Below the pieces are notes generated by a model. That model did no database searches. It was not told the origin of the DNA and worked only from the letters and a program-made list of their open reading frames with translations. From Chlorella sorokiniana (Eukaryota; Chlorophyta; Trebouxiophyceae; Chlorellales; Chlorellaceae), in assembly GCA_025917655.1 (NCBI GenBank), contig CP084613.1, positions 1,986,001 to 2,050,000 of the forward strand: a DNA stretch of 64,000 bases, in the 5' to 3' direction. The position numbers and the translations under genes were made by a program. Position 1 is the stretch's first letter. Every line of letters begins with the position of its first letter. Positions 1 through 64,000 of this stretch are shown here, piece by piece.

Positions 1-112
1 TTGGCAAGCTTCAAGCACTGCGCTACACGACACGTAAGCGCATCACTTGCTTGCCCGCACCGGGCCCACACTTGCACGTAAGGCATCCCTGCCTGCAACA
101 CCGCCCGCGCAC

Positions 113-328
113 CTTCTTGGTCAGCTTTTCATCTGCCAACGGCCGTGCAATGACGCACACATTTGGCCCGCCAGGGGGAAGCGGTGGTGCTGGTCGTGCT
201 GCCGCAGGCAAGCGCTGTGCAAGTGCTGCTACCGGAGAGTCAGCTGCTTGAGGAATCTCCACTACCTTCTCCTTTGCTTTTTCTCCTTCTTTGATTTTTT
301 TCTCCTTTTGGGGCTTGTCCGACCCCAT
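113..328 (-). CDS. NHP2: H/ACA snoRNP protein NHP2, first exon (partial)
   Basis: NHP2 is the L7Ae-family subunit of H/ACA ribonucleoproteins, which guide pseudouridylation of rRNA in the nucleolus. Only the first coding exon is in the window. It starts at the ATG at 328 with a lysine-rich stretch (MGSDKPQKEKKIKEGEKAKE), then an Ala/Pro-rich linker, and reaches the conserved entry to the fold, VIARPLADEKLTKKV, which matches IAQPLASRRLTRKL of the human protein. A GT donor follows at 112-111, and the RNA-binding fold lies beyond the left edge. The N-terminal extension is longer than in yeast or human. Identification rests on about 15 residues plus the basic leader. Another L7Ae-like protein is possible but less likely. 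Confidence 0.6.
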
Positions 329-1033
329 GTCTGTCACGCCCAAGGTTCGGCTAGAAGAGATGTCCACTCTGCACAATGGTAATCAATACAGCATACAATC
401 ACTCACAGCCATACTGTCTGCATGCCACCGTGTCCCAGATAATAAGGGCACTTTGGCGCTGCCGGAGCAAGCACGAGTGGACGTGGAACCGGCAGGGTAC
501 CACTGGAAGGCAGTCGATGCTCGGTATTTGCGAGCAGCCGAGGCACACAGCAGAAATGCACGCGCAAGGTGGCAGGGAAAGCAGAGCAGGAGCGGGCGGG
601 CGCGCGTTGCTCTAGCACAAGCATGCATCTAGCTGCCGAAGAGACAGAGCTGCCCTTGACTGTCTGAATGTAGATACTTCCAAAGCATCACGTACCGAAA
701 GTTGGCGTGCCCCAACGGGAAGAGAGAGGGTGCCTGTGGAAGCGACAGAGAAGAATCTCCTTGGCAGAGTCACAAATATAGCGGGCGGTGCCTCGATTCA
801 CCATGCGGAACAATTGTTTAGCAGCGTCTCCTTGCAGACTGCTGTACAGCGCGAGTACAGCCATTTTGTAGCTTGCTTGCAGCAGGCCGCAAGCCACCAT
901 TGAGCCGCACTGAACGCGGGCAGCTACGGTCTTTGAGCGGCTTACGGCACGTCTCTCTGTTCACACATGTGATGTCGCGCTTGGCAGTGCTCGGCAGTGC
1001 CCTTGGGTGATCAAGGCTGTTGGTGTTCATAAA
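329..1033. other. Intergenic stretch with one unassigned minus-strand open exon
   Basis: No family is recognisable here. A minus-strand open frame at 688-900 (containing MAVLALYSSLQGDAAKQLFR) ends at a near-ideal donor, G|GTACGTG, so it may be the first exon of a small gene or a 5' exon of the NHP2 transcript. The rest should hold promoter sequence for NHP2 on the left and the AMSH gene on the right. Confidence 0.3.
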
Positions 1034-3494
1034 ATGCCAGCAACGTACCGCAAAAGCGACACAGGCTCGCGCCTCTCAGCGCTGCAACAGAGAGCGCGCG
1101 CCAAACCCGTTGACAATTTCGCCAGTATTCACACTTACTATCGTTCGGCGGATCTACTGTTACGACAGGTAAAGGGCAAGACGGTCGGGGACAGTGGGGA
1201 CTGAAGGCTGCGCTCGCCCTGGAGGGGCCGGCAGCGAAGCCAAGGGCTCCGGAAATAAAGGCCGGCGAACGCGTCAGACAGCACAAAACCTCATCCCTCC
1301 TGAACTCTTGCAGGCTGACGTTTACAGGCGTGCGCACAATGAGGACGAGCTGTACGTGATGCTGCTGCGGTTTGCCGGGTGAGAGCGCCACCGGCGCAGC
1401 TGGGCTGGCCTGGGCTGCTGGTGCAGCTTCAATCTTGGGGCTTGCTCATGCTGCCACCCATCTGCCCGCAACCCCTGACCATCTCAGCTTGGTGGTGGAG
1501 ACGCTGCCTCAGCACCGCGCGTTTGTCAGAAGCGACGCCAAGTACCAGCAGCTGAAGAAGGTGCTGTGAGCTGTGCGCCCCGTACTGATGCCGCCTGGTT
1601 GGGCCCTGCACTGCGCTGGGCCGCATCTGCGCGTAGTAGGGCTTCACCCAAAGGTCCCTCCTGCAACAGGCACTCGTGGACACATACCTGCCAGAGGCGG
1701 AGCGGCTGCGGGCCAGCGTGCAGCTTCGTGACCAGGTTGACCTGCTGTCGCGGCAGGGCCCCTTCCAGCCCACCAAGACAGCGGGCACAGTGCTGCTCAG
1801 CGCAGGAAACCTTCCGGAAATCAACTGGGGCTGGGGTGATGCGGCGCAGCGCCCGGTGGATGCTGGCGCTGCGCTGGGTGTTCCGCAGCCAGTAGGCTTC
1901 GACCTGCTCAGCAGCCGCGCAGGCGCTGTCTCGCCTGCTGACGTCGCCCAAGCCGGCAGCAGCCCAGCGTTGGTGCACCCCCTGGCCGGTTCTGCCCACA
2001 GCGCGCCCACGCTGCTTTCCTTGCCCGAACTGAGCACACGTATTCGCCTGCCCACAGCAAGCCATGCCACGCTGGCCAAGCACGCACTGCTGCCCCCGTC
2101 CGTGACCCCCAACACGCAGCAGCAGCAGCAGCAGCAGCAGCAGTTGTCCCCAGCTCAGCCGTCACCAGCCCAACCGCCACTGTACCCTGAGCTGGAGGAG
2201 CTTCGGCTGCCCCCGCCCCAGCAGCAGCAGCAGGCGCTTGGCGCAGCCCTGGCCAGCCTGAACATTGCCGAGCAGCCGCAGGGCAGCCAGCAGCAGCAAG
2301 GCGGCCAGCGCCAGGAGCAGCAGGGGCACCTACAGCCCAGTCCATACGGCGAGCTGCAGCTGGGGCCGCAGGAGGTGGAGGTGTCGCTGGCACCCCGCCC
2401 CTCAGAGCCCTTGCCGCCCGGCAGCGCGTGCTGCCAGCCCCTCCGCCGGGGCAGCAGCAGGCTGTGGTGCCGGCACTACCGATCAGCAGCGGGGTGGCTG
2501 AGGTGAAGCGGCTGCAGCAGCTGCGTGACGTGCACGTGTCCGCCGCTCTCATGGATGAGTTTATGCGGTAGGAGGAGGGCGGGCAACACTGTGTATGGGC
2601 GTACGCCGGAACCTCACCCGGCGGATGCATTGGTGGTTTCAGAGCTGCATGCTCATTACTGTGGCTGTGCCTGTGCTGCCAGAGACAGCATGGTGGAGCC
2701 GCGCCTGCCAAGTGCTCTGCCTTGCACCATGCAACGCCCATGTTTGCCCCCACTGCAGGTATGCTGCCAACAACACGCGGCGCAACATAGAGAGCTGCGG
2801 AATCCTGGCGGGCACGCTGTCGGCCGACGATGCCGTGTTCACCATCAACACCCTCATTGTGCCCAAGCAGACGGGCACCTCTGACACCGTAAGGATTGGG
2901 CGAGGCAGGGGTGGGGCCACAGGCTGTGGGGAAGGGACGGCATGTGTGGTCGCCCCAGTGGTTTGACTGCCTCTTGCGCCACATCACCTGCACTCGCGCT
3001 AACCGTTGCTGTCCAGGTGGAGATGCTGAATGAGGAAGAAATTTTCGAGGTGCAGGACAGCCGTGCGCTGTACCCGCTGGGCTGGATCCACACACACCCC
3101 TCCCAGACCTGCTTCCTCTCCTCGGTTGACATCCACACCCACTGCGGCTTCCAGGCGCGCCCAGGCGGGACGCGCAGGCGACAGGCGGCACCTGCTCTCC
3201 CTCTGCATTGTCCGTTACCTCGCCGCCACTCCCTCTCGCACTCCCCTTCTGCCTACTGCCCTGCGCAGACGATGCTGGACGAGGCAGTGGCGATAGTGAT
3301 GGCGCCGCGCGACCCGTCCAAGCGTGTGGGCATCTTCAGGCTGACCACCCCAGGAGGGCTGAAGCTGGTGCAGCGGTGCCCGCAACGCGGCTTCCACGCG
3401 CACCCCCACCGACACTGGGCAGCCCATCTACGACCTCTGCCGCCACGTCTACCTCAACCCGCGCCTGAAGCACGAGGTGGTGGACCTGCGCTGA
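1034..3494 (+). CDS. AMSH: AMSH-type JAMM deubiquitinase, endosomal
   Basis: AMSH proteins are zinc metalloproteases that trim K63-linked ubiquitin from cargo at ESCRT-bearing endosomes. Exons read as 1034-1168, 1314-1378, 1488-1560, 1670-2567, 2759-2888, 3017-3154 and 3269-3494. The first three exons give the N-terminal helical (USP8-dimer/MIT-like) region with [10 protein letters not shown] and [11 protein letters not shown]. The long fourth exon is a Gln/Pro-rich linker with a run of nine Gln at about 2117-2143. The last three form the MPN+ domain: ESCGILAG supplies the JAMM glutamate, and [15 protein letters not shown] supplies the two zinc histidines, the serine and the aspartate, so the catalytic set is complete. 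The intron at 3155-3268 starts with GC. The frame changes once in the linker near 2400-2430 and once at a C-run near 3398, after which the normal C-terminus ([14 protein letters not shown]) resumes. Family assignment is firm; linker splicing is not. Confidence 0.9.
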
Positions 3495-3660
3495 CCCGGG
3501 TGCAGGCCCGCTGCACCCGCTGCGTCCATCGCTTGTAACTGGGCATAGTAAACGGGCCTGCTCCTTTTCTTGGGTCACACCAAGCCACAACAGGCTTCTT
3601 GCACAGCGTGTTGGCAGCACACAGACGTGCAGCCAGCAACTGCGGGTATGCCCGCAGCCC

Positions 3661-5454
3661 TCACTGCTGCCGCTGTCGCTGCTCGATTATTCTGTCCACC
3701 ATCCCCTTCTGCTCCCGTGCGTGGTAGCGCGCCTGCAAGAAGTAGCGCTGTGCGTCCCCAACGCGTCCCTGGTCCTGCAGCAGCAGCCCCTTGGCCAAGT
3801 AGCTGCGGAAGTCGTCCGGGCGCGACTGCGTTGTTGGTTAGGGTGCCAACGGGGCGCGGGGGTGGGGCAAGTCAGATGGATGGGTTCTGCAGAGGTCGAC
3901 GACGTGGCAAGCCTGCAACGCCTCGGTTTGGCCAGGGAAGGGTTTTGAAGGCCTTTCGCGCATGCTGAACCCGCCCCCCCACCCCCACACACACCACACA
4001 CCTCGATGAGCGCGTCGTAGACCAAGAGCGCGTCGGGCACATGCCCCCGCCACTGAGCGTACGTCTTGGCAGCCAGCAGCTGCAGCTCCGTGCTGCCAAT
4101 CCCGCTGCTGCCATCCGACTGCGCTGCTTTGATGGCTTCCAACGCTGCTGCCTCCCTGCCATCTGCCACCAGCGCGCCCGCCAGGGCGGTGAGCACCTCG
4201 AGGCTGCGGCGCCCGCACGCCTCCCAGGCACTTGAGTAGCTGGCAGCTGCCTCAGCCCACCTGCCCTGCGCTGCCTGCACCTCAGCCAGCACGCGCAGCA
4301 CCTCGACGTCACCTGGCTTGCCTGCCTTCAGACGCGCCAGCTGCCCCTCTGCGCGCGCGTAGCGACCCAGCTGCGCGTTGAGCACCGCCGCCGCCTCGAG
4401 CGCGTCCAGGTCGCTGCCATCACCATCCACCCGTACCTCATAGCCCGCCAGCTGCTCCTCCAGCTCCCTCCGTGCCTCGTCGCTCAGCTTCTGCGACCCA
4501 GCCGGCGAGGTCAGCTGCGCTTGCGGGCGCGGAGGCGGGAGGTCGCCACCGCCGCTGGTCAGCAAAAATATTCCACCAAGCAGGAGCGCGGCTGCAGCCA
4601 GCGCCGCTTGGCTGGGCCCAAACTGAGCGCTGTCATATTCCTTGCCGGCAGCGCTGTCGTCGCGTGGCAACAGCGTCTGGCTCAGCGGCTGGACGTCGGC
4701 GTAAATGGAAATGTTGTCGCGAGGGGCCGCCGCTGGTGCAGCCTGCCGTTGGGATTTTGCTGCCAAAGACTTGAGGCGCGCATCGAACTCAATCTGCTCC
4801 ACCAAGTCCTCTTGGGGGCCTTCATTGGCCTCTTGCAGCATGGTGAAGCCGTTCTGCTGCCTCTGCTGGGCATACTGCTGTGCTTCTTGTGACTGCAGGC
4901 CTTGCCGCATCGCACGCTTGCCCTTGAACTTGACAACTTTAACTCGCTTCTCCTGCTGCCCAGGCACCGAAGGGCTGTCCTGCATAATGGCGATGAAATG
5001 ACAACCACTGGCAACGTTGCAGACCTCCCACCCGACCTCCCACCCGCACACTACTGCCCCCGCCCCCACCCCCACCCCTGTTGCTGGATCAATGCCACCT
5101 TCCCTGGCTGTGTGCGCTGGCTGCATGTCTTGCTATTCAAGTGAATGGCGACCAACTTGCCTCTGCGCGCCTCGGCTGAGCGGACTTGCCGAAACCTTTG
5201 CCCGCGGCCGCCCAGGCGGGCCTCGGGAGGCCGCGCCGCAGGCTGTTTGACAATACTTTCCAGTTTTGCACATGCTGAACCCCCTGGGCAAGGCGCCCCT
5301 GACAAGCACTTGCATGTCGCACTTTGCAGGGAAAGAAATGCGTCACAGGGCTTTGTAAACCTGAGAGGAGATGAAAAAAAAGGGAGGAAGAGTGGCACAT
5401 TTGGGCTGCACGGTCGCTAGCATCCGTCGCGCCTGCTGTGGCGTGGTGCGGCAC
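3661..5454 (-). CDS. Plastid-type membrane TPR protein
   Basis: Three exons: 5161-5454 (start ATG 5454, or the in-frame ATG at 5400), 4002-4979 and 3661-3825. The N-terminus is rich in Ser, Arg and Ala, as in a plastid transit peptide. A hydrophobic helix (ALAAAALLLGGIFLLTSGGG) lies near the middle, followed by helical repeats (ARAEGQLARLKAGKPGDVEV, QGRWAEAAASYSSAW) typical of TPR. The last exon, PDDFRSYLAKGLLLQDQGRV, resembles the C-terminus of Arabidopsis chloroplast TPR proteins. It is therefore probably a TPR scaffold anchored in a plastid membrane; the partner is unknown. The first intron (4980-5160) begins AG|GCAAGT, the textbook GC-type donor, and joins phase 0 to phase 0. Without it the transit-peptide exon would be missed. 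The 3' end converges on AMSH. Confidence 0.7.
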
Positions 5455-5594
5455 CAGCTATACGTCAAGTCATCGTCAAGGCATAGATCCAAGTTTCTAA
5501 AGCTTGCTGCAACTGCTGTGTACAAAGACTGCAGCGCAGAACACCTGGGCATCGCAGCAGCAGCAGCGCAGGCGGCTGGAGGGGGCCGGCTCTA

Positions 5595-6907
5595 TCAGGC
5601 TGTGCCCATGCCGGGTGTGAACATGCATGGATGTGTGTCCTGTTCCTCAGTCTGCGACCAGGAGTCCAACAAAAACCTGTTAATACCTATATTCTCAGCC
5701 CCGTAACAGTAAAACAGTAAAGAACAAGAAGTACAGCCCACTTCCGTTGCACGGCCCCGCCGCACCCCCCGTCCCCCCTTCCGCCCCCGCGCACATCGAC
5801 GGATCTTCAATGACCAGTTGGGAAACCTCTTGTGCCAGTAAGCAATACCATAACTGCAACAGAACGTTCAGTGAGTTGCATTCTCCACATGCAAGGAACA
5901 TGCTGCAAACTGTGTAACTCACTGCTCAAGGGTGCGCTGCGAATCCTCCAACGCCTTGCCTGCGTACGACAGCCGCTGCAAAGCGGGCATAATGCCCCCT
6001 TATCCTGCACCAGTTATTCTCAAGGTAGAAATAGCATGTTGTTGAAAGAAGCAGGTGGACAGTAAGTCTGGCGTGGGACACAGCTCACCCGTATCATGAT
6101 TCTGACTTCCTCCACCCGCATCTTTGGGCTGACCTCGATAGTGAAAGGACCTCCCCTGTGCTGCCCGTCTGCACCAACCTCTGCCCCGTACTCGTCATCA
6201 TTGTGCTGCAGCCAAGGGAAAGCAAATGTCTTGTGAGCAGCCCAGGGGCATCAAGCAAGGGGAGGCAGCAACGTTTCAGCCCACCAGCAAGCTAATCACT
6301 TGCAGTGTGATCGTGGGAAGACCCTTGTATTTATCTCCTGCAAGGCTCGCAGCATGCAGTTTAATGTTAAGCGTCTGCTATGAGTCAACCCATTTGGGCA
6401 TCTCACCTGGTGACACATACCCATGTGGGATGCCTCGCTCATACGCTGCCCGACGGTCAGCCTCCGCTTGCTCAGGAGTCGGCTGGTACATTGGCTCCCA
6501 TTCTGTGGATTGAAGGTGCAACAATGCCTGGATCAGGCTGCTATCGCACCATTGACATTATTGCTCGCAAGCATCCACAGGTTGCATACTGCCCGTCGCT
6601 GGGCTCACCTGACAGCTGTCCGCCATCAGCCTGCATAACTGGGACATACTTCTCGTCTTCGTTGTAGAAAGGGTAATTGTTCGGAGGCACCGTCATGTAG
6701 CCAGTGCGTCCGGTGCCTGACGGGAGGGGCAAGCTCAGGAAGGCAAAGGAGCACCCGTGCCCCGCGCCCCGCAACGCTTCCCACACCTGGTGCTGGATTG
6801 TACTTGGTTGCAGCATCGCCTAAGCCGCCGCCCAATGCGTAGTTCGCCTCGAGTCCCGCCAGCTGCCCCTCATCCCAAACTGTGGGTGCGATTACCGAAT
6901 GCATCAA
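5595..6907 (-). CDS. Ubiquitin-like-fold protein of unknown function
   Basis: Exons proceed downward: 6787-6907, 6609-6716, 6407-6502, 6089-6205, 5923-6004 and 5595-5853. The N-terminal half is a Tyr/Pro-rich chain (GYMTVPPNNYPFYNEDEKYV, EWEPMYQPTPEQAEADRRAA). The C-terminal half is a ubiquitin-like fold: FTIEVSPKMRVEEVRIMIR, then GIMPALQRLSYAGKALEDSQ, then HYGIAYWHKRFPNW. The pattern of QRLSYAGK followed by DSQRTLEHYGI is the beta3-beta5 signature of ubiquitin relatives. There is no C-terminal di-glycine, so it is a domain, not a modifier. Two junctions do not keep phase: entry to the exon at 6205, and a run of five C near 5995 where one more base restores the family frame. Exact function unknown. 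Confidence 0.6.
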
Positions 6908-7532
6908 AGCTCCAGGAACGATGCGAGGACCCTTGTTTGAAGGTCGAGGTTTCCTTAGGTGGGGAAGACGAAAGGGTCAAACCAGTACTGGCGCAGGACG
7001 CCACATGGAGACGGCGCGCCAAAACAAGGGCGTTACCATCTGTAACCTGAGTCATCGCAAAAATATGAGAGTGTTCACAGTTGATGCTGCAAATGTGCAT
7101 GTCATGGAAGACCACCAAAGATAGGCATCACCTCTTCACTCCGCCTGCACCCCACCGCTTGTACTCCTCACCAGTGTCACAGATTTTCAGGGGTACTAGG
7201 TTGACTTGCTGGTGGATATCCAGTCAATGTGCGTCGTGTACAGAAACCTTTCGTGAATGAGTACATCATTCATTGATGGCTGCCGTGTGTTGCTGAGGCA
7301 GCATTCTGTTGAGAGTTGGTGTCTTTCTGCCTTTCTGCCACAGCTCAAATGACGCTGCCAGCTAAGCCTTTCTCTTAATCTCATCTTGTTTCACGAGGCT
7401 CCACAACCTGGAGGTGCCCTAACTGGTGATTTTGATGTCCAGCAGGGTCCACCCCGCCAGTTATCCGAAAGTTTAACTGAATCATTGCGCAGGACGTCGA
7501 CTTTTCAGTGGGAAAGGCGGCTTCCTGCCACC
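6908..7532. other. Intergenic region upstream of the VPS9 gene
   Basis: I see no conserved coding sequence. It separates the 5' end of a minus-strand gene from the start of VPS9 on the plus strand, so it probably holds two divergent promoters. No clear TATA box or other motif stands out. A further 5' exon of the minus-strand gene could lie at its left end. Confidence 0.35.
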
Positions 7533-10500
7533 ATGGCGGCTGCAGCACAAAGTTTCGGGCTGACGTTCACCGACTTCCTGGCCAAAATGAAAGATCCCGC
7601 TGCAGCAGATCTTGTGAGAGGCATCAAAAGGCACGTGCGCGGGGTGTGCCGCTTGCGCAGGGTGTGCCGTCGCGGTGGCTTCCCCACTTTTCCACATATT
7701 CGGCCACTCAGGCCGCCTGGTCCACAATGCTCCCTGCCCTTCGACATGCAGCTTCATCCGCCAGTTTGAAGAGCGGGCTTCTGGGCATGCGGTTGATCCT
7801 GAAGCCGACAGCGCCCGTGTGCAGGCCTTCCTGGCGCAGTCGGAGCAGCAGTTTCGGCAGCACCCGGTCTGGCGCGGGTGCCAGCCGGAGGTGCTGGACC
7901 AGGCTGTCGAGGTGCGCTTGAAGGTGTCGCATACCAGAGTGGCCGTTGCAAGCTTACTGTCATCTGTGATTGGCTGGTTGGGCTGCACAGGAGCCGTCAA
8001 CGGCCAGCCTGGGCAGCCTGCCTCCCAGCCTGCTTCTCACGGGGCCCCTCCCCCTTCCCTGGCACCCTCAACTCCGCCCTGCTCAGGGCCTGGAGAAGTA
8101 TGTGATGAGCAAGGTGTGGCGCCAGACGTTTGGTGTGTGGCAGGAGGACAGGGAGCGGGATGAGCGCTATCAGCGATTGATGCAGGTACGGAGGCCGGGG
8201 AGCAGCTCGGGTACAGAAAACGGCTGCTGCAACAACTGGGGCACGCCACTCCGTGGCTGGCAGCCGGTATCCAGCATGCCAGCAGGCAGTAGCCAATGTG
8301 GGCCAACCCCTGCTGCTTCCTCTCAGGCTCTGGGCTTTGTGGACCTGCCCACACTGATGGGCGGCCCGGTGGAGCCTGACGCCAGCCTGCTAGCCATGGC
8401 GCAGGCACGCTCTTGCACATTTAGCGGACTCGTACTGCCGCTGGGTCCCATAACTTGGGCTCGATGCTTGTCACGCTGGTCCCGGGGTTCCTGCTCATCC
8501 CCGCCGCGCGCTCTGCTGCCGCCTGCAGGGTGAGCTGCTGAAGATGGATCGCTACAAGGCTCCGCGCGACAAGCTGCTGTGCCTGGTCAACGTGAAAACA
8601 ATGGTGGAGAACATTGTGCAGCTGGCGGCCAGCGGCGGCGCCGGCATTGGGGGTGAGCACAGGTGGAGCGCACCCGTGCAAGCTGTCCGTGCTCACCCTG
8701 CACGAGCCGCTGCGCAGGGCACTGCTGCCCTGCTCCAACCTCAGCATCCCTGCTGACAGGGACCAACCTGGGCTGCTGCATTGTGCAGGTGCCGACGCCT
8801 TCTTCCCTGTCTTTCTGTTTGTGGTCATCAGATCGCGCCTGCCACACCTAGCCTCCAACGCCGAATACGTGCGCCGCTCACGCGCTCACGCGCCCGCCTT
8901 GCTGGCCAGTTTGACTACATGTTGTGCAACCTGGTGCGTGTGTGGTGTTGTTTGGGTGAGGGTTGGGGTGTTCAAGGTGATGGAGCACGACTGGCTAATA
9001 TTTTGGGGTGATGTAGGCGGGATGGTTTGTCAGTAGCTGCCGCGACATCAGCAGGCAGGCCCTTGCAGCCATTCATGTGTCACAAAATCATTGCATGCCT
9101 GACTCTGCAAGCCCAACAAACACACCCCACGCTCTCCAGGAGTCCGCTGCCATGTACCTTGACACTGCCGGCTACGAGCACTTGGGGGTGAGCCGGGAGG
9201 CCTTCCTGGCGCACTTGGCGGCGGCCGGCATACCTGAAGCTCACTTGGAGCTGCGCAGGATGCACTGGCAGGAGCAGCAGCAACAGGACGCTGACCGGGC
9301 GCAAATTACAGCGTTTTGGATGGAAAGGAGGCAGCGGTGGGCCCTCCCTCGCCGGTGAGCCCATTGGTGGAAGCGGGCGACAGATCTACCGCTGGTGCCC
9401 CCACAGAGGCACCTGCATCGAGGGCAGACACGACTACAGGAGCACCCGGAAGGGCAGATGGTGCGCAGTCAAGCTCACAAGTTGGCCATGGTGCGCCAGA
9501 GGCAGAGGCAGCTGCGGAGGCCACTTGTGGCAGGGAAGGCTCCTTGACACCACTGGCTGGCCTGGAGAACGAGTCGCCCACGCTGCTTGGTCCTGAGGCA
9601 TCGGAAATGCGAGGGGAGAGAGAGGCGGTGCAGCCTGTTGAGCTGCGTTTTGACGAGCAAGGTGCAGCTACTCCTGAGGCGAAGCAGGAGGCTGCAGCAG
9701 AGGCGTCATTGCTGCGAGGCGTGTTGCCGCCACAGCCCTTGCTCCACGGCGGGCGGCGCTCGTGGACGAGCTGGCAGCGGAGGGTATGCAGCACGTGCTG
9801 GCAGCAGAGAAAACAGGCCAGCTACAGCGCCGCTACCCGTACATGTATGCCCAGGCGGAGGATTTGGCACTGGTGAGTGGCGCCTGCTGCCGGCAGCAGC
9901 GCACCAATGGCCCGCAGCATGTGAGCTCCGCTCAGCGCGTTCACGAGCTACTGGGCACTGATGCTGGCGGCGTTTGACAAGCTTTCAACCTTAATTCCTT
10001 CCTCCTTCTTCCTTACCTGACACAGGCGGATGTGCAGGCAGTGCTGATGGGGTACAAGGAACTGCTGCTCCGGTTTGAAGCGCTGTCCCACGCAGTCCAG
10101 GAGCAGCTGGGCTTCCCTGGGTGCAGCAACAGCACAGGCCACCGTCCCAAGCGAGACCAGCAGCAAAGCGGCTTGAGCAGTGTGTTCCAGGCCCCGGCTG
10201 ACATCGCCGATGCGTTGCCTAGTGGCGAGTGGTCTTCGGGGGCATTTTGCAGCGTCTAACCAGCTCGGGACACCGCCAAGCTCCGGCAGCGCCCCTGGAG
10301 GGCGCTGCGGCAGCGTCTGGGGGAGCAGACGATGTGCATCACAGCGACGATGGCAGGCGGTCACCGTTGTGGTTGCTAAGCCGGAGTAGTCCCAGCCATC
10401 AGACAGCACAACTTGCCACTTTATTGGGGGCAGCACTGGTAGCAGCCTTGAACCGCCCGCACCCCTGCCATTGCTACCAGCGTCAGATGAGCATCAGGGC

Positions 10501-10851
10501 GAGGATCTGCTGTTCTCCGATGAAATACTGGCTGATGCGCCGGCTGGCGACAGCCAGCAGCTGTCAACAAGCAGCATGGCGTCCCGCGGCAACCCTGGGA
10601 ATTGCAAGGATGCGACAGGCACTTTCTGTCTGACAGGAACTGCAGCTGGCAAGGCAGCAGCACCCAGTGCACCAACTCAGCTGCCAGGCTTTCTGGACGC
10701 AATGCTTCATGCGCAGCTGGCAGCCCAGAGCGTCCAAACAGGAGATGCACCGCCGCATACCGAGGAAGCATACCTGGAAGAGTGCACGAGTTCTGCACCT
10801 GTTGCCAGCCAGGATGACACTGCCAACCTGGCCAGAGCAACGCTGATGTGA
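7533..10851 (+). CDS. VPS9A: VPS9-domain Rab5 guanine nucleotide exchange factor
   Basis: It activates Rab5-type GTPases (plant ARA7/RHA1 class) on early endosomes. The ATG at 7533 sits in a good context (caccATGgc). Exons: 7533-7630, 7752-7911, 8087-8185, 8327-8404, 8529-8652, 8789-8931, 9140-9872 and 10026 onward. The N-terminal helical bundle (FTDFLAKMKDPAAADLVRGI; FRQHPVWRGC; GLEKYVMSKVW) tracks plant VPS9A closely. The VPS9 core carries MDRYKAPRDKLLCLVN and GADAFFPVFLFVVI, including the catalytic acidic residue, and SAAMYLDTAGYEHLGVSREA. A long acidic, Ala/Ser-rich tail follows that plant VPS9A lacks. The frame slips near 8885 and again in the tail (about 9300, 9740, 10260-10470), so the stop could be at 10259 instead of 10851. 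Introns at 7631 and 8405 start with GC. Confidence 0.88.
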
Positions 10852-11003
10852 CGGGCCAACAGGATAGTTGCAAGGCACGCTGAGTGCATGTGAGAAATCT
10901 GGCGTGTGCCAGTCAGTTGTGTGCATGATATACACATATGCAACTGAGTAACAAAATCAGGCTGAAAGTATCAGTTGGGTCTCCTATTTGAAGAGCTCCC
11001 TCA

Positions 11004-14000
11004 TCAATGGCCCTCGTAAAGAGCATGCAGCCTGGCTGGCACTGCCTCCAAGGCAGCTTCAAACTCAGCCCACAGCCCTGGCAGGCGGTCCACCCTCTCC
11101 AGCTCCTCATCCGGCACGCACACCTGCAGGCCCAGAAGCGCCTCATACTTGTCCTGACATGCTGCGGCGCGCTGCTGCAGCTCGTCCAGGTTCCCAACCA
11201 GCCGCCTGTGCACAATCTCCAGCTTCTCCACTGCCAGCTGCCGCTCATCAGCAGCTGACGTCGCTGCCTTTGCTGCATCCTGGGGCTGCCTCGGCTGAGC
11301 CATGCCTACGCCCCTGAGCTCGCCAATGCCCCGCTCAAGCTCGTGCACCAAAGAGTCCAGCTGAACAGTCGCTGAGCTGCACAGCAGCTCTACGAATGCT
11401 GACACCCATGTTTCGCACAGGATAACCAGCTGCTGCTTCAGCGTAGACGAATCTAGGCGGAGCCAGCGAACGTTGGTGGCCCAGTCCTCGGACAGTACCT
11501 GCGGATCAAGGAGCATGTCATTCTCGGCCCCCGCCAGCCGCCCCATTCCCCCAAACGGAGGCCTCCACCTACCTCCTCCTTCAGGTCTATGTATTTCTGT
11601 ATATCAGATAGATAGGAGGACACTGGCTTGTTGGCACGTTCATAGCGTTTCATGTAGGCAGTGCACTCGGTCTGCCACAGAGCCACCATATACTTCTTCT
11701 CGTGGAAAGTAAGCAGCTGCAGGGTGAAAACCCAGTGCTGAGCAAATCATGACGAGCCTTGAACTAGCCTCATGCCAAGCGCACCTCTTGAGCCTGCTCC
11801 ATGATGCTGCTAAGTGCGCACGTAATGTCCTGCATTTGCTTGGTAATTGCCTCTTCATCTTGTCCCAAAGCATCACCAAACGTGGGTGGCATTTCAGCCG
11901 ATCTGCGAGTGCAGAGAGAGAACTGCATCCGCGATTGCTGCTCTTCAAGGTGAAATATGCTCTGTGTGTGTTCATGTCTTCAGCACCTGAGGCATGCAGG
12001 GATCGGGCCCTTCTCTGCCTCTCCACAGCAGCGAAAAACTTCAGGAAGCAGGCGGGGCAGCGCTCCCAGCGATGCTACCGCAGCTTTACTAATGTTGTGC
12101 AGAACCTCAGACAAGTGTTGCAGCGTGGGCTTGAGTTCCACTCTGCAGCACAGCAACAGCATGCATTCCGCCAATTGTGCAGTAGCCTGCCTGAGAATGC
12201 AAACGCTGGGGAAATTGAACCTAGGCTTGCCCACCTTCCGTTTGTGTCCAAGAACATCCTGAGCACAAAGACGGGCAGCCCGTCTGCTCCCTTCTGTTCA
12301 TTGTGCAGCACGCGCGCCAAGTCATGCAGGCTGTGGCGTACACTTACTGTCAAAGATTCTAGCAACCGCTCGTCTGCACGGCGTACAAACGCCAGCCATT
12401 CTCGATAAACTTCCTCGCTGTCAGCTTTAAAATGTAGGAAAAGGGAGACCAACACATCCCGCAATTTTCCTATGGAATGCTGCAGAGTCGTGCACGTAGT
12501 TGCCTGCAAGAGAAGGTGTACGTCGGCTTGATCCCTCGAGGTCTGATGCAAGCTCACTGAAAAGGGATGACAAACCATTTGCGCATTCTGTTGCTCCTCA
12601 AATGCTGTCAAGTCGTACAGACGCTTGCGGTCTATGCGAATGAGCATCACTTCAGATGACATAGTGCAGGTTTGTGCAACAGCAGTGCTTGCCACCTTCA
12701 AGGCAGATATCACAGCGGACACCTCCTTGCAACATCGCAAGGCATCCCTCTGGAAGAAAGTAGTTTGATGGGATGGTGATGCCCATGTAAGCTTGTGCAC
12801 GCCAGGCAGCACACGGCGATCAAGGAACCTGCAGCACAAATGCACACATACAAAGTTCGAGTGCTGCTTCAACGCTGCAGTGGCTTGTAAAGTAGGATGG
12901 TGCAGCTGTACCTGACTCGATCCTTGCACAGCCGCCTCTCCTCAATCGTCAAGCTGCCCAACAACATGTTGTAGGCCCGAGACACTGCACAAGCTCCTAT
13001 CCACGTCGCCCGTAGGCGAAGGCGTTCTGGCAAAAGGCTTGCTGCTGCAGCTGGCACGCCCAGCCACTGTCGCTCAAAAACATATGCTTCCTCTAAAGCT
13101 AAAAGGAGCGCTGGGGCCAGGTTCACATGCAGGAAGCCGCACTCTGCCTTGTCCTGCCTCAGCAAATTGCTGTTCAAGAGACTGATTAAATCTGTTGCAG
13201 CTGTGCTAAACCACTGCACCAACACATGACAAGAAAATGTTTGTAACTTCTCATGACAAAGTGGAGTGGGCAGCAGTGCACACCTGCATGTTAATTGTAT
13301 TGATGCTCTGTTGCACACTTTGCTGCAGCCCACTGAATGCAATCATGGTCGCCACTGCCAACGGGATAGCCGGCATGTGCCTTGTGGCCGCAATCAAGTG
13401 AACCCAGGTGAACTCAATACGCTGGAGCAATCCTTTCAGCATTATGGCACGACTGGCATGATGCGGCAAGGGGGGCCTAGCCACCCATCTGCTTTTGCAA
13501 GTTCATACAGCTGCCTTACTAGGGCAAGCTCCTCCAAGAAAAGGTGATGCCAATCAGTCAAGCGTGCTTCAACCGCCTTCCTGTGTTTGTCACAGATGCA
13601 TGCAAGGCCTGGTGAGAAACTAAATCAATTTGCGTTTGAACCAGGCGCATCCAAAAATTAATCTTGCCTGAGGCACTCTCGGGTGCCTAGCTGTGCAAAT
13701 TCCTGGATCACATCCAGCTTGCGCGTAAGGGAGGGTGCACACACCACCGCAGTGCTAAATATAGTGCTCAACGTCTGCTCCAGGTCCCGCACAGCAGACC
13801 GGAAACCAGCCATGTCCTCATACCACCGGCTGCAACGTACATCTAGCACATCATACGGCAAATTTCTGAGCCTGCAAGCATGGGAGCTTGATCGGTACCT
13901 GAATACAGGATAAATTTGATCACTGGCAGTTTTACTTTTGCATCTGGTGCGCAAATGCCTTCTTGACCTCGCCTAACGCCCGTGCAACTCCTGGTGCCTT

Positions 14001-15266
14001 GCTACCACTGACAACTGCCACAAACCGCTGCCCGAATCCAAACTGCCGTTGGGCAGCACAGAGCTCTTGCAAGTCATGGCAACGCTGCATGAAAGCCTCG
14101 ACATGGGCAAATATGGAGGCTTGGTTGAAAGCCCACGGTCGCTCAGGCATAGCCGCTTGGACGCGCTCGGATGCCTGATTATATGCTGCCCTCCACGCTT
14201 CTCCAGCCCCGCAACACTGATCAAGAAGCAGCTGGGCAGATGCCAGGTTCGCGCCATTCAACATGCTGTCCACATCCAGCAAACTGCGACAGCGCTCCAG
14301 CACTGCATTTCCAACCTGGCGTAGCAGGCCAGTCAGCTGGTCCGGGGTATTATAGTGTGGTGCCAGAGCCCACACCATGCGACATGCGTCCAGCACTGGA
14401 GCGAGAGCATGCCCAAGCTGTGTGGGCTGAGCCAACATCAACTCAGAGCAAGCACCCTCCACAACCTCCAAGAAGGCCAGGTTGCTGGCTGCCTGCTCTG
14501 CTTCAGCTTCAATGCTGCTGCACAAGCTCAGGAATGGGGGTAGATGTGGCGAGCGAGCAGCTTTCAGCACCCCCAGGACTCTCCCCACGCCAGCACTGTT
14601 CAGCTGATGTCGCAGGCTGGCCAAGTCAGCACTGCTCTCGCGCCAAAGCGCCGCTTCCCCTGCAGGCCCATGGACTGCAGCTGTGTAGCGTTCCCCGCTG
14701 CGATGCCAAGCCACCAACTCCTGAATTTGATGCGACCATCTCAGCACCTGTGCCTCAAGCAGCTGAACAAGCTCTCGCTGCCGTGCTGCGGCGGCTGGGT
14801 CCGCAAGGCGTACATCGCAAGGCACAAAGAGCACAGTGTTGCCCTGCCTGGCATGCACTGTGTCACTCAAGGCACAGCTAAAGCTGGTTGCCTGTGCTAC
14901 CCAGTCAAGAAAAAGCTGTTCTGGCCAGGATTTGGCCGTCGCATGAGGTATATAAAGCCGTTCTATCACTCGCTGCATCTGATGCAGCGGGTCCTTGCCG
15001 CCAATGTGCGCTGCCACCACGTGCTCAGTGCAGCTGTCGGCATCACAGTCTCGCAGCAGGACCAACATACTGTTGAAGAGCGCTGGTGAGGGCAGTTGCA
15101 GCTCCATGTGCGGCTGACCCGCCGGGCCTGTGAAACAATAAAGAGCTGGCACCTCGCCCCGCTCAAAGCTTTGCCACAAGGCCGCATCCTCTATAAAGCC
15201 GTGCACCCTGGCCGCATCGACGCCATATGCCTTCGCCAATTTAGTGTGGTACGCAAGAGTAAACAA
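11004..15266 (-). CDS. Dynein heavy-chain tail without a motor domain
   Basis: This matches the N-terminal tail (DHC_N1 and the stretch up to the linker) of a dynein heavy chain; in the full protein this part holds intermediate chains and dimerises. The first large exon (13936-15266) has LPSPALFNSMLVLLRDCDAD, WSHQIQELV and a C-terminal ARALGEVKKAFAHQMQ. Later exons give YDVLDVRCSRWYEDMAGFRS (13668-13872), LVRQLYELAKADG, RAIMLKGLLQRIEF, LNSNLLRQDK, FLDRRVLPGVHKLTW and TKQMQDITCALSSIMEQ, and last WVSAFVELLCSSATVQLDSL, ending with a stop at 11004. About 1,200 residues are present, with no linker, AAA ring or stalk. The VPS9 gene converges about 150 bp downstream, leaving no room for the roughly 9 kb motor. 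The intron after 13668 begins CAG|GCAAG. Frame slips occur near 13485 and 12235. The true start may be further upstream. It could be a relic or a working headless tail. Confidence 0.75.
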
Positions 15267-15760
15267 TACAGCAGTGCAAGCACGTCAGTCGAAAGGCTTT
15301 GGCACCAAACCCAGCCACGGCAAAGCTATGCGCGCCTACACCTGGTGAATCAGCATGGAAAGCGCCATGACCAATGTCGCCCGACTGCGGCTGCTCCGGC
15401 AAAGGGGCGCGAGTGTTTGACCAAGAGTGCACAGCAGACTGTGGCAGGCAGTTTATAGGCGGAAGAGAGGGTGGATACGTTTTAGTGTTGCATTCAGCAC
15501 GCCTAAAGGCAATCTGAAACTTTCAGAAATACTTGCAGTACAAAGGTACACATAACCTTCAGCAGGCTAGTCTGATTCTCGTTGAGAGTCCATCCTCGAT
15601 CTGTCAGGTGATCAGGAACAGACGTATTCAACAGCCAGTCAAAGCGGACAGCTTTTTGCAGCTTCTTCTTTTCCGTCTTCCTCTTGCCTCCACAGTATGA
15701 TGTAGCCCTACGATTTGCCCTTCTGCAGAATTGGCGTTTCGATTGGCGCTGACCAACCAC

Positions 15761-16587
15761 ATGGATGCAGGGCGCCAGTTTGACGCTGCAGCTCAGTATG
15801 TTGCAGCTGCGGCGAGCAGCAAGGCTTTGTCGGATGCCCACCTCCTGGAATTATATGGCTTGTTTAAGCAAGCTACCATGAGCGACTGCAGCACTCCCAA
15901 GCCCTCCTTCTTTGACCGGCGAGGAAGGGCCAAATGGCACGCGTGGCAGTCTTGCCATGGCCTCAGCGAAAGCCAGGCGCAGCGTCAGTACGTTCAGCGC
16001 CTTCACGACCTCGTCCCAGGCTGGGACCCTGGAAGCATCAGCATGGACACAGCTACACGGGCGGGAGCAGGAGGCCCAGTGCAAAGCCGCATGGCGCAAA
16101 GCACAGAGGACGACATTGAGGTGAGCTGCCACTGGCTGGGCTGGGCGGATCCCTTTGCAGTGTGTCCATGCGATTAACGAGTGTAACGCTGGCGTTTGTT
16201 GTGCACCCCTGGCCCCAGGATGATGAATCCACTCCAGCCCTTCACCAAGCCGCCAGGGCAGGCAATGTTGCAATGGTGGAGCAGCTGCTACGGCATGGAG
16301 CCAGCATAGACCAAAGCGGCACAGACGGCGAAACTGCGCTTCACTGGGCGGCAGACAGAGGCCACGTGGAGGTTGTGCAGCTGTTATTGACCAGCGGCGC
16401 AGACGTGAATGCTATGGACAGCGATGGTCTCACACCGCTGTTTTATGCAGCAATTGCAGAGCAGCAAGCTGCAGGCAAGCTATTGGCTGGCGCACATGCA
16501 CGCTTGGACGTGCGCAGTTCTGAGGGCAAGACTGTGGCAGACGTGGCACCCAAGTCTTGGAGCTTTGTTCGTACAAAATGCAACTGA
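15761..16587 (+). CDS. Acyl-CoA-binding protein with ankyrin repeats (ACBD6/ACBP1-like)
   Basis: Two exons, 15761-16120 and 16219-16587, in the same phase. Residues 1-85 form the ACBP domain, which holds long-chain acyl-CoA in a four-helix bundle: DAHLLELYGLFKQATMSDCS, TPKPSFFDRRGRAKWHAWQ and the tail RLHDLVPGW, with the family's Tyr and Lys ligand positions. After an acidic linker come ankyrin repeats: TPALHQAARAGNVAMVEQLL, ETALHWAADRGHVEVVQLLL and LTPLFYAAIAEQQAAGKLLA. The order ACBP then ankyrin matches human ACBD6 and plant ACBP1/2. Unlike plant ACBP1/2 no N-terminal membrane anchor is visible, so a cytosolic form is likely. An acceptor-like site just upstream (tctgcag) leaves room for another 5' exon, but the chosen ATG already gives a full domain. 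Confidence 0.88.
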
Positions 16588-16715
16588 GGATACAGTTGAT
16601 ATGATTCATAGTCGTTCAGGTTCCAGACTGTACGTGTAAGGAACAGGAACGAAACATGCCCACGAGGGTCCCCACGCGCACACTGTGGCAAACAACCAAC
16701 ATGAACATACGGCCA

Positions 16716-17257
16716 TCACTGATTCGGCGGTACCCATGGCACAGCGGCTGCCGCTCCAGCATCGCTCCTGTTGTTGTCAACTTCCCCGCCAGCCTTGGCC
16801 TCGCCGGGTCCTCCAATGGGCTGCTGCTGCAAATGTTCCGGGTGTTGTGAAATGTACTGCGCAAAGGAGTCGCCAATACTTCGGTATGCTTGCATGACCT
16901 GCGATCACAAGCAGATTTCGTGACAACAGGGGAACAAACCTGCACAACTGCAGCAGCGACTTGTGCACGCACTGCAGCGATGTTTGTGTTCAGCTCGCAC
17001 GAGGAAGCAAGTGCGCGCAAGGGCCTCGGGTGTCTGGGTCTCATGGTTGGCCTTAATCTCCTTTATGATGCGCCTGGGGATCGGGAAGTGGACTTAACAA
17101 CAGCAGCTTTCCACACAGCAAGTGCAAAGATCACTGACTTGTTGTGGTCCAGGATGTCTTGAGCCGAATCAAAGAGACGAAAGTCTGGGAAAGCTATCGG
17201 CGCACGGCTACTGGGATCATCGCTGCTGGTCACATCTCTGCCGTTTGGAACTGCCAT
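16716..17257 (-). CDS. ELF4: ELF4-domain protein (EARLY FLOWERING 4-like)
   Basis: ELF4 is the small helical member of the plant evening complex, where it binds ELF3 and represses clock genes at dusk. Exons: 17139-17257, 16940-17073 and 16716-16898. With the donor AA|GTCAGT, the join gives FDSAQDILDHNK then RIIKEIKANHETQTPEALAR, the spacing of the Arabidopsis motif ILDQN..LI..VNENQ. The second helix reads ELNTNIAAV and is followed by YRSIGDSFAQYI, where the plant protein has LIQELNGNISKVV and then Y-SDL-TSF. The C-terminus is Gln/Gly-rich and ends at the TGA at 16716. Two bases are missing between LVR and ELNTN (near 17012) relative to the family. Total coding length is two short of a multiple of three, in agreement. 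An insertion of about ten residues precedes the YRSIGDSF segment. No CCT or MYB domain is present. Confidence 0.7.
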
Positions 17258-18057
17258 AGCGAGGCGAGAGGTGTGGCGGCGCCAGCCTGTCTCCGGACTG
17301 ATATGTCTTGAATAATTTAGGTTCTGTTCTCCTGTTTTCAAATAAGCTGAGCGCTGCCAAGGTTGCTTGCTGTGCAAAGGCTGCAGCAAACGAGTTCACA
17401 ACTATTTGGCAAGGCTTGAGTGTACATGTTGTACATCACACGTATCAGAAAAACTTCGACATCGTATGATGAACCCCTAGCACATGAGAGCACATGTGTC
17501 TGGAGTCATGGACAGCCGTCATGGGTTTGTAGGGCGGACCACGCCACAGTGGCGCTCCGCCCCCGGCGGCACCCTGTGCAGCCGCCTGCTGCTGCTGTTG
17601 TTGCTGCTGGCAGGCCGTTGCGTCCTGCGGCCGCCCCTCATCCCGGCCACTGCTCCTTCGGGGCCGCCTCCAGCTAGAAAGCCTCTGGGTAGTCGGCGGC
17701 TTGCTGCATGGCGGGCTACAGCACATGGCCGCTCCTTGCTGGCCACCTTGCCCTCATGCACCGCAGCACCTCAGAATGTTCCTGACGGCGTCAACATCGC
17801 GGTCTAGACCTGCGCATCAACAGGGGCCAAGGGGCAAGCGTGAAGGGAGGCGGAGCAAAATCATCAACATACCGTTCCCGCCCAGCAACCGCTAGGAAGG
17901 CTGCCAGCAGCTGCAATTGCCACATGGCCTATCCAGAGCGGTTCAGGGCTTGAGAAAAGTGTGGCCTGTGTCTGAATGCTGGCCGGCCCCTTCAGCCAGC
18001 CCTGACTCCTAGGCAAGATTTGCCCCAGTTACTGATTGCTACATGCTTCGCGATGTT
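17258..18057. other. Unassigned region with a CAG/CTG-rich tract
   Basis: No recognisable gene. Around 17583-17610 is a CTG/TTG-rich tract that on the minus strand encodes a run of eight Gln in an open frame (17445-17726), flanked by Ala/Gly. It could be an exon of an unrecognised Gln-rich protein, but no splice-linked partner exon was found. The rest should include the promoter of the ELF4-like gene. Confidence 0.3.
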
Positions 18058-19861
18058 TCACAGCGTTGGTTTCAAGCCTAAACTCAGTCTAGCCGCTTGC
18101 ACCGTGTTGTGCAACACTGCCGCTATGGTCATGGGACCCACGCCCCCTGGAACAGGCGTAAGGGCCGAGGCCACCTCTGCCACGTCATCGAAATCCACGT
18201 CACCCACCACATGCCACGGTTGCTTTGACTGCGCACACTCCTCTTCATACTGGTCATGGCGTGAGGTTGGGTGATTACCCGTCTCAGAGTCTTGTGCGTG
18301 TTCCTGCTGTATGTGGGATGCTGCACCCGCTGCCATTGATTTGGCATCAGGCGAGGCCTGCTGCTCTCGCGGTGCAGATTCCGTGCATGGCCCACCGTCT
18401 TCATGTGTGCTGGCCACGTGATCAGTTGCGCCGTCGCCGCAGCTGACCACATTAATGCCCACGTCAATGACCACCGCGCCTGGCTTCACCCACCCCCGCT
18501 TCACCAGGTGCGGGTAGCCCACAGCCACGACCAGGATGTCGCCAGTGCGCGTGATGCCCGGCAAGTCGGACAAGTGGGGCTGCTCCCGCTGGCTGCACTC
18601 CCAGTGCGCACAGGGGGCTCCTTCCTGCAGGGCTGCTGGTACATGACTGCGCAGTTGTTTATGCTCTTGCTGATGCTGCTGTCGCGAAATGCTGTGCTGC
18701 GCGTCACTGCGGGCTTTGCTACCAGGGCCTCTGCTGGAAGAAACGTCCACATCCAAATGATGTTGTGGTTGACTGCTGGCATACATACTCCCGCTCGTGC
18801 CGCCAAAACCAGCAGCATGAGCAGCCACAGGCCCAGGTATGCGCGGAAGGCACGCAGCAGCCTGTGCCCGCTGAGCGGCACGCTGCAATGCCAGCAGGGG
18901 CAGGGGCATAATGGGAAACAGCAATACATGTAGCAGGCTCTACGAGATAAGGTCATAAATTGCAGCAACTGCAAACTGCTCGCACCTCTGTCAAGGTGGA
19001 GTCAGCAAACAGCTCGCGGTAGGACGTGCGGTGAAGCACAGTGACAGTGGCCGCGCCCGCGTCCCGAAAGAGCATGGCCAGCGGCATGCCCACAATATTG
19101 CTGTCGCCCATGACCACCACGCTGCTGCCGCGCACAGTCACGCCGCTTCGCCGCAATAGCTCAATCACGCCCAGTGCGGTGCAAGGAATAAAGCGGGCTG
19201 CACGACCTCGCATGAGGATGCTGCCTGCATTCATCTTGTGAAGAGTCATGAAAGACCAGCGCCGCAATAGAGGTGGCAGCGGTGTCGAGCCGCGTGTAGG
19301 CAAAGCAGGCTGCATAGCCACGCTACCCACGCGCAAGCCGCACCCATGTTAAGGGGGTGAAAGCCATCTACATCCTTCTGTGGATCAAAGCTGTCGATGA
19401 TGGCTTCCTCCTTGATGTGCTGCGGCAGAGGCAGCTGGACCAGCACGCCATCGATACAGGGATCGGCACAGAGGGCGGCCACTGCCGCCTGAAGCTGAGA
19501 CTGTGAAACACTCTCTGAAAGCTGCCGCACTTCCGCAAACATGCCAACCTACAGTCCAGGCTTGATACTACATCAGCTGCAATGGCGTTGCCAAAGTAAC
19601 CTCATGGACGGTGTGCTGACGCATGTGTTCTTACCCGCTCGCAAGCCTCTCGCTTCCGAGTGACATAGAGCAGGCTATCAGGGCGAGAGCCCACCAAGAT
19701 CACGCCAAGTCCCGGCGGTCGGCCACCCTTAGCATACACGTCGCGCACATCCGTGCAAGCTCCTCCTGCCACGCTGCCGCCACAGCACGACCATCGAGGA
19801 TGGTGGCCTGTCGCTGCCGAGGTGCCTCGGCAATATAGTGAACTGACGACGCCGGACACAT
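18058..19861 (-). CDS. FOLD: FolD: methylene-THF dehydrogenase/cyclohydrolase
   Basis: This bifunctional enzyme interconverts 5,10-methylene-THF and 10-formyl-THF with NADP. Exons: 19635-19861, 19344-19548, 18986-19224 and 18058-18579. The start gives ATILDGRAVAAAWQEELAR, then GGRPPGLGVILVGSRPDSL and YVTRKREACERV with the catalytic Lys. Exon 2 has DGVLVQLPLPQH and DVDGFHPLNMG, exon 3 GDSNIVGMPLAMLFRDAG of the Rossmann fold, and exon 4 TGDILVVAVGYPHLV, GAVVIDVGIN and GGVGPMTIAAVLHNT. Between DVGIN and VVGDVDFDDVAEV, where most FolD proteins have about ten residues, there are roughly 75 acidic, Gln/His-rich residues. The third intron (18580-18985) is open on the coding strand and might be partly retained. 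One base appears lost near 19745. No plastid transit peptide is obvious. Confidence 0.9.
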
Positions 19862-20247
19862 CAGCTCTGCACTATGACTGCAACTACTTTCAGGTACTGT
19901 TTACATCGCATCGAACGCTTCTGCTTGTGCATACCTTGGCGTGCCTGCAACAGGCCCAAAGCGGTTGATCTCAACCGCGTACATGTGTCGATTCCCCGAC
20001 GTAGCAGCATGAATCGACTGCAGACGCGATCGTCTACGTCTACCGCTCGGCGTTCCAGAAGATCACAGCTACTTGCGCTGCAGAATGACAATCGTAATAT
20101 AACGATACGTCCACTCCACTTGTGTTTATTCAGCTTGCGCAAGCTTGCCAGCGACACGTCAGCGTCACCCAATTTTGTTGGCCCATAGGGCCTCCCAAGC
20201 AGCAAGGAAACCTGCCAACTGGCTGTTCCCTCTGTCCTGCTGCCAGA

Positions 20248-21120
20248 ATGTTACAGGGCTTCGTAGCCAGGAGTGCTGCCGGCTCGGTGCTTTTCCGCCG
20301 CCCCAACAAGAGAGCCCCGCTTTCCGTGCGCGCAATGTCCCAGCAACTGGACAAGAATACCAGTGAAGAGGTCGAATCATAAATTTTGTTGTGGTTGTGG
20401 GCCTTGAGGGATCAAATAGCGGCGGCGCCAGCGAGTCAGCCGACCCTCACCTCCCTGGCAGCGCTCCTGGTGCAGATATGGAAGGCTCGGCTGACCCCAG
20501 AGGAGTATACTGTGATTCGGCACAAGGGTGAGGTGTGCTCATCCTCTTAATGATTATCGATCCAATTATATTCCGAGGACTGCTGTTCCAGGCATGCGGC
20601 ATGCTCACCTATGGTCGTCGCATCCTAACTCTCAGGAACTGAGCGCCCGGGAACAGGAGAATACAACAAGCTTTACCCAAAGGATGGCGTCTTTGTGTGG
20701 TAAGCATTGAAAATGAGCCCGCCAACATGACACATCAATGTTTTCACTAGCGCACGAGCTTTCTCTGCAGCCGGGCATGCAGCCAGCCGCTGTATACTGC
20801 CGAAACAAAGTTCAACAGTGGCTGTGGCTGGCCAGCATTTTATGATTTCATCCCTGGTTCGGTTGACAAACACGAGGACCTGAGCTTGGGCATGCGTCGT
20901 GTGGAGATCACTTGCAGCAACTGTGGTGGCCACTTGGGCCATGTGTTTGATGGCGAGGTGCGTGCACAGGCTGCTGCCTCATTCCGGCCTGTGAACGATA
21001 AAGACGCTATAGACCCAACGTGTGCCTGACTCTGCTCTGGCGCAGGGCTTCCCGACACCGACCGATTCGCGGCATTGTGTCAACTCGCTGTCGATCAAGT
21101 TTGTTCCCGCTGACGAGTGA
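20248..21120 (+). CDS. MSRB: Peptide methionine-R-sulfoxide reductase B, plastid type
   Basis: MsrB reduces the R form of methionine sulfoxide in proteins. Five exons (20248-20370, 20476-20527, 20636-20699, 20771-20957, 21046-21120) join without any frame error. Residues 1-40 look like a plastid transit peptide: basic, Ser/Ala-rich, with no acidic residue until the LDKNTSEE segment. The catalytic domain reads LTPEEYTVIRHKG, ERPGTGEYNKLYPKDGVFVC, TKFNSGCGWPAFYDFIPGSV and GGHLGHVFDGE. Zinc ligands come from the pairs CRAC and CSNC. The reactive Cys lies in SRHCVNSLSIKFVPADE. The domain is full length and every motif is intact, so it should be active. The donor after exon 1 (GTCGAA) is weak, and that junction is the least certain. 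Confidence 0.93.
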
Positions 21121-21498
21121 AGGGCGCCAATACTGTGAAGCTGTAAAGGTGGCTTGCAAATTGTGTGGATCCCATGCATTCTCCACAGGAAGTGGGGCCA
21201 AGCGCAGCCGTCTTGTTGGCATGCTCGCAAAGTTGGTGTTGTGCTTCCGCATGAGACGTTGTCATTCCTCCTCAGCCATACGTTAGCCCCGCCTGCTGCT
21301 GCTCTGACACCGGCGCCCCTCCCGTTTTGAATACATTTACATCAGGTTTGCACTTGTACATTACAACAGACGTTCTGCCCTTCCAAGTCTGAATGGCTGC
21401 TGTTTGAACTCGCTGCTTAGTTTTCAGAACCGGCAAGTTCCGAGAGGCAGATCGCCGGAAGTGTTCAATTCTGTGAATTTGCTTCACAGTGAGCAGAG

Positions 21499-22545
21499 AT
21501 GGTCCGCCTAACGCTGATCGCTCGGACAAGGGATGGTCTGCCGCTGGCGGAGGGCCTGGACGCGGATAAGGAGCATGAAATGTACGCTTACAAGTCGCAG
21601 GCAAAGGTGGGCACATTGACCTATCCTGTGGGGCAAGGCCACTGCAGGAGGCGGCCGCACCCAAGCCGCAGTTGTTCCATTGAATTGCTGGACTGCTGTG
21701 CTCCGTGCTGTGCAGGGCATCCTGAAAAAGCTGGCAGTTAGCAGCACACGTCCTCCTGAACGCATGTCAATTGAATCTGGACCCTTCACGTTTCACTACC
21801 TCATAGACAGCGATGTGGTGTATTTGTCGCTGGCTGAGAAAGCGTACCCCAAAAACTTGCATTTCAGTATTTGGAGGAGCTGCAGAGCGAGTTCTCGCGG
21901 CTGTATGGCGGGCAAACAGAAGCTGTGACTCGCCCATATGCCTTCATCAAGTTTGGTGTGGAGCAGTTCTGTTGGTTGCTGCTGAACTGCCACTGTCAGG
22001 CTCACCATTAAGCGGTTCGCCCTTCCTTGCAGACACTTTTATCCAGAAGACGAAGAAGCTATACTTGGACACTCGCACGCAGCGTAACATATCGAAGCTG
22101 AATGCAGACATTGCAGAGGTCCACTCCATCATGACTCGCAACATACAGGATGTGCTGGGCCAGGGCGAGCGGCTAGATCGTGAGTTCAGCAAGCGGGGTG
22201 GGGGTGGCACACACGACGAGGGAGCATTCGGCCGCAGCGCGGGGCTGTGCAGGGGTGTCTGTGCAGGGAAGTGGCGGGGCGCATAGTTCGTGCAAAAAGG
22301 GCGGGCGGGAAAGCACACGCGGGCTGGCAGGCGCGCACGCACATGGACTCCTAGCTGTGCTAACGGCACGTTATTTTTCACTTGCAGGCATGACAGAGAT
22401 GTCTAATGCGCTGTCGCAAGATGCAAAGCAGTTTGCGGTCAAAGCTAAAGACTTGTACCATCAAGCACTGTTCCGCAAGTATCTTCCGCTGATCTTTCTG
22501 GCGGCTGTAGCTCTGCTTGTGCTGGCCATTAAGTTCATTTTTTAG
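21499..22545 (+). CDS. SEC22: Sec22 longin R-SNARE
   Basis: Sec22 is the R-SNARE of ER-Golgi vesicle fusion. Exons: 21499-21606, 21716-21955, 22033-22179 and 22388-22545. The longin domain begins MVRLTLIARTRDGLPLAEG and includes SIESGPFTFHYLIDSDVVYL and YLEELQSEFSRLYG. The SNARE helix runs from KLYLDTRTQRNISKLNADIA through MTRNIQDVLGQGERLD into exon 4. It ends in a single tail anchor, YLPLIFLAAVALLVLAIKFI, with a very short lumenal end, as expected. The order longin, coiled coil, anchor and the length (about 215 residues) are those of Sec22 and not of Ykt6, which is lipid-anchored. One base seems missing near 21867 between LHF and QYLEEL. Confidence 0.92.
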
Positions 22546-22815
22546 CATTTCTGGTACAGCCTGTAGCCCAAGGCAGCAGAACAGGCATAAAGATGTGGCC
22601 AGCCTCAGACGGCTTGCGCCTCCTGCAAAGACTGTATAACTTGCACCCTCAACCGCCATTACCACAAGCATACTTCTGCTTCGCTTAGTGAGGGCAACAA
22701 TTGCATGCCAGCACCAATGGTCAGTTGTCTACTCCTTTGCACTGCTGCCATCGAAATTTTCAATGTGCACCGTCTCAAATTGGCCACCTGCATTGCACGA
22801 TGCACGCAACCATTA

Positions 22816-23294
22816 TCATCCACAGTGCTTACTAACCAGCAATCCGCAACATGACTGCGAAACACAAAACAGAGGCACGCTATCATGGACATGGACATGC
22901 ATGCCGCTGGCAGGTGCGCGCGCACCTGCTTGGCGAAAGACTACTGCTAGCTCATCGTCGTTCTCCACTCTCAGTTCTGCAAGGCTCCTGTGTTCATCCT
23001 CCAGCCACACACCCTCTTTATATAGGCGCTGATCCACAGCAGGCTGCATTATGACCAGACCAGGACTGAGTCACAAGGACAGTGTCCTGTGGCCATCACA
23101 AGGAGGCGCGCCTCACTTTTTGAACCAGCTCTTGTAATCTGTCCTTAAGCAAGGCTATCGTGTCGGTAGGATCCACATGCAGAAAAACTGTCTGCAATAG
23201 GGAAGCAAGGTGAATTCAACCTCTCTTTTGGGTAAGGTATATAAATAATATAAGCATCTCATACCAGTTTGTCTCGCTTGACTCGCACATACAT
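22816..23294 (-). CDS. ELOB: Elongin-B-like ubiquitin-fold protein
   Basis: Three exons, 23265-23294, 23117-23191 and 22816-23043, each in phase 0. The first is only ten codons (MYVRVKRDKL). The second gives TVFLHVDPTDTIALLKDRLQ, and the third PAVDQRLYKEGVWLEDEHRS then LRVENDDELAVVFRQ. This matches the layout of Elongin-B: MDVFLMIRRHKTTIF, then [21 protein letters not shown], ending LAFR. Elongin-B pairs with Elongin-C as an adaptor in cullin ubiquitin ligases and the elongin transcription complex. The C-terminal 37 residues (from AGARAPASGM) look unconstrained; a donor at CAG|GTGCG suggests the true end may lie in another exon. A different type of ubiquitin-like protein is the main alternative. 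Confidence 0.68.
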
Positions 23295-24253
23295 GCTCTG
23301 CGGCAAGACACAGCATTATAGTGAATTTGATGTTTGCCTCCGGTTTGTCCTAGGCTAAAGCATTGCGTGAAAGCATGGCTTTAATGCGGGCAGTCCAAGC
23401 CTTGCATACACGCCAATCCTCATGTGCTACGTAGATTTAAGCTTAACAGTCACAAACACTTGGAGTGAATGTTTCCCTGTTGGGGTGGTAGTGACGGTAG
23501 TGGGGGTCGGGGGTCTACCCGCAAGCCTCACAACCAAAAAAGAGCTGATCAGCACAAAATGGATTTAAGTGATAGCTTCCCACCAAAACGTCACTGCTTC
23601 CTACACGGTAACAGTGCCTCGGTGTTTATCATCTGCTGAGCCCAATGGGCCACTGAGGGCCAGGAGGGCCAGGCGTAGCCAGTCCTGCCGCATTCACCCA
23701 GATGCATTTTCGTGCATTACTCCCGTGGGGATTGTTTTGGCTCAGCCGAGCCACATATTGGGTTCTTCCAGACAGTGAATTGTTGGGGAAAAGGTCTAGA
23801 ACTGAAAACACAGGGAGTTGCCAACGGTTGCCTGTCTCGCCACAGTAAATGCAAGTTGCTGGAGACAATCGCAAATGCTGTTGTTGTGCAGACCATTCCT
23901 CCTGCAGTGCGCACCATGCCTGTGTAGGCCCAAGGGACGTGGCTGGCTTTCAGGAGCAGTTCGAGAACGGCAGTCCAGCAACCTTCAACAAGCGCGCTTA
24001 TAGATAATCAGTGGGGAAAGCGCGACCAGGACCCATTTCAAGTGTGACACCTGGCTGAAGACCCATCACCGACCCCATTTAGAGTCTGCAATCAGTGCGC
24101 GGCTCAAGGGGTTCGAGGCTTTTCCAAACACACGAATAGTCACTGTCTCGCCGTGCCCTCCCGCCTGATCAGTTAATGCAGGCGGCACCTCAGGTGTCTT
24201 TCGGCTGAGGACTGCGCGCTCCGCGCGAGCAATCGATATCTGGGCGGGCCACA
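23295..24253. other. Intergenic region between Elongin-B-like and RFC2 genes
   Basis: Nothing coding could be supported on either strand. The two flanking genes diverge, so promoters of both should lie here. One AT-rich patch (23225-23260) precedes the ATG of the Elongin-B-like gene but falls inside its first intron, not upstream. No repeats or RNA genes were recognised. Confidence 0.35.
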
Positions 24254-26024
24254 ATGGCGGCACCCATGGAAATAGACAGCAGAACAACTGCAGCGGCCGC
24301 CTTCAAACCGTCTTATGCTTTGCCCTGGGTGAGAGCACATGAAGTGGAGGGTGTGCGTTGTCAGTTTGTGATGAGGTTGGACAACTGACACATGCATACC
24401 TGCGACAACAGGTGGAGAAGTATCGCCCCTCCATAATCAGCGACATTGTCGGCAACGTAGAGGCAGTGTCGCGCTTGCAAATCATTGCAGAGGAGGGGAA
24501 CATGCCAAACATTATTCTTGCGGTAAAGCCAATCCATATCTCACTGTCAAAAGAACAGGCTGCAGCCCCGCTGTTCTAGCGTCCTGCAGTTAAGATAACA
24601 GGGGTTGCTTGCTTCTTAGCGTGCAGGGGCCCCCAGGCACAGGCAAGACCACTAGTATATTATGTATGGCGCATGAGCTGCTCGGGCCCAGCTTTAAAGA
24701 TGCAGTCCTCGAGCTGAATGCTAGCAATGATCGCGGCATTGATGTGGTGCGGAACAAGATTAAGATGTTTGCTCAGCAGAAGGCTACGCTGCCTCCAGGG
24801 CGTCACAAAATTGTCGTTCTGGACGAGGCAGACAGGTACGCTTCACCTGAAAGGCTCAAGATGGTCTGACCGCACCCAGTTTGTACATCGGGGCTATTTG
24901 CTCACAAGTTGACAGTGGACAGGTGTATGTATGAAGCCACAGAGATGGTGGTGGCTACGCCCTCGCCCTCTCTTTTGCAGTATGACATCTGGCGCACAGC
25001 AGGCGTTGCGTCGTACAATGGAAATTTACTCCTCCACCACCCGCTTTGCACTGGCCTGCAACCAGTCCTCAAAGATTATCGAACCCATACAGAGCCGATG
25101 TGCAATTGTTAGGTGCGACAGCGCCAAGTCATGCTTAACAGCTGTGCTTGCGTACTTGGCACGCATAGCAATGCAGTGTCAAGGTGGGCACCCTTCGGGT
25201 AATGTGTGCAGGTACAGCAAGTTGAACGACAAAGAGCTGCTTCAGCGCCTTCTACATGTTTGTCAGGCGGAGGGAGTGGCACACACCCCGATGGGCTGGA
25301 GGCAGTTGTGTTCACTGCAGATGGCGACATGCGCCAGGCTTTGAACAACCTGCAGGTAGGCTAAATGTGGGAGGGTGTGGGGAGGGGGCCGTGTACGGCT
25401 TTTGCGAGAGTCACATCACAGCTCCTCTCGAGTTGTAACAGTCAATTTGAGCCTGCAGGCCACATCCAATGGGTTTGGCCTTGTCAACCAGGACAATGTC
25501 TTTCGGGTTTGTGATCAGCCTCATCCTGTGCTGGTGGGCAGTGTGGTGAAGCACTGCCTAGATGCACGCATTGACGACGCGTATGAAGGACTGCGGGTGA
25601 GTCCCGCCAGGCTAAATCTAGGAGATTAGAAGCTGCTTTTGTGTGACAAGGCAGCAAAAATGCATGCGTGTGCTGTTGTGCAGGCACTATGCGACTTGGG
25701 CTACAGTGCCAGCGACATCATCACCATTTTCTTCCGTGTGGTGCGCAATTTTCCGGGCATGAACGAATACCTGAAACTGGAGTACATAAAGGTGAGGTCC
25801 GCCGGCGGTTCGCTGCAAATTGAGCGCGATCAGCAGCTTCAGGATCCCTTTTGCACCAGTTTGGCACACGGGCTACATGCCTCGCCCATTGAAAAAGTCC
25901 CTAAATTGTGTTGCAGCAAATTGGCTTCTGCCACATGCGGGTGGGCGATGGCGTGAATTCACGGCTGCAGCTGTCAGGCTTGCTGGCTGAGCTGTGCAAG
26001 CTAACCATGCGTGCCGCTGCTTAG
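24254..26024 (+). CDS. RFC2: Replication factor C subunit 2 (clamp loader)
   Basis: This is a small AAA+ subunit of the complex that loads PCNA on DNA. Exons: 24254-24328, 24412-24522, 24627-24835, 24981-25112, 25212-25355, 25459-25596, 25684-25791 and 25917-26024. Landmarks in order: [19 protein letters not shown] (RFC box II), [10 protein letters not shown] (Walker A), [30 protein letters not shown] (Walker B), [29 protein letters not shown] (SRC arginine-finger motif), [19 protein letters not shown] and the C-terminal collar [20 protein letters not shown]. It follows plant RFC2 (yeast Rfc4) almost residue for residue. One base is missing at a run of four C near 25293, between AHTP and GLEAVV. 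A start Met in [10 protein letters not shown] fits the family length. Confidence 0.95.
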
Positions 26025-26515
26025 TTGAGAGCGCGGCAGCAGAGTTTGGACATTTATGTTGCACCAGACCATCACTGTCAATCCTGGCTTGTGCAGCCCC
26101 GTGCGTTCGCATGTGTGTGCGCCTGCCGCCCCATACAACCCCTCGCACTGATGTCGAACAGCACAAATTGTCATAGCAGCAGCATTACCCTAGGCGTAAG
26201 CTTTCACCAGGTCTCATTGCATCTATTTCATCCTCATCCCAAGCTTGTCCCTGCACAGGCCCCTAGAGACGGTGCAATGCTGTACCGCTGCATACTCAGC
26301 AACCTCAGGCGTCCGAACTCGGGCCCAAGCGACTCTGCATGCCTTGCACATGCAGCCTCGAGCCACTCAACCCCCGCCTCTGCCCCCGGCCCCAAGAATA
26401 GGTGGTCAGCTGTGTTGGCCGCGCAGATGGCGACTGTGCACCCACACCAGCGCCAAGCGACCGCGTAAGCAGGACTTACACTCAAACGCTCCGCGTAGGT
26501 TCACGATCACGTCAC

Positions 26516-26743
26516 ATGTCTTGGCAAGCGAGTGGCGGCAGACGACCCCTCTACAAACAACGTGAAGCGCAGGCGGGTGGCGACAGCGACAGCGCGGCGG
26601 GGGCAGAGTGGAGGCCGCTGCAGGAGGGCCGGCAATGGCGGCTGATTATCCTGGTGTCTCTTGTTTATTTCGTGCTGGTCCGGCTGAAGGAAGGGTGCAC
26701 AATTGGTTTCGACCGGCTCCAGAGGCCTTTCAAGGTGCCCTGA
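26516..26743 (+). CDS. Small hypothetical single-pass membrane protein
   Basis: A 75-codon frame beginning MSWQASGGRRPLYKQREAQA. The middle is acidic and Ala-rich. Near the C-terminus there is one hydrophobic helix, LIILVSLVYFVLVRL, followed by a short basic end (RPFKVP). No family is recognised. A polar N-terminus with one C-terminal helix suggests a tail-anchored protein. The stop codon is about 190 bp from the convergent malate dehydrogenase. It may equally be a chance frame, as it is short and supported only by composition. Confidence 0.35.
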   Translation: MSWQASGGRRPLYKQREAQAGGDSDSAAGAEWRPLQEGRQWRLIILVSLVYFVLVRLKEGCTIGFDRLQRPFKVP

Positions 26744-26792
26744 GAAGGAATCTAATGTCAAATCAAATGTCCATTGCTCCCAGAGCCGGGTC

Positions 26793-26825
26793 AACATCGC
26801 GCATGGGGATGTGCTGGCGCCTACC
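26793..26825. repeat. 33-bp dispersed repeat, copy A
   Basis: These 33 bases recur at 37072-37104 with one mismatch (core aacatcgcgcaYggggat, then gtgctggcgcctacc). Flanks differ apart from a CCGGG-like hexamer 5' of both. It lies in the 3' region between a plus-strand small ORF and the malate dehydrogenase stop. Nature unknown. Confidence 0.6.
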
Positions 26826-26931
26826 ACCTCTGGCGATGGGGTGCCTGTGGATTCGCTCTTTCGGGTGTTAAAGGTCAAAATTGTACTTAGACTTGCCCGG
26901 CGCTAGACAATCATGACAACGCCTAAAGAAT

Positions 26932-28690
26932 CTATTTATTGAACCAATTTATGCCCTTGCGGATGCTGGCACGCAGCTCGTCCTTCATGGCCTCAAAGTT
27001 GTCCAGTTCCATGCCACTCAGCTTGGGCAGCGGCAAGAACTCTGCAGGTTGCATAGCACAAGGTTAATCTGCAGGTCAATTTAAGCCCGTCCAGAGTCCC
27101 CTGGCCCTTGCCTACCTTCAACGCCCCCAGGTCCCAGGCGCAGCTGGCTGGCAAAGAAGGGCATGTCAGTGATCAAGCTGCTCGCCACATAGGCACACTC
27201 CACTACATTGGCATCACCAGCCATGGCGCGCATGCAGGCCTCCGCAAAGCGTGCAGCAGCATATGCCATTGAAAGCGTGGCGGAACCAGCACCGGCCTTA
27301 GCCTGCAGCATACAGAGGGATCGTGTGTTGACAGATTATGTTCTTTCCCTCTCATGCGGGGCCTGGTAAGCCACACTCACCTTGACCACTTCAGTGCCAG
27401 CATCTTGAATGCGAGCCATCAGCGCTCGCGCCTGCCCTTCGGAAAGGTGCAGGCGAGGTGTGCTTGCAGACAGAACGGGTAAAATGGTAATGCCTGCATT
27501 ACAAGTGTTATAAGTGGGGAATGGCCTGCTAGGCAGGACGCGCACCAATGGCTTCTTGAAGCCCAACCTCGTACCCACCTGCATGTCCACCAATGACCGG
27601 CACATTTACAGCAGAGGGGTCCAGGCCCACTGCTTCAGCCACGAATGTATTGGCTCGCATCACGTCCAGGGTGGTCACGCCAAACAGCCTGCCTGGGTTG
27701 AACGTGCCGGCTTGTTTGAATACCTCGGCTGCAATGGGGACTGTCGAGTTGACCGGGTTGGAGATGATGGCCACCCATGCAGAGGGGCAATACCGAGCCA
27801 CGCCCTCACACAGCACTCGGACAATTCCTGCAGCGTGAAGGTGGAGGGGTGCGAAGAGCATGCAGCGTACATGAGGCAGCTGTTGCACGCAACACCACGG
27901 CTCAGGCCCAGCCTGCAGGCCGACTGGCTGCACATCTCACCTGCATTAATGTTGAACAGGTCGTCGCGTGTCATCCCAGGCTTGCGCGGCACCCCAGCTG
28001 GTATGATAACCAGGCTGGCGCCGTACAGGGCACTAGGCAGAGCATCGGCGCCTGAGTGAGTGGTCACACGAGCGTGGGTAGCTATGTGTGACAAGTCAGC
28101 CGCCACGCCTGCTGTGCTTGTGACGTCGTACAAACGCAGCTCCTTCACCAAAGGAGAGCTGCAAGCAGGTGCAATGATCGTCCTCAACATTCGACAGCAA
28201 GAGCAGACAGGCACACAAGCAACCAAGCCATGGTGCTGGGCAGATTATCCACCCACAGCTTGAGGAGGAGGCTCAATGGCTGGCCAATACCGCCAGCAGC
28301 GCCCAAAACAGCTACATGAATGCTGCGTGCTGAGGAGGCAGCAGCAGGCTGCTCGGTCGCCAGCGAGCGGCACTGCACAGCAGGGCGGGCAGTCAGGGCA
28401 AGAACTCTGGGACACGCCGGGGTTTCGGAAGCTCGTTCCTTGGCATTCCACGCAGTCGATACGCGGATTTTCAGCTCGCCTGTTCGAGGTTTGAAGCGAA
28501 ATGGCGCGACAGTGTCGCTACTCTCTCCATCGTGCACAGCCTCGCGGTCGCCAGCGATGACAAGCAACAGTTTGGTGGTGATGCATACCTCATCCTCGTG
28601 CCACAAGGGGTGCGAGACCTGCAGGACAGGCGATGTCCCGCCGACGCATTGATTTAACCTGAGACCATCCAGAAGCAATCGTGAGGGCAT
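26932..28690 (-). CDS. MDH: NAD-dependent malate dehydrogenase, organellar
   Basis: It interconverts malate and oxaloacetate. Exons: 28257-28690, 27941-28158, 27579-27827, 27381-27493, 27116-27302 and 26932-27041; all phases agree with no frame error. The Rossmann start is [19 protein letters not shown]. Then come [37 protein letters not shown] with the substrate arginines and the flexible-loop sequence, [38 protein letters not shown] and VPVIGGHAG with the catalytic His. The C-terminus is [15 protein letters not shown]. This is the mitochondrial/glyoxysomal/plastid clade. About 120 residues precede the Rossmann fold if the ATG at 28690 is used. The part just before it ([20 protein letters not shown]) looks like an organelle presequence, so a later start is possible. 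No peroxisomal C-terminal tripeptide is present. Confidence 0.93.
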
Positions 28691-28872
28691 GCTGGTCGTG
28701 GCAGAGAGATGTTATGTCGCCGAAGGTTGTGGCAGTCAGGCGGGGGCGGTGGGCCGCCGGCTACCTGGGGAACAGGGCTGATAGTGTTTGGAGAGACTGT
28801 AAAAAATCTTTTGGTGTGCAATTAAGGATTCATTTCGCTGTACAGCCGCCCGCCGCCACCGCGAGGCCCAGT

Positions 28873-29472
28873 ATGCTAAGGTGCGGATGGCTGGTGGGTT
28901 CAGCCGCGTCAGTTGGGAAAACAGGCTCTGTCTTTGTACAGCATTTGGCCACCTCCCTGCCTAATAAATGCTCAGTGACCAGCATGGATAGTGGATTGCT
29001 GCCCTCGCTCTCAGTGAACTGCACATCATGCCCTATCTGCAGCGTCCGTGTGGCGTGTAGCCGTCGGCGCCGCCTGCTGTCATATGTTCTGTCTGTGCCT
29101 CAGCGCATGGATCGCTACCTGGAGTCTCGGTGGTGGCGAAAGTACTGCTGGGCAGGCATCTCGCTGTGCACCGGCTATTACGCAGGTTGGCCAGCAGGCT
29201 GGCCTATATTGCCGCATCGCACTGCACCACTGATCATTGCCGTCCTCAACTCAAATTTTGCCCTCCTTGCAGGCAACATTGTTACCCTCTCGTTTGGTGC
29301 CCTGGCTGTGAATGATGTCTTGGCAGCAGCTATCACGCTCACTTTCTGTGAGGCAGTGACTCACTGTTATTACACTGCAAATGAACCAAGCCTTTCGCTT
29401 TGGTTTGCAAACTGTTTCAAGTTGGGCCTCATTGCTTCCCTGCTGGCCGATGCCGCCAAGCTGGGCAGCTAG
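28873..29472 (+). CDS. YCF20: Ycf20-like plastid membrane protein
   Basis: Ycf20 (DUF565) proteins are small thylakoid-associated proteins; an Arabidopsis member affects non-photochemical quenching. The conserved part is RYLESRWWRKYCWAGISLCT, joined by an intron (29186-29272) to GNIVTLSFGALAVNDVLAAA, then LFCEAVTHCYY-type sequence and the ending FKLGLIASLLADAAKLGS, which matches the family's FKVGL...DAFKLGS. The intron is open in frame, but removing it restores the conserved GYYAGN join. Three hydrophobic helices are visible. Upstream, residues from the ATG at 28873 are Ser/Arg-rich and could be a transit peptide. An additional intron ending at the AG before CGCATGGATC (29104) is likely, so the N-terminus is uncertain. 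Confidence 0.8.
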   Translation: MLRCGWLVGSAASVGKTGSVFVQHLATSLPNKCSVTSMDSGLLPSLSVNCTSCPICSVRVACSRRRRLLSYVLSVPQRMDRYLESRWWRKYCWAGISLCTGYYAGWPAGWPILPHRTAPLIIAVLNSNFALLAGNIVTLSFGALAVNDVLAAAITLTFCEAVTHCYYTANEPSLSLWFANCFKLGLIASLLADAAKLGS

Positions 29473-29920
29473 TACCTGCCCCTAAGCAGCAGTAACTACT
29501 TTGCTGTTGTTGCAACAATGACCACTTTGCTGTTGTTTACACACGGCGGCCTGTTGCTTGCTACATGACATGATTGGCATTGAACCAGTTTCAGCTGCCT
29601 GCCGCCTGGTTTGTTTTCCTTTGCCACACAACAAGGAAAGCAACGAGGAATGGCAAGGAACGGGCACAGACCCTTGTAAATAAAGCAAGATCACGACCAA
29701 AGGAATCAAGGGGCATGAGGGGTTACGGCATCCAAGCACCGTAAGAAAGAGAGGATACATCTGTACAAGCAGGCAGAAACCTCACAAACACCTGCTTGGA
29801 CCAGATAGAGTCGCAAAGCTCACAGGTACCTGTGCAAGCAAGCAGCAGGCAAAGCGCAAAGGTTCATCGGGTAAGCATGTTGTTGGGTCGCATCACATCC
29901 TACAATGCATTAGCATTGAC

Positions 29921-30730
29921 TCACTTGACCATTTGAACCTCCTTTTTGGTGAGCCCACACTTTTCATAGAAGGCAACATTGTCCTCGCTGCAGTCCAAGA
30001 TTACTTTGTAACACCCAAACTCCTGCACAACATTCTACCGGTGAGGGCGTGCACGACGGCATTGTCTTCATCCAGAGCAGGACTTAATGCCTGACCTGCG
30101 CTGCTGACAGCAACGCCTCAATTACTCGCAGGCCCAGGCGCAGACCCCGATAGCTCGAGTCCACCACAACATCCTCAATGTGTCCACATTTGCCGCAACC
30201 CCGAATGAACTTGAGTTCAACCACAAGGGTGGCAGTGGCGATTATTTGCTTCTTATCCAAGTCTGCAAGAGATGCAATGCGGCTCTGACAGCCACATGAG
30301 AAGGAGAGCTCGCAGGAGGGCAAAAGCTCAGATGCCATGCGCACCTTCGATCACAACCACTTTGTAGGTGTCGTCCCTCTGGCTAATGGCCTCAAACCGC
30401 TCTGCGGAAGAGTGAGCATAGCAAACAACTGGTGGAAAGGGGGCAACAACAGGCATCGATCGTTGGCAACCTCACCGTTGAAGGTGGCCTCGTCATAATC
30501 TCCCACCTTCGTCAGCTGCGACAGCAGCGCAAGATAGCCTGCGAACAGGAGCAGCCTAGCCCAATTACGCGGCAGTCCACAGGCAGATCTGCCAAATGTC
30601 GCGCATCTCCCTGGTCGCACAGGACCCATGTACGCTGACCCTTGTTCAAATCACCAGCCTCCAGCTCCCGAGTGACGATGTTTGCAGTGGGCCCCGAGGT
30701 AGAGGTGGGTGCAGACCCAGCTGCAAGCAT
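29921..30730 (-). CDS. GNA1: Glucosamine 6-phosphate N-acetyltransferase
   Basis: GNA1 makes N-acetylglucosamine 6-phosphate from acetyl-CoA, a step toward UDP-GlcNAc. Five exons (30640-30730, 30476-30538, 30345-30401, 30096-30262, 29921-30022) join cleanly into 159 residues, the normal size. Motifs: TRELEAGDLNKGYLALLSQL, TKVGDYDEATFNERFEAISQ, ATATLVVELKFIRGCGKCGH, IEDVVVDSSYRGLRLGLRVI with the acetyl-CoA pyrophosphate loop, and GCYKVILDCSEDNVAFYEKC before the C-terminal GLTKKEVQMVK. All belong to the GNAT fold of this enzyme and match plant and yeast homologues closely. The N-terminal 15 residues (Ala/Ser/Thr/Pro) are unconserved and short, so a cytosolic or ER-surface enzyme is likely. Confidence 0.94.
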
Positions 30731-31507
30731 CTGGTCGGCACGCGTTTAAGGATCGCGACACATGCTCTCAAGGTGCCGCTGGGCTCCACAGCAAGGGAAG
30801 CAAACCTGGTAGCCTCAACTACCAAGCATCCCCGGCGGGACTGTCTTTGGGTCCTGCAGCCTACCCATACTGGATTTGCTAAACCCGTCAGCGGTGAACG
30901 TCACTTCGGCGGTGGCAGTGGCCAAGACCATGCTCTGGCGGCTCCCCTTGCCGCGGCGAGGCGAAGTGCAGGCAGGGCACGCGCGATCGATGGTCCAATG
31001 CAAGAGGCTGCATAGGACGGCGGTTTGGCACCCAAAACTGAGATGAAAAAGATTCAGGCAACACTGTTGTACTGCATGATAGGCGCGCTGTTAGGCTTTT
31101 CTGGGACAGCGATCCCCGGAGTGTCATGGTGTTGAAAAACATCGATGTAGAGAAAAAGGTACAAGGAAGCGTGGAGGGCCGAAGCGTGGAGGGCCCAGGG
31201 GAAGGGTAACTGCAGCGAGGGCAGACTATTTTTGCTGCCGGAAACGCTGCTAGGGGCAGTAGTATACAAAGCAGCTGTTTAAGCTGGCTTCTACCGGCAC
31301 CTGTGGGGTGAACAGTGTTGCACATCATTCCCAAATTCAATGCGAACAACGCAACTTGGCTTAGATGTGAGAGAGGGGGCTTGTTGGGCTTCAAACATTG
31401 ATTAGGTCTCCACAGTCACGTGGACCAGCTGCAGAAACCTCCCTCATCATGCAACCAGGGCCAGTACAGCGTATCACACTGTTAAAGGATCTGCTGCAAC
31501 AGTGAAG
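30731..31507. other. Intergenic stretch between GNA1 and the DUF212 gene
   Basis: No gene could be supported. Open frames on both strands at 30800-31015 are short and unlike any known family. Both flanking genes are on the minus strand, so this holds the GNA1 promoter and the 3' region of the DUF212 gene. Confidence 0.35.
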
Positions 31508-32376
31508 TCAAAGGTAAAGGAGCGCAACTAAATAGCCTGTCAGCACGCCAACCACTGCGCCCACTGCCACTTGCAATGGAGTGTGGCCCAGCGTATCCTT
31601 CAGCATCCCTGCCGAGTTGCTGACAGGATGGTCAGGTGGCAGTTCCGTAATGATCATGTTCAGTACGCTGGCCTGTTTGCCAGCATGCAACCGCACGCCG
31701 CTCGCATCGTACATGACCTGCATGCAGGCAGACCATGTTTGTTTCACCGATTCCAGGTCGAACAATAACAGGAAGAGCAACCAAAAGCACTTGGAAGCCA
31801 GGCATGAAAGTATAGAGCGACACGGAGATACTTACGATGAGGGAAAACACCAGCGAGATGGCAAACATGGGATTGTTGGTTCCTGCGAGCATGCAATAAC
31901 TGGCTTTTCAAAAAGCTTCACTCAAGTTGCGCCGCAATTGGCAAAAAGATGCAGGTTGCACAGCTTGGGTGGACAAGATCTGCAGCCAGCTGACACGTTT
32001 CTTCTCGTTTGGAGGACAGCCAGCCTCAATCTCACCCTCCAGTACACCAATCGCAGTTGTTAGCCCCATCACCTGCAGCATGGCAGGCTTGCTGCGTTGC
32101 ACAATGCACAACGAGTATGAGGTGGCAGCCCAAGTGCAGTAGGCATCAGGCGAGTGCGAGCAACACGCCACTCACCAGCCCCGTATGGCTCGAGGGCATG
32201 CCGCCACTGCTGACAAGCCGCGTAAAGTCCCACTTTCGCTCTGTGTAATAATGAGTGAACACCTTGGCGCTTTGTGCAAAGAAAAAGCCCAAGAAGGCTG
32301 CCACAAAGGCGCCATTGTGAAACAACCCCACCAAGCCACCAGTACTGGCTGTGGCTGTGGACAGCAGCAGCCGCAT
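31508..32376 (-). CDS. DUF212 (divergent PAP2-like) membrane protein
   Basis: Exons 32176-32376, 32036-32072, 31836-31882 and 31508-31717 join in phase. The family is annotated as acid phosphatase/vanadium-dependent haloperoxidase-related. Key sequence: FFFAQSAKVFTHYYTERKWD, then SSGGMPSSHTGL with the PSSH signature, TTAIGVLEGTNNPMFAISL, VMYDASGVRLHAGKQASVLN, and the C-terminus LGHTPLQVAVGAVVGVLTGY. Four to five hydrophobic segments predict an integral membrane protein. The substrate is not known for any plant member. The N-terminus starts directly at the first membrane helix region (MRLLLSTATASTGGLVGLFH), so a plastid presequence is not evident, although an upstream exon cannot be excluded. 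Confidence 0.88.
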
Positions 32377-32828
32377 GGCTACTGCCAACTCAAATCAATA
32401 ATTTCGACTAAGAATCTTAGTGTATGTGAACGGACCTTCAGGCAACAGAGGGCGCAATAGGGCGTTGGCCGCTCTCAACTATGGCGACGGTCGAAGGGCG
32501 GGACATGCGTCGCTATCGGCAAGCTTCCATGTGAACCCAACGCTTGCGTTCGTCACCTTTGGACTGATAGAAAGTCGTTCGCTCAAGCTTATGTGCGCGT
32601 TGGTTCACGCAGTCTGGCTTCCAGGCGTTTGGCGCGTAAATAACACTCAATGGTGGAACGATGGATCTGTTTGGACTTCTGCGAAGCATAAACAGCAACA
32701 GGCCATGGGCTGCAGTACGCACATCATGGATGTTGTGGAGTGGGCAATTGTTCGGCTTTTATGGGCGCGCCACGCTGACTTCCTCCACCTCTGGATCCTT
32801 CCGGTCCCTTGAGTGCTGCCTTATAGTC

Positions 32829-33399
32829 ATGTATATTGAAAACTGGGACTCCTTTTACCAACAGGCCCTGCACCTGTACCGAACCAACCCAATCAAGGCT
32901 CGGTACGTAACCAAATACCGACACTGTGACGGCAAGTTGGTGCTTAAGGTCACTGATGATGCGACGGTAAGCTGCACTCCGCAGCAGCGTTGTTGGATGG
33001 TTGAGCAAGGCCAGTGGTAGCCATTGCTCCTGTGCGGGTGCCCCCTGTTTACTTCATGCCGAGCCAGATTGCTTGCAGTGCTTGCAATACAAGACGGACC
33101 AGCAGGCAGACCTAAAGAAGGTGGAGAGGCTCAACAGAATGTTGATGGCTCTAATGGCGACCGGCGAGCCCGCCACAGGCGCGTACACGGTGATATGGTT
33201 ATTGCACTGCGGCCCGTTTTTCATTCGTTTTGTGAGCTGTGTGGCTCCTTATGAAATGTTCGGCAATCCCCATCCTGGTCCAAGTCAGCATCATGTCACT
33301 GGGGAGTGCTGTACCATTGCTGTCGCAGAAGAAGTGGAGTTGCAGCCAGGAGAGCAGCAGTTGCTGCCTGGCAAGCAGCAGCGGCAGAAAACACAATAA
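32829..33399 (+). CDS. SRP9: Signal recognition particle 9 kDa subunit
   Basis: SRP9 pairs with SRP14 on the Alu end of SRP RNA and pauses translation during ER targeting. Exon 1 (32829-32966) gives MYIENWDSFYQQALHLYRTN, ARYVTKYRHCDGKLVLKVTD; exon 2 starts at 33079 with CLQYKTDQQADLKKVERLNR. These match YRTDQAQDVKKIEKFH of human SRP9. The conserved domain ends near LMALMATGEP. The frame stays open to 33399, passing through an unlike stretch and a Gln-rich end. A donor at ACG|GTGATA (33189) and an acceptor at gtcgcag (near 33330) suggest another intron, so the C-terminus is uncertain. About 450 bp upstream separates it from the divergent DUF212 gene. Confidence 0.88.
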
Positions 33400-33604
33400 A
33401 GACGACATTCACTGTCCTCCTGTTGCACCAATGCACGAAGCTCAATGAATTCCACAAAGTGTTCAGTGCTGAGAGGGATACCATATAGCTCAATGGGAGA
33501 GCGAAAGCAATTTGGTGCAGGAACCCCGATGAGCAGCTACTTATTTGTTGCTATGGCACCCATCTAGATATATAAAATGCTGGCCAACAGTGTAGATCCC
33601 TGCT

Positions 33605-35882
33605 TCACTTGTTCACCACACCAGCCTTGACCAAGAACTGCTTGGCGGCATTGAGTGCAGCAATGTCCTCCTCTGGATAGACGAAACCCTTCCTGCCAGA
33701 ACTGCGAGATCTGACAAATACTGCCCTGCTGCCATTAAGGGCGCCGCCAGCCAGCCAGCCTAACAGGCCAACCAAGAACCCATCCAACACCTTGGCTGGG
33801 TTGGCACTCTCCTGCTTGCCCTTAGCTTTAACAAGCTTGGGCGTGGACGCTGAACCCGCTGCGGCTCGTTCGGCGCTCAGCTGCGGCTCGTACACAAATG
33901 AAAATGCTGCCCTCAATTCAGAGGGCCCCGCGCGAATGGGCGCGCTGAAGTGCTGCACACAACTGGAGGATGGCAGAGTCAACCGGTGCCGAAGATGCTG
34001 AGATTGTAACACAGGCACCTCAAAAATCCGGGCACCTGGAAAAAGCGTGTGCCTGCTCACCGCGGGGATGATGGAGGTGAAAGGCCAATCTGCGCAAATT
34101 GAATCAATCCACTGCCTGGTGACTTCTGGGGTGGTTGAGAAGACAAGAGTCTTTAAGATGGGACCTACAATCAGCTTTTCTGCCACAGCAAAGAAGCCCC
34201 TGTAAGGCAGCATAGCAGCGCTGATCAGTTGAATGGGCCTTGTCACACATCTTGCAAGCAGGCTGCACAACAAATAAAGTGTCCTTTCCTCACTTCTTAG
34301 GGTCCCTTAAATCACCCGGCACAATGTATAAAATTTGCAGCGCCATGCGGCGCCAACCCAGCTTCTTCACGGCAGGAGTGAGCTCTGTGGGCTTCAGCGG
34401 AACGCCATCGACAGGCTGTGACGCCAGCTCCCCAGCCAGTACGTCAATGAAGAAGTTGCGGGCAGCGGCATCTAGCAGGTTCTGAGGTGGAACCAACTGC
34501 AGAGGGCCAGCCGCATGCTTGGAAGCTGGGCAAGCATTGCTTGTGCATTGTGTGGAAAGTAGGGCTCAGCTAAGCAAGACTTTCTAAATTGGGAGGTCAA
34601 TGTCAACACTGCCTCTCGGTTCACAGACCTGGTTTGCTACCTACCTCTGGTGGGTTGGATGGCACAGAGATGACAGCGTCCGTCACCAGCAGGGTCTTGG
34701 TAAATTTGTGGAAAAAGGCAGCCTCAATATACGGCCCGATGCCAACACTGCTCACAAACACCTTGTGCTCTATTTCGTCAGCCCATGGCGTGTTGCCATT
34801 ATTGTCAAGCACACCACGTGGGAAAATCCCGAAAAACTGGACCGGAAGGTTAATGGGCCAACTCCATTGACTGCAGTGGGGCAACATGCCATGCAGCTGC
34901 CATTGAACAAGGGACTGTAAGGGAACTTTGCACAATGCCAACCTTCACCTGGGCGCCACCCAAACTTCTGCCTTAGGAAAGCGGCGGCTAAAAGGGCCAA
35001 CAAAAATCTTGTGCTCATCTGCAAAGTTTCAGCAGAGGTGTTGATCGCTGAAAGCAAGTGGCACCGAGACACACGCAAGACAAAGACATAAGCCAATGCA
35101 TGACAAACAAATAATCGCATGCGTCCCTGTCAAGCCCTAGCACCCACATCCGAAAGTTGGCAGCACGATGTATTTAACCCTCTCTCCAGTTCCCTTTTCC
35201 AGCTCCCGTACCATCCGCACACACTCCCCTGCCAACAAACACAAAACTAGACTCTAGCATTGCAGCAAGTGTGCGCAGTATGTAGCAGAATCGCAAAAAT
35301 GGTCGACGCTAGCGTATGAAGTCCGTGTTGTAGGCCCAAGGCATCCCTACACACTTGTCGGGCGATGGGCGCATGCACCCACAAGCCGCCAGATTTCAAA
35401 CGCACTATGGTCATGCGTACCTGCAGCTAGCAGAGTGACTTATGGAATTGCACTGCAGTACCCCGGGACACTACGACCAGGCCAGCGCCCTGCATCTGCA
35501 TTCCACTCACATTTGTGGTCACGTTGCTGCCACCGAGCGACTGGGGCTGCTCGAAGCCCCAGATGACACCCTTTACGATTTCTTTGCAGATTGTAGCCCT
35601 TCTTGTTATGGGTCCCAGAGGAAATGGGTAGCCAGTCAGATTGATGTATGACTGGTCAGCAGTGCTGGACCCGCCCTCTGCGGTCCTTGCGCTGGCGGCC
35701 ACGCCCGCATACCGTCCTCTTCGCTCCGCCAGGCGCGTGTCTAAGCCACGCTCAGCCTTGGTTGCACTGAGCTTACGAGTACTGAATAAGGAAGGACAAT
35801 AAGAAAGCAGGAATGAAGAATGGGTATGCTCCTGGGCTGAGCAGCGCTTGCAGTCCAGCGTTGGCCACCGCACCCTCCACAT
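33605..35882 (-). CDS. DUF4336 protein, probably plastid
   Basis: Eight exons: 35511-35882, 35355-35420, 35148-35228, 34949-35018, 34645-34870, 34294-34496, 34061-34199 and 33605-33952. The core resembles a degenerate metallo-hydrolase family found in cyanobacteria and plastids: LTGYPFPLGPITRRATICKE, VRMTIVRLKSGGLWVHAPIA, VKYIVLPTFG|YEHKIFVGPF, FPKAEVWVAPSQWSWPINLP, FFGIFPRGVLD, TPWADEIEHKVF, FFHKFTKTLLVTDAVISVPS and WPFTSIIPAHFSAPIRAGPS. The C-terminal 100 residues are basic and less conserved. The first 60 residues (Ser/Arg/Ala, no acid cluster) could be a transit peptide; a pyrimidine-rich acceptor inside this stretch suggests a possible extra intron. One C is missing near 35358 (IAR where the family has IAPT). 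Function is unknown in every organism I can recall. Confidence 0.85.
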
Positions 35883-36419
35883 TCCATAGTCATTTGGCCA
35901 TCGCTCAACGCAAACACACCTCCCAAACAGTGTCAGGGCACTGCGCGCTGGGCGGACTTCTCTTTGCGGCGAGAAAGGGGAGGCTGCTGCAAAAGCCTCG
36001 ATTGAGAAGCTGCTAGACTCCTAAATGCATACATCCTATTGGAACCAACCGAAAACGGTCAAAATAAGAAGAAGGGAGGCGCGGGCAGTCATGTAGTGCG
36101 GCCGGTGGAAGGCACGAAAAGTTTCCTTTCGGCCCACAGAGCGGCTCTCTGGCTGCGGTCGCGCTTTCAAAAGAAGTGCATTGGCGTGCCCCGCGCCGCG
36201 CCGCAGCCTGCCCGCTGGCGCCTAGCAGGTGCCGCCGCCCCACTGCCGGCCGCTTCTGCAGCTTGGCCAGGCCTCACTGCTGGCCCCCGCCCCCGGTGGC
36301 CCTGCCTCGGTGTCTGGCTGGTCTCTTACCAGCAGAGGTCACTCCGTTGATAAATCACAAGTGCTGGAATCAGGAGCAGTGGCATAGGGGCGGGCCCAAA
36401 CAGGGGCGGCTGCGGGTCA

Positions 36420-36991
36420 CTAGCGCATGCGTTTGTGCACGTTGCGGGTGGCCAGGACGAAGCTGCCCTTGACCTTGCGCCCGAAGTTCTTGGCCAGCTT
36501 GCCGAATACTTCCCCGCCGCCTTGTCGCTGTAGTGCACCCGAGCATCGTTCCATGCGGGTGCGCTGCTGGCGGTGTCGGCTGGCGCAGCCTCGTAGACTC
36601 TGCTGGCTGGCCAAGGTATTCAACAAGCTGGCCAAGAACTTCGGGCGCACCCAGCCGCCGTGCACCGCTGGTCAGCACCGCCCCCAGCTGCTCTGCTGCA
36701 GTCTGGCGCTTGTAGGCCCTTGGAGGCTTTGGCCTGGACTGCCTGCACCTGCTGCTGGCCCTGGCGAGTGATGCGAGGGGCTTGGGCAGCTTTGACGGCA
36801 GCTGAAACCAGCGCTGCGGCAGCTGGGCGGCGCAGCACCCCGTGCAGGCACTTGTCGTGGATGCGGGTGCCCGCGTGCAGCGCCACATACCCCTGGTAAC
36901 TTGCTGGATTAAGTTGACGGTGGTTGGAGGCCGTTACAGCCTGCCCATAGACCACACAGATCGCGGGCGTGCCGCTGACCGGGTCCCCCAT
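36420..36991 (-). CDS. Hypothetical Ala/Gln-rich helical protein
   Basis: From the ATG at 36991 (MGDPVSGTPAICVVYGQAVT) the frame reads through YVALHAGTRIHDKCLHGVLR and AAALVSAAVKAAQAPRITRQ to QAVQAKASK. Amphipathic sequence then resumes in another frame with AYKRQTAAEQLGAVLTSGAR, and a third frame ends FGKLAKNFGRKVKGSFVLAT before the stop at 36420. The sustained helical, basic character suggests coding, but two frame changes are needed and no family is recognised. It may be an eroded gene or a mobile-element remnant. Splice sites that would join the frames were not found. Confidence 0.25.
36477..36648. repeat. Inverted repeat, about 35-bp arms, 100-bp loop
   Basis: The arm at 36477-36511 (gcgcccgaagttcttggcc, then agcttg) is the reverse complement of 36613-36648 with about three mismatches. 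Both arms encode the same peptide, KLAKNFGR, on opposite strands. The transcript could fold into a long hairpin. Confidence 0.6.
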
Positions 36992-37071
36992 AGCCCAGCG
37001 GCCACTAAAATCTTCAAAAAAGCATCAGAATACATTTGCAGAAGTGAATGTAGGCCCCGGGAGAGATTTCT

Positions 37072-37104
37072 AACATCGCGCACGGGGATGTGCTGGCGCC
37101 TACC
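37072..37104. repeat. 33-bp dispersed repeat, copy B
   Basis: Second copy of the element at 26793-26825; 32 of 33 bases agree. It lies about 330 bp upstream of the SAP-SPIRAL1 start codon, in the same orientation as copy A. Confidence 0.6.
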
Positions 37105-37432
37105 TCTGCCCCTGGCTTGCAGCGAGGGCGACGCATTACTAACTTGACGCGGACAAACGCCAAGATTTTGCGGCGAAGAATGCAGTGGAACTTGACCGTA
37201 AATTGAAACCCGTACCTCTCCATTTCGTACCTCGGTTCTTCTTCATTCTTCTCTGTCGCATCTTCGTCGCCCCCGAATCACTTTATTCACGCGTTTCGCG
37301 AAGTAGCACGAGTGTGAAGGTGAGACCCACAGACAGCACGCGAACCGCCATTCCCGTCACTGTGCCCTACACACGGCGCAAACGATGTTTGCAGGTTGCC
37401 ATCCTCCGAAGCTAATACACACAGTCGGCCTC

Positions 37433-38184
37433 ATGTCCGGCAAGCAAGAGATTGAAGATCAACTCAAAGTCAGTGGCGCCTGCTTGCTTTCAGCTAGAGT
37501 AAAACCAGACCGCATACGTGACCCTGTCGTGTGTCGGCCGTGCAGATGCTGCTGCTGAAGGATTTAAGGATTCAGTGTCGCGCTCGTGGCCTCAACCCTG
37601 GCGGCAGCCGAGAGGCTCTCCAGGAGCGCGTGCGCGACCACATGCTGGAGACGGGTGATGTGTAAGTCAGTCAGGACCCGGATGGTAGATGCTTAGCCTG
37701 AGATCGTATTCACCCAGGAGGATATGCTCGCATGGCCGGGTCACTCTGTGCGACAGCTGGTTCCAGAAAGCAGGCTACTTAGTTAGACATGCCACCCCAC
37801 TGGTTGTGCAGTAAGCTAGTGACTGAGTTCAATGGTGAGGTTTCGCATGGCGTGCCACCAGCACCCGCTTCCAAGAAGGATGATACCGAAGGCCAGATTG
37901 GCGTTACCAACAACAACTTCGTCAGGAGCCAAGGCCAGAATGTTGGGTGCGTTGACTTTGTCTCGGTCACTGCCGCTGCTTGATGGCTAATGGGCCATGG
38001 ACTGACGATCCAGGACCAGCATGCCTATTGCATTATGTAGTTCTCAGCCTTGCGACTCCATTCACTGCTGCAAGCCTGACTCGCTGGTGCCCTGGTTATT
38101 GCTTGCAGCAATTTCATCACAGACCGACCCACTTCTCGTGTCCTGGCCCCACCTGGCGGCAGCAGCTCTGTGGTGCTGGGCTAA
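37433..38184 (+). CDS. SPIRAL1-like microtubule protein with N-terminal SAP domain
   Basis: Four exons (37433-37468, 37546-37661, 37812-37946, 38109-38184) join with phases intact. After a short start (MSGKQEIEDQLK) comes a SAP-like helix-extended-helix motif, LLLKDLRIQCRARGLNPGGS with the family Gly and REALQERVRDHMLET; SAP domains bind DNA or RNA. The C-terminal half holds the SPIRAL1 signature: NNNFVRSQGQNVG joined to NFITDRPTSRVLAPPGG, which matches NNYARAEGQNTGNFLTDRPS in Arabidopsis SPIRAL1, a small protein that stabilises cortical microtubules. The plant protein repeats a GGGSSLDYLF motif at both ends. Here only the C-terminal copy remains, in altered form (GGSSSVVLG), and the N-terminal copy is replaced by SAP. 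Total about 120 residues. I know of no such fusion in land plants. Confidence 0.8.
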
Positions 38185-38411
38185 GTCTGCTCCCATGGTT
38201 TAGATTGGCAACGCGGCAGGCATTGCATCATGCATGCGTAGTAGACGATCAGCGACAGGAATCTACGGTGTAAAGGCCTGCTCTGTGGACGGATGTCCCC
38301 ATCAGATCGAGGTTTGGCATAGGCAGCGGAAAGGTAGCACATTTCAAGCACGCAGCATCGGCGGTGCTGGTATTGGGTGAACTTTGAATCAAACAAAGAA
38401 AGGAAAGCAGC

Positions 38412-41400
38412 TCAGGGCAACAAAGGTGCACGCTTGGCTTGCAATAACCGTGCTGACGGCTTGTTGGACGGTGGGTTCTTTGCCAGAGCAGTCTGCGTTT
38501 GCAACAGGTCGTCTTGCGCTTTGATTTTGCGCAAGCGGCTCCGAATTTCAGCAAATGATGGGCGCAGGGGTGCATTGTGACGCCAGCACTCCTTCAGCAG
38601 CCTTGCAATAGGCGCAGGGCAGCCAGTGGGGATTGGCAGTCGTCGCCGCTCAACTGCGACCGCAAAGATTATCTGCATTGGGGTTTCATACTCCTCCCAT
38701 GCTGGCCGTCCAGCTAGGAGCTGCAGCAGCAGTGCTGCATGGTGAGAAAACAGGTGAACCAATATAGCAAACTGGCCCCGAGACTGCGCACCTCCCACAT
38801 AATGATTGCCCATGAGTAGACATCGCATCGCTCGTCTATGTATCCTGCCTGCAAGAAGGGGGACCCCTCCTCCAAACAGAGGCGTGTGGTGAAACAAGGA
38901 AGGGGCGTTGTTGATGCACCCTCCTTTCCAGCACCACCACGGTCGAAGATCGCTGTCTCGCTGCACGCCTAGCATGGCACACCCTCCTACCCACCTCCAT
39001 TGCCTCTGGCGATGTGTAGGCTGCTGTGCCAGCAACCTGCAGTGGCAGAAAAGGCACGCTTCTTGTTATCACTGGCTTCATACATGGCTATCCTCACATT
39101 TCCATGAGCATCGCGTACCTTGTTAACAAAGATATGGGCGGTTCGCTTTGTCACCGCCAAACCAAAGTCTGCCACTCGTGCGCGGCCATCCCTGCCTAGC
39201 AGAACATTGCGCGCAGAGAGATCCCGGTGCACCACCGGTGGGCGCTGCGCGTGACAATGCTCCAAAGCTGCTGATGTGTCCTCAGCAATGGCCATGAACC
39301 TGCCGTATTCTGGTCGAACGCAGTCTACACGCAGCTTGTCATGCAAGCTGGCAACTGCAAGCTCCTGCAGGATGCACGTGGGGATGGTTGTTTGCAAGAA
39401 GACAGCGCGTCAACTGTTGCCTGTGAATGGAGCCTGGCATACCTGCACAACTGCAAGAGGAGCTTCCAAACAGGCTCCAAGCAGTTGAATAATGCCAGGG
39501 TGATGGCCAAGAGTGGCCATCACAGTAATTTCCCTGGACGGAACTTGCAAAAATTGTCAGTAGCAGAGCAAACAGGTTGCAAGCAGAGGCAGTCCTGACC
39601 TGACAAATGCCTCGCCATCAGAGTTGGGGTGGAGCAGTTTCACTGCTACAGCTTGTCCCTCCCAAGTTGCAGCATAAACACAGCCTGATGCCCCCAGTCC
39701 AAGCAACTTTGTCATATGCACATTATCCTGCCAAAGGTTGACATCGTGATTCCATGAAATCGGATGGGAGCAAGGACACCCACGTCATACCTTGAACTCC
39801 TCAGAGGTCAGCAATCGAAAACCTGGCATTTTGATCGAGCGAAGGATAGTGTCTGGGATGCTTGGAGCCTGTCGCTGTAGCAGCTGCTGAATGCTGGACG
39901 AGCCTTTCGCGGAGTGGGCTTTAAGCAGCATCCCATTCAAGCTGGCCCGCCGTTGAATCTTTGTCAGCCGTTTGTCAGCTTGCTGTTCTTGGGACTGCAC
40001 ATCTGCTGCACTCCACTCAGCTAATTCAGGACCTCCCTGACTGCAAATGGCAATAAGATCGTTAGGCAGCACTGTTTTTGCTGCTGTGAGCTTTCGCTGA
40101 ACGTGTTCCGTTGCGGTGCTGTTTACGATGCTTGGGAGCCTACTGCCGCTGCTCTGCAGCTGTGATAAATTCATGTCCGGACTCGCAGCTAGCAGCTCAA
40201 GCACCATCTTAGTCCGATTTGCTGGAATTGAGGGGCTGCCCGGCCCACTGTCTGGCAACGATTGTGTGTGCCCAGTGTCGCCAAAGAGTGGATTGGAAAA
40301 GCTTGTGCATGGGGAAAAAGCATTGCCTGCTGGTGCCCATTCAACTTTAGTTCTGTCTCTGTACCTGACAGATGCGTCTACCATCGCAGACCACTGGAAA
40401 GCAGATTTCTCCACGCCGCAGGAAGCATGTTGCTGCGAGTTCCCATATGAATCGCAGAGCAGCTCAGCTCCACTGGTGGATGCCTCAGAGACCACCACAG
40501 CGCAATCCTCCTGCTCGACCCGATGTATCCCTTGTTCAGCCGCTGTCCCTGCATCGGGCATTCCTGGAGGGTTGCTGACAGCAGGCTGCGAACCCTGCTG
40601 GATGCCGCCACAAAACACTGCTTTCATTGCCGCCGCCTCAAGGTCTGACAAGCGCCTCATTTCTTGGCTCTTGGCACTCCTGTGCTTGAAGACAAAAGCT
40701 GCTGCAAGTATAGCAAGGCCAGCAGCCATCAACAAAACCAATGGCCATGACGATGCTGGAATGGTAGGCACGCTCATTCGCGAGACTGTTAAGAATGTCT
40801 TGATTACTGGTCTCATTGCTGCATGTGCTCCAGCAGCAAATCTGGCTGTTGCACCGCACATTGCACCATGATCTTGTTCTGCTCTGGTGTTGCTGCTGCT
40901 GTCCAAGCCAATGTCAGTGCCGCTCTTGCTCCCTGCTCCATGTGAGTCGGCATGGACCGTTTGGATGCTAGGTGCTGAAGACAGCGTCACTGCTTCCTTC
41001 CTGACGATTGTTGCAAGGTCATGGATTTCTGTGTCAAACAGACTGTCCACTGCGCTCAGCTGACGCACATAAATCTGGGATGTGGGCTTGTTTGATGCGG
41101 CTGCAGCTGAGTAGGCGGGGCTTACAGCTGCAGCGTGCTGTGCAACCTGAGCGGGCAGATCGGCACGAGCAGATTTGCTTCGAGCGTCTACATGCCTAGC
41201 GTGTGCAGGGGCAGGCATCTGGTCAGCAAGTTCTTCAGAAGCAAAGTGTTTTGCGGTGCTGCAATCTATCAAACCATAGCGACACCATAATGCATGCAGG
41301 TTGAGCTGCTCCGTTGCTAATTCTGACCCTGCGCGCAAGGTGTTGAAAAGACTCTTGAGAATGCCGGCGCTACCAAGGCGAATTAAACGCGGTAGGTACT

Positions 41401-41486
41401 CTACGACCTGCGCGACAGCCAAGGCGCTGGAACAACAAGACCAGGAGTGCGGCACGCCATAGTGCGCCCCCACAGAAAGTCGCCAT
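38412..41486 (-). CDS. Membrane TKL-type protein kinase
   Basis: Exons: 39791-41473 (or from 41486), 39600-39727, 39443-39533, 39119-39364, 38995-39036, 38792-38848 and 38412-38720. An unconserved N-terminal ectodomain of about 240 residues is followed by one transmembrane helix, SSWPLVLLMAAGLAILAAAF, with the basic stop FKHRSAK. The juxtamembrane region is about 250 residues, Ser/Gln-rich. The kinase domain is complete: LLGLGASGCVYAATWEGQAV (Gly loop), AVKLLH (ATP lysine), VVHRDLSARNVLLGRDGRAR (catalytic loop), VADFGL (DFG), GTAAYTSPEAME (APE-like), DVYSWAIIMWE and LLAGRPAWEEYETP. HRDLSARN is the Tyr-kinase-like variant seen in plant TKLs. An alternative ATG at 41486 in the next frame gives a good signal peptide (MATFCGGALWRAALLVLLFQ), implying a one-base slip or a small intron near 41410. 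Confidence 0.85.
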
Positions 41487-42112
41487 AGCCCGACTCACAC
41501 TCCCGCAGCATGCGAGGTGAAACAGCGACAAAGCTGTTAAGTCAACAAGGCCAACATCGAGATGCACCATCACCGCAGTACAAAACTTGTCCGTTCGCCT
41601 GGTGATGTGCCAGAAATAGTGCCTTGCATTCGAGATTATCTTATAGAACGGGCGGACGGGCGCTTGAGACTGCGCAGCCGAAGATGCGACCTGCGGCGGG
41701 GTGGCGCCAGGCCGCCTTTCGCGGACCACCGCAGGCACCCACAGTTCACCCACAGTTCACGAGACAGCTGATGTGCCTGATTGTTAGTTTGGCTGCTGCA
41801 TTAGTCGAGGAATTGCTTTTTGCTCAGGACAAGGCAATGCAGCCTGGCAGCCATCACATAAAGTTGCCCAGCTGCAAGGAGCAGAATCATGCCAGCGGGG
41901 TGTGCTGCAGCCGCTTGAATGCATGCGTCACTTAAATAAAGGAACCAGGCGTTTAAAGGAATGGAGAGATGGGAATCTGCATTTGATCCCGTCTATTACG
42001 ACGCAAACGGTCAGGGAAGAATAACACAAGGCCAAGAAAGCGCCATGGACAGGCCAGGAAACCACGAAATGGGACACACATGCTGGCTGCTTAAGCGTAC
42101 ATGTGGCACACA
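41487..42112. other. Intergenic region between kinase and protease genes
   Basis: No gene supported. It contains the kinase promoter and the 3' untranslated region of the cysteine protease gene. A minus-strand frame at 41490-41753 lacks family similarity. Confidence 0.35.
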
Positions 42113-44178
42113 TCAGTTGAAGATACGACGGGGGCGGAATGGTCCCCACCAGAAACGCGACTTGGTGTGTGCAGGCTGCTTTTCAACCATGGGCCCTGAG
42201 CCCTTCAAACCGGCGCCAGCCTGTGCCAGGCAGCGACCCGCAACCGTGTCGCAAACAGGAAGGTCCTGCGGGCAGCAGTGCTGCTGATCGTCGCAGCAGG
42301 TGGCGTTGGGCAGCGGGCAGCAGGCCCAGGTGAAGCAAAAGCCGAAGAACTCGCGCATGCAGCAGCAGGTGTTGTCAGGTGGGCACTGTGTTGTGTCATC
42401 GCACGACACGGGCTGCGGCTCGGGGGCTCAGGGCCGGGACCAGGTGGTGTAGGTGGAGGCTCTGGCGGGTTGGGCCCCTTCTTGATTGGGAAGAGAGGCC
42501 TGCATGGCGATCCCGCACTGCCCCTCGGCGCCAAGGTTGCGCAGCAGGCGGATGTAGCCCTTGTCGCCCCACTCCGGGCCCCAACTGTTCTTGACAAGCC
42601 AGTAAGGCAAGTGATGGGTGCCGTTGGAAGCGTTGCCATAGCCCACAACCAGGACGCCGTGATCGAGGGCAGTTCCGCATTCAGCATCAAACACGCCGCC
42701 GCCATACAGCTGGAAGGCACGCTGCGGGAGAGGATGGGAGGGGAAAGAAGTTGATAGGGGGCCTAGCAACTATGAGCCTCAACAGGCGCATAAGATAAAT
42801 GGTGCGCTGTGTGTTATCTGCAGATACAATGCTGGGATGCACAGACAAGTATACTCAAATGGTTGTAACCTGATCTGCCTCGATGGCCACGGAGACCGGT
42901 TGGTTGGCCACCGCCTTGAGCAGCGCATGCTCATCATTGGGCGGCACGTCCTGGTAGTCGTCGATAGTCACGACGTGACGCCGCATCTTGTTGTCCTGGC
43001 ACGTGCCTTCTTCCGCCTGTAGGTGCATGCACAGAAGCAGCTCGATAGTGTGTTCTTTCCTAACGACAGCCTGAGCTCAATCATTGGAGCTTAATCACTG
43101 ACAAGCTCGCATGCCGCGCGGGAGGTTTTTGTCACGAAGAGGATAAAGGCCTCACCGTGTACGGGTAGTCCTCCTCGGTGTCTATGCCGCCGTTCTTGAT
43201 GATGAACTCAAAGGCAAAGTCCATCAGCCCACCATGGCAGCCGTTGTCGCGCTCGCGATCGCAGTCCACCAGCATTTGCTCACTCAGCGATGTAAGGTTG
43301 CCAGTGGCGATCGCACTAGCGCCCTCCACAGCACCGGTGGTGCTGAAGGCCCAGCAAGAACCGCACAACAACTGGTTCTTCACCTGCACCAAGCAAGCCA
43401 AGCCCTGGGGCGCCACTCAGCGACAGATGCGGCCAGAGCTACAAGAATGTTGAATGCACTGAGCGCGATGGAGTTGAAATCAAGATGGCGTGCATTTGTA
43501 CGAACCCGGGTAACTGCTCCTTTGGCAACCCAGTCGACCTCTTTGGGTGGTACAGTCTCTTCATAAATGAACGGGCTTGAAGAGCGCAGCGGCCGCTGCT
43601 TGCGCAGGTCACTGTTGTAACCCAGAGCGTGGGTCCTGTACTCATCTGGAGTCAGATCTGCAAAGACACTCATGCCAAGCTGCATACATAGAAAGGGAGA
43701 AAGGTGAGAAGGCACCGGCAGCGAACCTGCAGGAGACACGGTTCCGGTGCAGTGCAACGTACCCAGTGGGTGGTGTGCCTAGAGTTGTATTCTTGCACAA
43801 AGCGCAAGTTGTCCAGCCAGGCAGCAAATCGGCGCTCATACTCCTGCATGAAAACAAGCAACTATAGAAACACACAAAAAGCGGCTGTGCAGCCAAACTC
43901 TGTGGGCCGGCAGATCGTTCACACCCCGACGTTGGCGTAAACCTTTTCCAAACTATGCGCCCAGAAATCGAATGCCTCGCGAGGGGAAATCTGCAGGCGT
44001 GTCGGTGAAGCGGGTGAGTTCCGACAAAACCTGATTCGAGCCAACGCGACGAGAAAGATAAAACTGGCTCCATCAAACTGACCAATGCCTGCTGCACAAA
44101 TAGCTTGTGGTCTTGAATGGGAAACCCCGCCGCGACAGAGGCCAGGGCGATTGCAAGGCACAACTGGAGGACACGCAT
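42113..44178 (-). CDS. Papain-like cysteine protease with granulin domain (RD21 type)
   Basis: A secreted or vacuolar protease. Exons: 44083-44178, 43925-43990, 43763-43843, 43506-43679, 43156-43383, 42870-43016 and 42113-42721. The signal peptide is [19 protein letters not shown]. The I29 prodomain has [34 protein letters not shown] and [10 protein letters not shown]. The mature enzyme has [18 protein letters not shown] with the catalytic Cys, [26 protein letters not shown] with the His, and [20 protein letters not shown] with the Asn, so the triad is intact. A Pro-rich linker ([20 protein letters not shown]) leads to a granulin domain full of Cys pairs ([29 protein letters not shown]). Land-plant RD21 has the same order. 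Two frame slips flank the linker (near 42505, and a C-run near 42427); removing them restores the family reading. Confidence 0.93.
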
Positions 44179-44486
44179 CGTCCTTGGTTTCCCCGTGAGG
44201 CCCGCAAGGAGTGACAGAATGGCTTGCGGGATTGTTCAGCGGAGAAAATTTGTCATGGTGCCGCTGTGCGTACTGTGGGCAGGACACTAGGAACTTGGCG
44301 ACCCACTGCTCCTCTAACAGAGTGATGGCCACCTACATTGTCCATACCGACTTTTGACTTCCGCGTTTGCGGGCGACCATCGAAGCGCCATCTGTTGTTT
44401 GTTGTCGAGCAGCTTGCGACAGGCGCTGTCTCCTGTCGGCCCGGCATTACGCAGTGCGATACGGTGTGCAATCTGTTCCGAGAGGG

Positions 44487-46543
44487 ATGACGGGCGTTGA
44501 GGCAGTCGCGAGTCTGGGCGTTGTGGAGGCTGAGGAGGTGGACGAGCGCTTCGAATATGATGCGCCCCGCTTCTACGATTTTGATGAGGGCAGCCCCGTG
44601 GGACCTCCAGCGGCCGACTGTTGGTTTGACACGGAGGGTCCCAAAGGTGCAGACTGTTGAGAGAACTTTTGGCAGGTCTGGGCGGTTGAAGCGATCTTCT
44701 CCTTTTCTGTATTTTTGCAGGCCTGGCCACCCCAGTACGGGCTGCTGGCCCGAACCAGGAGGCCAGTTCTATGCAGGTTGGACCTGTTGGACTCTGATTT
44801 GCGGGCTGTGGTTTGTCTCTTTGGAATGATTCTCGTCCTTCCTGCCCGTGCAGCCTGTACAAGCTGTTGTTGTGATGCATGCAACCACACAGCGGCCTGG
44901 GCCACCACAGGGTAAAGGCAACACAGGTGCGGCGGATTGTGTGAGGCAAACCTGCCTCTTCTTTGTCAGGGGTTGCGTTATGCTGGGCGCCTCTGGCTGC
45001 GGTGAAATCATGCAAGGACGCCATCACCTGCAGGCAAGGCTGGAGAGCAGCGCAGTGCATTGGCATCCATAACCAACATGGAGGTGATGGCCAACAAGCC
45101 TGCAAGGCGCAAGGCAGCAGGCGCGCCTGCTGCTGCCTCCGAGCCAGTGTCAGCGCTGGGTCAGCAGGCAGGGCATCTCTCAGCAGCAGCACGCCCTCCT
45201 CTGGCCTTGCCACCTGCACTGACCCGGCAAATTGCTTCCAGTGCCCGCCTAAGCCAAAGGCCCGAGAACGCCCCCAAAGGTTGGTTCCCTTCAATTTTTA
45301 ATGCTGTCGATGTGATCCCCGCTCACTAAGTGGCCAGTGTTGTATTTCATGCTATGCAGATTGTTAGCGGAACTGCGCTCCAGCACTGCACAGCCGATGT
45401 CAAGCGGGCACCTGCAGCTTGATCAGCTTGCATCTCAACACCGGCGGCGCACTGCAGCAGCAAGCCAAAGTATTGCGCAGCCGACTGCGCCTACCGTTGA
45501 TCACTGCAATGTGCTGGAGACAGAGCCATCTGTGCTGGTAGACACCCTCCCAAAGCGGGCTCGCATGCATACGATGGAGACACGCTCAATGGTGGGCCAC
45601 GGCGTGGCAGGGGGCATGCTATCTGTCTTTCTTACGTAAGTTTGCTGACATATCTCAGGCCAGCGGCTGCAGGCAAGTCCCTTCAAATCAATGGCGGAAC
45701 AAATTGCTGTGTATGAAGGTCGGCTGCCCGGCAAGAGCCGCATGGCGCCGGGCAGCACCTTGGTTAGTACTGCAGCATCAGCACAGAAGCATCCAGGCGC
45801 CATTGCCAGTGCTGCTCTGACTGTGCCCATATCACCACAATTTGAGACCAAGAAGCGCGTGCGCGCCCGCGGTTCAAGCCACGGGAGGTTGTTGAGGCAG
45901 AGGAAATGGCGGCCATGCCCAAGTTTAAGGCTCGCCCCGTCAAGTGAGTGCAACAGATGTTCAACATCGCTGACCAGACTTTACCGCTGATCCTGTTTGT
46001 TTTGCCCTGATGTTTCAGCAAACGCATCTTGGAAGCAAAGCCTGGTCAGCTTGGCGTGCCACATGTGGACAGCAAAGCGCCAACCGTGCCACAGCCGTTT
46101 GACCTCTTGACAGAGAGGCGGGCTGTAGACTTTGGCCAGCACACCGGGAGCCATGCCTTCGGAAATGGCAGCAAGCCTGCCTTTGAATTCAAGGCTCAGG
46201 CTTCCAGTGGTCGGCTCACTCGTGGCAGGACCAAGAAGGCAGCGGTTTGGACAGGGCAGCTCACGCAGCCAAAGCCATTCATACTGGCAACCAATTCCAG
46301 AGGGTAAGCTGACAAGATGGTACTAATGTCGAGCAGAACCAGTCAGATTTATGCTGAACTAGAGCAACTGCTTGCCTTCTGCATTCCAGTGCCATGAAGC
46401 GGTCAGCAGCAGCGGAACCGCAGTCTGACGAGCAAGATATGGAAGTGCCTCCTGCTAAACGGCCTCGCGGAGCCACCACCGGCTTTTTCCAGCAAGCTAC
46501 TGCCAAGCGTGGGAGTCCAGCGCCTCCCGCAGGTGCTGTGTGA
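44487..46543 (+). CDS. TPX2: TPX2 spindle assembly factor, short form
   Basis: TPX2 activates Aurora kinase and nucleates spindle microtubules; importin-alpha holds it in the nucleus. Exon 1 (44487-44646) carries the Aurora-binding-like start ERFEYDAPRFYDFDEGSPVG and CWFDTEG, as in plant TPX2 (YEFDAARFFDF...WF). Exon 2 is 44721-44776; exon 3 is about 45051-45279, with basic LTRQIASSARLSQRPE. The central part has EAEEMAAMPKFKARPV joined to NKRILEAKPGQLGVPHV and FDLLTERRAVDFG, the TPX2 importin-type domain. The final exon has a nuclear-localisation-like KRPRGATTGFFQQATAKRGS and ends at 46543. The C-terminal TPX2 domain of land plants (about 300 residues more) is not seen. The exon 3-4 join is unresolved, and one base is missing near 45875. 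Confidence 0.78.
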
Positions 46544-47209
46544 CGCATGCCACATGCACTTGCATGCTAGGCGCGTTGCCATTCATCTCGCTACGCAAGT
46601 GCACGCTTTGGCAGCTCGCAGCGTGCAGCGGCGGCTATGTTGCAAGTGGCATGCTCCTCTGTTTTCTGGGCCCAGTGGTATGTCGAACCCTCTACTCAAT
46701 ATGCACAGTAGCCCGGTCATCGTCCTTCAAGCGGGACGGATGATACAGCGCTGCCTCCGAGTGTGTCGTGTTTAGTATACACGCCACGAACGCAACTTGT
46801 TTCTGCTGCTCCAGAATGCCGCCACTGGCAGGACAAAAAGGGCTGATGGCTGGGCACTGCCACTCCGTGGTGCTGGGAAATGTGGGGGGGCGGAAAGCAG
46901 GGAACAATACATGGTGGTTTTAAGCCCTCTGGGCACTCAGAAACCGCTGCAGGGCCGGCGCGCCCGCGACCTCCTCCTAGCAGCGCTGCTTAGTCGCCTC
47001 TGAGAAGCATGAGAGGGTGCCTGGTCCGCTGCTGCACGGTACCGCTTGTCGTACTGTGATACCGGGTTTGTGGGATTTACTGAAGGTGATGACACACAGC
47101 AACCCATTGATTTTGCATAAAATCAAAAAGTAAAGTGATTACCTACGCAGATTCGTTTGTGGGCTTGTCCCCCACGCTGTCGGTGGGTTTGCACCGCCTG
47201 AGCCCGGCT
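46544..47209. other. Intergenic region after TPX2
   Basis: Only a 35-codon frame at 46816-46923 (MPPLAGQKGLMAGHCHSVVL) with balanced composition was noticed, without a known relative. A G-run (46886-46892) lies inside it. The remainder is probably the TPX2 3' region and the promoter of the next gene. Confidence 0.3.
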
Positions 47210-49843
47210 ATGGGTGTCGCGACTGGGCGCTTGTCGCTGCTGTTGACGGCTGTGCTGTTATCCACCTCGCCCGGTCGTGGGTTAGCTAAAGGCGAAGGCA
47301 AGCCGCTTGTTTGTTTACTTGGGGAGCTTTGTGTTTCTACGCTCGACGCTGCCGACCCTTGGTGCATCCTGCTCGATCGCCGACAGCTGCCATGTCACTG
47401 CCTCCTGTGCCCAAATCTCAACAATCTGCCGAGCCGTAACAATTTACACACCTGGTTTACGCACTTGTGTGCATGTGCACCTCTGTATATCCGCAGAGCA
47501 GAATACATGCCCAACCGCAAAGAAGTTTCTGACATGCGTGACGCCGGAATACACACTCCCGAACCTGACGGCGGTCATTGCCGGCTCGAAGACCCCAAGG
47601 CTTTCAGTTGTGGGGTTTCCAGGCTTGGACCTCCGCCAGATTTTGCCCTGGAATGACATCATCAGCTTGTGAGTGCAAATGCTGCAGTATGCCTTTATAA
47701 CGCCCTAAGTGGTATGATTGATGCCCTTCTGCAGGACACGACGCCGCACCGACAATGCGCTGTATAGATGCCGATACCCCATCTTCCCTGGAAAGCGGCT
47801 AATCTCGTACGCCAACAACCCAAGCTCTAGATACCACGAAATCTTTTCCACGTGCACACGATGCCCGCTCTTCACCAGTCAACAAAATTATTATGTGTCT
47901 GGTGGCGTCCACAAGTGCGGGTTTGATTTTGTATGCAGTGAAATGTGTACTTGACTCGGACCTGCGACTCGCTTTCGTGATGCACATCCTCTGCAGCGTG
48001 AATTCCCTGACCAAGGACGACATCAAGACATTGCCTGCTCTACAAGCGTGGAAGACTTACTACCGGAGCATTGCTCCAAACTTGAGCCTGTGCCTCGCTG
48101 TGAATCCTTGCTTGATGAATGGTGAGCCGGCGTTGCCTTCCGCGGCAGGTTGTTCATTTTCTCACATTTTTCATTATGCCTTGCCTGTCGCGCAGTCCTC
48201 CTCGGTGTTGCTGGACTTAAAAGAGGCGTTAGCGTTCAGTCTCAAGGGGTGGCGGTCCGATTGACTATGCAACAGTATTATTTTTCGTTTGGCACCAAAA
48301 CAGTGCCGCCAGCGTGGAGGCAAGCCACACCCAGGTTCTGGATGACATACGACACCTCCGCCTTTAACGATACAGGTCAACCCTTGCTGCTGGCCACCAT
48401 TTCGTGACGCCAGTAGCAAGCCCACAACTGTCTTTTGCACACTTTCAGGCTTCTACACCTCCGTTGAGCAGCTCACTACACCTGCTGGTCGTGCCTACTT
48501 GTCTGGTCCTTTCGAGAGGAATGCTGACCAGACAGTGACGTTGCCGTGTGCATCCTTGAGCCTCAATTCTCACAACAGTGGCACCCCCTGGGTGATGTGG
48601 CGCGATGAGGCCAAGGTGGCGGTCTCTTTTGGCCTGCCGGCTGCACCAAACATAAGGCTCTGGGAGCAGATTGCTCTTAATCTGTGGTGCGCACTTGCTT
48701 CCAGCAGCTGATGACCAATTGATTGCCTGTGTCCCGTGCTAACGTTGGCACACGTAAGTGCACAAGCTGCAGGCAACCTGGTGGGATGCAGCTGAAAAAT
48801 GTCCAAATGTTGACGCGCTGGCCGTCTTGCCAGTTCTGGTTGACCTCTGCTGGCGGGGCGTCTGTACGGTCATTTGTGGCGCAGGCACGGCTTCACCTGG
48901 CAGGCCCCAGCTGGCTGTAATTCCCAAGTCCACTGCCCGGGTTGCTGCAATTGCAGGTTCCAGAAATTGGGTCCATCCTTGAGCGCCTGTATCGCAACGT
49001 GGCGCTGGGAGGGCAAACAGTCGCTCAGGTCCAGGTGTACCTCGGCGGTACCAATGGAGCCGCCGTGCGCCTCGATATGGCACCAGGCAAATATCCCTTG
49101 ACAAAGGCGGTGAGTGTCCGCCTGCCTGATGATCTGGAGGCGCACAACTGCAGGCAGTAACTTCGGCCCCACTTGATTACAGCAATGCATCCACTTGACT
49201 GATGTATGTATAGTAAACGTGTTCACTGTCTGCCACCTCGCAGGCACAGCTGCGTTTGGGTCGGCCATTTCTCGCCAATGCCCATTCACTCGTTCTCACG
49301 GTGCAACCCAGCACAAACACTTGCTGTTGTTCTGCCTGTGCAAAGTTAAGAGTCCTTAATCATCTATCTGATGCAGGCTGCATATGAGTCATCCACGTTC
49401 ATGGCAGGCGTTACAGTTCAACAGGGAACCACCAACACCCCTGTGCACTTCTGGTGGGCACAAGTGGCTGTTTCCTTGGCTCAATGTCCAGCATGCAGAG
49501 ATGCTTATCCTTCCCTGATGCACTGCTCCTTGATGGTTTCCTGTGCAGCACAATCGATGACGAGTGTCCGCCAGGTACACGTTTACACATTTGCGACCTT
49601 GAAAGCATGCTTGCCTCCGCCTGCTGACATGCTGTGTGGCCTGCTTTTGTAGAGTACCAATCTTGTGACCAAACCGGGGTATGCCTTCTGCCGGATGCAC
49701 AGACAGCTTCCATCTCGGCTACCATTACCGCATCTACTGCCTCAATGCCTGCTGAGGGAACCCTTCTCATGGGACAGCCTTGTACCAGCAACATCAGCTG
49801 TTCTTATGGCCTGCACTGCCTTGATGGTTTGTGCTCAGAGTGA
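47210..49843 (+). CDS. Predicted secreted cysteine-rich protein, unknown family
   Basis: The ATG at 47210 opens a signal peptide, MGVATGRLSLLLTAVLLSTS. What follows is a series of exons with spaced cysteines and no lysine-rich or nuclear features: SCSIADSCHVTASCAQISTI, CRAVTIYTPGLRTCVHVHLC, TCPTAKKFLTC and LRQILPWNDIISL (to about 47670); CAVYRCRYPIFPGKRLISYA (from about 47735); KTLPALQAWKTYYRSIAPNL (48040); YYFSFGTKTVPPAWRQATPR (48280); LERLYRNVALGGQTVAQVQV (48980); AYESSTFMAGVTVQQG (49378). It ends with a compact Cys motif, PCTSNISCSYGLHCLDGLCS, before the stop at 49843. These could be one gene or two adjacent ones, as several exon joins were not resolved. I do not recognise the family; a cell-wall or extracellular-matrix protein is a reasonable guess. 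Confidence 0.45.
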
Positions 49844-49975
49844 AAACAGTGACACACCTTGTTGCAACTACCCTTAAACTGCTTAGTGGCGACGATGTTG
49901 AGTTGTAGCAAGCTGCTGATGTCGACAACAATGCAGAGATTCAGCAGATACCAATCTGCCCCAAAGCATGCATTA

Positions 49976-55795
<5,820 letters not shown>

Positions 55796-56676
55796 ATCAA
55801 CTGGGTCCCGCCACCCACCGCTTGCGCCTTTTGAAACGGTGGGGCGGTGCAGGGAGGTCGCGAAAGAACGGGCTGTCACGCCAGCCTGGCTTGCTCGCGG
55901 GCCAGCAAGGCGGCGTTGTGCTTTCTGCCGGAACAACAGCTAGCTTCTCGCGCCTGGTCCACCAAGAAAGGCTTGGCGGCAAGGTCTCCAAGGCTGGCGG
56001 CGTACTTGCAGTATATGAGGCAAACTGCATTCAGTATATGAGACTAGACTGCACTGTTCAAAGTTTGGGACGTGTGCTGCCAAGCGCACAGTGAGCTGCT
56101 TGCTTCGCATGCATGCACGACTGTGCTGAATGCAACCTGACCAGCCGCCTGTGAATGTTTGCAGCGCCACAATCGCTCTTCTCCTGCTGCAGCAGTTAAC
56201 AGTATCTCATGCATTGCCTGCCATGCTGTCAGCATCTCTGAACCACTGACACAGCTGATAGGCACAAGGCACGTGCCTACACGCTGTTGCCAGGGCCTGC
56301 ATGGCATTGCAGGCAAAATCCTCTGCGTACTGTGATAACATCATTGTGTGCAAAGCAAAGTGAAAAGCACATCGTTCATGATAAAACGATGCCTTATTGG
56401 TTGCCTGCTACAAGAACTTTCATTCTGTGAGGGTGATCACTTCAAGAATTTTCCTGGAATTTTACTGGATGCCAGGAGCTGCGGTTGAATATGAGAGCCG
56501 TTTACGGTGCTGTGCTGCAGTCCACGCCCTCAGTCCAGACGACAGTGCAGTGCGTCAACAGCAGCATGATGTAGTAAGGCTTTGCATCGCTTCAAAGGTG
56601 GATCGCTGTACAGATGACAAGCTGCTGATACACGAGATCTTGCACATGGTCCCGGCAGGCAGTTGATGGTTGCCAC
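55796..56676. other. Intergenic region between SPT16 and AP-1 mu
   Basis: No coding sequence supported. Both genes are on the minus strand, so this is the SPT16 promoter plus the AP-1 mu 3' region. A plus-strand frame at 56397-56666 has no recognisable family or flanking splice signals. Confidence 0.35.
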
Positions 56677-58953
56677 TCAGTTGCCACCCATGCGAATCTC
56701 ATACGAGCCTGCCTGCGTCAAGTACCTCACCCTGCAAAAGCAACAGCAAACAAACAGCGCTGACTCACGAAAGTGGGATGCTGGATCAGCTGCCCAGAAT
56801 TCTGCCACATTAAAGCCAGGCTACTTACCACGGCAAGGCCTGATAACCACTGCGCTCAATAACCTTCAAGTACCGAATTTGAATGCCGCTGCAGTCAGAT
56901 GAGCCAGGCAGATGGGCATGAGATGCTCGAATAGATTAATCTGTCAGAATGCAAGCGCAGACACTGCCAGACGCAGGAAGAAGTACAGCTTTCAACACTG
57001 GACAAGCGGGACATAGCATGAGCATATGTGAGAGCACATAATTACACTGCTGCAAAAGCGCACCTGACACTGTAGTAAGGAATCTCAAACTTAACCTTGA
57101 TGGGCGGCAAGCGACCCTGGTGCTCCTCCTCAGCTGCCACAGATGGCAGCCCAAACTTGCACCGCAGCAGGAACTCGCGGCCGCCAGGGAAGTTCTTTAT
57201 TTTCCACACCAACGCATCCTTCTCCGGAGCATAGACTGCCGTGCCCTGCACCTAGGCAAACACACATTGTTATGTTGTTGTTGCAATGATGCACGGCAAT
57301 CGCATTTGAAGCTGAAATCATTGGTTTGGCGAGGCCTTCAACGGCAGCTTCGGCTTGCCTGCGATGTGCGCACGGTGGGAGAGATTGCATCGGGCGGAAG
57401 CGGCAGCAAGATCTCTACCGATGTTGCAGTACTGCGTTCCTTAAATTGTGACCGAGCCTTCACGAGGTATTCCGTGCGACTGCGGCTGTGCTTGTCCACA
57501 TGACACTCCACCCAAATCAACGGCTTGATGTTCTGGCTTAAACGGTAAGTCCTGAACAGGAGTGCAATGTTGACGAAACATGAGAGATAAACCTGACATA
57601 GGAGCAACCTGAGAACAAGTGCTTTCTCACATGAGATCAAACGCCCCATCGGGCGGGATGAACGATATTGTCCTGTCTCGCTCAAAAGATGCCAGGCGCA
57701 CGCACTGGTGGAACTTGATGTCCTCCAAGTCCACTGCCTTCTGTCGCCCGCTCCGCCCTTGCGATTCAAACAGAACCTTGTCATTTACGCCGCACTTGCA
57801 CTCGGGCTGCAAGGTAGGTGAGGCAAGGGAAATGGAAATGCAATTTTGGTTGTCTTGACACTGCAACGATCCCTTCCTGCCTTTGGCAATACTGACTGTT
57901 GTTGGACGACTGCTTGCTTAACAACTGCAGCGCTTCCGGGGCTCACCATGCCGCTGAGATAGGCACGCATTTTGAGAGCACCCACCACCTCACTTCGCAC
58001 CACAGTTCCATTGCTGTTGACGAGCAGGTTAACGCTCTCAACAACATCAAGGAAAACCTGCAGACGGGCAGCAGGATAGAGGCCACAATAGTAATATGGG
58101 CTGCCTGATGCGCAGCCGCATATCCACTTTGCTGCATGGAGCTGGTGCCTGGCGCTTGCACGATGTGCTGCGCCACTGTTGCACATAGCACAAACCTCAT
58201 TTTTTTTGTAGAACAGCCCCTCCTGGCGCCATGAGACCGCATTGGTGACTGCCATGGGCGGTCGCGCCTGCACTGCCATGCGATGAGCATCCGTCTTGAT
58301 AAACTCAGATAGAATTTTGGCTTCCGTGAACTGTGGGTAGCCGAAGTCCATTATCTCATCCAGCAGCTCATACGCAATGACAAAGTTGTCGCGTAGGGAC
58401 TCTTCTTCCAACTGTTCAGGTTGAGATGTGGAAAGGGGGATCATGTGGGTCAGCACTGTACGCGCCAGCTTGAAAACATGCACTCGTCTTGGTGCAAACA
58501 CACATGCTACCTTCAGCAAGCAAGCTCACCTCATGGAAATAGTGCTTGAAGATTTCCACAAGTTTGTGAAGAAAGACAAGCGCAGCGGCTGCATTAACGT
58601 TGCCCTTTGTCACGGCCAAGATGTAAAGGTTAGAGTACTGGACATACAGATAGCTGAGTGACCCATCCTGCAGGACAGGTGCTGCGCCGCCCCCTTCGTC
58701 AAGCTCATTCTGCTTGGCAGTGAACCGGTCAGCCACTTTTGCCAGCGGCACATCGCCCCCTGCAGCAGGTGGGGGTTGTAGCAAGGCTGGGCAGTGGTGG
58801 AAGCGTGGCTGCTCGGGAGGTTCATACAGCCTGCAGCGTGCGAGCCCAGTTCTCCTGAACATAAGACGTGATCCGCTTTTGACCGCGCCTGTAGTCTCGC
58901 TGCAGAACGGGCTTTCCGCGCTGATCAAGAAATAACACTGCCGATATTGACAT
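56677..58953 (-). CDS. AP1M: AP-1 clathrin adaptor medium (mu) subunit
   Basis: This subunit sorts YxxPhi cargo at the trans-Golgi network. The ATG at 58953 gives [20 protein letters not shown], then the longin part [35 protein letters not shown] and [16 protein letters not shown] linker follows: [20 protein letters not shown] and [20 protein letters not shown]. The mu-homology domain follows, with [102 protein letters not shown] and [14 protein letters not shown], then RSGYQALPW, and it ends [17 protein letters not shown] at the stop 56677. About ten exons. The first join is ambiguous: a canonical GT donor gives a two-residue insertion in RDYRGDV, while a GC donor would remove it. Nothing else is unusual. 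Confidence 0.94.
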
Positions 58954-60029
58954 CCTGACTGGGCAGGCCGAGTGGCCCTTGGGCGGTGCAACTGCCCCTG
59001 CAGGCGAGCAGTATCACCGCGAGTTGTTGAAAGACGAAATGGAGACTATCACGCAGTTGCTGCGACAACGGGCACTTGAAAAAGAGTGAGCTCTGCCACT
59101 GCACAAAGAAGATGGTGTCCTATTAACAGCAGAGCAACCGATTCTTATTATAAGCCTTTTACGATGTCCTATTCATGTGTAAAAACAATTCGCATGCCCC
59201 GGTATGGGTTTCTGCAGTACGTTGACTGTACTGCCATGTTTGTTCGATCTAGCCGCCGAAACCGGCTGAATCGACGCCCAGGGGAATAACGGGGGCTCAG
59301 GTGCACAGCACGGCACGGCACAGGTGTCAATCATAAAGAGAGGCAAATTTCGGGGTATTGGGGCCCTGCTGCGGGGGCGGCGGGTCTAGCGGCCTGCGCC
59401 CTAACTGAGCCTCGTAAGCGCAGCCGCTGGCCCAGCTGCTTGGCCGACATGGACCAGGGCGCATAGCGCTGCCGCCGCTTTTCCATGCTGTGCACGGCGA
59501 GGGGAGCGGAAGGTTGCGCGGTCCAGTTCTGACGGGCGCCAAATTTTCACATGGGGGCATACAGGGCCGGGTGCGTTTCCATTCACAGCGGCAGAATACA
59601 GCTGGCGGTGGCTGCCAGCTGTCAGCTGGGGAGTGGTGGGGGACGTTGGGGGAGGGCATTGTTACAGCACAAGGACGCGGACCAGTGCTGTTTGCTGGCA
59701 ACGTTAACGCCACACCCAGACGCCCTGATTGGGTGGCTTGTGACTTTGATGAATCATCAGAGTCCCAGAGATCATCATCTAATGTGGCTCATGAGCATAA
59801 CGTCACCCTCCAGGACGCGTTCACTGTGGGCAAGGAAGGGGCCTCCCCACAAGCGTGCCGTGGCAGTCGCAAGATCGTGGCACAAACATTGGTTATGCCA
59901 ATTAGTTGCTTACATTTGTGTCAGTCGACGGGCATGCGCATTGCCAATGGCAGAGTAGCGGGCAATTAGACAGGCGCTTGCACTTGCTACCTTGTGCGAG
60001 GGGGCAGCAGCCAGGTTGACTTCTTCCTG
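58954..60029. other. Region without a supported gene, left of the transposon island
   Basis: A plus-strand frame at 58924-59089 (ending YHRELLKDEMETITQLLRQR and a stop) overlaps the AP-1 mu start on the other strand and has coiled-coil character, but no start codon or splice partner was found. From 59330 to 59960 frames on both strands are open; the minus one ends RRPLDPPPPQQGPNTPKFAS and might be a protein C-terminus. None could be assigned. Confidence 0.3.
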
Positions 60030-60835
60030 GGATGCCCCGTGTGTTCCCCCTCCTCTCACGCCTTGTTGTGCGGGAAATTGACGCCCATTCCGATCACTGC
60101 CGAGTCAGCCTGCGGGTGTCGCTCCCTGCGGGGGTGCTGGGTGCACACCCCAGGGCCGCAGAGGCTGAGCATGGGGACACGTTCGTTTATACCTTGCCTG
60201 ATCCTGTGGCACCCACCTGGGACCCTGCCTGCGGGCTGACTACAGTGAGTCCCTTTTGGGGGTCGGTCAGGGTCCGCCCAACGGGCCGTTGGCGGGGCAG
60301 GGAACCTTGGCGCAGTTCCTTGAGCTGGATCCGGTGGCAGTGGCCAGCTTTGTGCACGATTGCTACCGTCTGTCGTCGGCTGGAGACGACACCCGCAGCA
60401 ACGAGTCTGAGCCCCAGCACCAACGCCAGGCGACCCCGGCTTGAGTGGGCCTACGTCGCCGTTCTCGCGGCCCCTGCCAGCCCGTGCCCGGCTTGCGTTG
60501 GATTCTTCCTTGCCTTTTCTGACTCTGTCACATTTTGCCTTGCGTTGCATCCTTGTCATCGTGCTTGCGTGCATGTTTGCTTGCCATCCTGTTTGCTTGT
60601 TGCATCTTGCATCTTCACCTCGGCGCGATGGGGGTGCGCGGGCCCGGGCTTTGACTCCCGTGTGCGACTGGCCTGATGAGTTCCAATTTTCGAGGGCCAG
60701 CCCGTTCCCGTCTGTTGGCATATGCCGCAGCGGGGATGGGCCCGTTTGCGTCTGAGCTGCATGGGCCCTATGGCCCGTCCGCGAGGGACAGTGATTGTCC
60801 AAAAGGCAGACGTTAAACACGTGTAACATAACATC
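60030..60835 (+). mobile_element. LINE (non-LTR retrotransposon), internally deleted copy
   Basis: The left part (60030-60240) encodes an endonuclease end, LVVREIDAHSDHCRVSLRVS; SDHCRVSL is the conserved SDH motif of LINE apurinic endonucleases. At 60241 it jumps straight to the last 68 codons of the same ORF (GPPNGPLAGQGTLAQFLELD ... RQATPA, stop 60442-60444) and a 3' untranslated region of about 390 bp. The whole reverse transcriptase and zinc-knuckle part is absent, so this is a deletion derivative. The 3' part matches the copy from 63577 at roughly 90% by eye. The 3' UTR ends near 60835 (gttaaacacgtgtaac). Confidence 0.8.
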
Positions 60836-61139
60836 CACACCTTTGCAGAGGAACACCCCGTGCAGCCTGGCGCCAGCCGCGCTTTTGGGTTGCACTCAAG
60901 GCCCACCTCTCCAGCCACGTTGTGGCATTCCCTGCAGCCCGGCGGCGGCAAGTGGATGCCGCGAGGCGCACGTGGACGTCCTTTGGCATTGCTTCGGCGA
61001 GTGCCCCACACGCTGGTTCCACATGTTGGACCGCAACGCCTTACCAAACCAGCCCTTGGCAGAGCTCTTGCACCCATCTGACCCAGCGGCCCCAGCCGCA
61101 GATCTCAGCACGCCCGCGGGCCGCGAGCTTGCCTCAACT
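60836..61139. other. Unclassified, probably transposon-derived
   Basis: An open plus-strand frame includes EAHVDVLWHCFGECPTRWFH, whose His/Cys spacing resembles the zinc-binding end of LINE reverse transcriptases, but it differs from the LINE copies on both sides. Too short to classify. Confidence 0.3.
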
Positions 61140-62661
61140 GTTGAAAGTGGTTCCTGCGAACCCTCTGTTCAGCCTGCCGACTTGCATGTGCCCTTGTGTG
61201 TCATCGTCTGTCATCATCTGTCCTTGCTTGTCCGCGTCTGTCCTTATTTGTCTCGGTCTTTCTCTAGACCCTTCTAGAAGCTTCTCGACCCGACTTCTTC
61301 GGGACATTCCAGAACATTCCAGAAGCTTCCTCGCGCATTCTGCTGCATGCTTCCAGAAACTTCCAGAGACTTCTACACACTTCCGTGCATCCGTTTCCAG
61401 ATGCTTCTCGATCCTTCTGGAACCTTCTACAGCCTTCCGTCAAGGAGCTTCCAAATCATGCTGTGCATGCTGTGACTTTCAGCCGGTGGCCTATATAAGA
61501 GGCCTGTCGCCCTCGATGGCAACCTTTCCATCCTTTTATTTTCGGCTATCTTGCCCAACGGGCTGTTGCTTGTCGTGTAATTTCAACAGGTTACGGGCCC
61601 CAACTCTACCCACGCGCCACGCCACCGTCGTTGAGACTCTGCTGAGCCTACACAGTCCGGAGGCTTCTGGAAGCACTCCTGCTGAGTGAGTGAGGCTCAC
61701 CATGTCGGTTGAGGACAAGCCCGTGGTTGAGCGGCTGGACGTGGATAACTATGCCACGTGGAGCATCCGCATGCGTGCGCTGCTCATCTCCAAGGGACTA
61801 TGGACAGCTGTCACCGAGGACAGCGGCGCAGCGACAGGGATCAGAAGGCGCTCGCACAGATCATCCTTCACGGGCAGGACCACCATCTCATGACGGTGGG
61901 CATGTGTGAGACAGCTAAGCCTGGGACACCCTAAAAGGCGCCTATCAGGCAAAGACCACCGCCCGCAAGCTGCTGCTGCGGTGGGAGCTTACACAGCTCA
62001 AGATGAGCGCCACTGAACCGCTCACTGTGTATGCAGCGCGCACCAAGGACACTAAGACACAGCTGCGCGCTGCCGGCGAGGATGTGAAGGACCAAGAAGG
62101 AGCCATCCAGTTCCTGGCTGGACTGCCACCGGCCTACTACATGATCAGCGCCGTGCTCATCAGTGGAGACAAGGAGCTGACCATCGATGAGATGCTGCCC
62201 AAGTTACTTCAGGTTGAGCAAATGGCACAGCCTGAGCGGTCCAGCGAGGCAGCACTGGCAGCCAAGCCCACCGGGGGCTTTGGCGGGGGTCGTTGCAACG
62301 GCAGCGGCAAAGCAAGCCTCAGCGTAGGGAGAATCGCACGTGTTTCTACTGTGGCCAGCAGGGCCACATCAAGGCTGGCTGCCCGCAGCTCAAGCGGTAC
62401 CAGCTCCGCTCAAGCAGCAATGGCCAGCAGTACCGACGCACGGCGCCACCGCGCCAGTTCAACCAGCACGGCGCCATTGCCCTGACAGCTAACGGAGCAG
62501 TGTCAGCACCTGGCGGCTTCATGCGCTGGGTCCTGGACACCGGTCCGGTGCGTCCCCGCACATGACAAACAACAACAGCATCGTGCTCAACGCCCGCCCG
62601 CTGATTGAAGACGTCACCATCACCTTTGGCAATGGCGGCACAGGCAAGGCCACAGCCGTGA
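61140..62661 (+). mobile_element. Ty1/copia LTR retrotransposon, broken 5' part
   Basis: A fossil with a probable 5' LTR or leader (about 61140-61655, borders uncertain), a gag region from 61702 to about 62500, and the start of a protease region (WVLDTG near 62530). Gag is recognised by VEDKPVVERLDVDNYATWSI, the UBN2-type segment QLKMSATEPLTVYAARTKDT and a CCHC knuckle, CFYCGQQGHIKAGC. The element is cut off on the right at about 62662 by a LINE tail lying in the opposite direction. No integrase, reverse transcriptase or 3' LTR is in the window. It is broken, with at least two breaks besides the truncation. Age cannot be set without a second LTR. Confidence 0.75.
61272..61498 (+). promoter_or_regulatory. 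Heat-shock-element array and TATA box in the copia leader
   Basis: Four clusters of alternating TTC and GAA units, each unit five bases from the next: 61272-61289, 61307-61329 (five perfect units: ttccagaacattcc, then agaagcttc), 61351-61373 (five units, one changed) and 61395-61427 (seven units, two changed). This is the binding pattern of heat-shock transcription factor trimers. A TATA box (ctatataaga) follows at 61491-61500, about 200 bp before the gag start. Position and order fit a heat-responsive promoter of the element. Confidence 0.75.
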
Positions 62662-62930
62662 GAGAGATTGTTACACGTGTTTAACGTAAGCCTTCGGGAC
62701 AATCACTGTCCCTCGCGGACGGGGCATAGGGCCCCTGCAGCTCAGACGCAAACGGGCCCATCCCTGCTGCGGCCGAAGCCAGCAGATAAGAATGGGCAGG
62801 CCCTCGAAACCGGGAACTCATCAGGCCAGCAGCGCACGGGAGTCAAAGCCCGGGCCCGCGCACCCCCATCGCGCCGAGGTGAAGATGCAAGATGCAGCAA
62901 GCAAACAAGATGGCAAGCCACTCCACTCCC
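62662..62930 (-). mobile_element. LINE 3' tail inserted in the copia element
   Basis: This stretch is the reverse complement of the LINE 3' untranslated region at about 60590-60835 (shared blocks include ggccctatggcccgtccgcg and gggtgcgcgggcccgggctt). It carries only the 3' end, the usual product of incomplete reverse transcription, and lies directly against the copia protease region, so the LINE landed in an already present copia copy. Confidence 0.8.
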
Positions 62931-62939
62931 CTTTGCGCC

Positions 62940-64000
62940 ATGCATTACAACCTGACTTCTGTTCATCTTTACATTGGCCGTTGGCCGAGGCAGGGTTTTA
63001 CCCCCTTGCCACTCACTGGGGCAAGTTGGTGACCCGTTTCTGGAACAGGCTGGTGGGCCTTCCAGATACGCGCGTCACCAAATGGGCACTCTTTGAGCAG
63101 TTAGACCTTTGCGGGCGCACGGTGGGGCGGGTGGGGTGGCCCGCCAGCCGTGGGGGACCCAGGTTGTAGGATACCTTCGCAGCCTGGGGTTGGGTCCCCT
63201 TGATGGTGGGGAGCCCTGCCAGGTCGATGTTGGCGAGGCGTGCAGCCTCGCCGACGAGGCCCACGTCGAGGGCGTCCCTGCAGGGAGCACCATCCCAGCC
63301 CAAAGTGCAGTTTTACTGCGCTAGTGTGAGGGGGGCTCACGCGTGATACGTACTGCCGTCGCCCGCAATCGTACCTGACCGAGGTTGACAGCCGTGTGCG
63401 CATGGCCAGCCTTGCCAGGTTCCGCGCGGGCTGTCATTGGTTGCGGGTGGAGACTGGGCGGCGTGGGGGTTGGACAGGCCCAGCCGGATTTGCCCCCACT
63501 GCTCGTTGGGTGCTGTGGAGGACGAGCATCACATGGTGTTTGACTGCCCAAAGTATGCCCGCTTGCGAGCCGATTACAGTGAGTCCCTTTTTGGGGTCGG
63601 TCAGAGTCCGCCCGGCGGTCCGTTGGCGGGGCAGGGAACCTTGGCACAGTTCCTTGCGCAGGATCCGGTGGCGGTGGCTAGCTTTGTGCACCGCTGCTAC
63701 CGTCTGTCGTTGGCTGGAGACGACACCCACAGCAGCGAGTCTGAGCCCCAGCCCCAGCGCGAGGCGACCCCGGCTTGAGTGGGCCTGCGTCGCCGTTCTC
63801 GCGGCCCCCGCCAGCCCGTGCCCGGCTTGCGTTGGATTCTTCCTTGCCTTTTCTGACTCTTTCACAGTTTGCCTTGCTTTGCATCCTTGTCATCATGCTT
63901 TGCTTGCGTGCTTGCTTGCCATCCCGTGTGCTTGCTGCATCTTGCATCTTCACCTCGTCGCGATGGGGGTGCGCGGGCCCGGGCTTTGACTCCCGTGCGC
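62940..64000 (+). mobile_element. LINE, 3' part of ORF2 and 3' UTR (runs off the window)
   Basis: Coding sequence of the region after the reverse transcriptase: HWGKLVTRFWNRLVGLPDTR and VTKWALFEQLDL, then the zinc-binding end CPHCSLGAVEDEHHMVFDCP. The final part (SESLFGVGQSPPGGPLAGQG ... REATPA) stops at 63776-63778. The 3' UTR continues to the window edge. The 5' end is truncated near 62940, and the frame is not continuous across 63170-63480. EN + RT + CCHC-type order is that of the common plant/algal LINE clades. A Zepp-like element of Chlorella/Coccomyxa is a candidate but untested. Confidence 0.75.

Follow-up and report, generated by a model that had tools for sequence, protein, structure and literature searches.

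Phased heat-shock-element arrays in Ty1/copia LTRs of the green alga Chlorella sorokiniana, likely heat-inducible promoters

Control of copia retrotransposons by heat through heat-shock elements (HSEs) has been described for a few land plants, in which the HSE clusters are small. Heat-shock factor (HSF) trimers bind three nGAAn units, and two trimers are bound where four or more units are adjacent. The closest described system is ONSEN of Arabidopsis, whose four-unit element is activated in heat via HSFA1 and HSFA2; according to the accessible parts of two reports it is bound by HSFA2 in vitro, and its activation is strongly reduced in the hsfa2 mutant (PMC3907296, PMC5059998). Here, we describe a copia group of a green alga which has the same layout with several times more units and which holds every perfect four-unit site of the assembly.

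The window analysed is a stretch of 64,000 nucleotides of C. sorokiniana DNA. Between positions 61272 and 61451 it contains 23 TTC/GAA triplets, 19 of which are in the correct phase and form four runs on the forward strand. The triplet listing gives run 1 (61272–61284) as three units, TTC-GAA-TTC, run 3 (61351–61383) as five in-phase units with two steps of 10 bp, and run 4 (61395–61437) as six in-phase units with three steps of 10 bp. Run 2 (61307–61329) consists of five perfect alternating units, which makes it a heat-shock element of the 4P type (at least four adjacent in-phase nGAAn). The original prediction of four clusters with about twenty phased units agrees well with this count. It had also placed the array 65–220 bp upstream of the TATA box; the upstream placing stands, but the distance has to be corrected to about 55–220 bp, with the last run ending about 54 bp before TATATAA and a lone triplet at 61449.

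The array contains ten pairs of opposite triplets spaced by +5 and eleven pairs of like triplets spaced by +10, while the wrong spacings (like at +5, opposite at +10) are absent; it therefore follows the heat-shock-element rule. Across 5000 dinucleotide shuffles the mean was 0.29 for +5 pairs and 0.41 for +10 pairs, each with a maximum of 4, and none of the shuffles reached the observed counts, which confirms that phasing of this extent is very unlikely to arise by chance. The two counts sum to 21 in the array as against at most 4 in 181-bp windows across positions 1–61180, and a 160-bp scan of the whole window gave 4 for the best place outside the array among the 30 best places listed.

The array had been assigned to the leader of the gag gene, a reading which we rejected. 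The stretch is a complete 450-bp LTR of family A (61139–61588, forward strand; ends TGTTGAAA ... TTTCAACA), and the array lies in its U3 part. Copy comparison reveals that the LTR has 8-bp inverted ends common to other copies. Its ends are fixed by a solo LTR of family A on contig C3 (C3:2124322-2124771), located between 5-bp target-site duplications ATCCA, and by a 3′ LTR on contig C6 (C6:767592-768063), located 3′ of an RNase H region and a polypurine tract. The TATA box TATATAA (61492–61498) is flanked by GGCC at 61488–61491 and 61501–61504, all on the forward strand. A GGCC...GGCC frame around a TATA-like box is found at the same place in LTRs of families B, G and D, and in family B an inverted repeat GGCCTA...TAGGCC surrounds the box. 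Directly 3′ of the LTR lies a primer-binding-site-like sequence (61589–61610, forward strand), which is kept in other copies and is presumably similar to the initiator tRNA-Met anticodon arm; a 17-base tRNA pattern with at most one mismatch had no match in the host assembly.

A short leader separates the primer-site-like stretch from a broken copia gag (61702–62562, forward strand; the start ATG at 61702 is taken from the sequence) with a zinc knuckle at 62335–62388. The profile matches, PF14223 (profile positions 65–168 of 172) and PF00098, fall on separate open pieces, and gag alone is left among the domains found by profile search in this copy. The copia element is cut off by the tail of another repeat on the reverse strand (62669–62918), an inverted copy of 60579–60828 with 90% identity. 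Copies of this tail, direct and inverted, surround the LTR (60224–60665, 60579–60828, 62669–62918 and 63558–64000), and related pieces are present in repeat clusters of several contigs. The window copy is thus a truncated relic. It has a near-identical duplicate 28.6 kb away (C3:2075734), with 100% identity over a 1001-base query and 99.7% over 1563 bases; because the flanks match too, the two are probably one insertion that was duplicated.

More complete relatives show the nature of the group. In a family B relative (L017), successive open pieces match PF14223, zf-CCHC, gag_pre-integrs, rve and RVT_2 in that order, and a family A relative (L013) has gag, integrase-side and RVT_2 pieces, its RVE match scoring 20.6 bits against a cut-off of 32.6. 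The element group is a Ty1/copia LTR retrotransposon, with copia-type gag and pol and integrase before reverse transcriptase. TG...CA ends together with 5-bp target-site duplications are present in the group, the duplications coming from copies other than the window copy. They read TGGAG for a solo LTR of family E and CGCCC for a D element on C2, and match in four of five bases for a D element on C3.

Versions of the array occur in no fewer than 25 related LTRs, copies and fragments together, spread over nine contigs (C2, C3, C4, C6, C7, C8, C9, C10 and C12). The count comprises 23 aligned copies, an interrupted copy on C2 and a fragment on C4, and these are not independent insertions, because the window copy forms a duplicate pair with C3:2075734 and those on C4 are parts of a tandem. 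Other copies, whether 5′, 3′ or solo LTRs, likewise have the array within the LTR, which is what the original prediction requires. The number of phased units per copy is 18–25 in family A, 25–27 in B, 25–26 in G, 22–24 in D and E and 11 in F, where the letters were assigned from the alignment and the copy named B at C2:3051 has a G-like start. A TATA-like stretch, weak in B, G and D, is recognisable by eye 3′ of the array in the aligned copies. Over the aligned LTR, family A shares 69% identity with family B, and the array is nevertheless kept. Family A arrays differ by two indels of 10 bp, which keep the phase; 1-bp deletions within the array break it in some copies.

Nine copies of the 23 in the alignment were scored against one another for identity of unit cores and of spacers, each pair both ways, which gives 72 comparisons. 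As aligned, the cores are better conserved than the spacers when family A is set against the other main families: identity was higher in the cores in all 24 comparisons of A with B, G, D and E (p < 0.05), where the p values are guides only, because the copies are related, and the aligner itself is biased toward matching motifs. Examples are A to G (core 51/57, spacer 72/109, p = 0.0006) and A to D (49/57, 69/109, p = 0.0015). Among B, G, D and E the same level was reached in 9 of 30 comparisons, for instance D to B (66/66, 195/218, p = 0.0017), with F in 4 of 16 and within A in neither of two. The decayed copy F on C8, scored from other families, has no core conservation (core 0.68–0.76, spacer 0.71–0.77). 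Shifting the core mask by 1–4 bases lowered core identity in all seven chosen comparisons, several by small margins. The expectation that phasing would be more conserved than the flanks is therefore correct for A against B, G, D and E but does not reach significance within A, in most comparisons with F and in most among B, G, D and E.

Some elements appear young. The LTR pairs of B elements on C4 (99.3–100%) and of a D element on C3 (98.7%) are near-identical and an open frame of 1242 aa spans the reverse transcriptase of a B copy, which therefore argues for recent activity. An older pair belongs to a D element on C2 (95.9%); two further values, 94.8% for B on C2 and 95.1% for G on C7, may each come from LTRs that are not one element's pair.

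In the 38.8-Mb assembly the five-unit HSE pattern, which includes run 2 of the window, has 77 matches (33 and 44 by strand) and its backwards control none. The perfect four-unit pattern has 55 + 72 = 127 matches (controls 1 and 2), which do not correspond to 127 separate elements because matches overlap within runs. All of these (55/55 and 72/72, with 0 unassigned) fall within this copia group on C2, C3, C4, C6, C7, C10 and C12, either in LTRs of family A, B or G or in the internal arrays described below, as assigned by hand-set intervals, some with margins. Families D, E and F have arrays by a looser rule that admits 10-bp steps, without perfect four-unit sites. The assembly consists of 15 contigs, 13 large ones and two organelle-like ones, C14 (77 kb; matches to LSU rRNA and a group I intron) and C15 (118 kb; a plastid-like reading frame recognised by eye), both judged from their first 2.5 kb.

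A profile search of the host revealed one match to the HSF DNA-binding domain above the cut-off, at C5:1574262. Runs of three or more phased units are absent from 13 host loci around HSF, HSP20 and HSP70 genes. We therefore rejected the array grammar as a common feature of host heat-shock promoters, since no four-unit site lies outside the copia group and the 13 loci have no such run. A graded scan of eight HSP20/HSP70 loci (whole loci rather than promoters alone, 20 shuffles each) and of HSP90 placed HSP70A alone clearly above shuffles, and the best score of the stretch containing the HSP90 upstream region was reached by 42 of 100 shuffles. About 200 bp before the ATG of HSP70A, a gene assigned by eye from its first residues, there is a weaker element of the same grammar which matches in 10 of 12 bases and is reached by 2 of 200 mononucleotide shuffles. 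Among the host genes examined, HSP70A alone suggests that the host HSF may use this grammar.

Chlorella centromeres mapped by CENH3 are described as forming one cluster each, in which Copia, L1 and RTE-X elements abound (available text of PMC11005252). In our assembly there are at least 89 matches to RVT_2, the copia reverse transcriptase, and all those listed fall on 11 contigs, each of which has a single cluster of them. Because of this likeness in arrangement, the copia clusters are probably centromeres. A sister copia family with a similar polypurine tract occupies the same clusters, and in five of its LTR regions (four near complete, one at C2:3059 ending after about 110 bp) none of the 5–14 triplets is phased; a sixth stretch on C8 without the polypurine landmark stands outside this count. 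The array is therefore, on that sample, a property of the lineage and not of the place. We rejected, on this small sample of 3′ LTR regions, the idea that it is a general trait of centromeric copia elements.

On C4 a 142-bp satellite flanks the B elements, and a tandem of the form LTR-internal-LTR-internal-LTR (C4:2266942-2289555) is inserted in it with the target-site duplication CAGAG at both outer ends; the tandem also contains an element of another family. A tandem satellite of about 150 bp at C12:1406001-1408915 is about 70% like that of C4. At C4:2271994-2272693 a sister-family LTR is joined directly to a B-type gag (313 bp, 100% to B), a junction which suggests that LTRs may be swapped between centromeric copia families. 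At C2:3092872-3093654 a B-type LTR with HSEs is interrupted by a sister-family LTR (C2:3093065-3093429).

In the C4 elements of family B and in a relative on C12, a second HSE array, accompanied by a TATA-like box, follows the pol stop and precedes the 3′ LTR. This array and an extra open reading frame are located at C4:2284034-2284840 (3034–3840 of L017), C4:2278555-2279395, C4:2267334-2268174 and C12:1410909-1412044. The insert is absent at C2:3051, at C3:2112 and in family A on C6, where the LTR follows within about 100 bp of the pol end. The internal array stands ahead of ORF3 (184 aa, C4:2284034-2284588), whose frame ends inside the 3′ LTR. The internal array may be the remnant of an older LTR. 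Aligned to the window LTR array, it scored above 1000 core-preserving shuffles; its score was reached by 1 of 1000 shuffles in alignment with the C10 copy and by 6 of 1000 in alignment with family B, and the TATA-side part alone did not exceed shuffles. The ORF3 protein looks coiled-coil-like by eye. A Pfam search gave no match and a PDB search a single, unconvincing one (E 0.4); at E up to 0.1, copies are confined to C4 and C12. The three C4 copies are identical and the C12 copy is interrupted, with seven replacement and three silent codon differences, and the protein thus shows no sign of selection. It is possible that in this one subfamily the second array separately drives the extra small protein.

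We consider it likely that the LTR arrays are HSF-driven heat-inducible promoters, which would work like that of ONSEN but with denser sites. Under heat stress the host HSF would bind the array as several trimers side by side; transcription would then start at the LTR and yield more element RNA and new copies, as in ONSEN, and the array would probably act more strongly than the ONSEN element. Replication slippage offers a different origin, in which the array is a 10-bp minisatellite and its heat-shock grammar a functionless by-product. Tandem Repeats Finder does detect short 10-bp repeats of 2.1–3.6 copies in the arrays, and slippage would likewise yield the two 10-bp indels between family A copies; however, spacers vary between units and families while the cores stay, and the four-unit sites are confined to three LTR families and the internal arrays, which makes a purely mutational origin improbable.

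Silencing is harder to set aside. The array may bind HSF while the elements are silenced in centromeric chromatin, leaving it as a heat-inert leftover of past activity. This agrees with the position of the copies in dense repeat clusters and with the many that are broken, solo or truncated, but the near-identical LTRs and the long open frame speak against it, and we regard it as possible, though rather doubtful. It shares its first step, HSF binding, with the promoter reading, so the likelihoods given for these two are not exclusive. Finally, the array might mainly serve centromere chromatin, through nucleosome phasing or a non-HSF protein, rather than transcription. The centromere-like location of the clusters fits such a role, but the sister LTR regions in the same clusters have no array and the TATA-like stretch lies 3′ of it in the aligned copies. 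The rotational nucleosome signal has a period of 10 bp, whereas TT and AA alternate here at 5 bp. We judge this role very improbable.

If the arrays are indeed heat-inducible promoters, a wider and more tentative picture can be drawn. The strongest HSF sites of the nuclear genome might be centromeric; heat might then recruit HSF to centromeres on seven or more chromosomes and couple heat to centromeric transcription and to DNA renewal by retrotransposition, with one subfamily using a second internal heat promoter for an accessory coiled-coil protein. We put this forward as a speculation that is less likely to hold than to fail. If true, heat stress would be wired into centromere transcription and turnover. 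The LTRs are also candidates for strong heat-inducible algal promoters.

The literature matches listed contain no report of heat-shock-element arrays in algal retrotransposons, with most subscription papers outside the coverage, and the accessible text of PMC9780303 nowhere mentions algae. Copia-2_Chlorella_SLA04 and Copia-1_Chlorella_NS are likewise copia elements of Chlorella; they form CENH3-marked or putative centromeres with one cluster per chromosome (available text of PMC11005252); the main text of that paper nowhere mentions heat or promoter. As a lead only, the 13 large contigs here equal in number the 13 centromeres of Chlorella sp. SLA-04 reported there (PMC11005252).

In Cryptococcus, TCN3 and TCN12 are also LTR elements with putative HSEs and mobilise at 37 °C, and the endogenous TCN3 copies of the studied isolates are restricted to centromeres, as is probable for the algal copies; however, the host is a fungus, and the putative HSEs number one in TCN12 and two in TCN3, with no dense array described in the accessible text (PMC12810828). 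Human satellite III is transcribed by HSF1 on heat shock and thus also brings a heat-shock factor to centromere-adjacent repeats, but as described in the accessible text it is a pericentric satellite without a retrotransposon promoter (PMC9032817).

The layout is closest to that of ONSEN/ATCOPIA78, COPIA37, TERESTRA/HATE and ROMANIAT5, heat-responsive COPIA families of Brassicaceae, which are likewise Ty1/copia LTR promoters with in-phase nGAAn elements (accessible parts of PMC3907296 and PMC5059998). Unlike that group, the elements described here have a green-algal host and a centromere-like location, and their heat response is a prediction. With its green-algal host, the algal copia is unlikely to be a member of the ONSEN/ATCOPIA78 family, and we infer that heat control, if present, would have been gained independently of ONSEN. 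The array was predicted to be denser than that of ONSEN, and it is: as reported, ONSEN has one cluster of four nGAAn motifs (PMC5059998) and A. lyrata TERESTRA a cluster of six (PMC3907296, PMC5059998), against 19 phased units in the window LTR and 18–27 per LTR in algal families A, B, G, D and E.
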